NCBI GenBank assembly: GCA_905221605.1
Contig: CAJNDS010001591.1
Location: forward strand, 308,040 to 372,039
Length of the DNA: 64,000 bases
Origin: Symbiodinium natans
Lineage: Eukaryota > Sar > Dinophyceae > Suessiales > Symbiodiniaceae
Direction: 5' to 3'
Each line of letters starts with the position of its first letter. Positions within the stretch are counted from its first letter, which is position 1. Below are positions 1 through 64,000 of this stretch, piece after piece. The translations under genes were made by a program, and so were the position numbers. A model generated the notes under the pieces. That model searched no databases. It was given only the letters and a program-made list of their open reading frames with translations, and was not told where the DNA came from.

Positions 1-537
1 ATCGGAATTATAGTTGTATTGGGTTCTATGACCCAAATCTTGGGGTTCACGTGGTCCCCAAGGTATTAAGTGTCCTGCATGAGACAACATCCCTATGCAA
101 AAAAAAGTGTCCTTGTTCAAGATGCAGCCCACGTTCTCGATGTCGGACACTTGGGGGCTTCGACCTGTACGGACCCGTTTAGAGTTTTTGACCCATGTGG
201 GGGTTTTACGCTATTAGACAATTAGGGGTACCTTATTGGGGTCCTTATAATAAGGAGGTCCTACCATTAGGGGGTCTATATATCGGGCGGTCCTCGTAAA
301 CCCCCCATGTCATCGTCGTTTATCCCATGTTGTGCAGGGTCTCGGTGCTGGGGCTTCAAGCAGGCGAAGCACAGGATCCGAAGTCAGGTGCTGCAGACCT
401 GGTTTAGGGTTTAGGGTTTAGGGTTTAGGGTCGGACCACGCCCAAACAAGCATGTGCCTGAGGCATGTGGCAGTGTGCAGAAAGGGTGGCCCTAAACCCT
501 ACCTAAACCCTAAACCCTAAACCCTAAACCCTAATCC
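1..537. other. Region downstream of rlmN
   Basis: Holds the right part of a family B element (1-64), a family A element (194-310) and telomere-type blocks at 402-431 (TTTAGGG) and 490-545 (CCCTAAA). No convincing exon was found here. Confidence 0.6.
194..310. mobile_element. Family A inverted-repeat element
   Basis: Starts CATGTGGGGGTTTTACG and ends CGTAAACCCCCCATGT. The interior reads GGGGTACCTTATTGGGGTCC then a TAAGGA..TCCTA segment, shared by all copies. It is about 100 bp, non-coding and MITE-like. Confidence 0.8.
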
Positions 538-619
538 CTAAACCCACGGGCCTTCCAGCTTTGCCAGCTGGCCGCAGGCAGCCGCAATGTCACGGCCATG
601 ATGCCGCCTCTCGAAGACC
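538..619 (-). CDS. rlmN: rlmN exon 23 (last)
   Basis: Reads RVFERRHHGRDIAAACGQLA then KLEGPWV and TAG. AACGQL carries the second mechanistic Cys (Cys355 of E. coli RlmN). The stop lies in the first unit of the flanking telomere block (GTTTAGGG). A GTGGGT just before could also be a donor to a short further exon. Confidence 0.9.
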
Positions 620-3600
620 CTGCCAGACACACATGGCATCCCAAATGTGAAGTAGGGTTTAGGGTTTAGGGTTTGGGGTTTAGGGTTTGGGCTGTAGGGT
701 ATACGAATCAAGATATGAAGAAGGGTTTACATTTCTTGTATCCCCAACAGGCCACCAAGTATATACACTCACCAATATTAAAGAGGAACCTTATATACAC
801 TCACTAATAACAGTAATATATACCCTGCTTCACATGGCATTAGGCATGTTTCGCTCATCGATAAACCCTTCATCACTCCGCTATGAACCCTTCATCACGC
901 CCAACCCTGCGAACCCTTAGTCGCCCCGACCCCTGCACACCAAAAACACCGTGTAGCACAGACCCTAAACCCGAAAAACCCTAAAACCCCTACCCCTAAA
1001 CCCTAAACCCTAAACCCTAAACCTTTTGCCATGGGCCCGTCCTGATGTCGCTCTCGGCAAGAATCTGCAGAAACTCATCCACCGCCTTCGGGGAGGGCTC
1101 TTCGTAAGCGTAGGCGTTGCCTGCCCAAGAGTGAGCCCAAAACCCTAAACCCGAAACCCTAAACCCTAACCCCTATGCTCCGAAGAGCTTCGGAAGGGAA
1201 CTGGGGGCCAACGTGGAAACGTTCGGAAAGATATACACATAAATAGAACTAAAAATGTAGATAAATGAATACATATCTATATGTATGATAGATGAATAAA
1301 GACATGTACATACATGAGGCAATCTTTAACGCACTGTACTGGGATCTCGTCGGGTCCGCAGTTTTCCCACCAAAGTGCATGCGACAGAAATAGAGCTTCT
1401 AATGGGAGACTCCTGCTTTAGGGTTTAGGGTTTGGGTTTTCGGGTTTAGCAATGATGCAAGCAAGCTGTGAGTAGCTGCAAGCAGGCAGGGAATGGCGTT
1501 GCCACCGGTTCAAGAGAGACCAAGAGACCATGCGGGAATTGGGCACAGGACCTGAAGAACTTCAATTCTACGTGTATGCAAGTCCAAGTTCTCAGGCACG
1601 CAATCGCATGCCGCCTGCGAACAAAGCCGGCCTTCGAACGCATTGTATGGGATCAAGTTCACCTGATCGACATCTGGATGCAGGGTTTAGGCTTTACCTA
1701 AAGACATGTTACACCATTGCCCTTTGATAAGTTTCGGCCTATTTGTTGACATACTCGGTCCCGCAAGTTAAGCGATCTGCCGATGTTTTCCAGCCAGCAC
1801 CTTAAGCCAAGCATCGATAACGGGCCGGCCCGCCAGCAGTGCTGCCAGCTCAGCAGCATGTGCGGGCGAATCATTCACGCCCTTAGGTCGAAGAGACACT
1901 TTTCGAGTGCGGGAAATGGCTATGCAAAACTGTTCAAGGCTCAGTGGTTTCTCTTGCATCAGCTCTTCTCACCCCATGCTAAACAGCGCAGGTGCCTTCA
2001 GCAACACGTAAGACATCATGACGCTTCGCTGCCGCTTCCCTTCCTCGGCACTCATCAGGCCAATGCTTGCAGACTTGGGCCCAAGAATCCACAAAAACAT
2101 AAGGATCCTATGAAGCATGATTCTCCAGAACCCCCCTTCTAGGGCCCTTATACCCCAAGAGTAGGATCCTATTTGTGTTTATGTGGCGTTTGGGCCCCTA
2201 AAGATTGCAGTGTACGACTCTGATCTCTACAGGAAGGTCGCCTCGTCCCAGTGCAGTACATGCCACCTGCGTAGCAACCCTGTAGTGTCTAACCCCCAAA
2301 CCCCAACACCCTAAACCCTACAACCCTACAACCCTAAACCCTAAACCCTAAACCCTGAACCCTAAACGCTTCTTATCGAGCAGACGGAGGCCAGAGACTC
2401 TTCTACACCGGGTTCCTTTGCCGGGCGGCTCGCTGTCCCATCATGGCAACGTGGTGATCCACGATGCGCAGCAGTCGGTCGATCGGAATCGCCTGCGCCC
2501 TAAACCCTAAACCCTAAACCCTAAACCCTAAACCCTAAACCCTAAACCCTAAACCCTAAACCCTAAACCCTAAACCCTAAACCCTAAGCCTCCCCAGAAT
2601 CGTCTTCACCGACCTCGTTGGCCAGCAAGCAATCCAGAAGTCTGCAACGATGCCATCCAGCAATAGCCCGGGGACTAAACTAGCCCTAAACGATTCATGT
2701 TCCATGTACCCTATTGGGGGTTTAGGGTTTAGGGTTTGGGGTTTAGGGTTTAGAAGGTACCCAAACAGGAATTCTAGTAGGATTTATAGGCCCAAACAGG
2801 GATTCCAGTAGTATAGGGCACAGGATAACGCTAAGATGCAAACTCTCATTGTCTTGCCCACGCCGTCGGACCATTCGCGTTTCTTTCCCGACATCAGCGC
2901 AATAATTTGGCAATGTCTAAACACACTGGGTATACCGTCGTAGCGGTATGCCCCTTCCTTGGGGACGAAATGAACCCCAAAATTGGGTCCTATACACTGA
3001 CTACTATAACTCCTATTAAGGTATATGAACCCTAAACCCTTTTCGGGTTCATTTCGTCCCCAAGGTTATGGAACCCAAAGCACAAGATCATCCATATTAT
3101 AGGGACCCAAAGACAGGCACCCCAACTTTAACTACGACACCGGAAGCCCTCAACCCTTCCGTGGGGCCAGATGAGCCTCAAACGGTTTATGGTCCGTATA
3201 CCTCAATATGCATTACAGCATCATAGGGTGTGTGATCTCAACTTTGGGGGGCTCATAAACCCTCAGACACTCAAAGCTTTGACTCTAAACCCTAAACCCT
3301 AAACCCTGAACCCTAAACTCTTCTTTTTTTCGCGTCCCGTCGCTGAAAGCGTGGCCTTGGCCGAGGGCACCAACTCCTCGCGGAGCCGCTGGTTTGGCGC
3401 GTGGAGGCTGACCTCGGATTGTAGGGTTTAGGGGTTCAGGGGTTTAGGGTTTAGGGGTTTGGGGTTTAGGGTTTCTGGCTTTAGGGGTTTATGGGTTCAG
3501 GGGTTTAGGGTTCAGGGTTTCTGGCTTTAGAGCTTTAGGGTTGTAGGGTTTAGGGTGAGGGTTTTAGGGAGGGTTTGGTTGAGGGTCTAAGGGCTAGGGT

Positions 3601-4238
3601 TTAGGGTTTAGGGTTAGGTGCCCTAAACCCTAAACCCTAAATGCTACACCCTAAACCCTCAACCCTAAACCCTATACCGTGGCGCTCGATGCTGAAGTCG
3701 GATCCCCATGCCATAACCCTATAAGGCCAAAAGCCGAAAAACAAAACAAAAACCCCTAAGCCCTAAACCCAGTTAACCCAAAAAAACGTAAACTCCAAAA
3801 GCCCCCCAGCAAAAGCTACCCTGAACCCCTAAAGCCTACAACCTAACCCCTGAACCCTAAACCCTCTAGACCATAAAATCCCTGTAATCCTAAAAAACCC
3901 CTAAAACACCCTATAAACCCTTTTAACCCTATAAACCCTACAAACCCTACAAACCCTATAAACCCTGTAAACCCTATAATCCCTCTAAGCCCTATAAGCC
4001 CTACAAACCCGATACACCCCAAAATTCGCGCTGTTTAGGTCGGCCGCTCCCTGGTCTCTAGGTTTAGGGTTTATAGGGTTTAGGGTTTAGGGTTTAGGGT
4101 TTAGGGTTTAGGGTTTAGGGTTTAGGGTTTAGGGTTTAGGGTTTAGGGTTCGGGTTTAGGGTTTAGGGTTTAGGCCAAGCATCGGCGAGGCGTACCTTGG
4201 GCAGCTCCTGCCAGATGCTGAGGCGAGGGTGGGGGGGT

Positions 4239-4277
<39 letters not shown>

Positions 4278-7200
4278 TGGGGTTCAAGTTGGGTTTAGTG
4301 ATTAGGGTTTGGGATATAGGGCTTGGGGTTTAGGGTTTGGGGTCTAGCGGGTTCAAGGCTTAGCTGAAACTGTCGAATTGCAACCCCGATCACCGCATGT
4401 TGCATGTACTAAGTTCGCACAAAGGACCTAAACCCCAGAAAGCCGGCTAGAGCCCGATACGCCCTAACAACCCTACAAACCGAACAAACCCTGTACAAAA
4501 ACATATATATATATATATATTTTATACATAAACCCTGTAAACCCAAAACCCGGAGATTTGTAGGATATAACCTAAATATATGGCAAAAAACCCAAAATAG
4601 TAGGTAAATGCTATACTCCCCTTAGAAACTTATTAAAAATAGCATTTTTCACATGCTCTTGGGTTTTACATAAACAAAAGCTGTTAAAAACAAACCCCAA
4701 GGGGGCTATAGAATGGTGCCCGTTCAAGCTTGGTGGTGGTCCTCCAGCAAGCGCTGCATGTTGTGCGGCGACGAGCCCACCGTGGAGATAGTTCTGAGCA
4801 GACGCACAGGTTTACAGAGGGTTTAGGGTTTAGGGTTTAGGGTTTTGGGTTTAGGGATTAGGGTTTAGAGAGGGTAGCGGAAGTGTATACTGGCGAAGGG
4901 AGCCTCTATCTTGCGCAGTGTGCTCTTCTGCCTCAGAAAAGGAGCCTTGCTTCCAGAACTAGGGCTATGTCATGACATGAACTGGCCGACTCCGAAACAC
5001 AAGACTCTCGGACAGGCCTGATTCCTATACTGAGACTAGCCTAAACCGATGGAAGACTGAGTTGCAAGCTACAGTTCTCAACCACAAAAATCCCATGACA
5101 CCGCAGGTAGGATGAAGTGGCGTAGCTGTCACCCTGCCAGCTCTTTAACAATACCTTCTTATGTTGATGGTTTTTGGTAACTCTTTCCTTCCCTTCTCCC
5201 TCTTTTGATCGTTGTCTCTGATTTGTCTATGATCTTCTAAACCCTATTGCTGCTGCTGTTGTGGCGCTATTGGGGGACCGAATATGAGGCAGCCATCCCC
5301 CCCCCCCCCCGCCTTTGTCCGATTTAGTAGGATATAGGGTGTAGGGTTGATTAGCGCATGCAAATTTTACCCCACATTGACCCTAAACCCGAAACCCTAA
5401 ACAGCCACAATATCAAGATTCTTTTGCAGCCAGGGAACATGCTGCTTGGCGCCAGTCCAAAACGAACAGGGTCGACAAAGCCTGTCGCAAGAGAAAGCAC
5501 CGAGCACCTGAATAACATAGGGGCCTTAGGCGTAGGGTTTAGGGTTTAGGGCTGCTATAGGGGTCTTAATAACTAGAACAGGGCTTTGGGGGTTATTGAA
5601 GTATATCGATCAAGGCACCCTAAGGGAATACTATTGGTCATTTTTCCGACCTCTATAATACACGCCGCAGTACGCATGCTCCTGGAGAGAATGCCCACCA
5701 GAACTGAAACCCCAATGGGCGTTGTTTACAAAAATCGTGAAAGCTAAAGACGCTCGAAACCTCGCGGACGCTGATGTTGCTTCCTTGGACTCTATTTACC
5801 GACAGATTAGTAGTAACTATCCTTCACTAGCAGGTATAACCCGTAAAACGTAGGTAAAGAGGGTGCCAGATTGCCCTTCTACAGATAGAACGCGTTGGGG
5901 AGCCCCGATTGTGTATTCTGAACGGGACATGCGAGATGAGAAGACGACCTTGTATAGGAGTGTAAACTTACCCTTGACCCTCGTTACCTACAGTCTTATG
6001 GGTTATGCCTATGAACCAAAGGTAGCTACCACTGAACTGTAGGTAAATAGAGTTTCAGGTAGGGTCCTCACGATGCAGGACTGGGTTGGCCTTAAAACCC
6101 TTGCTAAATAACCCTAATCCCTAAACCTAAACCCGAAACCTTAACCCTAAACCCTAAACCCTACACCCTAAACACTATGAATGAGCGCCTTTCACAGCGG
6201 ACGCAACAGCATCGAAGTTCTCCAACGGCTCGCCTGGCCGTGTGGGGCAACCCTAAACCCGAAACCCTAAACCCTGAACCCTAAACCCTAAACCCAAAAC
6301 CCTCAACCCCCGCAAACCCTACAAACCCTGTAATTATATCAACCCTGCGACAAGCCCTAAAGTCCAAAACCCTATTCATTCAAGCCCTGAACCCTAAACC
6401 CTAAACCCTAAGCAACTAACCCCTACACCCTAAACCCTATAAACCCTAAAGCCTAAAGCCTAAACCCTAAACCCTGAACCCTGAACCCTGAACCCTAAAC
6501 CCTACTCGTCCTTTCCGGCCAGGAGGCCCATCCCCATGAAGACAACGTTGCAGATCGACGAGGAGTGGCCCTGGTCGCGAAAGCAGCTTTCATCGAGAGA
6601 GGGGGTGGGTTCGGGTTTAGGGTTTAGTTTTTAGGGTTTAGGGGCTAGGGTTTAGGGTTTAGGGGTTAGAGTGTCTGTAAGTTGTTTTGTTTTTGGGGGG
6701 GTTCTGTTTAGGGCTCTATAGGGTGTTAGGGTTTCGGGTTGTAGGGCCCCGGGCTTCTGAGGGTATTCGGGCTTCTTGGGTGTTGAGGGTTTAGGCGTCC
6801 CTTTTTTGGGGGGCTCCTATGAGAAAAATACACAGCCTTCAGGATAGACGGGCCGGGCCGCAAACGGGACCATAGTCGTTAAACCCTGGACCCCTCATTT
6901 AGAGATTTGCCCAGTTGCTTGCTTAAGAACCCCCCCCCAAAAAAAAAGAAAAGAAATAATAATGATCCCTATATTGCCCTAATGAGGAGTTTTTTTTTTT
7001 TTTTTTTTTTTGGGGGGGGGGGGGGGGGGGGCTCTAGTTCTTGTGCACCAGTAGTCCGTCGCAAAGTTCAGCTCACGAGTCGGCCGTTCAAGTGCTTTGC
7101 AACCGCAGTCGCCCAAACGAGCCATTTGGGCATTTCCCAACTAGCCCCTGCATGTACCCCAAAATGCTCGAATTCGTATTCTAGGAGCCCCAAAATAGGC

Positions 7201-10200
7201 ACCCCTAGTTTTCGGAAACCCCGCAAACATTCGGCTGAATAGCATCCCAGGACTGCGCGCCCAAAGCCACCGGAAGTTCCAAAGGCAATACTGGCGTTTG
7301 GACTTGCAACATCTTCGAACCTTGAAACGTGCACTCGAACCCAAAACCCTCAACCCTCAACCCTAAACCCTAAATCCTAAACCCCAAACCCTAAACCTTT
7401 AAACCCTGAACCCTAAACCCTAAATCCTGAACCCTACATCCCCGTTCCTTAAATCCACCACTGGCCTTCTGCAGCCGAGCCAGGATGAGCTGCTCCTGGA
7501 TTTCCTCGAGTGAGAAGTGAGGAGATTATAGGGTTTAGGGTTTAGGGTTTAGGGTTTAGGGTTTGGGGCTTAGGGTTTAGGGTTTAGGGTTTCGGGTTTC
7601 GGGTTCAGGGTTTAGGGTTTTTCAAAGGAAAGGGACATAACCCAAGGTTCCCAGGGCTCCCTAAGCTTCCCTCAGGTCCCCTAGGTACCCATGAAGACCC
7701 CTCCCTTAAGAACCCTTTGAGGAGGAGGAATCGAACTGGGTCCTGCTATACTTTAAAGACCCCTTAAGAGCCTAACGCCCTAAGCCCACTGAAAAACGCA
7801 TGAAGCCGAAGACACTGAACCCTAAGCCCTAAACCTTAGACCCTAAACCCTAAACCCTAAACGCCTGCTTGCCACTCAGTAGCACCCGGCCATAGGTTGC
7901 CAAGCAAGCCCATGGTGCCTTCCGCACACTTGCAGGGGATCTGCGAGGACAAATAGGCAGGTTTCCCAAGACGGGGTTTAGGGTTTAGGGTTTAGGGTTT
8001 AGGGTTTAGGGTTTAGGGTTTAGGGTTTAGGGAACGGGGGTGCCCCGAATGGACACCCGGAATGTGGTCGCCCTTGTGAGAGGAACCTCAAGAAAGGTAC
8101 ACATGTCTTGGAATCCCGTATACACCCAAGAGCAACCTAGGATTGAAAAGGGTACCCTTTTAAGGGAAGCTAGACCCCAAAAAGGGGAATAAGGGCCTAT
8201 TCTGGGTCCTAGCCCTAAACCCTAAACCCTAAGCCCAAAACCCTAAACCTGTGAGCCTATGATATGGATCTAATCAGCGGGGGATACGGTGCACGAAGGC
8301 GCCTGTCGCACAGAATGTGCATCCCAGTCGGCAACCAACCTGTCGGGAAATGGCGATATGTCGATTAGGGTTTAGGGTTTAGGGTTTAGGGTTTTAGGGT
8401 TTTAGGGTTTAGGGTTTAGGGTTTAGGGTTTAGGGTTTAGGGTTTAGGGTTTAGGGTTTAGGGTTTAGGGTTTAGGGTTTAGGGTTTAGGGTTTAGGGTT
8501 TAGGGTTAGGTTTAGGGTTTAGGGTTTAGGGTTTAGGGTTTAGGGTTTAGGGTTTAGGGTTTAGGGTTTAGGGTTTAGGGTTTAGGGTTTAGGGTTTAGG
8601 GTTTAGGGTTAGGGGTCGTGTTGCAGTCTGACATCCGATCAACACCTGCCAGGTTCATCGGGGACCTCTTGAATTAATTACCCGCGGACTCGCAGTTCCA
8701 GCGGCCTGTGAAGAGACGCAGAGCGTGTCCCGCTCGCCTCAGTTTTTGGGGTTTAGGGTTTAGGGTTTAGGGTTTGGGGTCTAGGGTCTACGGAGGGTTT
8801 GGGAGCTTAGGAGGAGGGTTTGGGGCCGTTACAGGCTTACAGAGTTGTAAGACTGCCAAGCCCTGCAAAGCTGCGTTACGCCCTCAAGACGCTGAGTGAC
8901 CCTAAACCCTAAACCCTACGACCCCTGCTGTCCCATCGCAGGTGTTTGGGCCAAAGGGCCGCACCGATCAGCCTGCCGTTGTTCAGGATGCTCAGCCTGA
9001 CCGATTCTTCGTGGTAGCCCAAATAGCCAGGTTTAGGGTTTAGGGTTTAGGGCTTAGGGTTTAGGGTACCCTTTCATACCCTAAATAGAATAGAATCCCC
9101 TTGAAGGGACCTCCCAAAATGGGGGTCCGTATATGGGGATCCTATTTGAGGATCAATTTTAAGGTCGCCTACCAAGCTAATTAGGGGTTTTACCTGGCCT
9201 TTTTAAACGATCGTTAAGGGAATGCAAGGGCCAAATTCGGAATAGATTGAGGGGAACCTTTAGGGGTACAGCCTTAGGGGTACGAGCCTTAATCCCTTGA
9301 TTTTCTTGGTAGGCCAATAACCATGTTATACTAAGGGTACCCTTTCTTGAGTTGGTTACTTTGTATTTATAAGGCAACCTTGAACCAAAAAAGAGAAGGT
9401 ACCACTGGGCTGCCAAGTTTTAGGAGGGTTTAGGGTTTAGGGTTTGGGGTTTAGGGCTTAGGGTTCAGGATTTTCGGTTTTGGGATGAACATAGGAAAAT
9501 GGGAGAGCATCCTGCAGTACAACCTCGACATTGGAGTTGTTTCTTGCGGCCCTCCTTCCTTATTCTTCCCCTAAGGCTCTAAGGCCTCCCTTGTTTTTTG
9601 GGTTTTTGGGCCCAAAGGCCTAAGGGTTAAACCCTAAACAGTAAACCCTAAACCCTAAACCCTAAACCCTAAACCCTAAACCCTAAACCCTAAACCCCAC
9701 AATACTATCAAGGGGCCTCACCCGTGTGGTGGATGACCACGGCCTCGACTTCGTTCCCGTCCTCTGCAGAACTCGGAGCATGGCACCGACATGGGGGTGT
9801 TTTGAGGGGGTTCAGGGTTTAGGGTTTAGGGTTTAGGTTTAGGGTTTAGGGTTTAGGGTTTAGGGTTTAGGGTTTAGGGTTTAGGGTTTAGGGTTTAGGG
9901 TACCTTGTTGGGTCCTTATTTGAAGGGAAATCCTACTATTCCGGGGTCTTCTGTAGGGGTCCCCTATGTTCGTACACCACCACATCGAGAAATCGAAGCC
10001 AGGGTCTTGCGGGGAGATTCGAGCTTCGCGATCCTTCAAACCTTAAACCTCATATAACCTATTTATTTCTAAAAAAAAATAATATGCCCTGTATACGTTT
10101 TTTATGACCTCCTATACCCTCATGTACCCCATACCACCCCAAACACACCCTCAAACCCCTGTCCTGAAGCTGGATCAGCAGCTTCATGGTGCCATCGACC

Positions 10201-12508
10201 TCCGAGACACTCGTTCGGATCACCTTCGAGGTCACCACCTGAGTTTAGGGTTTAGGGTTTAGGGTTTAGGGTTTAGGGTTTAGGGTTTAGGGTTTAGGGA
10301 CAGCACAGCTTGCAACAGCCGGGCGGTTTAGGGGTTTGGGGTATTTGTACCTACAGAATAGTAGCCACTACTCTTAATTAGTAGGTATAACCCCTAAAGC
10401 TGTAGGTAAAGAGGGTCGCAGGTACCAGGTAAGGGTTTGGGGTTTAGGGTTTAGGGCCCTAAACCCTAAACCCTAAACCCTCAACCCTAAACCCCCAGCG
10501 CACCGTGAACTCCTCCGCCAGGGCCATGCGGATACGCTGCGGAAGGCCAGGCACCTCGCTGCCACGTCGATGGAGGTCTGTGGAGTTGCGTTGCTCATCA
10601 AGGAAACCCTAAAGTTGGGGGTCATTTCCCCTGACTAGGTTTAGGGTTTAGGGTTTAGGGTTTAGGGTTTAGGGTTTAGGGTTTAGGGTTTAGGACTACT
10701 ACAGCATAAGTACAATTCCTATTAAGGTGTATGAACCCTTAACACTGTTGGGGTTTCACTTAGTCCCAATAAATAAGGGAGGCCCAGGAGAGCCAAAGCC
10801 ACAAGCACCCACAAAGGAGGGGGCCTCGTCTAGGCGAGGCCAGGCAGCGTTGGCGGCATGGGGCGGTTGCGCCAGAACGTGCCTGTGAAAGAGCTGCCCG
10901 AAACCCTTAAATCCTTGAGCCTCTTCACCTGCAGTTTTATGGGTTATGCCTATGAATTAAAGGGTAGTTGCCACTAAACTGTAGGATAATGGAGTCCCGG
11001 GAAAACCCTCAACACAAAACCCGAAACCCTAAAACCCTAAGCCCCAAGCCCGAAATACCCCAAGTAGGTGGTAAGCCAAGCTAATCCAGCCAAAGCAGCT
11101 TCCAGATCCGTGCCATATGCACCTCAAGAAAAGCAGACGATGGCATGGCAGCAAGGGGGGCTCTGGGTCTGCGATGTAGGGTTTCAGGAGGGCACAAGGT
11201 TTGCGTGGGACTCTATCTACCTACAGTTTAGTCGTAGCCACCCTTAATCTGTAGGTCGAACCCACACAAAACTGCAGGCAAAGGGGATCCCTGGTAGGGT
11301 TTTGGGTTTTTAGGGTGCGGTTCGACTCTTCCGACTCCACATGGCCACAGGCTCCGAAACAAACCCTAACTATGCAAGCCCTGAACCTCAAAGGCCCTAA
11401 GCCCTGAACCCTGAACCCTGCCCTCTAAACCCTAAACCCTAAACCCTAAACCCTAAACCCTAAACCCTAAACCCTAAACCCTAAACCCTAAACCCTAAAC
11501 CCTAGACCCTAGACCCTAAACCCTAACCCAGGCACCGTCTTGATGCCGTGGCCCGTCAGGAAGGCGCGCAGCGAGGGTTCGTCAAAGATGGGCTTCGGGT
11601 GCCTCATGTTCTAAGGGCTTAGGGGTTTTGGGGTTCAGGGGTTTAGGGGTTTAGGTGTTTAGGGTTTAGGGTTTAGGGTTTAGGGTTTAGGTGTTTAGGG
11701 TTACATAGGGTTTAGGGGTTTTGGTTTAGAGGTTTAGGGTTGAGGGGTTTAGGAGTTTAGGGTTGAGGGGTTGAGGGGTTTAGGGTACGTAGGGGTTCAG
11801 GGTTAAGGGGTTTAGGGCTTTGTCAACCATGGGCTCCTAGTATGGTCCCTTGTCCTTGTTTAGAGGGATCCGAAGTATGGGCCCTTATTATGTACAGTGT
11901 ATTTAAGGGCAAATGCAGCAACTAAGGGCCTATACTCCGCGCCTTCGACATGTGTCGCGTGCACGCAGAACTCTCTTATCCGTTGGAGACTACGGGGTTT
12001 ACAAGGGCTACTATATAGGGGCTTATATATAGGAGTTGATATCAAGAGAAGTGTAAGGCCTTGAAGGAGTCTTAGAACTTAGGGCTACCCACTACCCTCA
12101 ACCCTGGGCTGGAGGAAGCAACTCCCTAACACCCTATATCTAGGATGGCCCCTAAAACCCCCTGAAAAATATTCCTGAATATGGCCCTCTTAAACCCAAT
12201 AAGGGAAAATATAAAATGTCCCAAGGGCCTACCTAGATATGCACCAGCATTCACGCTCGCCTCCTCTCCCCCGCCCCCCACCCGCACTTGGAGGGGTTTA
12301 AGGTTAGGGTTTGGGGATTTCACCTGGGGGCGGGCGCATATGAAGCCTAAACCCTAAACGCTAAACCCTAAACCCTAAACCCTAAACCCTAAACCCTAAA
12401 CCCTAAACCCTAAACCCTAAACTCGTGGGTGTTCCCTTTGGTTTTGCGGAATCCGGGGCGCAGCTCCCTGCGCCTGGCAACGGGCCCGGTGCTCAGAATC
12501 GGCGCCAT
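538..12508 (-). CDS. rlmN: RlmN-family radical-SAM RNA methyltransferase, 23 exons
   Basis: Twenty-three exons join in frame into 1188 bases (395 residues plus TAG), close to the usual RlmN length. Known for the family: RlmN methylates C2 of adenine in 23S rRNA and some tRNAs using S-adenosylmethionine and a 4Fe-4S cluster. Seen here: an N-terminal helical domain (exons 1-5), TLCVSSQ (exon 8; its Cys matches a conserved mechanistic Cys), CxxxCxxC in VGCRLGCTFC (exon 9), NVVFMGMG-EPL (exons 12-13), ITISTVG (15), VSLHAPNQ (17), GVNDSPAHA (20), VNLIPYN (21) and AACGQL (23; the second mechanistic Cys). Introns run from 114 to 984 bp and carry telomere-type repeats and inverted-repeat elements. 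The basic N-terminus could be an organelle-targeting region (inference). The start Met is the least certain part: an AG at 12493-12492, downstream of a pyrimidine run, could instead be an acceptor for an upstream exon. Confidence 0.93.
1042..1120 (-). CDS. rlmN: rlmN exon 22
   Basis: Reads GNAYAYEEPSPKAVDEFLQI then LAESDI, the C-terminal helix. The donor is GA, with the split Arg codon completed in exon 23. Confidence 0.95.
1632..1662 (-). CDS. rlmN: rlmN exon 21
   Basis: Reads VNLIPYNAFE plus G of a split Gly codon. VNLIPYN is invariant in the family. The donor is GC. Confidence 0.97.
1822..1881 (-). CDS. rlmN: rlmN exon 20
   Basis: Reads GVNDSPAHAAELAALLAGRP, the conserved 'GvNDs..hA..La.ll' helix. 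The donor is GTTATC. Confidence 0.96.
1996..2043 (-). CDS. rlmN: rlmN exon 19
   Basis: Reads EGKRQRSVMMSYVLLK, corresponding to 'R.v..EYvLL'. The donor is GC. The 114-bp intron that follows is the shortest in the gene and holds no telomere repeat. Confidence 0.93.
2451..2492 (-). CDS. rlmN: rlmN exon 18
   Basis: Reads AIPIDRLLRIVDHH, following PSAK as in the family. The donor is GTTGCC. Confidence 0.93.
2498..2588 (-). repeat. CCCTAAA block, ~13 units
   Basis: Near-perfect interstitial telomere-type array in the intron just upstream of rlmN exon 18. Confidence 0.97.
2957..3065. mobile_element. Family B inverted-repeat element
   Basis: Inverted ends CCTTGGGGACGAAATGAACC and GGTTCATTTCGTCCCCAAGG. 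The interior holds ATACACTGACTACTATA and TATTAAGGTATATGAACC. The arms contain AACCC/GGGTT next to telomere-like CCCTAAACCC. Confidence 0.82.
3356..3412 (-). CDS. rlmN: rlmN exon 17
   Basis: Reads VSLHAPNQRLREELVPSAK, nearly the family consensus for this segment. The donor is GC. Confidence 0.96.
3422..3674. repeat. Degenerate TTTAGGG then CCCTAAA blocks
   Basis: Diverged TTTAGGG-like units (3422-3618) meet CCCTAAA units (3621-3674) head to head, beside exon 17 of rlmN. Degenerate AACCCTATAA-type units continue at 3750-4020. Confidence 0.9.
4061..4173 (+). repeat. TTTAGGG block, ~15 units
   Basis: Array ending 10 bases from rlmN exon 16, with one TTCGGG variant. Confidence 0.97.
4184..4207 (-). 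CDS. rlmN: rlmN exon 16 (24-bp micro-exon)
   Basis: Reads ELPKVRLA in eight codons between AG and a GA donor. It joins exon 17 to give LA-VSLHAP, as in the family. Confidence 0.88.
4239..4276 (+). repeat. G38 homopolymer
   Basis: Uninterrupted run of 38 G within the intron before rlmN exon 16. Run length may be an assembly or sequencing approximation. Confidence 0.85.
4611..4711. mobile_element. Family G inverted-repeat element
   Basis: CTATACTCCCCTTAG and CCAAGGGGGCTATAG ends with a CTCTTGGGTTTTACATAAAC interior. A second copy is at 17732-17818. Confidence 0.78.
4730..4793 (-). CDS. rlmN: rlmN exon 15
   Basis: Completes Ile and reads TISTVGSSPHNMQRLLEDHH then Q, the family 'ITvSTvG' strand. 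This is the only acceptor in the gene not followed by G (AG|A). The donor is GC. Confidence 0.93.
5439..5481 (-). CDS. rlmN: rlmN exon 14
   Basis: Reads (G)FVDPVRFGLAPSS plus AT of the next Ile codon. The donor is GTTCCC. Confidence 0.9.
5557..5656. mobile_element. Family F inverted-repeat element
   Basis: ATAGGGGTCTTAATAACTAG with inverted TTTCCGACCTCTAT end. Relatives at 19767-19849 and 43109-43210 share the GGGGTC..TTAATAGCTAGAATAGG start and GGGGGTTATTATAC core. Confidence 0.72.
5788..5863. mobile_element. Family E inverted-repeat element (~75 bp)
   Basis: Ends GACTCTATTTACCGACAG and ACGTAGGTAAAGAGGG; lies in an rlmN intron. Confidence 0.75.
5977..6054. mobile_element. Family E element
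   Basis: Ends ACCCTCGTTACCTACAGT and ACTGTAGGTAAATAGAG; interior GGGTTATGCCTATGAAC is shared with other copies. Confidence 0.8.
6189..6233 (-). CDS. rlmN: rlmN exon 13
   Basis: Reads (G)EPLENFDAVASAVK, continuing GMG-EPL.N.DAV exactly in phase. The donor is GC. Confidence 0.96.
6528..6570 (-). CDS. rlmN: rlmN exon 12
   Basis: Reads GHSSSICNVVFMGM plus the first base of Gly. NVVFMGMG is a hallmark of RlmN and Cfr proteins. The donor is GC. Confidence 0.96.
6930..7031. mobile_element. Family I element with Cn-An / Tn-Gn ends
   Basis: C9-A9 at the left and T22-G20 at the right form inverted homopolymer ends around AATGATCCCTATATTGCCC. Relatives are at 29935-30005 (C6-A5 end) and 63894-63968 (C12-A22 and T5CT5-G6). 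Confidence 0.68.
7466..7504 (-). CDS. rlmN: rlmN exon 11
   Basis: Reads EIQEQLILARLQK, the family 'EI.EQ' helix. The donor is GC. Confidence 0.93.
7878..7918 (-). CDS. rlmN: rlmN exon 10
   Basis: Reads (G)TMGLLGNLWPGAT, the family 'G.~GL.GNL..GEI' region. The donor is GA (GAGTGG). Confidence 0.93.
7976..8034 (+). repeat. TTTAGGG block
   Basis: About eight perfect units in the intron before rlmN exon 10. Confidence 0.96.
8303..8339 (-). CDS. rlmN: rlmN exon 9 (4Fe-4S cluster loop)
   Basis: Reads VGCRLGCTFCAT, carrying the radical-SAM CxxxCxxC motif with all three Cys in one 37-bp exon. The donor is GC, and the trailing G completes Gly with exon 10. Confidence 0.97.
8364..8611 (+). repeat. 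TTTAGGG block, ~35 units (longest)
   Basis: The longest telomere-type array of the window, almost perfect with two TTTTAGGG units and one TTAGG slip. It lies in the intron between rlmN exons 8 and 9. Confidence 0.97.
8706..8737 (-). CDS. rlmN: rlmN exon 8
   Basis: Reads (G)ERDTLCVSSQ, the strictly conserved segment just before the cluster loop. Its Cys corresponds to the mechanistic Cys118 of E. coli RlmN. The donor is GC. Confidence 0.95.
9637..9697 (-). repeat. CCCTAAA block
   Basis: About eight units directly after rlmN exon 7 on the coding strand. Partner of the TTTAGGG block at 9808-9899 on the other side of the exon. Confidence 0.95.
9722..9761 (-). CDS. rlmN: rlmN exon 7
   Basis: Reads DGNEVEAVVIHHT, matching the family 'DG..VE.V.I'. 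The donor is GTGAGG, and the exon ends with the first base of a split Gly codon. Confidence 0.94.
9808..9899 (+). repeat. TTTAGGG block
   Basis: About 13 units; it abuts and replaces the left half of a family A element at TTAGGG|TACC. Confidence 0.95.
9899..9985. mobile_element. Family A right part
   Basis: Begins at GGGTACCTT immediately after a TTTAGGG block and ends TTCGTACACCACCACAT. Confidence 0.7.
10164..10238 (-). CDS. rlmN: rlmN exon 6
   Basis: Reads VVTSKVIRTSVSEVDGTMKL then LIQLQ, the RlmN 'S.DGT.K.L..L' strand pair. The donor is GA (GACAGG), which repeats the first bases of exon 7, a feature typical of dinoflagellate introns. Confidence 0.94.
10344..10415. mobile_element. Family E element
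   Basis: TTTGTACCTACAG and CTGTAGGTAAAGAGGG ends; rlmN intron. Confidence 0.75.
10504..10554 (-). CDS. rlmN: rlmN exon 5
   Basis: Reads VPGLPQRIRMALAEEFT, the family segment 'LPKALRE.L.E.F'. The donor GTGCGC follows directly. Confidence 0.93.
10813..10882 (-). CDS. rlmN: rlmN exon 4
   Basis: Reads HVLAQPPHAANAAWPRLDEA then PSF in the only frame that joins exons 3 and 5. The donor is GTGGGT. Confidence 0.88.
10920..10994. mobile_element. Family E element
   Basis: CCTCTTCACCTGCAGTTTTA and TAAACTGTAGGATAATGGAG; rlmN intron 3. Confidence 0.78.
11091..11122 (-). CDS. rlmN: rlmN exon 3
   Basis: Reads VHMARIWKLLW, matching the 'RAKQI..W' helix of RlmN. The donor is GC. The final Trp codon is split with exon 4 (TG + G). 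Confidence 0.9.
11207..11291. mobile_element. Family E element
   Basis: GGGACTCTATCTACCTACAG and ACTGCAGGCAAAGGGGATCC ends; rlmN intron 2. Confidence 0.75.
11414..11525 (-). repeat. CCCTAAA block
   Basis: About 15 units starting 10 bases inside the intron that follows rlmN exon 2. Confidence 0.96.
11536..11602 (-). CDS. rlmN: rlmN exon 2
   Basis: Reads EHPKPIFDEPSLRAFLTGHG then IKT, the start of the RlmN N-terminal helical domain. The acceptor is AG|G and the donor GT. It completes the Glu codon split after exon 1. Confidence 0.9.
12138..12237. mobile_element. Family H element
   Basis: Shares CCTGAAAAATATTCCTGAATATGGCC-like start and AATAAGGGAAAATATAAAATG then TCCCAAGGGCCTACCTAG with 40745-40860 and 54180-54300. 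Confidence 0.65.
12342..12422 (-). repeat. CCCTAAA block
   Basis: About 11 units; on the coding strand the first unit is the GTTTAGGG donor of rlmN exon 1. Confidence 0.96.
12423..12508 (-). CDS. rlmN: rlmN exon 1
   Basis: Starts at ATG (12508-12506) and reads MAPILSTGPVARRRELRPGF onwards, rich in Arg/Lys. It ends with two bases of a split Glu codon. The donor is GTTTAGGG, so the intron opens directly with a telomere unit. Confidence 0.75.
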
Positions 12509-12560
12509 GCCGGCAAGGGGAAAAATGAGAGAACGAAAGAAACGCGGGATCCGCCTCTTG

Positions 12561-12648
12561 GGTTCAGGGTTTAGGGTTTAGGGTTTAGGGTTTAGGGTTT
12601 AGGGTTTAGGGTTTAGGGTTTAGGGTTTAGGGTTTAGGGTTTAGGGTT
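12561..12648 (+). repeat. TTTAGGG block
   Basis: About 12 units upstream of the rlmN start. Confidence 0.96.
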
Positions 12649-14292
12649 TGTTCAGGGCTTCGGGGTTGCTAGCTAGAGGTTTAGGGTTTTGTAGGGTTTA
12701 GGGCCTAGGGCTTCGGGCTTCTCAGTTACAAGGGGCCTTAAGGGCTTTACAGGGTTCATAGGCTGTTGATGGGGCTTATGGGGTTTACAGTTTAAAGGGT
12801 GCAGGCGGCTGATAGGGTTTTGTAGGGTGCAGGGTTAACCTAGAGACGCCAGGAACGCTGGATGTTTTCGTATACAGGGATGCTATTGTCATAGCATCAT
12901 ACAATCATATAGTGCATACTAGTTATACTAACATTGCAGCAACACATGATGCATGATGACATGTTCGCTTCTTTTGTGTGCGAGCATGTGGTGCACGAAG
13001 TTGCGCTCATGAGACGATGTAAGAGGCTGGTAAGGCTCAAGTGCAAACGCTTCTAGCCAAACATCTGCGGCGAAAAGGCTTGCTCGAAGGACTTGGCACA
13101 TCTTGCCCCCTAAAACCCTAAGCCCTAAACAGAACACAGCTGGACACGGCACCAGAACTGTCCACCAAAACTCTCAATGTCCATATGATCCATATGCAGC
13201 ATAACAGGTTGCGGTAACCTTGCTCAGAATCGGTGACCAAAATCTGGCGGAACAAGCTTGTGACACGCTTGAGGTGACAGAGGACGGGTGAGCCGAGCGT
13301 CTTGGACGAATTTCGGACTCGACGACATGTGAAGGTGGCCGACACTGCGACGGTTTGCAGACCATCGTCCGGGATGCCTGGACTTAAAGAGTGCAGAGTC
13401 CACGGTATGGTACTGTAACTTGATTACAGTTCCTTGCAACCCAGGCACACACGGAACGATGGCCTTGAGAACACAGGCTGCGTTCTCAGAAGGCAGAATA
13501 GATGCGTAGAAAGTGGCGCCGAGTCGTTCGTGGCTGGTGCGTATCTGTGTTTAGGGTTTAGGGTTTAGGGGGACGGGCAGGATCGTTGAGGTTCATGAAT
13601 CCCGCTTGTGGCGTCAGGTGGACGACAGCCGCTGGATGAGGACAAAATATCCAATATCATCCCTGAACCCTGAACCCTGAACCCTAAACCCTCTTGGAAG
13701 TCGGAGTTTGGGTCCGGAACATCGCGTGGCTCGCGAATAGCACATGACACTTAGGGTTGAGGGCTTCGGGCTTAGGGCAAGCTGTCGCCAAACTCCGAAA
13801 TGACCCCACACTCTCTCGGCTCCATCCCACTGTCAAGTCAATATGTAGTGTTTAGAAAAGAAGGGGAAACCTGCAGCCTTCTGTACAATTCACCATGCCT
13901 GAAATTCATGAGTCCACGTCAATGTAGTGTGTCCGACCGTTCATTGCGAAATGAAAGCCGCTCCGCTATCCTGGCAGCCTGGCCAACCTGAATGCTCATG
14001 TGCATTGCACCACGACGGAATACAGACCTCTTTTGCGTGGTCTGTAGTATAGAGGTATTGGACGTTTAGAACCCCTCAAGGGTTTGTAGGCCATTGCCAA
14101 GATTCACCAACAACCTATTTGATCCCTAAAAATCCTGTAAGGGGGCTTTTCGCAAGCGAAAAAGTAGTTTCTGAGTTCCCCAAACCCTAAACCCTAAACC
14201 CTGAAACCTGAACCCTGAACCCTGAACCCTAAACCCTAAACCCTAAACCCTAAACCCTAAACCCTAAACCCTAAACCCTAAAAGGCGGCAAC

Positions 14293-14376
14293 CCTAGACT
14301 CGCAGCAGCCGCACTCCTCCAACTGGCGGCGAAGGGCCACACCATCAGACGCAGGGCCCAAGAGCTCCCGAATCTC
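14293..14376 (-). CDS. Candidate exon
   Basis: CAG|G acceptor and GTTGCC donor enclose 28 open codons beginning EIRELLGPASDGVALRRQLE and ending in a Cys-rich tail. A CCCTAAA block lies immediately left and a TTTAGGG block right. Confidence 0.5.
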
Positions 14377-15127
14377 CTGTTTATATTAAATGGGTTTAGG
14401 GTTTAGGGTTTAGGGTTTAGGGTTTAGGGTTTAGGGTTTATGGATTCAATTTCATCTGTAAGAAACTATGAAAGGATTAGAATGTAGAATATGTAAGATT
14501 GCACTCTATCATGCAGAAGATACTATCACATACTATCTAGTACTAAGCTACTCTAGTCTGCTACATTCCAATATACTAGACTAGATCACACTGAAAAGTG
14601 TACGATATTATGCCAGTACTGTGCAATACGATATCAAAATAATAAGATAAGATCAACACCGCAATGTGTTTCTACCTCTGCCTCTATACTGATATACCTA
14701 CATGTCATATCCTATTGATGCATTCTACTACCTCAAACTATCGTTGTATACTTAAATTAGGCATCTCTCAAGACTGTTTCAATTTTAAAGTATGCATCTC
14801 TGAAAAACTAATCTCTCAAAACCACTTCGTCCTGCGTGGAAAGGACCTTCACAGCAGGTTGCGTCGGCCTTTGCAGCGTGACTTGGCCCTGGGACCCCAG
14901 GCCCTGCCCTACAGGGTTCAGGGTTCAGGGTTCAGGGTTTAGGGTTTAGGGTTTAGGGTTTAGGGTTTGGGGTTTAGGGTTTAGGGTTATACGGTTTAGC
15001 AGGGGGGTCTGATGGATTATTTGGCATCGGCTGGATGCAAAACTATGCCACGGCACACAACCCTAAACCCTAAACCCTAAACCCTAAACCCTCCAAAGGC
15101 TTGATGGCAAAGCTGGGCTCCATACAC

Positions 15128-15174
15128 TTCCCAGGCAGACTTTCCGTTCAGGAGGTTCACGTAGTACATTTGAC
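15128..15174 (-). CDS. Candidate exon, WW-domain-like core
   Basis: AG|G acceptor and GTGTATGG donor. It reads (G)QMYYVNLLNGKSAWE, which matches the central WW-domain pattern of paired aromatics, Asn, a turn and a second Trp ('G..YY.N..T..S.WE'). The first Trp would lie in an upstream exon I did not identify. WW domains bind proline-rich peptides; nothing more specific can be said. Confidence 0.5.
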
Positions 15175-15287
15175 CTCGATGGCTGCGCTGAATTCTGGCC
15201 TTATGCTGATTTAGTCAGAATATTGTAGAACCAACAATATACCGTTGCAATTCTTATGGTTTAAATCATTTTGTATACTATAATGAA

Positions 15288-15430
15288 AATATGTGTGCAT
15301 GTATATGTATATATACATATTTGTATATATATATATATATTTTACATTATAATATGTGTGTGTGTGTGTGTATATGAGTATATGATAACAACATGTATTC
15401 CACCCCCCCCCCCCCCCCCCCCCCCCCCCA
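15288..15430. repeat. AT/TG microsatellite followed by C homopolymer
   Basis: TATATA and TGTGTG runs (15300-15375), then a near-pure C run at 15402-15429. Confidence 0.9.
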
Positions 15431-16202
15431 CCCCAGTGGACTCCTTGAAGAGAGAACCACAACAAACGCGCCTCCGTAAGCCGCTGCCGACTGTGCAATC
15501 CAACCCTCTGGCAGGGCCTGGGCATGGACTTTGAGGGTTTATAGGGTTTAGGGTTTAGGGTTTAGGGTTTAGGGTTTAGGGTTTAGGGTTTAGGGTTTAG
15601 GGTTTAGGGTTTAGGGTGAAGTTTTCATCATGGTCATCGTTAGTTGCCATAAGCGTCACCGTTAGATTTGTCATTAGAATCAGAGGTCCCAGTGGCCATC
15701 ATAGTCAGAATCCCAGAGCAAAATCGTCATAAAAAATTCAAAAAATGCCAGGATAGTCATATTGTAGTTTTGATCCCAAGAGTCACGACATTCATAGTCA
15801 ACAAAGCATTCATGATAAGCATCAGGTCCTTTCTTTTACAATAAATAAAATACTCATCTCCGACATAACCATGACACATCTTCAAGCATCCATTTCACAA
15901 GCAGACTTTGGCTTCGAGCGTGCCTTTAACACGCGCAGGGCCTGAAGCGTGGGTGCAAGAAGGAGGGTGGGGGTGGGAGGGCGTTTGAGATTCCCACGTT
16001 TGACCGCTGAACGCCGGTGCTCTTCACCTGGCCCCGCACCTGCGAATGGTGCGAAAGAGATTCGCAGAGACTCAGACACAGATTTCATGCATTTCACCCA
16101 CATCGCACGTAGCCATCCTAAACCCTAAACCCTAAACTTTAAACCCTAAACCGTACACCCTAAACCCAACAGAGCCGACATACCCCCCCCCCCCCCCCCC
16201 CC

Positions 16203-16273
16203 AGCGCCCTGCAACTTCCCGCGCGTGGCATGGCCTGGTCGGACCAGTCCGACTCCGTCAAGCCCATGGCAGC
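16203..16273 (-). CDS. Candidate exon
   Basis: GCAG|G acceptor; reads AAMGLTESDWSDQAMPRAGS. The donor end is not fixed because a C homopolymer follows. Confidence 0.42.
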
Positions 16274-17223
16274 CTGCGATCAGCGACACAAAGCATGCTC
16301 TACAGCTTACAGGGGTTTTAGGTCCTTTAGGGTTTCAGGGTTTAAGGGGTTTAGGGTTGAAAGTTTAGGGTTTAGGGTTTAAAGATAGGGGCTTAGGTTT
16401 CATTGCTGTGCAAAGCTATGCAGAATCCACGGGTTAAAGCTCAGGGCTGAAGATTTCAGGATCTGGAGTGAAGAGCCCGCCAAACTGCACCATTCTGCTC
16501 CCAGCATGTGAGCCCTGTTGGGATTTCAATGCATTTCAATGTGGTCCGTGTCAGACTTTCAACAAGATGCTATCTTGTGTAATCCGCGTGACGAATCTAG
16601 ATTCTAGGCTTTAGGGCGTAGGGCAGCTTTGGGATAACTTAGGGTTCTAAGTGGAAACTGATCTACTTGGGAGCGGGGCCGTCTTCAAACAGAATGCCTA
16701 ACTCGTTGAGTGTAGAAGTTTGATTGCCCCGATGCCAAGCACCCTCCCCACATGGCTATGTAGGCTATGTTGGCATGCGCGGTCAAGAGGAGTCAGAAAT
16801 GAACCTGCGCGGTGCTGACAAGACCTGGAGATGTGTCCATTTGCCTCAAGATGGATACCCCGAATATGCTTCAACAGATACTACAATCCTTCGTTAATGA
16901 ACCCACAAAAGGGTATAGCACCTCGCTCTTTGGAAACACCCACATATCATGTATTCGCTTCTGCCAGGTCTGCGCATCACACAGGGAGTCTCAGTTGAAC
17001 CTTCCCCGGCCAAACTTGCGTCTGGGCCGCGCTTGGGCGAACTTTCTGCCCAGCAACGAGAAGGCAACATGAGCTTAAGAACAAATTTCTAAGGCCAAGT
17101 GGATTTACCTGACCGGATGAAGCTATTTCCCTGACTGTTCACGAGGTCAAGGGATCCTCGCACTCACTGATAATTGTCTCTACACAGCCTCCTAGAGCCC
17201 ATACAGTCGCACGAAGGGGCGCA

Positions 17224-17333
17224 ATGTGGGGGTTTACGAAATTTGGGGGGTACCTTCTTGGGTCCTTTCATAAGGGAATCGTACTCTTTGAGGGTCCATT
17301 TTAGGGGTCCCCTGTGTTCGTAGACCCCCATAT
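17224..17333. mobile_element. Family A element
   Basis: Complete copy with ATGTGGGGGTTTACGAAA and inverted TTCGTAGACCCCCATAT ends. Confidence 0.8.
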
Positions 17334-17417
17334 AAATTTCCCAAGCCAGCTCAGCAGCAGCAGCCGCAGCAACAGGAGCTTGAGCCGCCACAGCCTGGAA
17401 CATCGATGCGCCCATGC

Positions 17418-17521
17418 TCAACCCTAAACCCTAAACCCTAAACCCTAAACCCTAAACCCTAAACCCTAAACCCTAAACCCTAAACCCTAAACCCTAAACC
17501 CTAAACCCTAAACCCTAAACC
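17418..17521 (-). repeat. CCCTAAA block
   Basis: About 14 perfect units. Confidence 0.96.
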
Positions 17522-17731
17522 GTGCGCACTTCACCATCACCCTAAACAATAAGCCCAGGGCTCTGAGCCCTAAAGCCTGCATACAAATCCTGGACTCTGA
17601 ACCCTTAAACCTGAAAGCCCGTGCTGAAAAACTCTGCGGCGCTTTGAGTGCCTGCTGGGCTTGACGCTCTAAATTCTAGAAGAGCTATATACACCCTGGA
17701 CTCTGTTTCCTATAAGCCTGAACTGTAACTT

Positions 17732-17818
17732 CTATACTCCCCTTATAACCCTAAAAAACATACTATTTTGAATATCCTCTTGGGTTTTCTATAAACAGAA
17801 TTCCCAAGGGGGATATAG
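17732..17818. mobile_element. Family G element
   Basis: CTATACTCCCCTTAT and CCCAAGGGGGATATAG ends; interior CCTCTTGGGTTTTCTATAAAC as in 4611-4711. Confidence 0.78.
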
Positions 17819-17827
17819 ACTTAATAC

Positions 17828-17890
17828 CAGGCAGCAACCGGGAGTCGACGCGTCCATGAACGCATCCGCCACCACGGCGGAGCCCACATC
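17828..17890 (-). CDS. Candidate exon
   Basis: CAG|G acceptor and GTATTA donor enclose 21 codons, DVGSAVVADAFMDASTPGCC then L. A family G element starts within the following intron. Confidence 0.52.
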
Positions 17891-18020
17891 CTGGCGGAGC
17901 GAGTTGTCAAGCGGTTTAGGTTTTTTGGGGTTTGGGGTTTAGGGTTTAGGGTTTGGGGTTTAGGGTTTTGGGTTTTGGGTTTAGGGTTTAGAGTGAACAC
18001 CGCCATCCGGAGACAGGGCA

Positions 18021-18127
18021 GGTGGGTACTTCCCAAAGTAAGGGCGTACCCCGTATATGCCCCAAATAGACTCGAATCCCCTTAAAAGGGAACCGCCAAA
18101 AGGGTACCCCTATTTTCGGAAAGTCCC
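18021..18127. mobile_element. Diverged family A relative
   Basis: Arms GTGGGTACTTCCCAAAGTA and TATTTTCGGAAAGTCCC; interior differs but keeps the CCCCTTAAAAGGG core. Confidence 0.55.
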
Positions 18128-18390
18128 TAAATGTCCTGCTCAACGGTAGGATGCGGCGTGTTGAAGAACCTCTGCAAGGCAAGTCGTGAAGATGGTGATG
18201 GATAACATTGCTAGCTGATTCAGTGGCTTCCAAGTGGCAAAAAGTCCATGTAGATGGTGAAGGACAACAGCAGTGCTTTCCAGGCAGGATCCTGCTGTCG
18301 AACTCACGGCACACACAACTGCGACCCTAATCAACAAACCTAAACCCTAAACCCTAAACCCTAAACTCAACATAAACACCTAAAAAAACC

Positions 18391-18501
18391 GGATCCGGGA
18401 GGGATCCTTCCCTGCTGTGTGAGGCCCGAAAGTGTCCTGGACAAGCTCGAACTGGATCTTGTAGTTGTCCACATCCGAGGCAAAGATCCATGTCAACTTG
18501 G
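18391..18501 (-). CDS. Candidate exon
   Basis: A fully open 37-codon stretch beginning KLTWIFASDVDNYKIQFELV. The amino-acid pattern is strongly protein-like; the family is not recognised. Two GA donors are possible at the 3' end. Confidence 0.52.
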
Positions 18502-18505
18502 CTTA

Positions 18506-18680
18506 GGGTTTAGGGTTTAGGGTTTAGGGTCTAGGGTCTAGGGTCGAGGCTTTAGGCTTTAGGCTTTAGGCTTTAGGCTTTAGGCTTTAGGCTTTAGGCT
18601 TTAGGCCTGAAGCCTTAGGCTTTAGGCTTTAGGCTTTAGGCTTTAGGCTTTAGGGTTAGTCTTTAGGGTTTAGGGCTTAG
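18506..18680 (+). repeat. TTTAGGC variant array
   Basis: TTTAGGG units give way to about 14 near-identical TTTAGGC units (18549-18655), then back to TTTAGGG. A single variant has been locally amplified. Confidence 0.93.
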
Positions 18681-19584
18681 GGTTTGGGGTTTCGGGCTTT
18701 TCAGAGCTCATGGGTTCTCCTACTAACCCCCGTCTAGACAAACCCCACTAGGTTCCCCCCATGATTAAGGCTATTAAGGGATAATTAAGGCCTATTCAGG
18801 CGATTAAAAGGGGGTTTAGGGTTTAGGGTTTAGGGGGGAACTAGGGGGGGGGTAGTATAGATTTCTTCCGAGCAGAAGAACCCCTGGAGGCTTTCTACCC
18901 GGAAAACAGATGGACTACTATGATCGACTGCCTTCCACTGCTCCAGCAGGGAAATAAACCCAAACATGCATCCAAATGCCCATGGCTTCCCGGGGCACAG
19001 CCTTGTCTTTTTTTTCTGCGCCGCAACTCCAAACTTAAACGCTAAACTTCTAGCGAGCCCCTCTAAACTCAAGACCTTGAACCCAGAAATCTAGACTGCG
19101 TACTTGCAAGGAAATGGAGCCCATCCCGTGTTGCTGCGGCCTCACAACCATCTGCAGCTGCTGGGGTATGGTTTGGGGTTTAGGGTTTAGGGTTCAGGGC
19201 TTAGGGTCGTAAAGTTCTGCCTCAAGATCTTGAAGTGAAGTGCCCAACAAGCGAAACAAAGCCAAACAGTCCCATTACCCCCTCCCCCTCCTGGAGCCAT
19301 ATCGCTCACGCTACTCGTGATATGTCCTTGGATCTTGTATAAACAGGGATACAACCTAACTCCCAAGGAGACCATAGAGGTTCGTGTTGGAACCTTCTCG
19401 GAGAGAATCACTAAACCCTAAACCCTAAGCTAGGGTTTAGGGTTTAGGGTTTAGGATTTAGGGTTTAGGGTTTAGGGTTTAGGGTTTAGGGTTTGGGGTT
19501 TAAACCCTAAACTTGCCCAGCAGCCAAGCTGGGGACTTGCTTCTGGATGCTGGCCACTCGTGCACCTGTGAGAACTTTCCGCGG

Positions 19585-19692
19585 GTTTAGGGTTTAGGGT
19601 TTAGGGTTTAGGGTTTAGGGTTTAGGGTTTAGGGTTTAGGGTTTAGGGTTTAGGGTTTAGGGTTTAGGGTTTAGGGTTTAGGGTTTAGGGTT
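19585..19692 (+). repeat. TTTAGGG block
   Basis: About 15 perfect units in an intron, ending in TTTTCGGG variants. Confidence 0.96.
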
Positions 19693-20407
19693 TTCGGGTT
19701 GAGGGTTTTCGGGTGGTAGGGTTTTGGGGTTCAGTGTTGAAGGGTTTTAGGGTTTCAGGGTTAATATCGGGGCCTTAATAGCTAGAATAGGATTTTGGGG
19801 GTTATTATACTTACAAAGGGGCCATACTATTCGTAATTATTCCGAGGTGGTTGTTTTTGTCTTCCTCGGTGAGCTACGCGTCGCTTTAAAACTAAACCCG
19901 AAGTACACTTTTTGACTACATGAACGCCCGGCTGCTCCAGCCCTAAACCCTAAACCCTCAACCCTCAACCCTAAGCCCTAAGCCCTAAGCCCTAAACCCT
20001 AAACCCTCAGCCCTAAACTCTAAAGCCTACACCCTGGCACCCAAGCTTGCCTGTTTGAGCATCGAGCACGTCGAAAGAGAGCTCGGAGCAAGGACCGCAG
20101 GGGAGAGGACACCTCGAAGGGTGCTTAGGGCTAAGGGCTCAGGGCTTTGAATCTTCCGAGAACATTGATTCAATAGAATACTGCATCCATATACCCGAAA
20201 CCCTAAACCCAAGTGACCCAAACCCTAAACCCTAAAACCTAAACCCTGAATCCTGAACCCTAAACCCTAAACCCCAAATGGCGCCACATCAAAAGAAGAA
20301 CAAGCAAATTAGGCAAAGGGGCCACACCGCGGGCTGGCAGCAACCTCCGTGCACCTCCAGCACCTCCAGCTATAGGGTTCTTAAGAAAGGTTTAGGGCTC
20401 TTAAGAA

Positions 20408-20550
20408 AGGTTTAGGGCTTAGGGCTTAGGGCTTAGGGCTTAGGGCTTAGGGCTTAGGGCTTAGGGCTTAGGGCTTAGGGCTTAGGGCTTAGGGTTTAGG
20501 GTTTAGGGTTTAGGGTTTAGGGTTTAGTACTTTAGGGTTTAGGGTTTAGG
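20408..20550 (+). repeat. CTTAGGG variant array then TTTAGGG
   Basis: About 12 identical CTTAGGG units followed by TTTAGGG units and a G-rich tract. Confidence 0.93.
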
Positions 20551-21031
20551 GGGGGGAGGGGGGGGGTTCAAGGGGGTATCCTGTTTAGGGTCTAGGGCTT
20601 AAGCTTGGGTTACATACCCCCCTTGAACCCCCCCTCCCTTAAGAACCCTAGAATTCTCCAATGCGAATGGCATTCAGCTAGATACGTTCGAAGATGCTTC
20701 GTAGCTGCGGTTTAGGGTTTAGGGTTTAGAGCTCAGGGTTTAGGGCTTGGGGTTCGAAACTTTGAAGCATCCACAATGTGCCATGCACAAAGCCCCAACG
20801 CCCTCAAGGCCCAGAACCCTTGTAGCCCCCCCTGAGACCCCAAACCTAAAACCCAAAACCGTAGACCCTGAACGCCTAAAACCCCCCAAAACCCTAAAAC
20901 CCCGAAAGCCCCAAACCAATTCAAAAGCCGAAGCCCCTAAACCTATCCTAAACCCCCCCAATTCACAACCCTCCACCCCCAATTCAAAACCCCAACCCCG
21001 AGAATCCCCAAGACCCACCCATATCCTACCC

Positions 21032-21093
21032 GGGACCCTCTTCACCTACAGTTTTATGGGTCATGCCTACTAGTTAAGGGTGGTTACGACTAA
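21032..21093. mobile_element. Family E element truncated by CCCTAAA block
   Basis: Matches 10920-10994 up to CGACTAAAC, exactly where CCCTAAA units begin; the CTGTAGGTAAA end is missing. Confidence 0.75.
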
Positions 21094-22012
21094 ACCCTAA
21101 ACCCTAAACCCTAAACCCTAAACCCTAAACCCCAAACCCCAAACCCCCCTAAAAGCCTCCGTATTGAAGGCATCTCGGAGCTTGAAGTTGTAGTTGCAGC
21201 ACCGAAGCGGGTCGCGGAACGAGCCTCGACTTTGCGCCCTTCTCTTCCAGGGGTGTCTTCGGGTTTAGGGTTTAGGGTTTAGGGTTTAGGGTTTAGGGTT
21301 GAGGGTTTAGGGTTTAGGGCTGCTTTAGGAGCTTAACTTAAGCCGCTTAAGTTCTGAGGGCCTGTTGGGGCTCTTGGGGGTTTTAGGGGGGCTCTTGGGG
21401 GCTTATGGCTCTCAGGGGGTTTAGGGTGTAGGGGGCTTAGGGCTTTCGGGGTGGGTGCAATGCAATCTCAGCAGGGAAACCTAGCTTCTGCTGCGTCACG
21501 TCGTCGAAGACCTGCATTGCAGACTTCGCGCGCATGCAACTTCTGCTGTCAGGCATGTATTGTCGCAACCGGACTCCTAACCCTAAACCCTAAACCCTAA
21601 CCCCTAACCCCCAAACCCTAAACCCTAAACCCACATATTCTGCTATTGATGAACGCCTCTCCCAGTCTCCGGGCCTCTGCGGTGGGTCGGCAAAAGCCTC
21701 AGCAACTCCGGATCATAGAGGCGCAGACTCTCAATTAAACCCATGGTTCGGGGTTTAGAGTTTAGAGTTTAGCGCTGAGGGTTTCTCAGGCTGCGCTGGT
21801 TCCCAATGGTGACTGCCGGAATCTTCGCCTCAGCGCAGCTCCCTCGTCCCCAAAGCACTGGAAGCACCGGGGTCAAGACAGCAGCAAACGCACTGCATCG
21901 GCCGCCGCATCGTCAGGAAACTGGGCGGATGAACTCGCAAACATCACACATATGCTTCTAACTACCCGAGTGGCACGCCCTGGCTCTGCATATCTCTATA
22001 GACATGGGGGTT

Positions 22013-22125
22013 TACGAAAATGCTGGGATATAAACCTCCAAATAGTAGGGTTACCTTATAATCAGGACCCCAATAAGGTACCCCCCCCCCCCCCCCCCCC
22101 CCCCCAATTTCGGAAACCGCCACAT
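22013..22125. mobile_element. Family A element with C25 tract
   Basis: Inverted orientation relative to other copies; GGTACC is followed by 25 C (22081-22105) before AATTTCGGAAACCGCCACAT. Confidence 0.78.
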
Positions 22126-24621
22126 GGCTGCGGCTTCAGCCTCTGCATGTACTGCCCCGGTGGTGTGTGGAGAACGTCCACCTCCCAGCTGGCACCTCAA
22201 ACGGCAACGACACGACTTTGTCAACTCTGGATGCCAAAGACTCAAAGCCACAGCGCTACAGGCAAGCCCTCAGAGCCCAGAATGAGGTATCTTGTGCTCA
22301 GGCCCTCCCTCTGCAAGAATGTGAGAGGACCCGAACTTCCTAACTATGGGAACCAGTAAGTAGTCAGTTACCGCGTAGTTTACATGGCCCGTGAACCTCC
22401 CTTAATTGCGGAACCCCTATATGCCCCGTATATACTCTGTGAGACCCAAGGGCCCATACTTCAGAACCGGCACCACGCATCTTCCCCTCAACCCGAAACC
22501 CGAAACCTAACGGGATCATGCAACTACCCCTAAACCCTAAACCCCCTTAGATGCAGTTTGGGCTCATTCATGTAAGCAAGATCGCTGCAGCTGCCGCCGG
22601 AGGCAGTCGGTCCTGCTGCTTGTGAGCTCAAGAAGCAAACAAAAGCCTAAACTCCCTAAACCCCACATGGTCCCTTACCCTCTCCAAGGCGCTCTGAAGC
22701 TTGGAGTTTGCAGGGTAGATGTGGGGGTTTTGAAGGGTTCCCCATTTAAGGGCCCTTTTTAGGGATCATGTAACTACCCAAAAGACGATAAACGGACTCA
22801 GTAACCCTATCAACCAAAGTAACCCTAAGCGTGGACGTGCAGTCAAGTACAGGCCTTTCAATCGCGTAGAAGAGCTGATTGCCAAGCCGATCCTCCACGG
22901 AGTATCGGTTCCTTGGAAATGCTACCCTGATATTTGGTTAGGTTTTAAGCTTGTCGGCTTTCTGTAGGCGCTACAGGGTTTAGGGCTTTTCGGCTTAAGG
23001 GGTTGAGGGTCATAGGGCTTGAGTTTTGGGGTTGAAGGTTGATATTTGGGAAGCTTGCATCCCACCCGGCCCCGGTAGCCAGAAATCAGGATGAAGCCCT
23101 AGAAATGGGCTCAATGGCCCTGCTGTTGGCTAGAAAATGTTTGAAAGGTCTGCCATTACCCCCTTCTTCTTCTTCAAGAAGAAACCCTAAACCCTAAACC
23201 CTAAGCCCTCAGCCCTAAGCCCTAAACCCTAAACCGTAACCCTCAAACCTAACCCGGAGCCCTGTCTGGCCTTGCATGGCTTTGCAGTCCCTTTCTGGCC
23301 CCCTGCATGCACCCTGAACTCTGACGTTGTAAAGTGTGTTGAGGATTTGCAGCGCCTTCGATGGAAGACGGTGGGAATTGAGGGCGGCAGCCCTGGACCC
23401 TAAAAGGCAATCATTTGGATGGTGGCCTGTGGAAGCTCACGGCATAAAAGTTGTCGGACTGCATTGAAATATAGACTTCGCGTCTCATGCCCCTCCCCCC
23501 CACACCCCAAACACCCCTGTGTGTGTGGGGCGTCATTTCCACATCGTACTTGCCCTAACCCTAAACCCGAAACCCTAAACCCTAAACCTTAATCCCTAAA
23601 CCCTAAACCCTAAACCCGAACCCCTCCACAAGGACATCTTTTGCAGCTTCAGCAACCGGGCTTCGATCTCGGCCCCTAGGAAGGTTGTCACCTTCGATCA
23701 GGTTTAAGGTGCAGGGTTTAGGGTTTAGGGGTTAGGGTGATGGATTTGGGAATTTCAGAGTTTAGGGGCCTTGGTGATTTAGGGTTTAGGGTCTGAGAAT
23801 TAGGGTTCTCGTCTCGAATCACTCACGCCCGCCTCCTGCAACCAGCTGACCCGCTCGCGTACCTGCATGTGATCACTGGCCTCCCTAAACCGTAAACCCT
23901 AAACCCTGAACCCTCAACCCTAAACTCAGTGAAAGCCGGAAAAAAAATTCAAAATTGGAGTGACATGAAATACGAATACTCGGCTACTTTCCTTCTGATC
24001 GCCCCTAAACCCTAAGCCCTGAACCCCACACCCTAAACCCCAAACCCTAGACACTAGTAACCACCTAGTTCGCTATCACCATCAAGCACCGGGCTCTCTG
24101 ATGGCCTGAAGCTCTGGGACGCTCGCAAGCAGGGCCTGAGTTTGGGCCACTTACTGGCAGAAGGGTTTAGGGTTGAGGGTTTAGGGCAAGAGGGAGCCCA
24201 AGGGGGCAACACGGGCTTTCAGGGCTTAGGTAGGGATCCCCCCTCCCCAAAGGAACCCCTTAAGGGCTTGGAGAGGGACCCCCGAAAAAAACCGAATATC
24301 CCTCCTAACCCCTAAAGCCCTAAAGCCCTAAACCCCTAAAGCCCTAAACCCCTAAAGCCCTAAGCCCCTAAAGCACTAAAGCCCTAAACCCCTAAACCCC
24401 CCCCCCATCACCACCACGAACCCTCCTTCCAAGCTGTTTGCAAGCGAGACGCCAAGGCGGGGTGGCCCATGACCTGCCAAGGCTGGATGTAAAACCTCCC
24501 TTGCCTTTTCGCCTTGGGGGTTCGAGATTTTTGTCGGGTTTATTTTTAGGGTTCAGGGTATAGGGTTTAGGGTTCAGGGGTTTAGGGTTTAGGGTTTAGG
24601 AATGCAAAACCTCCTTGCCAT

Positions 24622-24716
24622 TTGGGGGTTTCCGGAATTAGGGGGGGGTACCTTATTGGGGTCCTTATTGTAAGGGAATCCTACCATTTGGGGTCGATAC
24701 TAACGTAAACCCCCAT
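24622..24716. mobile_element. Family A element
   Basis: Complete copy closely matching the consensus interior. Confidence 0.8.
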
Positions 24717-24962
24717 ATTGCCTTATGGGTTTTGATTTTCGGGCATTGCAGGCCTTTTTAGGGGATTTAGGGGTTTCGTTGCCATTTTGCCTTTGGGGTC
24801 TTAGGGGCTGTTTAGGGGGTAGGGTGTTTCGGGTCCAGGAAGGGAAGTTTGAAGTTGGTTTAGGGTCTAAGGATTTTAGGGGCTAGAGTTTACGGGGTTT
24901 AGGGTTTAGGGTTTAGTGTTTAGGGTGTAGGGTGTGGCGTTTAGGGTTTAGGGGTTGGACAC

Positions 24963-25674
24963 CTGATCCCGTGCCCGCGCCTGCTGTGCTGGTGGAGCCG
25001 ATGCCAGTGGCACGTACGCCATGGCTGCGGATGGCCCGGCTGGCTGCGTGAAAGAGTTTGTCAGACTCATCGGTTTTCGCTGCGGCCCTCACGAGCTGGG
25101 AAGCCTTGACCAAAGGATCTGCCTTTACCGGGTGTCCTCTCTATACATCTTCAAACGTGCTTGAAGGCACTGGAGCCAAGTCAAATGTGCGTGCAGCGCT
25201 CTTACAGTCACAACCGCCCAAATGCCACGGGAAGTAAATGAGTGCTAAAAGGTGTTGATGATCCAGAAGCCCTACCATAGGGGTTGTTACAAGATACCAG
25301 TTTTTGGGTTCACTTGGTCCCCAAGGCGTTCCCGGCCAACGATCCCTAACCCTAAACCCTCAACCTTAAACCCTAGACCCTAAACCCTAAACGGCCCTAA
25401 ACCCTAAACCCTAAACCCTCAACCCTAAGCCCTAAGCCCTAAGCCCTGAGCCCTAAGCCCTAAGCCCTAAGCCCTAAGCCCTAAACCCTAAACCCCAACC
25501 TAAGGAACTCGCTCGCGACCACGAAGGCAGGGCCCGCCTGTCGAGTTGCCTTTGGATCCTGAAGGGCATCCGCCAACTACATTTGCAGATCTTTGGGTTA
25601 GGGTTTAGGGTTTAGGGTTTAGGGTTTAGGGTTTAGGGTTTAGGGTTTAGGGTTTAGGGTTTAGGGTTTAGGGT

Positions 25675-25741
<67 letters not shown>

Positions 25742-27775
25742 GGTTTAGGGTTCATGTACGCACCTTTGCCCGTACTCCCCTTAGAGCTTAGAACCTTAAG
25801 ACACGATACTTGCAATACTCCCTCGCGTTTGAGATCAACAAAATCTGTACACGATATCTTCCGAGGAGACCACACGAGTAGCAAAACAGCAATCCCCAAA
25901 AAGCATTGGAGGACCGTGGTTTGCACGATGGGGGAAAGCTGGCATATGGAGCATTGTTGGGGGATTCGGCTGTCATCTGGTGCTGCGGCCTGTGCAAGCA
26001 TCACACTACTGTGAGACATGTGGGCATTCTACGAAGTAGGGGCACTCCCCACATACCACAGCGAAAGCCCCTTCTAAGGTTTCCCCCAAATACCCTAAAT
26101 AAACCCTAAACCCTAAACCCTGAACCCTAAAACCCGACAACTTGGGATGTTGCCTCGTCCCACTTCAGAAGCGCTCCAATCTCATCGCGGGGCCTTGGCC
26201 ATCCGAAGGACTCACCCCTGAGCACCAGATGAACCACTCAAAATTTCGGTTTGGGGTGTAATTCGGGTTTAGGGATATACCCCCCCCCCCCCCCCCCCGC
26301 TGCCGATGAATCTAAGGATAAGGTCAGGTCTGCTCGAGTCGACTCGCTTCGACTTGATATGACTTGATGTAAGCACGCCGGATTGTCTTCCTTGAAGACT
26401 GAATGAAACCTAAAAGGGTTCCTGGTCCACATACCTTACTCGGGGTTGCAGTAGTATAGGGCATATGTTCCCAAAAGCAGGGTTCGTGTGGTCCCCAAGG
26501 TGTCACCTTAAGAACCCTAACCCTAAACCCTAAACCCTAAGCCCTGAACCCTGAACCCTAAACCCTAAACCCTAAACACTAAACCCTAAACCCTGAACCC
26601 TAAACCCTAAACTGAGCGGGAGGCTGCTCGTAATTTGTCGGCGCAGGCAGGGCCTGCAGAGAGCTGGGCCAGGCTCTGCGGTTTGCGGTTTAGGGTTTAG
26701 GGTTTATAGGGCTTAGGGCCTAGGGCTTAGGGCTTAGGGTTTAGGGTTTAGGGTTTGGGGTTTGGGGTTTGGGGTTTGGGGTTTGGGGTTTGGGGTTTGG
26801 GGTTTGGGGTTTGGGGTTTGGGGTTTGGGGTTTGGGGTTTGGGGTTTGGGTTCGGGGCCTATACCAACCAAAATTGTGCAGGGAATGGACCAAGCACGAT
26901 TCTGGATAAGAAGCAGGCGCAGGTGCAAAGCCCTTCCGCACGCACATAGTCGGTTATGATTTGGTTAGGGGCCAATGCAACAACGATTTCTATAGCATTT
27001 CTGGGTAAATACGCTGAAAATATGTTCCACATGAACCAGAAGAATACAATACCATCGTCCTAAGCCCTGCAAACCCTAACCCTGAACCCTCAACCGTAAA
27101 CCCCAAACCCTAAACCCCAAATCCGAAACCCCAAACCCTACCATCCGCAACGACGACCGCCTCCTGACGTGGAGCAGGCTTCTGGTTGTCAATCGCAGCT
27201 GCCAGAGCGGTTTCATCGAAAGGGGCATTCGGGTCTTTTGAGGGATTATAGGGATTTTTAGAGGTTGGAGGTTTGTATAGGTCTTTTTTTGTAAAAGGGG
27301 GGGGGGTGAAAAAAGTGGGATGTTAGGGTTTTAGGGTTTAGAAAGTTTATAGAGTATATAGGTTCTAAGCGGTTGTAGGGATTAGAAGGTCATAGGGTTT
27401 CTGGAGTATAGGACTCATGGGCGTCGAGAATGAGTCACTCGATTGATCCATTCTTCGTTTCAGATCGCCTCATGCCGTAGGGGCAACGAGATACGTTGGG
27501 CAAGAGGAACCTAAGCACCCTAAACCCTAAACCCTAAACCCAAACCCTAAACCCTAAACCCTAAACCCTAAACCCTAAACCCTAAACCCTAAACCCTAAA
27601 CCCCAAACCCCAAACCCTAAACCCTAAACCCTAAACCCTAAACCCTAAACCCTACACGCCGCAGAAGCCGGAGGATGTATCTCGCACCACTGCGTTCGGG
27701 CCTGGTTTCGGCTGAGCCGCAGGAACACCCGCCGGTGCGGGCGTCGCCGGTGGATCGGGCTCGGCCTTTCTCCAC
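24963..27775 (-). CDS. Unidentified gene, seven phase-consistent exons
   Basis: Exons at 27775-27660, 27234-27142, 26653-26613, 26210-26142, 25558-25500, 25200-25142 and 25118-24963 join in one frame for about 197 codons. Split codons are completed across each junction (donors GC, GT, GT, GT, GT, GA, GT). The first exon is Pro/Ala-rich (PPATPAPAGVPAAQPKPGPN); later parts look helical (for example ALHAHLTWLQCLQARLKMYN and PLVKASQLVRAAAKTDESDK). The chain surely extends both ways, with a likely exon at 28191-28115. I do not recognise the family. Introns hold CCCTAAA/TTTAGGG blocks, family B elements and a TTTGGGG array. Confidence 0.6.
25597..25748 (+). repeat. TTTAGGG then TTGAGGG variant array
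   Basis: About 11 TTTAGGG units followed by about 10 identical TTGAGGG units. Confidence 0.94.
26399..26500. mobile_element. Family B element
   Basis: Copy in an intron of the 24963-27775 gene; ends TGAATGAAACCTAAAAGGGTT and GGTTCGTGTGGTCCCCAAGG. Confidence 0.75.
26736..26858 (+). repeat. TTTGGGG variant array
   Basis: About 15 identical TTTGGGG units after a short TTTAGGG stretch, within an intron of the 24963-27775 gene. A similar TTTGGGG array lies at 47109-47165. Confidence 0.94.
27516..27654 (-). repeat. CCCTAAA block
   Basis: About 19 units with two CCCCAAA variants; it starts next to the donor of the exon at 27660-27775. Confidence 0.95.
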
Positions 27776-27776
27776 C

Positions 27777-27955
27777 TGCAGCTTGCTGTTTTCTTAGCAG
27801 GGAATGGGGGAAGGAGGTACCTAGTTACCTTATACTCCCTTAAAGGGTATATGTGCAGCTTACTGTTTTCTTAGCAGGGAATGGGGGAAGGAGGTACCCT
27901 ATACTCCCTTAAGGGGTATATGTGGGGCCCTAACCCCCGCATTCCCTGCTAACCA
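27777..27955. mobile_element. Family D element with tandem duplication
   Basis: CAGCTTGCTGTTTTCTTAGC and about 78 bp of following sequence are repeated (27777 and 27855). The element closes with CATTCCCTGCTAACCAA. The first copy abuts the acceptor of the exon at 27660-27775. Confidence 0.7.
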
Positions 27956-28114
27956 ACAGAAACGCAACAGACGTCGGGCATCCTGCATGGAGCTAGTTCT
28001 GTAAGAGCTTGTATGGTCAGAAGTTCCGCGTAGGATTTATGGACATTTGTGGACCCTACCCTCAGCGGTTTGCGGGGGCTTAGGGCTTTAGGATTAGAAC
28101 CTTCAACCTTAAAC

Positions 28115-28191
28115 CAGCAAAGTTTGGTGCAAAAGTCAGCTGCGTGCGCTCGCCAGCCTTGCCACAGGTGGTCGTGAGGAGGTGCTCGTCG
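28115..28191 (-). CDS. Candidate exon
   Basis: GCAG acceptor and GTTTAAGG donor; reads DEHLLTTTCGKAGERTQLTF then APNFA. It lies just upstream of the seven-exon chain, but its phase does not join directly, so one exon between may be missing. Confidence 0.5.
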
Positions 28192-28865
28192 CTGCCTACG
28201 CATGCGGCTCTCCGTCTCCCGAGGGTGCTCACGCAGAGAAAATTAAGTTAAACTAGAGTTTAGGGTTAAACCCTAAACCCTAAACACCAAACCCGAAACC
28301 CTAAATCCTAAACTCAGACCCTTCCACAAATTTACGATGGCTTCAGGCAGCTCACAAACGGACATGTTGCCGTAAAGCAACGCAAATCATGTGGCTGAGA
28401 TGTGCTCCTGTGACTGAAACCTGTCCCCCGCCTTGTTGTTTCCACAAACATGGACACTCGCACAAGCTGCCTGCAAACTCCAAGGCAAACGCTAAACCCT
28501 AAACCCAACACCCTAAACCCCGAGACGAACCCGTCTCTTATCTAGAAACCGAGGTTTAGAAGTTTTAAGGTTATTAGGTGCCGTGCATGGCCTTGTCCTC
28601 CAAAGCACGAACCTCACTGACACGCTCACCACTCAGCATGCCCCCGTGTCTGCCAAAAAAAGACTTTGCACCGCAAGAACGGCTACCCAGAAAGCAATTG
28701 GCAGGCTTAAACTCAAATCTGCATGAGGCGGATTCGGGGTTGCGAGGGCAGGGCTAGTGTACTTGGGGTCCTGAGGGGGGTTGGATATCTTTTGCATTCT
28801 GCACCCCTAAACCCTAACCCCGAATAACCCTAAACCCTAAACCCTAATCACCCTAAACCCTAAAC

Positions 28866-28951
28866 CGCAGCTCTGTGTCAAGTGTACTCAGTAAGGATGG
28901 AACCTGGGGCGCATCGTCCAGTGGCAGAACTCTGGCTCCACGCATTCGCGC
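28866..28951 (-). CDS. Candidate exon
   Basis: CCAG|G acceptor and GTTTAGGG donor enclose 28 codons plus two bases, beginning ARMRGARVLPLDDAPQVPSL. Confidence 0.55.
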
Positions 28952-29650
28952 CTGGAGCACCAGTTTCGTCAAAGACACGAAGATCGACTCGGAACTTCCC
29001 CGGAAACCAACATTTGTCGTGGTTTTAAGGCTCTCACATCCGAATTCTTAGGCCCTGGAAGTATAGGGTAAGTCGTTCTAAGGAAAGCTCCATAGAATGC
29101 TACCGAAGTGAGGTTTTTTCTGTCCCCCGAGTCGAAACGCCTTCGCCCATTGCGGGAGAGCTCCGCAAAGGGGGGCTTCCCGTCATTTAGGGCGTTTCTT
29201 GCGCGTTTCCGAACAGGACGCCCATACGCCCCAAAAAACACACTCACCAATATTGACAAACCATAACTAGTCGTAAATATACGAAAGACCTATCTGACCT
29301 CATCTTGGAGTTCTCTTTTGCATGGAGCAGCGAGAATTTCACTGGCTGGGAACGCTCCTCAGCCCGAGGGGTTTAGGGTTTAGGGTTTAGGGTTTAGGGT
29401 TCAGAGTTTAGGGTTTAGGGTTTAGGGTTTAGGGTTTAAGGTTTAGGGTTTAGGGTTTAGGGACCCACGGAGAGATCTCTACACCAACCATGGGCCAACT
29501 GCAGCCAAGCTGCCAAGATGGCGCCATCACGGTAGCGAGAGAGCTCCTATACGGGACAGATCACCCAGCACTCACAAGGGACTTATGGGGGGCTTCCGAA
29601 AAATGTTTGGGGAGGATATAAACTGACCCTATCCCCCCTAAACCCTAAAC

Positions 29651-29740
29651 CCCTGACCCCTTTGTGGGACGTATCCGGAAAAAGGCATACGACAGAAGAA
29701 TCTCGGAGGGTCGATGTCCTTCGCCTCGTCCTTCCAGCGC
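29651..29740 (-). CDS. Candidate exon
   Basis: GCAG|G acceptor and GTTTAGGG donor enclose exactly 30 codons beginning ALEGRGEGHRPSEILLSYAF. The exon runs straight into a telomere unit. Confidence 0.55.
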
Positions 29741-30540
29741 CTGCGACCTCAAAAACCAGCAAATTCGGCGCCGCACGCCCAACCCAAGCCATATGAGACC
29801 TGAACAAAGCCTACAAACCCTATAAAGCCTAAACTCCATCAAACCAAAAGCACCCTGTACACTTGACTCTCAAAGCTTCAAACACCCCAAAGCCTCTACT
29901 GAAGCCTCGGAAGCCTAAACTACTATTTGCTTCCCCCCAAAAACATTAATAATTCCTTGTAGGGGCAATATATGGATTATTATTCTCTTGCTTCTTTGGC
30001 GGGCTCTTAAGCAAACCGTAGGGTTTAGGGTTTAGGGTTTAGGGTTTAGGGTTTAGGGTTTAGGGTTTAGGTTTTAGGGTTTAGGGTCTCTTAAGCAAAC
30101 CGTAGCAAACCCATCCGGGCACCGGGCTCTGGCCGCACAGAGACCGCAGGAAGCCCAGGGTCGAGGCAGCGTTCAGTGCGAGGCCACTCCGGAGTGGCCA
30201 AGGCCTTGGCCCCAAGGGTTTAGGGTTTAGGGTTTAGGGTTTAGGGTTTAGGGTTTAGGGTTTAGGGTTTAGGGAACCCTCTGAACTTCTGCAGAACTCA
30301 TATAAGAAATTGAAGAATCCTATGGAAAAACGGGGCTTTGAACACCCTCTAAGGAAAAGAAAGCCCTGTCCCTCTTGGTTTGGGATCTAGTTAGGGTTTA
30401 TAAGGCTTTGGGCTTCGGGCTTGTCGGGCACAAAATGGAGCTTTGCAAGAAGGCCGAGCGCCACACGTCCGTGCGAGCGGCTTCTCCGCATCCTGCCACA
30501 CCTTGTCAACGCAACGCATTTAGGCACTTTTCTTACTGTT

Positions 30541-30659
30541 GGTTAGTAGGGAATGGGGGAATGAGGTGGGTATATAATCCCTTATAAAGTATATATACAT
30601 ATATATAGGATTATATAGGGGGGTTCAGGGTACCTCATTCCCTCATTCCCTACTAACCA
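30541..30659. mobile_element. Family D inverted-repeat element
   Basis: Perfectly paired ends GGTTAGTAGGGAATG and CATTCCCTACTAACC around an AT-rich core. Confidence 0.82.
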
Positions 30660-30962
30660 AGTGTTGTCTGCCTTCCAGGCCCGAAGCTCCAGCTCAAACG
30701 ATGACACACGCATTGCCTGCACGATCCCGAGCTCCCCGCCCCACCGTATGTCAGGGCGCCCGGCCTCAAGTTGAGAGACGGAACCCAAAAACCAACCCCT
30801 TCGAATGCTACTGAACATGCAGTGGACAAAGTGCAATGAAGGGCGAGGGGGTGGGGACCTGCTCTTCGTTCAAAAAAAGGTGGATTTCCCAAATATCAGG
30901 GGTATCCCAGGAACCCCAACATGGACACCCCTATTTGGGCGAAACCTCCGATGCTGCCACGC

Positions 30963-31294
30963 CTTGGGGACCAAATGAGCCCTAAATTTGGGGGTCATAT
31001 ACCCTATACTACTGTATTCCCTTGCAGGGCCATATGACACCAGAAGCTTGGGATGTTCCCCCTTATACTAACAGTCCTGAAAAGGGAGTTTAGACCCCCT
31101 ATTGCGTTCCCAATTCAGGGCTGTTAGTACAATGGGGAACATCCCAACCCCAAACCCCAAACCCCACACCCCAACCCCCAAACCCTAATACCCTAACCCT
31201 TAACTAAACCCTAAACCCTAAACCCTAAACCTTAGACCCCAAACCCTATAAGCCCCAAGCCCAAAGCCCTTTTAGGGTTCGTTTGGGCTCCAAG
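30963..31294. mobile_element. Family B element carrying a nested element and telomere units
   Basis: Left arm CTTGGGGACCAAATGAGCCC; right arm TTTTAGGGTTCGTTTGGGCT. The middle is interrupted by a family C element (31049-31147) and CCCTAAA units (about 31149-31260). Confidence 0.75.
31049..31147. mobile_element. Family C inverted-repeat element, nested in family B
   Basis: Ends TTGGGATGTTCCCCCTTATA and its inverse ..ATGGGGAACATCCCAA, with inner inverted ACTAACAG/CTGTTAGT. Other copies lie at 41810-41876 and 46631-46725 (truncated). Confidence 0.75.
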
Positions 31295-31303
31295 ATACGC
31301 CAC

Positions 31304-31351
31304 GGGGATCTCAGCGCGGCGCAGAAGGCCCTCTGCCAGCTTGCGAGTGGC
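31304..31351 (-). CDS. Candidate exon
   Basis: CCAG|G acceptor and GTGGCG donor enclose 16 codons, ATRKLAEGLLRRAEIP. A family B element with a nested element fills the next intron. Confidence 0.52.
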
Positions 31352-31757
31352 CTGGACCCGTGAAGCCGTTTGTGGGGTTTAGGGTTTAGGGTTTAGGGTT
31401 TAGGGTTTAGGGTTAGGGGTTTTAGGGTTTAGGGTTTAGGGGTTTGAGTTTTAGGTTTGGGGTTTGGGGTTTAGGGTCTGGGCTGGATACGCAGATGAAG
31501 CAACGCACCAGTAAACCCCGAACCTCAACCCTCTAAACCCTGAACCCCAATTAGCCTGAACCCTACAAAAAAAACCCAAAACACCTAATGAACCTGAAAG
31601 CCCTGAAAACCCTATCAACCCTTGTAAACCCCATAAACTACATACACCCCAAAAACCCTCTAAAAACCCTTCAAAAAAAGTACCGCTCCAAGGGCCTCCG
31701 GACCCCCGAGGGCCAGCAGCCAGTCGCCCACCAGCGCCCACAAGAGGAAGGGGACCC

Positions 31758-31905
31758 TGGGCATGGAGGGTTTAGGGTTTAGGGTTTGGGGTTTAGGGTT
31801 TGGGGTTTAGGGGTTTAGGGGTTTAGGGGTTTAGGGGTTTAGGGGTTTAGGGGTCTAGGGGTTTAGGGGTTTAGGGGTTTAGGGGTTTAGGGGTTTAGGG
31901 GTTGA
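31758..31905 (+). repeat. TTTAGGGG octamer array
   Basis: TTTAGGG units pass into about 13 TTTAGGGG octamers. Confidence 0.93.
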
Positions 31906-33989
31906 TTTTTCGGGCAGCCGGGTGCCGGAGAGAATACACCATCTCCTCACAGCTTGGCACCAGGCAGAAACGGAAGCCAAAGAATCCTGGCATGGGTTTA
32001 GGTGTTTAGGGTTTAGGGCTTGGGGGGGGGGGTTTAGGGTTTAGGGCTAGGGTTGCTCTAACATATCCCTTCTCAGTGCGCGCTTTCTCTGCATGTGAGC
32101 ATGTGCTGGATCCTTGCTGGCTTGAGATGTGGGGGTTTCCGACACGAGGGGTTGGGTGTTCCTATGACAAGTAAGGATTATTGCATGTGGGGGTATTTGC
32201 TTTTGGGAAGTGCCCATGTGGGCCTCGGGCTACAGAAAGCGTGCGCTGTGGATTAAAGTGTTTCGCGTTTGTTCGATGCCTCCAAACCAGCAAGCAAATG
32301 CTATACACCGCAACATGATCACACTTCTTCGGAGCCAACAGCGTCGCGGGCCGCAACAAAACAGCGCGAGGTAGGGCAACTCTGTAGACTTGCGGAACAT
32401 GCACGTTAACGCACGCGACCTGTCAACCATTCCTAGGGGTGGCGCGGGAGTCTCCTTGCATGATCGTAAGACTCAACAGCCAACTTTCAATCAGCATGAC
32501 TCCAAGGAACATGTCAGGGCCAAGCAGTGCCCTCGAAGCCCTAAGCCCTAAACCCTAAACCCCAAACCCTAAACCCTAAACCCTAAACCCTAAACGCTAA
32601 ACGCTAAACCCTACACCCCCAAAAGTTTCATTCAATGCATGCCGGGATCTCAGCAAGCCCCAGGTCACCAGGTTTCGAACCTCATGGTGGCTTCCCAAGG
32701 GACTACCGCTCCAGCATGCAGAAAATCTTCCACACGATAGCCCCTACACCGCATTACGATTTGGGGATTAGGGTTTAGGGAATAAACCTGAATCCTAAAC
32801 TTTAAACCTAAAACCCAAAACCCTAAACCCTAAGCCCACTTCCACCATCGTCGCCTGTTGCAGGCTCTGAGCATTCAGCGGCTGAATTTGGTACCTCCGG
32901 CGGCGTCACGATGATGGGCGGGCGTGGCACCTGAAGGAGTCAAGGTTTAGGGTTTAGGGTTGAGGGTTTAGGGTTTAGAGTTCAGGGTTTAGCGTTTGGG
33001 GGTTAGGGTTTAGATATTAGGGTCCCTTAGTATGGGCCCTCAAAAGGATACCCCTTATATACCCCTCATCTACCCTATGCCAACTAAGGGCCCATTCATC
33101 AGAACCCTACAAAGTGGGGGACCACATTGAGGGCCATGAACTACCCGCAGAGTCTTCTGGTCGTCCATGCTTCGCGCTATGCTTGGCAGTAGCTGTGCAA
33201 TCACTCTCGGAGGGTTTGGGAACTTGAGCGCTCGTAGCCTGGACGTGGGCTGCAGGTGGGAAGACACGACCCTAAACCCAAAACCCAAAACCCAAAACCC
33301 AAGCGCTCAGGCAGTTCGGGGGCTGTTTTGCCCGGTCGACCGCTCGTAGAGCACCTCCAGCGGGACCTTGAGAAATTTCATGAAGATTAGGTTCACCGTA
33401 AGCCCAAAACCCTAAACCCTGAACCCTGTTCATAGGGAGAGTTGAGAAGTCGGCGCATAGGCAGTGTCTTGCGAAGTTGTCCAGGCAAGGGTTTGCCCAG
33501 TGCTGCTGCTGCTGTTTCTACAAGCTCCATACCACAGTGGCAAGCCTTCAAGTGGATGATTCTGGGGCGCCGGCGCTGGGATGCCACGAAGAGGCTGCTG
33601 AAAGCCGCCAGAAGCGTCATGCTTGGCCAGGAACTCACCCAGTATACTCTAAAGACTCTAAAGCTTGTCCACGACTCAAGAATGCAAATTGCACTGCTCA
33701 ACGGAGGCTACAAGGCACATGCCGCTTCTTCCCGATTACAGCCATGGGATGCTCTCTGGCATTGCCCCCTGACTGCATCGGTGGAGCTCTGACGAAGGGC
33801 AGCGGTTACCGGCTTTGCCGGATGCCCAGCCCATGCCCACAAAAGCGCTTTTTGAGGGCGTCTTAGACTCCTCTGAACCCACCCTTCTCTGACACTGGGC
33901 GAGCCGCATCCCGTCGGAGGAGCATTACTTCGGGTTTAGGGTTTAGGGTTTAGGGTTTAGGGTTTAGGGTTTAGGGTTTAGGGTTTAGG

Positions 33990-34141
33990 ACCATTGATGC
34001 GTTTGACTCGACGCGCTCCTCCCACTGATGCGGAAGTATGCCGTGTTTTTTTCGAACGATCAGCAGGGGGACGTGGTCTGTCGCGTCTTGGTTCTTCCAC
34101 TCTTGAAACCTTCTTGCAAAGAACACAAGTGCGTCCCAGTC
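33990..34141 (-). CDS. Candidate long exon
   Basis: GCAG|G acceptor followed by about 50 open codons beginning DWDALVFFARRFQEWKNQDA. It ends next to a TTTAGGG-type block at about 33990; the exact donor is not fixed. Among the longest convincing exons of the window; family unknown. Confidence 0.55.
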
Positions 34142-35389
34142 CTGCGACAGTGCCCAGGCTACTACTGGCTTCGCCTGGTGCCGAGCGACAGAAAGCTGAC
34201 CGACTGAGGGCTAGCGGGTCTCCGGCCCACCCTGTGCAACCCCTAAACCCAAAACCCTCAAACCTGAAAACCCTAAACCCTAAACCCTAAAACCCTAAAC
34301 CCTAAAACCCTAAACCCTAAAACCCTAAACCCGAAAACCCTAAACCCTAAAACCCAAACCCCTATGATTTTTTCAGATATGGGAGATGCAGGGACCCAGG
34401 GTTTCTTCCCATTGCCCAGAGGGGCAGGAGGCCCACGGAGTCGAATTGTTTCCGCATCTTTGGGGGAGGCGCTTCGAGCGCCCTCCCCCGCCCTACGGAA
34501 TGCAAAGTGCCACAAGAGCGATGATGAATCGCGCGATCCCAATATCGCCAGAAGCTGTTTAGGGTTTAGGGTTTTTAGGTTTTAGGGTTTAGGGTTTCCC
34601 ACGTTTCGCTTGAGGAAGCTTCATCACCGGGTCTTTCTAAGTTCGCAGTTGCAGGGCCTGCCCATCCACAACAACTCCAGCAACGTCTGCTGTGGCCGCT
34701 CCGTATTTCGAGCTCTTCGAGTCAGATATACATACATATAGATATATATATATATATGTATATACATTCCTCCATATGTCTCCATCTGCTTGGACAGGTC
34801 CTGCTCGTTCTGCTCTGGGCTGCGGGTGAGCTCACCAGAGCACAAGCAAAGCTCGCTGCCGATGCTGAACCACTGAAGCAGCTTTAACTCTGATGGTCAC
34901 AAAGTCACAGACATCAAAAGACATACGTCGCACGTCTATACATAAATGTATATATATATATATATATATATAAAGCCATGCAAGTACACCCGTGAAACAT
35001 GTTCAGGATCAACCATCGCTGTAAGAACTGCGGCATTGACAAGCGGTGCACGCTCCACGCCTGGAAAAGGGGCCTCCAACCGCGTTGGCATTTTAGGGTT
35101 TAGGGTTTAGGGTTTAGGGATACGAGATTCCGATGCTGTCTTCCCTCATCACTCTGCCTGTCCTCTCTGTATCACTACACCTTTGTGCCACACAGGTGGC
35201 ACATGCTTCGTGTGCATAGCTGGTTGGGAGAGCCCTGTTCGGATTGAGGCTGCAGATAGGCCTCGCGTCCGAGAACATGAAACGGGCCGGGGATTTCTTC
35301 AGCCCTGAAGCGTTGCAACGGCTGCGCCATGGCAAGGACGACTCATTTTCGCGGTTTTAGGGTTTAGGGTGGAGGCATCACTGTCTCAC

Positions 35390-35462
35390 GGGTGAATCGA
35401 CATGCCGGCGCAAGCCAACGAATTGTCGATCAGTGCCTGAAGGGCGGATGAAGGGAGGTCAG
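35390..35462 (-). CDS. Candidate exon
   Basis: GCAG acceptor and GTGAGA donor; reads DLPSSALQALIDNSLACAGM then SIH, with split codons at both ends. Confidence 0.52.
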
Positions 35463-35758
35463 CTGCACAATCGAACGCCAAGCTACTTGGTTGTAGCAGC
35501 CCTAAACCCTAAACCCTAAACCCTAAAACCTCAACCCCAAACCCTAAACCCTAAACCCCACACCCTAAACCCTAAACCCTCATTATGGCATCATGCAGGC
35601 GAGAAGGGCAGCGACGGGCTCTTGGATGGTTTGCACATGATTTACTCTCCAATGTTTTTGTGCTGTGAGGCAGCATAATACAGGCATCTTTTATTTGAGA
35701 CGACCCTGGAGGCCCCCTGAACCCGAAACAGAAGACTGCAGATAAACTCTCTGTCAGC

Positions 35759-35816
35759 CAAGATGCGAGCCGTGAATGGTTTTGGTCATGCTTCGCAGGC
35801 TCTCTGCCAGCCTCGC
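35759..35816 (-). CDS. Candidate exon
   Basis: GAG|G acceptor and GC donor; reads ARLAESLRSMTKTIHGSHL. Confidence 0.52.
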
Positions 35817-35848
35817 CTCACAAACATGCCCGCAACATGATTGGGGAC

Positions 35849-35945
35849 TACATGAACCCCAAAAGGGTTTATGGTTCAAATATCTTAATCGGAACTGTAG
35901 TAGTGAAGGTAAATGACCCCAATTTAAGGGTTGATGAGGTCTCCA
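35849..35945. mobile_element. Family B element
   Basis: TTGGGGACTACATGAACCCC at the left; the right arm is eroded. Confidence 0.7.
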
Positions 35946-36221
35946 CGGATGTAGACGTAGACTTCTCCCCAGAAACACGCGGGATGCAACAGAATTAGCT
36001 TTTCTATGAGGGCGATTTTCAACATGGGGTCCCCTCTATGGTTCCAGGTGACGCACAGTGCTCCAAAGCTGAGCAGGCAACAAAAACCAACCAGTTCTCG
36101 ATGCCCCGGGTAGGTTCTCCCCAACACAAATTGTCACGCACTGTCTTGAAGCTTGAAGAGGTAGCTGCGCGAGCGCGAATCCGAATACGTGACCATGCAA
36201 ACAGGGGTGCAGGATCAACAA

Positions 36222-36320
36222 TTAGAGCCGTCCACTGAGCTTTCTCCGATTTGCTGCAAGTATGGGGCCAGTCGCAGACGATATGATGCCTGTTGAGCTC
36301 CGCAAACCAGCTCTTTCGTG
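36222..36320 (-). CDS. Candidate exon
   Basis: GCAG acceptor; about 33 open codons beginning TKELVCGAQQASYRLRLAPY. The donor end is approximate. Confidence 0.5.
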   Translation of the reverse strand, partial: HERAGLRSSTGIISSATGPILAANRRKLSGRL

Positions 36321-36612
36321 CTGCGAAATGGGGAGGGATCGGCCAAGACGCCTAGAACAAGTAGACGAAGATTTTGTCCCCCACCCACATTTGCAACGAA
36401 CCACGGTCGTCGGCGACTCCTACAGAGGGGGCACCCAGACATGCAAGAAATGCAGCCGGCTGAGCTTTTTGAGACCCGCCCCCCTTTCCTGGAACCCCCT
36501 TAAAACACCCCCTGCAACACCCGTCCTGGGACTCCCCCACCCCTGGAACCCTGGATCAGCGGATTTCCATGTTGACGATTAACCTACACCAAACAAACAC
36601 AACGAACGTTGA

Positions 36613-36706
36613 GAACCACATGAACCCTAAAAGGGTTTATGGTTTATATACCTTATAATCAGAACCATCGTATAGGGTATGTGATCCCCAATCTGCAGGT
36701 CCAAAC
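36613..36706. mobile_element. Family B element truncated by CCCTAAA block
   Basis: ACCACATGAACCCTAAAAGG left arm and interior, then the telomere block at 36703 replaces the right arm. Confidence 0.72.
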
Positions 36707-36797
36707 CCTAAACCCTAAACCCTAAACCCTAAACCCTAAACCCTAAACCCTAAACCCTAAACCCTAAACCCTAAACCCTAAACCCTAAAACCTAAAC
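36703..36797 (-). repeat. CCCTAAA block
   Basis: About 13 units replacing the right end of a family B element and reaching to the candidate exon at 36802. Confidence 0.95.
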
Positions 36798-36801
36798 GAA
36801 C

Positions 36802-36881
36802 AGAAACAAGATCCTCCAGACGTTGCTGGCGCACCTGTCGCTCTTCGCCCAGGAACCTTGCCGACGTATCCTCCGCCCAGC
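36802..36881 (-). CDS. Candidate exon
   Basis: AAG|G acceptor, GTTCGT donor; reads WAEDTSARFLGEERQVRQQR then LEDLVS, a charged helical segment. A CCCTAAA block follows in the intron and a TTCAGGG array precedes. Confidence 0.55.
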
Positions 36882-36884
36882 CTT

Positions 36885-37062
36885 CAGGGTTCAGGGTTCA
36901 GGGTTCAGGGTTCAGGGTTCAGGGTTTAGGGTTTAGGGTTTAGGGTTTAGGGTTTAGGGTTTAGGGTTTAGGGTTTAGGGTTTAGGGTTTAGGGTTTAGG
37001 GTTTAGGGTTTAGGGTTTAGGGTTTAGGGTTTAGGATTTATAGTTTAGGGTTTAGGGTTTAG
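36885..37062 (+). repeat. TTCAGGG then TTTAGGG block
   Basis: Six TTCAGGG units followed by about 19 TTTAGGG units. Confidence 0.95.
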
Positions 37063-37126
37063 GGCCACAAGGCAGGCGAAGGGGATGCGGGGTGGGCAGC
37101 AGAGAGTCGCACCAATTTCAGGGCCC

Positions 37127-37292
37127 ACATGTGCCCCCCCCTCTAGGGTTTCCGAAATTCGGGGTACCTTCTTGGGATCCGTATGTTAGGGAATCCTACT
37201 ATTTGGGGTCTACATTAAGGGTCCCTTACTTTCGTAACCCTAAACCCTAAACCCTAAACCCTAAACCCTAAACCCTATAACCCCCCCACATG
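37127..37292. mobile_element. Family A element split by telomere repeats
   Basis: Left arm and interior are intact to TTTCGTAA. CCCTAAA units (37236-37277) then expand at that point before the right arm resumes as AACCCCCCCACATGT. Confidence 0.8.
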
Positions 37293-37391
37293 TTCCCGAC
37301 ACCTTGGAACCGATAGAGGCGCTGCTTCCATGGTGCAGCTCGACCTGGAGTCAGAACCCAAGTCCGGCTTCACAAGCCAACTGCCACGTGT

Positions 37392-37555
37392 AGGGTTTAG
37401 GGTTTAGGGTTTAGGGTTTAGGGTTTAGGGCTTAGGGTTTAGGGTTTAGGGTTTAGGGTTTAGGGTTTAGGGTTTAGGGTTTAGGGTTTAGGGTTTAGGG
37501 TTTAGGGTTTAGGGTTTAGAGTTTGGGGTTTAGGGTGTAGGGTTTAGGGCTGGAG
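37392..37555 (+). repeat. TTTAGGG block
   Basis: About 22 units with a few single-base variants. Confidence 0.95.
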
Positions 37556-37566
37556 CCGCTCTTCCT

Positions 37567-37810
37567 GACGGACCAAATGAACTCTACGATTGGGATCACA
37601 TACCCTCTACTACTATCATCCGGACTCATCCCGATTGGGGTAGGTGAACCACAAAACCTGAGCCCTAAACCAAGAAACAAAGACTCATCTAGGCCATAGA
37701 CCCTGTTAAGTTTCATCTAGGTATATGCCTAAACCCTAAACCCTAAACCCTAAACCCTAAACCCTAGACCCTAGACCCTAAACCCTAACAGGGTTCAGTT
37801 GGTCCACAAG
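37567..37810. mobile_element. Family B element with internal CCCTAAA block
   Basis: Left arm GGACCAAATGAACTC; right arm AGGGTTCAGTTGGTCCACAAGG after telomere units at about 37730-37788. Confidence 0.65.
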
Positions 37811-39364
37811 GTCCACACGCACACTGCAAGGCTCCGGCGATGACCTCTGCTGCGGTTGCTGAAGAGCAGCCGCAAGAATGCCACAAGATGCCTTGGACGA
37901 GGGTTTAGGGCTTTTAGGGTTTTTAGGGTTTAGGGTTATAGGCTCTAGGGTTTGGGGTTTAGGGTTTAGGGTAGTTCTGTGCTCATTCGACCCTTCCTAA
38001 ACAACCATTCAAGCTGGACCCGGGTCTTCACACGGACTTCTGCTTGTGGCGAGGCGGCCAAACTAAGCCCATGCCAACACAGAAGATGATGGCCGAGGAC
38101 ATGCCTCGGAAAGACGCGTGTTTGGGGTTTAGGGTTTAGGGTTTGGGGTTTAGGGCTGTTGCATCACAGGAGGCACACCTTCCCAGAGCGTCTGCATCCT
38201 TTCATGTGATCCCGCTGCGTTTGTTCTCGCCATGCACAAAAATTGGGGACCAAATGAGGCCTCAAAGGGCTCAGGGTTCATAATACCTCACTGGGAAATA
38301 TGGTCGTATAGGGTAGACCCCTAGACCTTAAACCGTGGACCACATCTCGCTTGCGCGCATGGCGCGCCAAATCTGAGGTGGCGGCCGAGGATGGAGTTTG
38401 TGACCAGCCTTATGCGGTTGTCATGGTCAAGGCCCTAAACCCTAATCCTAAACCCTGAACCCTAAACCCCAAACCCTCAACCCGTGGATTGCAAACTGTG
38501 TCGCCACGGCTAGACACGACAAACACGACATCCTTTCTGGGAGACGTTGTCCCCATCGATAGCTGGGGTTTCTGGGGATTAGGGTTTCTAGGGTTTAGGG
38601 TTTAGGTAGGGTTTAGGGTTTTTAGGGCTTAGGATTTTCGGTTTAGGGTAGTAGTATAGTCGTTGTGGTCGCAGTATGTCGCAGTAGTCGTAGTCGTAGT
38701 TATTCTCGCAGTACCTCTGGTGATTGAAATGGAAAAACTCTAAACCCATCATAGAGCTCGCAACAAAAGAGTTTTGGTCCGGGACCGACCGACCTCCTTG
38801 GGACCAAGCGAACGCTAAAATTGGGGCCATATAAAAACCCTAAACCCTAAACCCCTAAACCCGAAACCCTAAAACCCTTTTCTACGATACTTCTTATTAA
38901 GTTAAGGTTCAGTTTAGGCCTAGTTGTCCAGTAACCTGGGGGAATTCAAGGTTAACCTTTGGAATTATAAGGGGATTCTACTACCCCAAAAAGGTTAAAG
39001 GTTACCTACTCTACTACTAGGAAGGTATATGAACCTTAAACAAGGTTCGTTTGGTCCCCAAAGTGATAGCCCCAACAGACCGCCTCTGGTATGGAAGAGC
39101 GCACACATCATATGAAACAAGCAAGGGACCCTTATTGCCATCCCTTGCCTACATGCGTTGCCATTTTAAGGTTTAGGGCCCTGGAACATGCCAGAAGTAA
39201 ACGTGACAACCGGACTCCTGCTAGTTCTGCAGCAAAGTGGCTGCGGCCCGGTGTAGATCGCTTCGATGCCAGCTATCATTTCCATCGCCTCTACTCGAAG
39301 AAACGCTCGACCCTGGTTAAACCCTAAACCCTAAACCCTAAACCCTAAACCCTAAACCCTAAAC

Positions 39365-39448
39365 CCTGCACTATCATGGCCTCCGGATCAGATTCGAAGA
39401 GGGACAGATCCGTGTCGACCTGGAAAAAGTTGCACGTGAGCAGGGCAT
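39365..39448 (-). CDS. Candidate exon
   Basis: TTCAG acceptor and GTTTAGGG donor; reads ALLTCNFFQVDTDLSLFESD then PEAMIVQ, with split codons at both ends. CCCTAAA and TTTAGGG blocks flank it. Confidence 0.56.
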
Positions 39449-39830
39449 CTGAAAGCCAGAGCAAAGAAGGCAGTTTAGGGTTTAGGGTTTAGGGTTTAGG
39501 GTTTAGGGTTTAGGGTTTAGGGTTTAGGGTTTAGGGTTTAGGGTTTAGGGTTTGGGATCGATGTCTGCATTTCGCGGCTAGCACCGTGTTGTTTAAGGCA
39601 AAGAGCGAAAGTGGGATCATGTTGCGTTCTGGCTGGCAGTTGAAAGCCCAGGTGAAAGTGACTCACATGACTCACATGACTCGCAAATCGCTTCTCGCAG
39701 AGCTGTTAGTATCACGCATAAATTAAGAAAATGGTTCACCACCAGTCTGCGGAATGCAGGGAATGTAGTCCACGCCAGTCGCTGCAAGCCGGAAACAGGC
39801 TGATAGTGCGACTCATGCTTCTCAGATCAG

Positions 39831-40054
39831 TGGGGATTCCGAAAGTAGGGGGCCCCTAATATAGACCCCCGAATAGTAAGATTCCCTTATAATAAGGACC
39901 CTGGGACCCCCAATAGGGTACCCTAAACCCTAAAACCCTAAAACCCTAAAACCCTAAAACCCTAAAACCCTAAACCCTAAAACCCTAAAACCCTAAACCC
40001 TAAACCCTAAACCCTAAACCCTAAACCCCCTACCTAGTTTCGGAAACCCCCACA
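39831..40054. mobile_element. Family A element split by telomere repeats
   Basis: Arms GGGGATTCCGAAA and TTTCGGAAACCCCCACAT enclose a telomere block opening at GGTACC|CTAAA. Confidence 0.78.
39920..40028 (-). repeat. CCCTAAA/CCCTAAAA block inside a family A element
   Basis: About 14 units, the first half as CCCTAAAA octamers. Family A arms flank it on both sides. Confidence 0.94.
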
Positions 40055-40065
40055 TCCCTGTACGC

Positions 40066-40514
40066 CCTGTGCGAGCAAGGCGCCAAAAAGTTCAGGTAGT
40101 AGTATCCCACTGTCCTCACCGCACACGGGGGTGGGGAGGTTCCTGCACGGCTCTTTTTTTAGGGTTTAGGGTTTCGGGTTTAGGGCTTATAAGGGCTTAG
40201 GATGGGGGGGGGTAAGAAACCCGAAACCCCAAAACGCGTTCCCCGAACCCGGTCCAGCGCGTGATGGAGAGCGTGTCAAGGACCTCGCGCAAGGGACTTC
40301 TCATCACTGCACAAGGCGCGTTGAAGCGCGCAGAAAGCCCTCAAACCCGATTAGCCCCCTAAACCCTAAACCCTAAACCCTAAACCCTAAGCCCTAAACC
40401 CTAAACCCTAAACCCTAAACCCTAAACCCTCTTTGCAGCTACTTCCCTCAGCTTCTGACAAACTCCAGGATGCCGCCATCGGCCATCCTTAGAATACTGG
40501 GGTCGATGGACAGG
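40066..40514 (-). CDS. Unidentified gene, three phase-consistent exons
   Basis: Exons 40514-40453 (LSIDPSILRMADGGILEFVR), 40306-40236 (MRSPLREVLDTLSITRWTGF then GER) and 40114-40066 (DSGILLPELFGALLAQ) join with matching phases (A+TG, then codon boundary). Donors are GC, GT and GC. They lie downstream of the hydrophobic exons at 41.4-43.0 kb and may be the same gene, but I could not close the join. Family not recognised. Confidence 0.55.
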
Positions 40515-40744
40515 CTGAAGCGGACAGGTAAGGGTTAGGGCTTAGGGTTTAGGCTTTAGGGTTCAGGGTTTAGGGCTAGGCCGTTTACACGGTTTGTTAG
40601 CATTGTCTTCTTTACAGGGTTCAGGGCCGTCAATAAGAAAGGCCATTTACAGGCTTCTAGTCCTGCCCAAGGGACGTCTCCACGCGCAGCGGGTGTCCGA
40701 GCAGACCACAACTGACGAAAATGACGATGGCCTCAACAAGACAT

Positions 40745-40860
40745 GGCTCTAGGGCCTAGGATAGCCCTGAAAACCCTCTGAAAGGTATTCCTAAATATGC
40801 CGATCCTCTTAATCTCAATAAGGGAAAATATAACATGTCCCAAGGGGGGCTTTTAGGACT
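40745..40860. mobile_element. Family H element
   Basis: Contains CTCAATAAGGGAAAATATAA and CATGTCCCAAGGGGGGC, as in 12138-12237. Confidence 0.65.
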
Positions 40861-41262
40861 TGGTATTTCAGGTTTAGGGTTTATAGGGTTTAGGGTTTAG
40901 AGTTTAGGTTGGCTACCAAACACCGTGCACCGTGTAAGTACCGTGACAGTACTGTTGCCATAGAATCATTGATGTAAAGGCGTGAGCAGCACTGGACGTA
41001 GGCCAGCAGTGCGCAACGTGCGATAAGAACCCGGCCCGCCATCCCCCCAGACATACAGGCAAATTGCTGACAACGCAGGGCAAATCAGGTGAAACAGTAG
41101 TGGCGCCCCCGGCGTCCCTAACAGCCCTCAACGATCCTCCTTGTGGATTTGGTCCTGACCAAGCTGCGGTAATGAAGGGACCGTGCTTTGGGGGGAAGCA
41201 TGTGGAGATGGCGTAGCCCAAGCCGGAGCCAGCGATGGTAACCTCACTGGCTGAGACGGAAG

Positions 41263-41370
41263 CGTGTGGGTTGCCGAAAATAGGGGGTACCTTTTGGGGC
41301 TTCCCATAATCAAGGATTATACTCTTTTGAGGGGGGTATATTAAGGGTACCCCTATTTGGGGAAATGCCT
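41263..41370. mobile_element. Family A element
   Basis: Diverged copy; arms GTGTGGGTTGCCGAAAA and TATTTGGGGAAATGCC. Confidence 0.65.
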
Positions 41371-41392
41371 CTGTAGATGCCGCCCAAGCTAC

Positions 41393-43029
41393 CAGCAAGA
41401 AGGGCGGAAAGAAAACGAGGAAGCTGACGACGGGCTGGCGGATCATGTAGTAGACCTTTCAAGTCGTACTTTCTGCGTTTTGCACAACTCAGGCGGTGTC
41501 ACTTCTCCCAAAAATCTGCGAACCTTGGGGACCACATGAACCCTAGACGTGGGGTCATATGCCCTCTACTACGAGCATCCCTATTGAGGTATATCAACCG
41601 CAAACCCTAAACCCTAACGGGGTTCATTTGGTCCCAGGAATTGGCGTCTAACCCTCAACCCTACACTATGGACCCAATCCCAAACCCTAACCTTTCAAAG
41701 CCTACACCCTAAATACCAAACCGCTAGTTGAGACCCTGCGCGGTCATGAGCATCTCCCTCGGATGTTTCAGCTTGGGCCCTTAGCTCCCTGCGAGAGCAT
41801 AGTAAAGACGTGGGATGATGACCAGGGTACTATCATCCCCTATTAAGGACAGTTACTAGAACGGGGAACATCCCAAGGCACCCTCAACCCTTAAACCCTA
41901 AACCCTAAACCCTTTTGGGTACCTCATCCCAAGGCTATTCGTGCGGAGTTTGGGATGTAGAAAGCACATGACTAAAAGGATGCTCTCTTGAGGGGAAAGG
42001 TCCCGGCCTAGGGTTCCATGGCAGTAGGGTTTTTAGGGTTTAGGGTTTAGGGTCTAGGGTTTAGGGTTTAGGGTTTCCATTGGGAGCAGTGTCTGAGCTC
42101 ACGGCTGAGGCCAGGAGGAAGCACTGCAGGACCAGATCGATCGAGTTGACCACCTGGTTTGCGGTTTAGCGTTAACAGGGTGTGGGGTTTTGGCTTTAGG
42201 GGTTTACCCTAAAACACCAAACCCTACACCTCATGTCTTCCTCCCGAGAGGCCATCTTCGACAAAGTGAAGGCGGCAACGCTGAGGCCAGATTCTCGCTC
42301 GCGCCAGAACACTGGCCGGTCGGTGCCTCGCAATGCTGCCAGATTTTTGGGGCCTGGGGTCTAGGGTTTAGGGGCTCGTCAGTATACATTAGCATCTATA
42401 TATATATATATATGTGTCTTGGTATACGTATCTGTATAATATATATATATATATGTATACGTATATATATATATAGACACGTATTCATAGACACGACGGC
42501 ATGGCTAGACCAGCCAAGCTTCTGAAAAGGTTCAGCGAAAAGACTGCGATCAGAAGGGCCAGGGTCGTGTGGAGATTCAGCACCGGCAGGGCCTCTCGGG
42601 TCCCAGGATTCAGCGCTCCACCCTAAACCCTAAACCCTAAACCCTAAACCCTAAACCCCATAATGTCAATCTGGCCGTTTTGCGGAAGGCTCTCGCCACT
42701 GTGAAGCACTCCTTCGAGCAATGTTCGCGGGCGCGCGCGCGCGTGTTTGCTGCTTTCCAGGGGCCCCCGGTTCTTCGTAGGGAATGAAGGAATTAGGGCC
42801 CTATTATATATGCCCGTTAAGGGATTGCATAGGGTTTAGGGTTTAGGGTTTAGGGTTTAGGGTTTAGGGTTTAGGGTTTAGGGTTTAGGGTTTAGGGTTT
42901 AGGGTTTAGGGTTTAGGGTTTAGGGTTTAGGGTTTAGGGTAGGGCCTGCCACTCGGCTTCCTTGACAACGAAGGCATCCATGGTGGCCATGATGGCTGAC
43001 GAGCCGGTAATAACTCCGAGGAAGATCGC
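41393..43029 (-). CDS. Unidentified membrane protein, five phase-consistent exons
   Basis: Exons 43029-42946, 42698-42672, 42592-42515, 42153-42103 and 41434-41393 each hold whole codons and join at codon boundaries for 94 residues. Donors are GC, GA, GC, GT and GT. Hydrophobic stretches are visible: AIFLGVITGSSAIMA, LNLHTTLALLIAVFSLNLF, IDLVLQCFLLASA and PVVSFLVFFPPFLL, so a multi-pass membrane protein is likely. The family is not recognised; it could be a channel or a transporter. A further frame-0 exon may lie at 41250-41141. Confidence 0.55.
41523..41637. mobile_element. Family B element
   Basis: Complete copy; CCTTGGGGACCACATGAACC and GGGGTTCATTTGGTCCCAGG with two telomere units just inside the right arm. 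Confidence 0.78.
42395..42480. repeat. AT microsatellite
   Basis: Three TATATA runs with ATGTATACGTATAT between them. Similar short runs lie at 34737-34760 and 34943-34971. Confidence 0.85.
42773..42832. mobile_element. Family D left part
   Basis: TTCTTCGTAGGGAATGAAGG, cut by the TTTAGGG block at 42833. Confidence 0.65.
42833..42940 (+). repeat. TTTAGGG block
   Basis: About 15 units cutting off a family D element on the left. Confidence 0.95.
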
Positions 43030-43633
43030 CTCAGTAATGCAGGGGCCTGAATAGTTCGAATAGGATTTCGGGTTTAGGGTTTAGGGCTTTAGGGTTTAGG
43101 GCTACCCTTCGGGGTCTTTGCTTAGAATAGGCTTTTTTGGGGGTTGCTATACTATATTTATGAAGGAACCCTAAGGGCAGATTGTTAGGTAGAGCTATTC
43201 CGACCCCTCGAGCACGCGAGAACTCCGCGACCTCGGAAAGGTCTGATCTTCGCGGCCTCTGTGCGGTGACTTCTCTATAATTATGGGTCCCTTTTGCTGC
43301 TTCCTTGTAGGGGTCATATTAAAAATTATCATTTCTATTCCTTCTTGGGAACTTAAAAGGACGAACATGAAAAATGATAACCAAGGAGGACCCAGTTTGG
43401 GGCCCGTTTGGGGTCCTTCTTCTCAGGCGGCCTCTCTTAATTGAGGGCACCCAGAAAACGGGGCCGTGATTTTCAGAACTGACCATGTGCGCAGTGAGAG
43501 CTGCCATGAGAGCGCCAGGGCACTCGTTGCCAACTGCCTCGCCACCACTGGATGAAGCTGCGCTTCAACAACACGCGGAGCTGCCTGGCGCATGAGGGTT
43601 TAGGGTTTAGGGCTGCAGTTACTGCATTGGGAA

Positions 43634-43747
43634 CCTTGCGGGGATGAGATGAGCCCTAACAGGGTTTCTGGTCCGTACACGAGGGGTTAGAGCAGTATAG
43701 TCTAGGGTATTTGACTCCAATTTGAGGGTTCATGTGGTCCCCAAGGT
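43634..43747. mobile_element. Family B element
   Basis: Complete copy; CCTTGCGGGGATGAGATGAG and GGGTTCATGTGGTCCCCAAGG-like right arm. Confidence 0.75.
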
Positions 43748-44244
43748 GTAACACTAAACTTTAAACCCTAAACCCTGGACCAAATCATATTCACTGGAGC
43801 GAAATTCTGCGCAGCTGAGCACCCCCCGCCCCACCCCCCCTAGCCTGCAAAAGCCAGGAGGCTGCATTTCTGCTGCAATGCGACGCAAGTTGTTGTACCT
43901 TGGATGGTTTTGGGGTTTAGGGTTTGGGGTTTAGGGTTTTAGAGTTTAGGGTTTAGGGTTCCATCCTGCTGAAGCCTTCTCAACTTGCTGGGCTCTGGGT
44001 GTCGGGAATTCTGGAACTAGGTATCCCTAAACCCTAAACCCTAAACCCTAAACCCTAAACCCTAAGGGTAAAATGGGAGCGATGTTGGGCGCCTCATATC
44101 GCCACATTTCCCAGGCTGGTAAGTCAACTTCATTGCCCGCCACCAGTCGGGCCCCGTAGCAGCGCAAAGTCACTTTGGGGGGTTTAGGGTTTAGGGTTTA
44201 GGGTTTAGGGTTTAGGGTTTAGGGTTCAGGTTTTAGGGTTTAGG

Positions 44245-44319
44245 GTCCATTTTAAAAGGGGATCCTGCTCTTTGGGAGTCTACATTAGGGGGTCCCTTGC
44301 TAGCGCAAACCCCCCCACT
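44245..44319. mobile_element. Family A right half
   Basis: The left half is replaced by a TTTAGGG block (44181-44247); the right arm is CGCAAACCCCCCCAC. Confidence 0.72.
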
Positions 44320-44625
44320 TGTTCTCACTGAGGGTGAAATCGGGAAGTAGGAGCCCCGAATCCCCCGAAAAAATGTCCTGGGTGTGAGTTGGTCGGGTAC
44401 CGATTTTTAGGGTTTAGGGTTTAATTAGGGTTTAGGACTAGGGTTTAGGGTTTAGGGTTTATAGGGTTTATAGGGTTTAGGGTTTAGGGTTTAGAGTACC
44501 AAGAACTCGTAAGACGAATCACGACAAACATCACAGCCTTGAGGAGTACAATACTGACTACACTGTGGGCCGCTCTCACAATGGCGGCGGCTGCTATAGT
44601 GTACACACCACAAACCCTAATTAAT

Positions 44626-44745
44626 GTTTAGGGTTTAGGGTTTAGGGTTTGGGGTTTAGGGTTTAGGGTTTAGGGTTTAGGGTTTAGGGTTTAGGGTTTA
44701 GGGTTTAGGGTTTAGGGTTTAGGGTTTAGGGTTTAGGGTTTAGGG
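44626..44745 (+). repeat. TTTAGGG block
   Basis: About 17 units. Confidence 0.95.
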
Positions 44746-45671
44746 TGACTCCGAAATTCAAAGTGCAATTCAGGGAGAGAACATGCCCCTATCGCTGATC
44801 ACCAGACGGGTCCTTGCTGACAAGGGTGCTGAGAAGCGAAGCTCCGATTCCTGCGCGGCTCTTTTTGTTTGCAGCCAGCGGCGGCATTTTTCAGAGTGTT
44901 GCCACTACCACCAGTATGACCACGATTGCCATTCATGAAGCCCCCTAAACCCTAAACCCTAAACCCTAAACCCTAAACCCTAAAACCCTAACCCTAAACC
45001 CTAAACCCTAAAACCCTAAAACCCTAAAGCCCTAAACCCTAAAACCCTAAACCCTAAACCCTATGATCCATGGCAAAGCTACTTCCCGATGTGGTGACTT
45101 TGCTGCCGCCTCCGCACTCCCTTCGTCTGCTTGGTCTCGTTGGTGGCACCTCGGCTCGGCAGCCCTGATGGATTCTACCCTGCCTTAAGTACCCAAGTTT
45201 AGGGTTTAGGGTTTACAGTTTAGGGTTAGGGTCTAGCATTTAGGGTTTGGGGTTCAGGGCAGAACCTACCTTTTTTCGCAGGCATTATGAAGCCCCTGAC
45301 TTTTTTTTCGGGAACCTGCAATGGCTTTGGGTTCTTAAGGTATGTTTCCAAGGGTCCTACCATGACTAGGTTACTAGAACCCTTAAGGACACAATGATTC
45401 GGTCCGAGCGACTGCTTTCCAGATGTCCTACTTCGATGACCGCCTCAAGCTGCGCACCTCGCGAGGGAGAGGCAGACTGGGCTTCGGCAAGCACAACGCA
45501 GACATGGCGGCTTGGGGTTTTATGGGGTTTAGGGTTTAGGGTTTAGGGTTGAACAACGCAGATATGGCGGCGTAGGGTTTAGGGTTTACAGGGCTTGTAG
45601 GGTTTGGAGGGCTTTTAAGGTTTATAGCGTTTTTAGGGCTTTGGGGGGGGGGGGGGGGGGGGGGAGGGGGC

Positions 45672-45744
45672 CGGAGGATCCAATCATTGTCCCGATGAGA
45701 GCACCTGTCTCGTTGGCCTCAGGAAGGTCGGGCATGCAGGCATC
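45672..45744 (-). CDS. Candidate exon
   Basis: CCAG|G acceptor; reads DACMPDLPEANETGALIGTM then IGSS, running into a G-rich homopolymer. The donor is not fixed. Confidence 0.48.
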
Positions 45745-46299
45745 CTGGCAGCAGAGCGTTTTAGGGTTTAGGGTTTAGGGTTTAGGGTTTCGGGGTTTCG
45801 GGGTTTAGGGTTTTCAGGCCATGTGCTCTTCAGTTCCCTGCGGCCAGGATTGTCTGAACACAAGCATGCGACTAGGACCGCTTGACGTAAACCAATGTTG
45901 GAGGACGGCCTATAGGGACTTAACCCAAGGGCCACGAATTTAATCCGACTATTTCAAGGCGGTCATTGGTAATTATGGCAGAAAAAACAACTATCTCTTC
46001 TTTTTCTTCCCAGAGGGCTTGAGGGGTTCGTCTGTCTCTCGATCTCCCTCTCTCTCTCTCGCTCTCCCTCTCTCTTGCTTTTTGCTTCCTTGCTGCCTTG
46101 CTTCTTTGTTTCGTTCTTTCTTCGGCTTGAGGAAGACCCCGCGCCAGGGCGCGCTCCGGTCTCGCGTTCTCTGGAACCTGTTCGCCCCGCGAAGGAGCTC
46201 TCTCTCTCTCTCTCTCTCGCGCTCGCTCTGTCTTTAGGAGTGCCGGAAACACCCCATTGACGCTCAATCCATGCGGGCGCAGGGCCGGGGCAACGATTC

Positions 46300-46390
46300 C
46301 TTGGGCACCAAAATGAACCCTAAAAGGGCGTATGGCTCATACACCACACCTCCATAGGACTTGTAGCAGTCTAGGGGTATATGACACCGA
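46300..46390. mobile_element. Family B element truncated by CCCTAAA block
   Basis: Left arm CTTGGGCACCAAAATGAACC; the right arm is replaced by the block at 46387. Confidence 0.7.
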
Positions 46391-46519
46391 ACTCTAAACC
46401 CTAAACCCTAAACCCTAAACCCTAAACCGAAACCCTAAACCCTAAACCCTAAACCCTAAACCCTAAACCCTAAACCCTAAACCCTAAACCCTAAACCCTA
46501 AACCCTAAACCCTAAACCC
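46387..46519 (-). repeat. CCCTAAA block
   Basis: About 18 units truncating a family B element at its right arm. Confidence 0.95.
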
Positions 46520-46949
46520 AGGTTTCAAGCAGGCCTTGCCACCCACAGCGCCCACGCGACCCAAGAGCGTGGAGGGGCTCGCATCGCTGGCATTCGAGGA
46601 AGCCTTGGTTTAGGGTTTAGGGTTTAGGGTTTTGGGATGTTCCCCCCTTATACGAACAGTCCTTAGTAGGCATTCTAATATTCTAATAGTGGGGGGGGTT
46701 CTAGAATCCCTTTTACTGTTCAGCTTTGCTCAACTTCAGCGTTTCCGCATCGCATGACATGGTGGCAGTCCCGAAGCTGGGGCATCTTGACGGTGTTCAA
46801 CTCTGGCAGAACTTGAAGAGAGATGACTCATGCGTTGCGTTGCAACAGGACACGGGCGACCGACTCAGGCTGCCCTAAACCCTAAGCCCTAAACCCTAAA
46901 CCCGAAACCCTAAACCCTCTAAGGCTCTAGTTTGTATACTCTGAGGGAC

Positions 46950-47015
46950 CTTCGAGCTGATCCCACCTTTGCGATGGTCGCGACTCCGGATCAGGATTTC
47001 CAACGGCGACGAGTC
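46950..47015 (-). CDS. Candidate exon
   Basis: GCAG|G acceptor and GTCCCT donor enclose 22 codons beginning DSSPLEILIRSRDHRKGGIS. Confidence 0.54.
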
Positions 47016-47343
47016 CTGCCCAGATGAGGGCGCTCGGGAGTGAAGAGCAATCTGAAGCAGAGCAGGGTTTAGGGTTTAGGGTTTAGGGTTTAGGGTTTAG
47101 GGTTTAGGGTTTGGGGTTTGGGGTTTGGGGTTTGGGGTTTGGGGTTTGGGGTTTGGGGTTTGGGGTTTTAGGTTTTAGGGTTTGGGGTTTTAGGGTTTAG
47201 GGTTTTAGGGTTTTAGGGTTTAGGGGTTTAGGGTTTAAACGGGCTTTATTTCTCTGCGACATATCAACTCGTGCCACAGCCGCTCTGCACTCACGACCTG
47301 CAATCAATGCCAGGTGCAGCGCACCAGCATGACAAACAACTGG

Positions 47344-47435
47344 CTGGTTCTTGGGAATGAGGTACCCTATATAATTTATAATCCCTTGGAGGGTACATCT
47401 AGGATACCTCATTCCCTCATTCCCTACTAAGAACC
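47344..47435. mobile_element. Family D element
   Basis: GGTTCTTGGGAATGAGGTACC and GGTACCTCATTCC-type inverted end through CCCTACTAAGAACC. Confidence 0.8.
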
Positions 47436-47451
47436 AGGGGGACAAAATATG

Positions 47452-47672
47452 GGTGGGTTTCCGAGAATGAGGTACCTTCTTGGGGGGGGGAAAGGGGGGG
47501 GGGAGGGGGGGGGGGGGGAGGGGGGGGGGGGGAGGGGAGGGGGGGGGTAGGGGGGGGGGGAGGGGGGGGGGGAGGGGGGGGGAGGAGGGGGGGGGAGGGT
47601 CCCTTCCTTAAAAGGATTAGAGTATTTTTGGGGGGGATAAGAGGGACACCCCCTAATTTTCGGAAATCACCA
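47452..47672. mobile_element. Family A element expanded with G-rich tract
   Basis: The interior after GGTACCTTCTTGG is a roughly 115-bp G-rich tract (47479-47597) broken by single A or T, followed by the usual right arm. Confidence 0.72.
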
Positions 47673-47736
47673 TGGAAACAAGACAAAATGGAACCCTAAA
47701 CCCTAAACCCTCAACCCTAAACCCTAAAACGCTCAC

Positions 47737-47793
47737 CCTTGCCTTCTGCAGCTCCTCTGTCATGGCATCCGAGCCGATCATCACTTGATTCAC
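47737..47793 (-). CDS. Candidate exon
   Basis: ACAG|G acceptor and a canonical GTGAGC donor enclose 19 codons, VNQVMIGSDAMTEELQKAR. Confidence 0.56.
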
Positions 47794-48496
47794 CTGTTGC
47801 CATATGCAAGAAGTAGGGTTTAGGGTTTAGGGCTCCTTTTGTGGGCAAGAGCCGAGCTTTCGGGGACTTCAACCAGGCATCCAAAGTTCAACATTAAGAG
47901 TTATCGGGAAAATCCGACTGAATAACCTGGCACCAGCTTAAAAACCCAGAACATAAATTGTTGCAGGCTATTAGTATGAAACCAATCTTAAGTAACCTAC
48001 AAAAAGTGTAGATTTAGGGGTTCTTCAGGCAAGTCCTAAAAAAAAACAGCGTGTTGCATTGGCGGCATGGCCGGAAGCTTTAGTAAGTGGGCTTTCGTGT
48101 TGGCTCCGCATAATCGGAAGGCACGAGCCTCTTGGGCGATATGTCAGAGACCCTATTTAGGGTTTAGGGTTTAGGGTTTAGGGCTTAGGGCTTAGGGTTT
48201 AGACCCTCTTAGCTGCACTCAGTGGAGTGTCGCTCCAAAGCCCCTATGATATCGACAAACTCAGAACAGAAGAGCCAAACCGCACCCAATAGTTGTCAGA
48301 AATCTCTGTGGCTAGACCCAAGAGGAACCTGGAAAGAAACACGGTGCCCTTACTGGCTTAAGGGGGCGTGCAAAAAAAACTAAACCCTAGAACAAAAGGG
48401 GAATAGGGGCCCCTCTGAGTCGTATCCTAGTGGGTGATGTGAAACCGGCAAATGGCAGACCCTTCATTTCCAGGCTTTCCATTGTAGGCATGGTGC

Positions 48497-48562
48497 TTGA
48501 ACGATGAAGTCGTGCTTCTTGATTTGCCTCAGCTGATCCGTGCGCGCATGCGGGCCCCGCGT
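48497..48562 (-). CDS. Candidate exon
   Basis: GCAG acceptor and GC donor; 22 codons beginning TRGPHARTDQLRQIKKHDFI. Confidence 0.54.
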
Positions 48563-49194
48563 CTGCAACACAGCCGCCCCGAGATATTGAGCTATGTAAC
48601 CCTAAACCCCGTTTCCTGGGTTAAAACCCTATATAAACCCGAAACCCTGATGACGACATTATGTAACCCTAAACCCCATTTACTGTGCTACAACCCTAAA
48701 CCCAAACCCTAGTGACGATGTTATGTACCACTAAAAGCCATTCACTGGTTTAAAACCCTAAGCCCGACTTATACCCTACTGATCACACTATGTAGCCCGA
48801 GACTTATGTAACCTAAACCCCATTTTCTGGGTTAAGGCTCTGGGAATATAGGATTATAGGGTTTTTAAGGGACGGGGGTTCGGACCTTAACCCTAAACCC
48901 TAAACCCCATAAACCCTAAACCCTATAAACCCTAAACCCTATAAACCCTAAACCCTATAAACCCTAAACCCTAGAAAAGCTTCCCCTTAAGAACCCTATA
49001 ATGCTATGTCGCCTGCCTGCTGCGACCTGCGCCTACCTGCGCTTCTAGGAATGCCAAGCTGCAGGGATGGCATAGCATTGTTCCAGTCCTTACGGCCAAA
49101 CTAGGTTTGGGGTTTAGGGTTTGGGGTTTAGGGTTTAGGGTTTAGGGTTTTAGGATACCTAAAACCAAATCCACCCCCTCCCCCCCCCCCCCCC

Positions 49195-49266
49195 TTCGAT
49201 GGTCGCAGAAATCCCGTCCTTGACTCGTCCGTCGCCAACCTCGCGTATCTTCAAGGTCAGGCCGTC
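49195..49266 (-). CDS. Candidate exon
   Basis: GCAG|G acceptor; reads DGLTLKIREVGDGRVKDGIS then ATIE, running into a G homopolymer on the coding strand. Confidence 0.52.
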
Positions 49267-49438
49267 CTGCCCGGCTCATGTTTGGGTTGCTCAAGTTTAT
49301 GCAACACGATGGGCCCTTTTAGGATCCCTTTTTTAGTATATTCCTTGTAGTCTAGGGTATCACAAGGGCTCTGAAGATCAAACCCCCTTATGGGTGGATG
49401 TCTGCAGCTACCTAAACCTTAAACCCTAAACCCTAAAC

Positions 49439-49511
49439 CCTGAGGCAGAGAGTCCTCGGTTGTAGTGATCATCCCATGCGGCCGCCCAGGCGGCAGAAGC
49501 ACACGAAATTC
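49439..49511 (-). CDS. Candidate exon
   Basis: GCAG|G acceptor and GTTTAGGG donor; reads EFRVLLPPGRPHGMITTTED then SLPQ. Confidence 0.55.
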
Positions 49512-49725
49512 CTGCCAGCTGGCAAACCACCGCCCCCCGCGCGAGATAGTTTTGGACTGTTCCTCTGCGATGCTTATTTGGAATTACAACATTGAGGCAG
49601 AACATGCTTTATCTTCCCTAAACCCCTACAAACCCTAAACCCTGAAACCCTAAAACCCTAAACCCTAAACCCGAACTCCCAATGAGGCCAGAGTAGAGCT
49701 GATCGCAAAAACCCCAAACCCCCTA

Positions 49726-49886
49726 AACCCTAAACCCTAAACCGTAAACCCTAAACCCTACACCCTAAACCCTAAACCCTAAACCCCTAACCCTAAACCT
49801 AAACCCTAAACCCTAAACCCTAAACCCTAAACCCCTAACCCTAAACCCTGAACCCTAAACCCTAAACCCTAAACCCTAAACCCTAC
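49726..49886 (-). repeat. CCCTAAA block
   Basis: About 22 units with single-base variants; its partner TTTAGGG block is at 49967-50085 across an exon core. Confidence 0.95.
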
Positions 49887-50204
49887 AAAGCCGCGCCTTC
49901 GGCCGCTGTCCTGCTTTGGAAGATGCCATGCTCTCCAGACTGCCCACTGCTGGCCTCCAGCTTTGATTTAGGGTTTAGGGTTTAGGGTTTAGGGTTTAGG
50001 GTTTAGGGTTTAGGGTTTAGGGTTTAGGGTTTAGGGTTTAGGGTTTAGGGTTTAGGGTTTAGGGTTTAGGGTTTAGGGTTTCGGGTTTACAGTAGGGTTT
50101 GGGGTTTAGGGTTGCGGGTTTGGGGCTTGGGGCTTAGGGTTTAGGACTTCGGGCTTCGGCTTAGGGTTTAGGATCTAGGGTTTAGGGATGCCCGGAGCCC
50201 TCTA

Positions 50205-50318
50205 CAAACTCTTTATGGGCCAAATGCCCCCGAAAAGGGTTTGTAGTTCACATACCTTAATGGGAATCAGAGTAGTATAGGGTATATGACTCCCAATTTG
50301 GGGGGGGGGGGGGGGGGT
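50205..50318. mobile_element. Family B element ending in G25
   Basis: Interior matches other copies; the right arm passes into a G homopolymer at about 50294. Confidence 0.65.
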
Positions 50319-50567
50319 TCTTGATCCGCAGGGAATGCATCTGAGTGAGGCAGCTGAATCAAAGCATCCTTCATACGGTCACTCTACCCTAAACCCTAAG
50401 CCCTAGACCCTAAACCCTAAACCCTTAAATACGGCCCCTTCTGGGGTCCTTATTCTAGGCCACCCCAACATTTGGGGTACCCCAAACAAAGGTTGAGGGT
50501 TTCTGACCATTCATAAACACGCTTCATTGCATAAGCCCTACAAAACCCTAAACCCTACACCCTAAAC

Positions 50568-50654
50568 CCTTTTTGCTGACTGAGTGAGGCACAGAGACAA
50601 GAATCCACCGCTTGAAGGTACCGTGGATAATGACGGCTTGCTGCTGGTCGCTGC
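50568..50654 (-). CDS. Candidate exon
   Basis: CCAG|G acceptor and GTTTAGGG donor; reads SDQQQAVIIHGTFKRWILVS then VPHSVSKK, with split codons at both ends. Confidence 0.55.
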
Positions 50655-50821
50655 CTGGCATCAAGCACCACTCTCAGATCAGATTCCATGCGCCCTGCGC
50701 CCTAAACCCTAAACCCTAAACCCTAAACCCTAAACCCTAAACCCTAAACCCTAAACCCTAAACCCTAAACCCTAAACCCTAAACCCAAGCCCCTATATCC
50801 TAAACCCGGGCGGCATCAAAC

Positions 50822-50896
50822 ATCGAAGCGCAAAAGCCCTCTAATGCCATCACAGATTTTTTGTCTTCCCAAGGCCTCATCATAGTGGCGGCGCTC
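50822..50896 (-). CDS. Candidate exon
   Basis: GAG|G acceptor and GTTTGA donor enclose 25 codons beginning ERRHYDEALGRQKICDGIRG. Confidence 0.56.
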
Positions 50897-51211
50897 CTCA
50901 CAGAAAGTTCAGCTCTACACATCAGCCTGCACGACAATCCACATCTCCAGCCGTTTGCTCATGAAGCAATTGGTGTCTTGGCATTTCGGGGGGGGGGGGG
51001 GGCGCATCCTCATTCTCATCCACCAAAGATAGCGAACGGATGCTGCGTCAGGATGCTGGAGCCCTTCTCAGTTTTTTGCAGATCTACTGTGCGAGTAACA
51101 CTGACAGATTCGCCTCGGCTTCCTGCCGAGAAGCGTCTGGAATAAGCAGACCCGGATCGGGCCTCCTTCCCCCTAACCCAACCCTTCCCCCCATGCAAAA
51201 TTTTGTGACGC

Positions 51212-51310
51212 ACCCCCCCCCCCACCCCCCCACCCCCCCCCCCCCACCCCCCCCCCCCCCCCCCCCCCACCCCCCCCCCCCCCCCCCCCCCCCCCAACCC
51301 CCCCCCACCC
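51212..51310 (+). repeat. C-rich tract
   Basis: About 95 bases of C broken by single A; likely a collapsed or slippage-prone region. Confidence 0.9.
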
Positions 51311-51609
51311 CTTTAACCCCGCTGCCCCTTCCTCCCCGTTTTTTGCGAAACCCTCTTTCCTCCTTTCCTGTCCTGCGGCCGGCCCGGCTGCCGAGGCGGC
51401 ACGCGCAAGCGTTTACAATTAACATAGAAAATTACGACTGCGTCATGTTTGGAACATGCCGGGAGGGATTTTTTTTTACAGAGATCGGCCGAATCAAAAC
51501 TCTGGCTTCGACTTGCATGCCCAAAAAGGCCCTACATCTTAAACCCTAGATGAACTTAAGCCCTAAAGAGGCCCCAAACCGAAAAAGGCCTTAAACCCCA
51601 AACCCTAAA

Positions 51610-51697
51610 GGTTTCCGATAGTAGGGGTTACCTTATTGATGTCCTTGTTTCAAGGGGATCCTAAGAGGGATCCCTAATTTTCGTGAAACCCCCCAAA
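51610..51697. mobile_element. Family A element
   Basis: Short copy with GTTTCCGATAGTAGGGG and TTTTCGTGAAACCCCCC ends. Confidence 0.72.
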
Positions 51698-51793
51698 TCC
51701 CAAAGGTGCCCCCTAGCGTCTTCCGCAATCCCTAAACCCTAAACCCTAAACCCTAAACCCTAAACCCTAAACCCTAAACCCTAAACCCTAAAC

Positions 51794-51854
51794 CCTCCTC
51801 CAGAACTCCGACCGCATCGTCGTCGTGGACGTCTTCGGCATCTCCCGAGGATGC
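51794..51854 (-). CDS. Candidate exon
   Basis: TCAG|G acceptor and GTTTAGGG donor; reads ASSGDAEDVHDDDAVGVLEE, an acidic segment. It is bracketed by CCCTAAA and TTTAGGG blocks. Confidence 0.55.
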
Positions 51855-52084
51855 CTGAGACGTAGGGGTTTAGGGCTTAGGGTTTAGGGTTTAGGGGTTT
51901 AGGGTTTAGGGTTTAGAGGTGTTTAGGGTTTAGGGTTAGGGTTTAGGGTTGAGGGTTTTTAGGGTTTTTTAGGTTTTTAGGGTTGTAGGGTTGGTAGGGT
52001 TTGTAGGGTTTGTAGGGTTTAGGGTTTGTAGGGTTTAGGGTTTGTAGGGTTTCGGGTTTGTAGGGTTTAGGGTTTGTAGGGTTT

Positions 52085-52190
52085 AGAGGGTAGAGGGTTT
52101 AGGAGTTAGATGTGTAGAGGGTGTAGAGGGTGTAGAGGGTGTAGAGGGTGTAGAGGGTGTAGAGGGTGTAGAGGGTGTAGAGGGTAGGGT
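52085..52190 (+). repeat. GTAGAGGGT 9-bp array
   Basis: About nine units of GTGTAGAGG following diverged TTTAGGG-like units. Confidence 0.88.
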
Positions 52191-52549
52191 CTGTAGGGTC
52201 TATAGGGTCTAAAGTGTCTGTAAGGATTCAAGACTACCTTGAGATCGGCTGTAAGAGTTTATGCAAGGGTTTAGGGTTTAGGGTTTAGGGTTTAGGGTTT
52301 AGGGTTTAGGGTTTAGGGTTTAGGGTTTTGGTTTCGGTCCAAAAGGTGCCATGAAAGTGCAAACTGCGCAGCTGGGTCGGCCCCTGACTGAATCCCCTCC
52401 GAAGTTTTTCCCGAGTATGACCCTTCTACACACTCAATCTACTATTTCCTTGAGAACCACCGGAAATACTATATTGCACTGATACGGAAGAGTCTTTCTC
52501 CATTCTTGGTCTTAGAATTCTAACGAAATCTTTTCTTCTCGACCCATCA

Positions 52550-53000
52550 CCCTTGTCCCACTCCAGAGTGTCCCCACAGAGGCCGTGGAGTGCCCGACCC
52601 CAGAGTATCCAACCCAGCATATCCCACCGGATCCCTGGAGTACCCACCCATAACCCTAAACCCTAAACCCTAAACCCTAAACCCTAAACCCTAAACCCTA
52701 AACCCTAAACCCTAGAGTATTCCGAGAGAACCCCAGAGTATCCCAGAATCGCCGGAGTGCCCAGCCCCAGAGTATATCGACAGAGTCCTTGCAGTGCCCA
52801 ATGCCCGACTTAGGGTTTAGGGTTTAGGGTTTAGGGTTTAGGGTTTAGGGTTTAGGGCTTAGGGTTTAGGGTTTAGGGTTTAGGGTTGAGGTATCCACGG
52901 AGAGCCTCTGGAGTGCTAAAAACCCAGAGTATCCAGACCATTCCTGTGATGCCCAGGTTGTCCCCCGAGTGTCCCTGGAGTGCCCAACCCCAGTGTGAAC
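52550..53000 (+). repeat. Diverged minisatellite interrupted by telomere blocks
   Basis: Recurring CCAGAGTATCC and GGAGTGCCCAACCCCAG motifs at 40-60 bp spacing. Telomere blocks of opposite orientation sit inside (52652-52713 CCCTAAA; 52810-52886 TTTAGGG). Confidence 0.7.
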
Positions 53001-53324
53001 TCGCAAATTCCCTTGCTGCAGGGTGGGGATGTTCGAAGCATGTTTTTCTTGGGGGGTGGGGGGGAGGGGGGGGTTCTTAGGCAAGCAGTGGTTCAATTCG
53101 GGAAATGGCAAAAAACAGGAGAGAAATGCCCAAGCCCTCAGCCCCAAAACCCTAACCCCTAGTTGCAAGATCATGGCGCTGCCCGTCAGCCTGACCATGA
53201 TTTAGGAAGAGTCAGCCCAGGCTTCGGAAGTGAGCAGAAAGAAGCCCCCCCCCAAGCCCTAAAGGCCCCAAACCGCGATACTAGATAGATGGTCAGAGAG
53301 TATCACGTAAACTTTGACATAAGC

Positions 53325-53425
53325 ATATAATATAATATAAGATAAGATAATACAATCTAGTATAAAAAAGCAAGATACTATACTATACTATAATATAATA
53401 GAAGATAATATAACATAATATAATC
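53325..53425. repeat. TAATA/ATAAG-rich low-complexity stretch
   Basis: AT-rich degenerate pentamer-like repeats with no coding potential. Confidence 0.8.
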
Positions 53426-53836
53426 ATATAACAAATGATGCAGTGATCGGGCGCCTGTGGTGCGCTGGAGCCGAAGCGGTGGCCGTTTGCTGGTGGCAGG
53501 CGCAGGGCTGCTGGAAAGGCCTGGTTTTCGAGTTCGGGCTTAGAGTTTAGAGTTTAGGGTTTAGGGTTTAGGGTTTAGGTTTCATCATGGGTTTCCCTAT
53601 TACCCTCTAGTACTACCCCCCTTAGGTTCCCCCCTTAAATTACCTCAATTAAGCTTAATTATCCCTACATGTGTGTAGGGTTTGTGGGCTGAGGGCTGCT
53701 CTAAGCCGCCAGATGCTGTAGTGGCTGATCTTCGATGCGACTCGTGCTTCTAAAACGCGACTCGTGCTTCTCAACCTCCCCCCCATTCAGGGTTAAGGGT
53801 TTAAGGTTTAGGGTTCTGGGTTCTTGGGCTTCCCAC

Positions 53837-53897
53837 CTGCTCCAGGACATGTTCCGTGACCTTCTCAGACTCCTGCCCATCAAAGTGGGCATACTGC
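53837..53897 (-). CDS. Candidate exon
   Basis: ACAG|G acceptor and canonical GTGGGA donor; reads QYAHFDGQESEKVTEHVLEQ. Confidence 0.56.
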
Positions 53898-54561
53898 CTG
53901 TGGCCACACTCAGGGTGTTCGAATCAAGCCCTTTAGGCCGGATTTGCCAGCACATCAACTACCTGCAACACTACCAACACCAGCACTGATCTGCAAGACT
54001 TTCACAAATCCCCAGCCCTGTAAGTAAGCACGTCGCCCGCAAGCTTCTGTTTCTTCTCTGGCCATCACGCCGCCTGAGCATCCATGGAAGCTCCAAGGCT
54101 TGTCCATGGAAAGGAGACTCTATACGTGAGACGAACCTCCCCTTGGGACCCGAATAGACATGAAGTCTTACAAACCTGGGCTGGCCTTTAAGTCCTCTGA
54201 AAGATATTTATATAAAGGGTCCCTTTTATGTCCTTTTATTGGGTTGAAATGAATAAGGAAAATAAAACATGTCCCAAAACCCAACCTAGAAAGATGCCCC
54301 TCGTGTCTTCTGTGTAAACGGAACAAAACAGATTTCCGATCCAGAGGCTACAGGGCACGGCTCTTGAAAAGAGCCACTCCTAAACCCTAAACCCTAAACC
54401 CTAAACCCTAAACCCTAAAAACACTAAACCCTAAACCCTAAACCCTAAACCACTGGGCTCGCGGCTGCCGGAAGGACCGGAGCCACAACAGGTCGGCGCG
54501 GGGGCTCCGTGGCGTGCCTCGTGGCGCACCTGGCGCTAAAAGGCAGGGTTTAGGGGCCTCG

Positions 54562-54760
54562 GGTTTAGGGTTTAGGGTTTTGGGTGTAGTTAGGGTTTAG
54601 GGTTTAGGGTTTAGGGTTTAGGGTTTAGGGTTTAGGGTTTAGGGTTTAGGGTTTAGGGTTTAGGGTTTAGGGTGTAGGGTTTAGGGTTTAGGGTTTAGGG
54701 TTTAGGGTTTAGGGTTTAGGGTTTAAGGGTTTAAGGGTTTAGGGTTTAGGGTTTAGGGGG
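54562..54760 (+). repeat. TTTAGGG block, ~27 units
   Basis: Long array with a GTGTAGGG and two TTTAAGGG variants. Confidence 0.95.
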
Positions 54761-55602
54761 GGCCTCGGGTTTGGAACCTCTAGAACACTCACTATGATGT
54801 ACTACCTTCCACAAGCCCATGATGCCACAGAGCAGGGGGGCCCTGGAACTCTTGGTGCTTAGTTGGTTCTTTTCTTGGGATCGGGTGTGTAATGAATCAC
54901 TTCAAGGCTAGATATAATCACTCCCCCCCTATCGGGTTTAGGGTTTAGGGTTTAGGGTTTAGGGTTTAGGGTTTAGGGTTTAGGGTTTAGGGTTTAGGGT
55001 TTAGGGCCCTAATACAAAAAAACAACCTGACCCCAAAACCCGATCCCGTTCCCGCCCCGATTGAAGCCTCTACCGAACTACGGGGGGGGGGGTAGGGGGG
55101 TCGGAAGCCAGAAGCAGAAACCGAACCCTGACTCTGACAGCCTGACAGCCAAACCCTCAAGACTCAAGTTGCTCTCAGACCCCTCAGGGGACTGGGCCTG
55201 GGCTTAGAATCTCCCAGCAAGCTACAACAAGGATGGGCTGCTTGTTCGGAGAGTCGATAAGAACCCCCCCCCCCCCCCGTAATACTAAAACCCTTTGGGG
55301 CTGGGGGTCTGAATGCGATGGGGGGGACTTTAAGACTTTCAGATTAAGGGGAAGGGATTACGGGGGATGTAAAGTGCATCATGCCCTCATTCCCGACTAT
55401 AAGAGCCGATAAGTAGCAACTCAGCCCTGCGCCTTCGGTGAGCTCAGAGGAGATATGTGGCGCACTTCCTGGTGGCAACTAGCCCTAAACCCTAAACCCT
55501 AAACCCTAAACCCTAAACCCTAAACCCTAAACCCTAAACCCTAAACCCTAAACCCTAAACCCTAAACCCTAACCTACCATATAATTATAAACCTTAATGG
55601 TC

Positions 55603-55987
55603 TTCGTGGGCAAGGCCCAAATATTCGTGGGCAAGGCCCAAAGATTCGTGGGCAAGGCCCAAATATTCGTGGGCAAGGCCCAAAATCCGGATTTTGGGCC
55701 TTGCCCACGAATTTTTGGGCCTTGCCCACGAATTTCTGGGGTTGTTGGTTCGTGGGCAAGGCCCAAATATTCGTGGGCAAGGCCCAAATATTCGTGGGCA
55801 AGGCCCAAAGATTCGTGGGCAAGGCCCAAATATTCGTGGGCAAGGCCCAAATATTCGTGGGCAAGGCCCAAATATTCGTGGGCAAGGCCCAAAAATTCGT
55901 GGGCAAGGCCCAAAAATTCGTGGGCAAGGCCCAAATTTTCGTGGGCAAGGCCCAAAAATTCGTGGGCAAGGCCCAAGGCCCAAAAAT
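55603..55987. repeat. 21-bp satellite with internal inversion
   Basis: About 17 units of TTCGTGGGCAAGGCCCAAATA with the middle base run varying. The unit holds the near-palindrome GGGCAAGGCCC. Units at about 55689-55735 are inverted, creating a 48-bp perfect palindrome at 55665-55712. Open frames on both strands come from the periodic sequence, not from a gene. Confidence 0.95.
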
Positions 55988-55994
55988 GCCCTTG

Positions 55995-56970
55995 AGACCC
56001 TAAGGGCCTGTGTTTAGGGTTTCAAGGCCTCAGGGCCTGTGTTTAGGGTTTCAGGGCCTCAGGGCCTGTGTTTAGGGTTTCAGGGCCCAGCGTTTAGGGT
56101 TTCAAGGCTTCAGGGCCTGTGTTTAGGGGCCTGTGTTTAGGGTTTCAAGACCCAGCGTTTAGGGTTTCAAGGCCTCTCAGCCCAGCGTTTAGGGTTTCAA
56201 GGCCTCAGGGCCTGTGTTTAGGGTTTCAAGGCCTCAGGGCTTGTGTTTAGGGTTTCAGGGCCCAGCGTGTAGGGTTTCAAGGCCTCAGGGCCTGTGTTTA
56301 GGGTTTCAGGGCCTCAGGGATTGTGTTTAGGGTTCAGGGCCCAGCCTTTAGGGTTTCAAGGCTCAGGGCCTGTTTTTTAGGGTTTCAGGGCCTCAGGGCC
56401 TGTGTTTAAGGGTTTCAGGCAGAGCCTGTGTTTAGGGTTTTAGGGCCTCAGGGCCTGTGTTTAGGGTTTCAGGGCCCAGTATTTAGGGTTTCAGGGTCCA
56501 GCGTTTAGGGTTTCAAGGCCTCAAAGCCGTGTTTTTTCAAGTTTTTCAGGGTTTTTCAAGGTTTTTCATGTTTTTTTTAAGGTTTTTCCATGTTTCTTAG
56601 GGTTTTTTCAAGGTTTTTCTGAGGAAGGGCTGCCCCCGCGACCTTTTCACAACCTAGTTCTGGTGTTTAGGATTTCAGGGCCTCAAGGCCTGGTGAACGC
56701 CTATGTTTAAGGTTTCAAGGCGGTTCAAGGCTTCAAGGCCTGGTGTTTAGGGTGTCAAGACCTCAAGGCCTAGTGTTGAAGGCTTCAGGGCCTCAAGGCC
56801 TGCTGTTTAGGGTTTCAGGGCCTTAAGGCCGGGTGGCCAGGGCCTCAAGGCCTAATATTGAGGGTTCAAGGCCGAACGTTTAGGGTTTCAAAGCCTGAAG
56901 GCCTGGTGTTTAGGGTTTCAAGGCCTCAGTTTAGGGCTTCAAGACCTCAAAGCCTCGCGTAGTTTAGTAT
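55995..56970 (+). repeat. Degenerate ~29-bp tandem array
   Basis: Units resemble CAGGGCCTGTGTTTAGGGTTTCAAGGCCT and drift strongly to the right, with a TTTTTC-rich stretch at 56520-56615. Each unit holds one telomere-like TTTAGGGTTT. Confidence 0.88.
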
Positions 56971-57125
56971 CTCCACCTCCTCGTTTGTTAAGTGGAAGCC
57001 ATTCATTTTGTTATTAAACCATCCTAATAAAAAGAAGAAGTTTTTTATTTCTTAATGTTATGGGAACTTCGGGTGGGTGGGTATTTTTCGATGTTCTAAA
57101 CACAGAGCTCGACCAAGAGCTCTTG

Positions 57126-57262
57126 AACCCTAACCCTAAACCCTAAACCCTAAACCCTAAACCCTAAACCCTAAACCCTAAACCCTAAACCCTAAACCCT
57201 AAACCCTAAACCCTAAACCCTAAACCCTAAACCCTAAACCCTAGCCCTAAACCCTGAACCCA
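57126..57262 (-). repeat. CCCTAAA block
   Basis: About 19 units; its partner TTTAGGG block is at 57382-57492 across an exon core near 57.3 kb. Confidence 0.95.
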
Positions 57263-57696
57263 AAACCCTCGGGCTGTCAAAGCTTCGGCTTATAGTTGTC
57301 AGCAGTGCCACTATCGGCGCCCTTTCTCGGACGCGCAGGTGGCGCGCAACGGGATACTTTGCCAGATTTAGGGTTTAGGTCAAGTTCAGGGTTTAGGGTT
57401 TAGGGTTTAGGGTTTAGGGTTTAGGGTTTAGGGTTTAGGGTTTAGGGTTTAGGGTTTAGGGTTTAGGGTTTAGGGTTTAGGGTTTAGGGTTAGGAGTTAG
57501 GGCTTAGAGCATGTTGCTGAAGTGCCGCGCTCCTCTTCTTCATTGATGACCTCAGGCGGGATCGTTGCCTTCTAAGCTTTCGAATGCAGCAACCTTAGAA
57601 ACCCTAAACCCTAAACCCTAAACCCTAACCCCAAAACCCAAAACCCAAAACCCCAAACCCAAAACCCTAAACCCAACCCTAAACCCTAAACCCCAA

Positions 57697-57730
57697 CCCC
57701 CCCCCCCCAAAAAAAAAAAAAAAAAAAAAA
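57697..57730 (+). repeat. C12-A22 junction
   Basis: A C run passes directly into an A run right after CCCTAAA units. The mirror image, a T run into a G run, lies at 59158-59195. Confidence 0.9.
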
Positions 57731-59326
57731 TCGAGACTCGACATCACGTGTCAACAGTCTGCTGTCAGCATTACTCTGTACTTCCAAGTATTTGCAACCT
57801 GTGCCCTTAATTAAGGGTTCTACTAACAAAGTTATTAGGTTTACAACTGCCCTCGGGACTACATGAACCCATTAGGGTTCAGGGCTTAGGGTTTAGGTTT
57901 CAGGGCTCAGAAGATTCCAACCCTAAACCCTGAAACCCCAAACCCCTAAACCCTAAACCATGATAAAACCCTAAACCCTAAACCCTAAACCCCAAACCCC
58001 AAACCCCAAACCCTAAACCCTAAACCCTATCAAAGTAGATTCGCTCCACACGTCCCTCGAGTCCCCGGCCGGATGTCGAACCTTCGCTGCGTCTGCCGAT
58101 GGCACCTTGCCGGCCCGCACATCCTGGCAGTTGGGCGTTTAGGGTTTAGGGTTTAGGGTTTAGGGTGTAGGGTTTAGGGTTTAGGGTTTAGGGTTTAGGG
58201 TTTAGGGTTTAGGGTTTAGGGTTTAGGGTTTAGGGTTTAGGATTTCGGGTTTAGGGGCGTAAACGGGGCTTCCCCCACGCCAAAAAAAGGGACCTACTCG
58301 GGGAGGTCCTTGCGAAGGGGGTGCTACCAATGTAAGGTGCTGAACGACTCTGCCGGCACGTTGTCTGACCCCGAACTCTAAACATCCCTGAACCCTAAAC
58401 CCTAAACCATAAATCCTAAACCCTAAACCCTAAACTCTAAACCCTACGCCCCAAAACCCAAGCCCGAAACCCTAAACCGAATGGCGCAAAGAGGCCCCGG
58501 ATGCCTCACGAAGAGAAGCCTTGTGGGACCTGAAGGAGCAAGAAGCGCCGGAAATGTGCCGTTCGAGGGTTTAGGGTTTAGGGTTTAGGGTTTAGGGTTT
58601 AGGGTTTAGGGTTTAGGGTGTCACCGTATTGCATCCGGACTAGTCTTCAGCCTGCTGGTCCAGGCCGGTGTTGGATGACCTCTCATCTGTAACCCTATGC
58701 GTCCAGGGACCTAGGTATGGGCTCCTTAACCCTAAACCCTTAACCCTAAACCTTAAACCCCAAACCCTAAACCCTAAACCCTAAACCCTAAACCCTAAAC
58801 CCTAAACCCTAAACCCCAGTTACTAGATCCCTGGATCGGGTAACAGTATGCCAGGACCCTCTCATGCAGCCGAAGAAACGCTCCAGAAGAGGCCGAGCTC
58901 ATCCTTGCCACCGATGTTGAAAGATCCCTAAACCCTAAACCCTAAACCCTAAACCCTAAACCCTAAACCCCAAACCCTAAACCCTAAACTCCAAACCCCT
59001 ATCCCCTGAACTCAGGCACCTTACTTCCCTGACTCTCTGTTTGGCAGCTCCTGGCTCCAAAGCCTACTCAGTCAACTCAAGCCCAATGACAACAGCGAAC
59101 GGAATTTAGGGTTTAGGGTTTAGGGTTCATGTAGAGGTTTAGAGTCTAGGGTCTAGGTTTTTTTTTTTTTTTTTGTTTTTTTTTTGGGGGGGGGGTGTGT
59201 AGGGTTTTGGGCTTAGGGATTTCTGTAGAGCGTTTAGGGTTTCCTTGGGTTCAGCAATGGCCCTTGTCAAACCCGAAGCGGTTTCGGGTTTAGGGTTTAG
59301 GGTTTAGGGCTGCAATGTAATTATGC

Positions 59327-59401
59327 TCTCGTCGAGAACTGACTGCCGCGAGGTGTCTTGCCAAAGACATCCATATTCGAGCTCTTCTTCTTCACAATGT
59401 C
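59327..59401 (-). CDS. Candidate exon
   Basis: TCAG|G acceptor and GC donor enclose 25 codons beginning DIVKKKSSNMDVFGKTPRGS. Confidence 0.56.
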
Positions 59402-59652
59402 CTGACAACAAGCTCGAGTCGTGAAGGCCATGAGTATGCGGCTTAAGATTTAGGGTTTAGGGTTTAATACACTGGCCGAAGAATTGGATTGCTTTAAGCA
59501 ACCTCTTTGCGCTCACTGCTTGCAGGCGCTTACACTGCTCCAGCTCGCGTGCAATCAGCGCATGTCAGTGCACAAATCCCTAAACCCTAAACCCTAAACC
59601 CTAAACCCCAAACCCCAAACCCTTCAACCCCTAAACCAGAAGCCTTACTTAC

Positions 59653-59718
59653 ATCTCACAAGGTCTGACGTTCCCTGCCACAGCCTCCGCCAGCCTGGCA
59701 GAAGCAGTGTCCTCGAGG
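59653..59718 (-). CDS. Candidate exon
   Basis: CCAG acceptor and a consensus GTAAGTAAG donor; reads LEDTASARLAEAVAGNVRPC then E. Confidence 0.56.
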
Positions 59719-60056
59719 CTGGCACAAGCTCAAGGCTTTAGGCTTTAGGGTTCGGGTTTAGGGTTTAGGGTTAGCTTTAGGATTTTGGGTTTAGGGTTTT
59801 GGGTTTAGGGTTTAGTGCCATGACGGGACCGAAGCGGGAATAGACCGATGTAGGAAGCAGGGAGATAGGAAGTAGGCGCCTTCTACCCCCTACATCACCC
59901 TTTGAGGGATACCTAACTCCCGTACTCGAAATCCCCCGATGCCACCCTTTAATCAGACTGTGCAGAAACCCAAATTAGAGCCTAAATCCTAAACCCCAAG
60001 CCCTAAACCCTAAAGCCCAAACCCAAAGCCCTAAACCCCAAACCCTGTAAACCCAC

Positions 60057-60127
60057 AACGTCCTTGTCTTCGGCCACCACACCGCAAAGGCCCCGCAGGA
60101 ACTCCCGAACCTCTGCCGGGTAATGCT
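60057..60127 (-). CDS. Candidate exon
   Basis: GCAG acceptor (a second AG lies two bases in) and GTGGGT donor; reads HYPAEVREFLRGLCGVVAED then KDV. Confidence 0.54.
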
Positions 60128-60637
60128 CTGCAGGTTTCGCTCGCTACATGCTCCTTCTACTAATGAAGAATGCCACAAGAAAGGACATAAATATGAACAA
60201 CAACATATAGGTATAAAGACAACAAAATATGTAGTAAGCAATAACACATGAGTAGAATCAAAAAGTATGATGCCGTCGTATTCAGATAATCTTATGCTGA
60301 TGCAAACGTCTCATCAAGACGCATCAAGCATGGTGATGTGGCCAGACGCTGCCGTCTGCAAATCACGTGCGAGTAGAGCATAGCTCCATCAAACTACCCA
60401 GCTCCCCCATCCTTATTGCATGCCTCTCATTCAAGAACCCATCCAAGCCACAACAACACTGATCAACGATGAGAAGGAGCCCCAAAGCTCGAAACCCTAA
60501 ACCCTAAACCATAAATCCCCCGCTTTTGTTCTTGGGGCTTGTTTCGGCGCCGTTGGAGGTCTGTCACTGGCGGCGGGAACAGGAGGAGGAGGGCTGAATA
60601 ACCTCTTCTTTGTACTTCAAGCATGTTCTAGTGTATC

Positions 60638-60745
60638 CATGTGGGGGGGGGGTGTCCGAAATTAGGGGAACCTTCTTGGGGTCCTTGTTACAAGGAGGAT
60701 CCTCCTGGGCTTTTGAAGGTCCCTTGTTTTCACAAACCCCCCTAG
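60638..60745. mobile_element. Family A element
   Basis: Complete copy; the right arm reads TTTTCACAAACCCCCC. A composite relative follows at 60781-61032. Confidence 0.78.
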
Positions 60746-60780
60746 GCCGCCTGCTTACTCTTTCAAACTTCGAGCTGCCA

Positions 60781-61032
60781 TATTTGGGGTTTACGAAATT
60801 TGGGGCTAGGGGTACCCTGAGGACCCTACTAGTGATTTGGGGGTCTATGTTGGGGTTCCCCTATTTTTCCAAGATGACCCTAAGACCCTCAAAAAATCTT
60901 CCGAAATAATGCTCCCTTAAACCCAAAAAGGAAAAGCAAAAACAAGTCCCAAGAGCCTACCTAGTTTCGGAAAAAAAAACCCAAATAAAAAATGTCCCAA
61001 CAAGTCCTACCTAGTTTCGGAAAACCCCCATG
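60781..61032. mobile_element. Composite family A / family H element
   Basis: A family A left part runs into a family H-like segment (CCCTTAAACCCAAAAAGG..CAAGTCCC), then two CCTACCTAGTTTCGGAAA arms in tandem, the second ending CCCCCATG. Confidence 0.65.
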
Positions 61033-61069
61033 TTTCATGGCACTGTCCCTCGCCCTCTCCCTGGGGGAC

Positions 61070-61219
61070 TAAATCAATCCTAAAAGGGTTTATGGTTCAT
61101 ATACCTTAATCGGAATTATAGTAGCCACCCTGAACCCTAAACCCTAAACCCTAAACCCTAAACCCTAAACCCTAAACCAGGGTATATGACCCCAACCTGA
61201 GGGTTCCTTTGGTCGTCCC
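61070..61219. mobile_element. Family B element split by CCCTAAA block
   Basis: Left half through GGAATTATAGTAG; a telomere block at 61127-61179; then AGGGTATATGACCCCAA and the right arm. The block sits in the middle of the interior. Confidence 0.8.
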
Positions 61220-61447
61220 GCTGCCTCGGCTTTGGTGCAGACTAGAGCTGATGGCCCCGCGATGCGCGACAGCCTGGGAGTCGAGACTGAGGCATCTAGC
61301 GACCCTAAACCCTAAACCCTAAACCCTAAACCCTAAACCCTAAACCCTCAACCCTAAACCCTAAACCCTAAACCCCACACATGAAGCCGGCGAAGGCCAT
61401 CTCCGACTTAAGAGCACACCAAAGATCTTCGGGACACAACTGGTGGG

Positions 61448-61540
61448 GTTCTTAGTAGGGAATGAGGGAGTGAGGGCCCTATATATACCCTTTCAGGGAT
61501 TATGTAGGGCCCCCATTCCCTCATTCCCTACTAAGAACCC
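61448..61540. mobile_element. Family D element
   Basis: GGTTCTTAGTAGGGAATGAG and CTCATTCCCTACTAAGAACC are a perfect inverted pair. Confidence 0.85.
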
Positions 61541-61552
61541 AGGGGTTTTTTT

Positions 61553-61658
61553 GTTGCATTCCAGCTGCAGCTGGCGGATGGCGCCCGCCATATCGTCGGC
61601 CTCTTCTTCTTCCTCAGGGCCCAGTTTTGGTGGTGCACGGGTGATGTCGCCCCAAGAC
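61553..61658 (-). CDS. Candidate exon
   Basis: GAG|G acceptor; about 35 codons beginning SWGDITRAPPKLGPEEEEEA and continuing DDMAGAIRQLQLEC. The donor lies near the edge of a family D element. Confidence 0.52.
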
Positions 61659-61884
61659 CTCCCAAAACCCAGGTGCGAACTCTGTTGTTATCATTGAGTT
61701 ATCATCAATCATCTTATTCGGTGTACTTTCAGATTGTTGTAGATTGTTCCACATTTTTGCAACCCCAAACCCCCAAACCCTAAACCCCAAACTCCAAACC
61801 CCAAACCCTAAACCCCAAACCCTAAACCCCAAACCCCAAACCCTAAACCCTAAACCGTCCATGGGCTGTTGCTATGATCGTCAC

Positions 61885-61943
61885 GGCTCCTCATCTTCGG
61901 CGACGCTGGGGCGGATGGACTTCAGGAGGCGCAGGAGATCCGC
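61885..61943 (-). CDS. Candidate exon
   Basis: GAG|G acceptor and GTGACG donor; reads ADLLRLLKSIRPSVAEDEE plus two bases. Confidence 0.55.
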
Positions 61944-62458
61944 CTCAAAGGACGTCGGATGACATGGGATGGGGTTTAGGGTTTAGGGCTTAGGGCTTAG
62001 GGCTTAGGGCTTAGGGTTTAGGGTTTAGGGTTCAGGGTTCAGGGTTCAGGGTTCAGGGTTCAGGGTTTAGGGTTTAGGGTTTAGGGTCTAGGGTTTAGGG
62101 TTTAGGGCAACATGTCATGATAAAGACACCCAATAAGATATCGTACCCCCCCCCCCAAATGCCAGTTAAGGCCACTAAAGGCATCCCTTAGAAGAAAGTT
62201 GATGTTGACTTCGGCCCTCTTAGAATTCATTGTTGCAAGAGACCCTCTGTGTCAAACCGTAGTCATGAAAGTTTAGGGTTTAGGGTTTAGGGTGTGACAG
62301 ACGTGAACTCAGTGAGAGCCTTGCTTCTCACTCCGTAGGGTTTCAGGGGTGGAAGCTCAGAGCCCTGAACCCTCTCTAGGGTTTAGGGTTTAGGGTTTAG
62401 GGGTTAATTAGGGTTTAGGGTTTAGGGCTTAGGGCGTAGGGTTCTCTCAACCCCAAAC

Positions 62459-62527
62459 CCTCAACTCCCGCTCAGCGTGGCTCAGGGCGGCCTCACGCAG
62501 AACGCCTTCCCTCTTCGGGTCGACCGC
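62459..62527 (-). CDS. Candidate exon
   Basis: GAG|G acceptor and GTTTGG donor enclose 23 codons beginning AVDPKREGVLREAALSHAER. Confidence 0.55.
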
Positions 62528-62894
62528 CTCGGCATTTGTTATTGGAAGGAGGGTTTAGGGTTTAGGGTTTAGGGTTTAGGTTTTTGGGGGGAGTTTTGGC
62601 GGTATGCTTTTTAGGGCCAGAGCACAACTTGAAACTCTAGAGAAACCGAAACTCAAGGGACCCTTGTAAGGGACCTTAGGGGATATTTAGAGGCTACTTA
62701 GGCGCAGAAGGACTATACAAGGGTTATATCAGGGGAACAACATTAAACGGGTCCCTTCTAAGGGTCTCTCCATTTACCTTGTCTACTAAACTACCCCACT
62801 AAACACTCAAGCCCCAATCATGACTCCCTAAACCCAACCCCAAACCCTAAACCCTAAACCCTAAACCCTAAACCCTAAACCCTAAACCCTAAAC

Positions 62895-62951
62895 CCCGTA
62901 GGCGAGCTGAGCAGCTGAAGGAGCATCTTTGTACATCCTTTGTGGCCATTC
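62895..62951 (-). CDS. Candidate exon
   Basis: GCAG|G acceptor and GTTTAGGG donor enclose 19 codons, EWPQRMYKDAPSAAQLAYG. A second frame is also open. Confidence 0.5.
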
Positions 62952-63203
62952 CTGCAGCGCAAAGCTGGCATAAAGCTGGATTTTGGAAGGATTGGGGTTT
63001 AGGGTTTAGGGTTCAGGGTTCAGTGTTCAGGGTTTAGGGCTTAGGGTTTAGAGTGCGGCATGTCAACCCTGAGAATCCAAGCTGCCTTCGCCTTTGTAGG
63101 CTTCCGAAGAGCCCCTACCTAAGGGACAGCAGCAGCCTAGCAAACCCTAAACCCTAAAGCCCTAAACCCTAAACCCCAAACCCTAAACCCCCAAACCCTA
63201 AAC

Positions 63204-63273
63204 CCCAAAGCGAGTCCTCGTCTAGCTTCTGGACCATTGCCTGCCAATCATCGAGTGGCAGCGTTTCGGGCAC
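63204..63273 (-). CDS. Candidate exon
   Basis: GCAG|G acceptor and GTTTAGGG donor; reads VPETLPLDDWQAMVQKLDED then SLW. Confidence 0.54.
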
Positions 63274-63893
63274 CTGCCGGCTGGATGGTTCGTTTTGTCT
63301 GTGGTTTATGGTCTAGGGTTTCGGGTTTAGGGTCAAGGGTTTAGGGTTTAGGTCTAAGGGTTTAGGGCTTAGGGCTTTGTCTGTGGGAGGAAGCACCTCC
63401 CGCCTACCCTCAGTGGCCATCCTGGGGCATGGGAAAGTTTAGGGTTTAGGGTTTAGGATTAGGGCTTAAGGGGTTGAGAACTTAGGGTTTCGGGTCGCTA
63501 CACCACGAGGCTTTTCAACCACTTGTCGAGGCAGAAGCAAGTCAGCGTCTCTCCCACACTGCAGCACGCTGCACGGGGGCCTGAACTTCCTGCACTCTCG
63601 CTGACCTCACGATTCAAAGACATCGAGAGGTCTTGTGGTGCTCATCTTGTAATGTCTGTATTGTTGAATGATTATATTCTTGTATTTTTGTTGAATGATT
63701 CCATTATTGTATTCTTGTATGACTGCATGATGAGATCATGGTCTGGGTATGTTATGTTATACGATTTATACTCTTCGCAGATCGTAAAATCTACCTTAAG
63801 AACCCCAAAACGAACTTTTCTCTAGGTTCTTCTTGGAAAGCCCCTTGTAGGATTCTTCGGTAACCTACAAAACTACTATTTGCTTCAGGACCA

Positions 63894-63968
63894 CCCCCCC
63901 CCCCCAAAAAAAAAAAAAAAAAAAAAACGGTTGCTCTTATAAGGAGGATTGTTTTTCTTTTTGGGGGG
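63894..63968. mobile_element. Family I element
   Basis: C12 followed by A22 at the left; TTTTTCTTTTTGGGGGG at the right; CTTATAAGGAGGATTG between. Confidence 0.66.
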
Positions 63969-64000
63969 TTCAACCCTAAACCCTAAACCCTAAAACCCTA

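Follow-up and report, generated by a model that had tools for sequence, protein, structure and literature searches.

The window analyzed here is a 64-kb stretch of the Symbiodinium natans genome (C1591:308040-372039; the assembly holds 759.4 Mb in 2543 contigs), and exact rotations of the TTTAGGG/CCCTAAA unit, which the available text of PMC11453091 gives as the telomere unit of dinoflagellates, make up one fifth of it (21.0%), in 234 telomere blocks (exact 7-mers). Near one end of the window lies a sequence coding for an RlmN-like protein. Scans of the window for tRNAs and for Rfam families gave no matches. Ab initio gene finding fused the minus strand into a single prediction of 7637 residues, which was discarded and served to indicate the coding strand only. 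A Pfam radical-SAM search of the organism's own genome returned 10 matches, none of them on the RlmN contig, probably because the exons there are too short.

The gene model was built with a custom spliced aligner and a profile of 21 related proteins (two of them with a dinoflagellate name); since the aligner rewards GT, GC and GA donors and AG acceptors, the splice-site counts given below are biased to these. On the minus strand of positions 1-14000 it gave 25 exons of 23-79 nt, amounting to 1209 nt in one continuous frame with no in-frame stop, with a score of 1202.4. Control scores were 183.1 on the plus strand, 187.7 and 182.4 on two other minus-strand stretches, 208.5 for the reversed sequence and 210.6 for one 2-mer shuffle, so that, at the level of the sequence, a co-linear RlmN-like coding region in micro-exons is confirmed far above chance. 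The original prediction had described a whole RlmN gene of 23 exons of 24-86 bp, joined in a single frame of 1188 bases (exactly 396 codons). An RlmN-like gene in a single frame is indeed present, on the minus strand, unlike in that prediction, and with the exon number, exon sizes and length reported above; it is incomplete, as it runs past the window start. The proposed start at 12508 agrees with the MAPI start of the relatives P0121 and P0002 (the profile base P0005 differs), and the proposed end at 538 came too early, with exon 24 ending at 552 and another exon at 164-112. In the following list, exons 2-8, 11-18 and 21-23 come from the spliced protein alignment, and exons 9, 10 and 24 from this and an alignment to PDB chains.

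12462..12508, minus strand: exon 1, with the ATG at 12508 (MAPIL...); start matches P0121 and P0002, base P0005 gives another first exon
11536..11602, minus strand: exon 2
11100..11122, minus strand: exon 3, 23 nt
10825..10882, minus strand: exon 4
10504..10554, minus strand: exon 5
10164..10238, minus strand: exon 6
9717..9761, minus strand: exon 7
8960..8996, minus strand: exon 8
8706..8737, minus strand: exon 9, with RDTLCVSSQ and the presumed first mechanistic cysteine
8303..8339, minus strand: exon 10, with GCRLGCTFCAT, the radical-SAM cysteine cluster
7884..7918, minus strand: exon 11
7466..7504, minus strand: exon 12; base P0005 puts the low end at 7454
6528..6570, minus strand: exon 13
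6189..6233, minus strand: exon 14
5439..5481, minus strand: exon 15
4742..4793, minus strand: exon 16
4184..4207, minus strand: exon 17, 24 nt
3356..3412, minus strand: exon 18
2446..2492, minus strand: exon 19; low end uncertain (2436-2446), as alignments differ on the donor
1996..2050, minus strand: exon 20; high end uncertain (2043-2053), as alignments differ on the acceptor
1816..1881, minus strand: exon 21
1632..1662, minus strand: exon 22
1042..1120, minus strand: exon 23
552..619, minus strand: exon 24, with AACGQL and the presumed second mechanistic cysteine
112..164, minus strand: exon 25, VSDIENVGCILNK, absent from the original prediction; the gene goes on beyond window position 1

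The borders of exons 2-18 and 21-24, exon 12 excepted, are identical with the profile bases P0005 and P0002, and base P0018 spans exons 6-25 only. The bases disagree at the first exon, exon 12 and the border of exons 19 and 20, and a difference of 3 nt affects the last exon, whose low end fell at 109 in the first alignment and at 112 (a GA donor) once the next exon was included. The C-terminal tail lies outside the window, where the weakly supported candidates are an exon at -325 to -341 (L009:9099-9115, minus strand) and one that may encode a transmembrane segment, around -746 to -810; further C-terminal exons were rejected as forced alignment, apart from the first and perhaps the transmembrane one.

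The joined protein of 404 residues is 85.3% identical to EukProt P0121 over 408 columns (BLASTP, 5 gap openings, lying in the first exon, in exon 4, at the border of exons 19 and 20 and in the last exons) and, for residues 100-404, 89.6% identical to P0018 from Symbiodinium pilosum over 307 columns with one gap; the named relatives among its matches are S. pilosum, Polarella glacialis and Durusdinium trenchii, which supports a dinoflagellate origin. Such high identity without a stop or frameshift argues for a gene under selection. The dinoflagellate proteins P0018 and P0121 have the same motifs and a common DIEN-GC-LNKD segment, and the start is common to P0121 (P0018 is without this part), in a comparison of proteins only in which the C-terminal tail of the present gene lies beyond the window. 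TIGR00048 was the best of 11 NCBIfam matches (E 1.7e-81, 273.9 bits; CfrAB 229.2), though below its curated cut-off of 290, and Radical_SAM (PF04055) reached 45.9 bits, above the Pfam cut-off of 29.5; with the matching RlmN chains of the PDB, the identification as RlmN is supported. The CxxxCxxC cluster (GCRLGCTFCATG) aligns to PDB 6fz6, an RlmN chain, and DTLCVSSQ and AACGQL align with its TTVCVSCQ and AACGQL, so that the cysteine cluster and both of the predicted mechanistic cysteines, which we take to be those in LCVSSQ and AACGQL, are all present. RlmN methylates C2 of A2503 of 23S rRNA and of A37 of tRNA, and this is the predicted reaction here. The RlmN family itself is ordinary.

On the minus strand of L009, two peptides, ALLPCLRPSRLERATKLAY at about 3991-4077 and AVAAETRPEDEVWAELAE at about 2517-2640 (window positions -5449 and -6923), match the C-terminal part of P0121. 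P0121 extends past RlmN; conservation thus seems to include the downstream neighbor, and two genes may have been fused in the gene model of this relative.

The 24 donors comprise 15 GC, 5 GA and 3 GT sites and one that is unresolved, which agrees with the expectation that many would not be GT (the aligner favors these three), and all 24 acceptors are AG, 22 of them AG|G (AG again being favored). Non-GT donors are known from Symbiodiniaceae, for which the available text of PMC11453091 gives GC/GA-AG fractions of 25-74%. As judged from sites placed by protein alignment, then, 23 of the 24 donors and all of the acceptors are of the kind seen in dinoflagellate spliceosomal introns, and the frame is intact. 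The locus appears to hold an intact nuclear gene for an RlmN-type radical-SAM methyltransferase, from a dinoflagellate resembling Symbiodinium, and no fewer than 24 spliceosomal introns divide it; the gene and the order of its exons stand in the DNA, and the splicing is what we infer from them. Telomere DNA is unexpected within genes, and the telomere segments might instead be assembly errors or be removed from the DNA rather than from the RNA. We regard this as extremely improbable, as nearly all junctions carry AG acceptors and GC, GA or GT donors (sites favored by the aligner), the exons are co-linear over 12 kb, and the same pattern is found on other contigs.

The most unusual feature of the locus, absent from the original prediction, is the oriented telomere repeats beside the splice sites, with (TTTAGGG)n near the 5' ends of introns (G-type) and (CCCTAAA)n near their 3' ends (C-type). 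Telomere blocks occur in 23 of the 24 RlmN introns, the exception being intron 20 (114 nt). At any distance, the first block is G-type in 19 of 23 introns and the last block C-type in 17 of 23. Where the first block lies within 60 nt of the donor it is G-type in 16 of 17 cases (p 0.0003), and where the last block lies within 60 nt of the acceptor it is C-type in 16 of 21 (p 0.027); the middle blocks number 23 G and 21 C. Seen from the exons, 13 of the 23 inner ones (exons 2-24, hand count) have a C-type block as the nearest before them and a G-type block as the nearest after them. Literature titles and opening lines, a coverage that takes in few subscription papers, gave none on oriented telomere repeats in introns, and none of the terms telomer, TTTAGGG and introner occurs in the body text of the paper on the S. 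natans genome.

Three kinesin genes in telomere-rich surroundings, modeled with a profile of eight single-frame kinesins of the same genome, show the same arrangement. Their models reach scores of 107, 163 and 138, whereas the opposite strand or the reversed sequence gives 33-43; many of the exons are weak when taken singly. Within 60 nt, their first block is G-type in 13 of 15 cases and their last block C-type in 11 of 12, with 29 G and 37 C in the middle. For RlmN and the kinesins as a set of four genes (46 introns, 3 without a block), the corresponding values are 29 of 32, 27 of 33, and 52 G and 58 C; over all distances the first block is G-type in 33 of 43 introns (p 0.0006) and the last C-type in 32 of 43 (p 0.0019). 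A strict filter, requiring an exon support of at least 20 and consensus sites, leaves 21 of the 46 introns (20 of RlmN and 1 of the kinesins), with the first block G-type in 15 of 16 and the last C-type in 15 of 19. The polarity belongs to the surroundings of the splice sites and is lost inside the intron.

Blocks were defined by 10-mers with one mismatch in the intron analyses and in folding, by 9-mers with one mismatch around kinesin exon hits, by exact 7-mers in the counts of islands, gaps and stretches, and by exact 14-mers in the junction count. Two short aligned exons of L059, of which one has a TAG acceptor and a CC donor, are not part of the four-gene set, and this set keeps 4 introns with donors other than GT, GC or GA and 1 with a non-AG acceptor. 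L032, L033 and L045, which overlap L059-L061, were left out of the junction and shared-position counts and kept in the count of short exon hits, which for these three is not independent of the four-gene set.

The two ends of an intron seem to be independent of each other. Naming each intron by its first and last block (n = 43), we found GC in 23, GG in 10, CC in 9 and CG in 1, with no association between the ends (Fisher p 0.41), and this apparent independence speaks against both obligatory hairpins and linked healed breaks. According to the first of these, base pairing of the two arms within the pre-mRNA would draw the splice sites close to each other, a mechanism proposed for the introner elements of the dinoflagellate Amoebophrya. 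The 23 introns with a G-type first and a C-type last block would suit it, many RlmN introns form long duplexes of G-arm and C-arm in silico, and hairpin-forming introns with non-canonical sites are described for Amoebophrya in the available text of Farhat et al. (2021, PMC7789003), a likeness in inverted repeats near the intron ends and in non-GT sites. The Amoebophrya repeats, as that text describes them, are varied and 8-20 nt long, with direct repeats of 3-5 nt at the borders and no clear splice signature, whereas the introns of the RlmN type have long telomere arrays inside their ends, AG acceptors and unassociated ends. The predicted end-to-end distance is also close to that of shuffled introns (median 12 vs. 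15.5, one letter shuffle each). In folding that covered 22 of the 23 intron-exon-intron segments of RlmN, moreover, arm pairs across the exon exceed those within either intron in 10 of the 22 segments (exons 2, 4, 5, 7 and 10-15), which would oppose splicing, and we consider hairpins distinctly improbable as the explanation. From such cross-exon pairing in silico one would expect circular RNAs made of single exons, or else a requirement for helicases.

According to the second, telomerase would have capped both ends of double-strand breaks within introns, which were then joined with filler, each exon being left as CCCTAAA-exon-TTTAGGG, in the manner of a minute capped chromosome. This is the strongest rival to the reading that we prefer. 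At both ends, the repeats are oriented as they would be if telomeres had been added to every fragment that carries an exon. RlmN introns 5 and 17 contain direct head-to-head junctions, that of intron 5 being:

10440..10475, unstranded: head-to-head TTTAGGG/CCCTAAA junction of RlmN intron 5, at 10457, with no filler

Telomerase-linked insertion at breaks is also documented in mammals, in the available text of Nergadze et al. (2007, PMC2246262), where the interstitial telomeric sequences resemble ours in being internal telomere repeats with a telomere-free counterpart; the loci reported there number 79-250 per genome, in contrast to the 234 blocks with a splice-site polarity in one 64-kb window here. 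The geometry fits very well, yet both arms of a healed break should arise together, and the linked arms expected are not seen, with the same type at both ends in 19 of 43 introns. Direct junctions of the head-to-head type are roughly as infrequent as those of the reverse type (2 vs. 1 in 319 kb), too infrequent to decide, and on the whole we consider healed breaks unlikely.

The arrangement extends beyond these genes. Twenty 10-kb stretches at round coordinates, chosen rather than random, were taken from ten further contigs and the RlmN contig (three of them with masked bases). Telomere 7-mers make up 5.7% of these stretches on average (median 1.9%), with at least 5% in 8 of the 20 and less than 1.2% in 10, and the genome in L011-L030 looks like an alternating mosaic of telomere-rich and telomere-poor parts. 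Gaps of 90-160 nt account for 32 of 52 C-to-G gaps in the 20 stretches, against 8 of 53 G-to-C, 12 of 43 C-to-C and 7 of 36 G-to-G gaps, and in the window for 49 of 70 C-to-G against 11 of 71 G-to-C gaps. Islands of 80-200 nt between a C-type and a G-type block have a GC fraction of 0.583 vs. 0.527-0.536 in the other kinds and an openness of 0.977 vs. 0.898-0.918, and repeats within the set account for 5.3% of their bases vs. 9.7-12.4%. Islands that have CCCTAAA at the left and TTTAGGG at the right are coding-like, in the window as in the sampled stretches, and the original prediction's description of the DNA as apparently gene-free is not supported. In the 400 nt on either side of 20 short kinesin exon hits (7 loci without a block), blocks within 110 nt are C-type on the left in 5 of 5 cases and G-type on the right in 6 of 9 (C-type in 3 of 9), three of the loci belonging to the three kinesin genes. 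The arrangement would provide a simple, strand-free mark of exons for finding hidden genes, namely a C-repeat on the left and a G-repeat on the right with a gap often of 90-160 nt.

On the minus strand of window positions 13000-63800 and of L009-L010 there are further islands between C-repeats and G-repeats with coding-like peptides, probably a gene cluster in one direction; 33 of 110 islands score better on the plus strand. By eye, WW-domain-like peptides are seen near 15.1-15.4 kb and a TGASSGIG motif, as in short-chain dehydrogenases, toward L010.

The sizes of the introns bear on how the repeats came to be there. Among kinesin introns with consensus sites (15 of 54 lack them and are left out of the length and acceptor counts), the 20 that are telomere-free measure 57-324 nt (median about 92) and the 19 with blocks 216-2538 nt. 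The stubs, that is the distances from splice site to nearest block summed over both ends, have medians of 58 nt in RlmN, 79 nt in the four genes and 120.5 nt in the kinesins, and in RlmN and the four genes they are together about as long as one whole short intron. Kinesin introns share a position in 5 cases, of which 2 have consensus sites in both genes and a contrast in content, the other three being uninformative or without consensus sites. At profile position 91 (phase 1) an intron of 63 nt free of telomere repeats (L031) stands against one of 352 nt with arrays (L037), and at position 258 (phase 0) one of 57 nt (L048) against one of 451 nt (L061); as these introns are in paralogues, a loss of telomere DNA instead of a gain is possible. 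The stub sizes and the same-position introns are most simply read as the result of an insertion of arrays and repeat filler into the interior of short introns, which would make the introns older than the telomere DNA that they contain.

These sizes also bear on a third explanation, by which the introns would be copies of transposons whose terminal inverted repeats (TIRs) are telomere-like. Introners with TIRs and 4-bp duplications are reported from Symbiodinium microadriaticum, of the same genus, in the available text of Gozashti et al. (2022, PMC9860276), and the intron cores here have a repeat family in common. The insertions described there create new introns, whereas the arrays here appear to enlarge existing ones. 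The arms lie inside the intron ends and not at their termini (medians of 38 and 24 nt from the ends in the four genes), the stubs vary between introns (by eye), and the two positions just described have introns with and without arms; an origin as introners is, in our view, very improbable.

By eye, similar short sequences with CTACAGTTTAGTGG-like and CTGTAGGTA-like ends recur in intron cores (10911-11002, 5716-6108 and 11186-11293), and one blast cluster takes in 95 islands of the window and loci. A pure long G run lies inside intron 16 (about 4231-4276), and a T-then-G run inside intron 12 (about 6990-7031).

What the repeats may do at the splice sites is indicated by the acceptors. TAG is found at none of the 45 AG acceptors of the four genes, and among kinesin introns at 2 of the 20 that are telomere-free and 1 of the 19 that bear telomere repeats (the doubtful L059 exon left out of the four-gene set), so that an avoidance of TAG is only suggestive. 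In RlmN intron 18, six TAG|GG sites within the last 45 nt are skipped, the nearest of which would break the frame (by inspection). The CCCTAAA repeat, for its part, covers 42 of the last 45 nt in intron 4 of kinesin L060 and nearly as much in RlmN intron 5:

10241..10300, minus strand: 3' end of RlmN intron 5, with CCCTAAA repeat covering 41 of the final 45 nt up to the acceptor
2497..2590, minus strand: 3' end of RlmN intron 18, with TTTAGGG repeat up to 4 nt before the acceptor CAG; its own TAG|GG sites are skipped

With such coverage, the repeat would contain any branch site and tract placed at their usual distance, and CUAA is similar to the core of the consensus for branch sites in general.

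The account that we prefer is an invasion of short old introns by telomere repeats, followed by a filter on repeat orientation that operates at each splice site, probably at the RNA level; we hold this account to be evenly balanced between right and wrong. Introns of roughly 60-100 nt would have been enlarged in the middle by (TTTAGGG)n and (CCCTAAA)n arrays and repeat-element filler, with the stubs left at both ends keeping the splice signals. Arrays near splice sites would survive mainly one way round, with the G-strand in the RNA after the donor and the C-strand before the acceptor, and elsewhere be neutral. Ahead of an acceptor, TTTAG|GG would present false acceptors, and CCCUAAA repeats could act as branch site and tract. 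Intronic GGG runs have an enhancing role, and those after the donor may serve as enhancers, which is the weakest step. A filter acting on the RNA at each splice site would explain why there is a polarity, why it decays with distance and why the two ends are not associated. TTTAGGG also offers GT and should thus be disfavored after a donor, which counts against the filter, and the TTTAGGG arrays directly before the acceptors of RlmN introns 13, 18 and 22 mean that the filter is not absolute. The larger stub sum of the kinesins, the weakness of many of their exons and the three C-type blocks among the nine to the right of kinesin exon hits also count against the account.

A further and more tentative possibility is that the telomere repeats are now working parts of the genes, most micro-exons being bracketed by CCCTAAA before and TTTAGGG after, the C-repeat providing branch site and tract and the G-repeat a donor-side enhancer, with acceptors moved off TAG to keep the arrays from being taken for splice sites. 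If invasion and filtering at the splice sites is correct, telomeric DNA would have colonized introns while leaving the genes intact, its direction being set by the splice sites. Part of the reason why these algae have such odd exon-intron structures and missed gene models might then be clear, and there would be a natural test of splicing tolerance. It would also raise the question of how the cell keeps telomere proteins, telomerase and recombination off so many internal telomere tracts.
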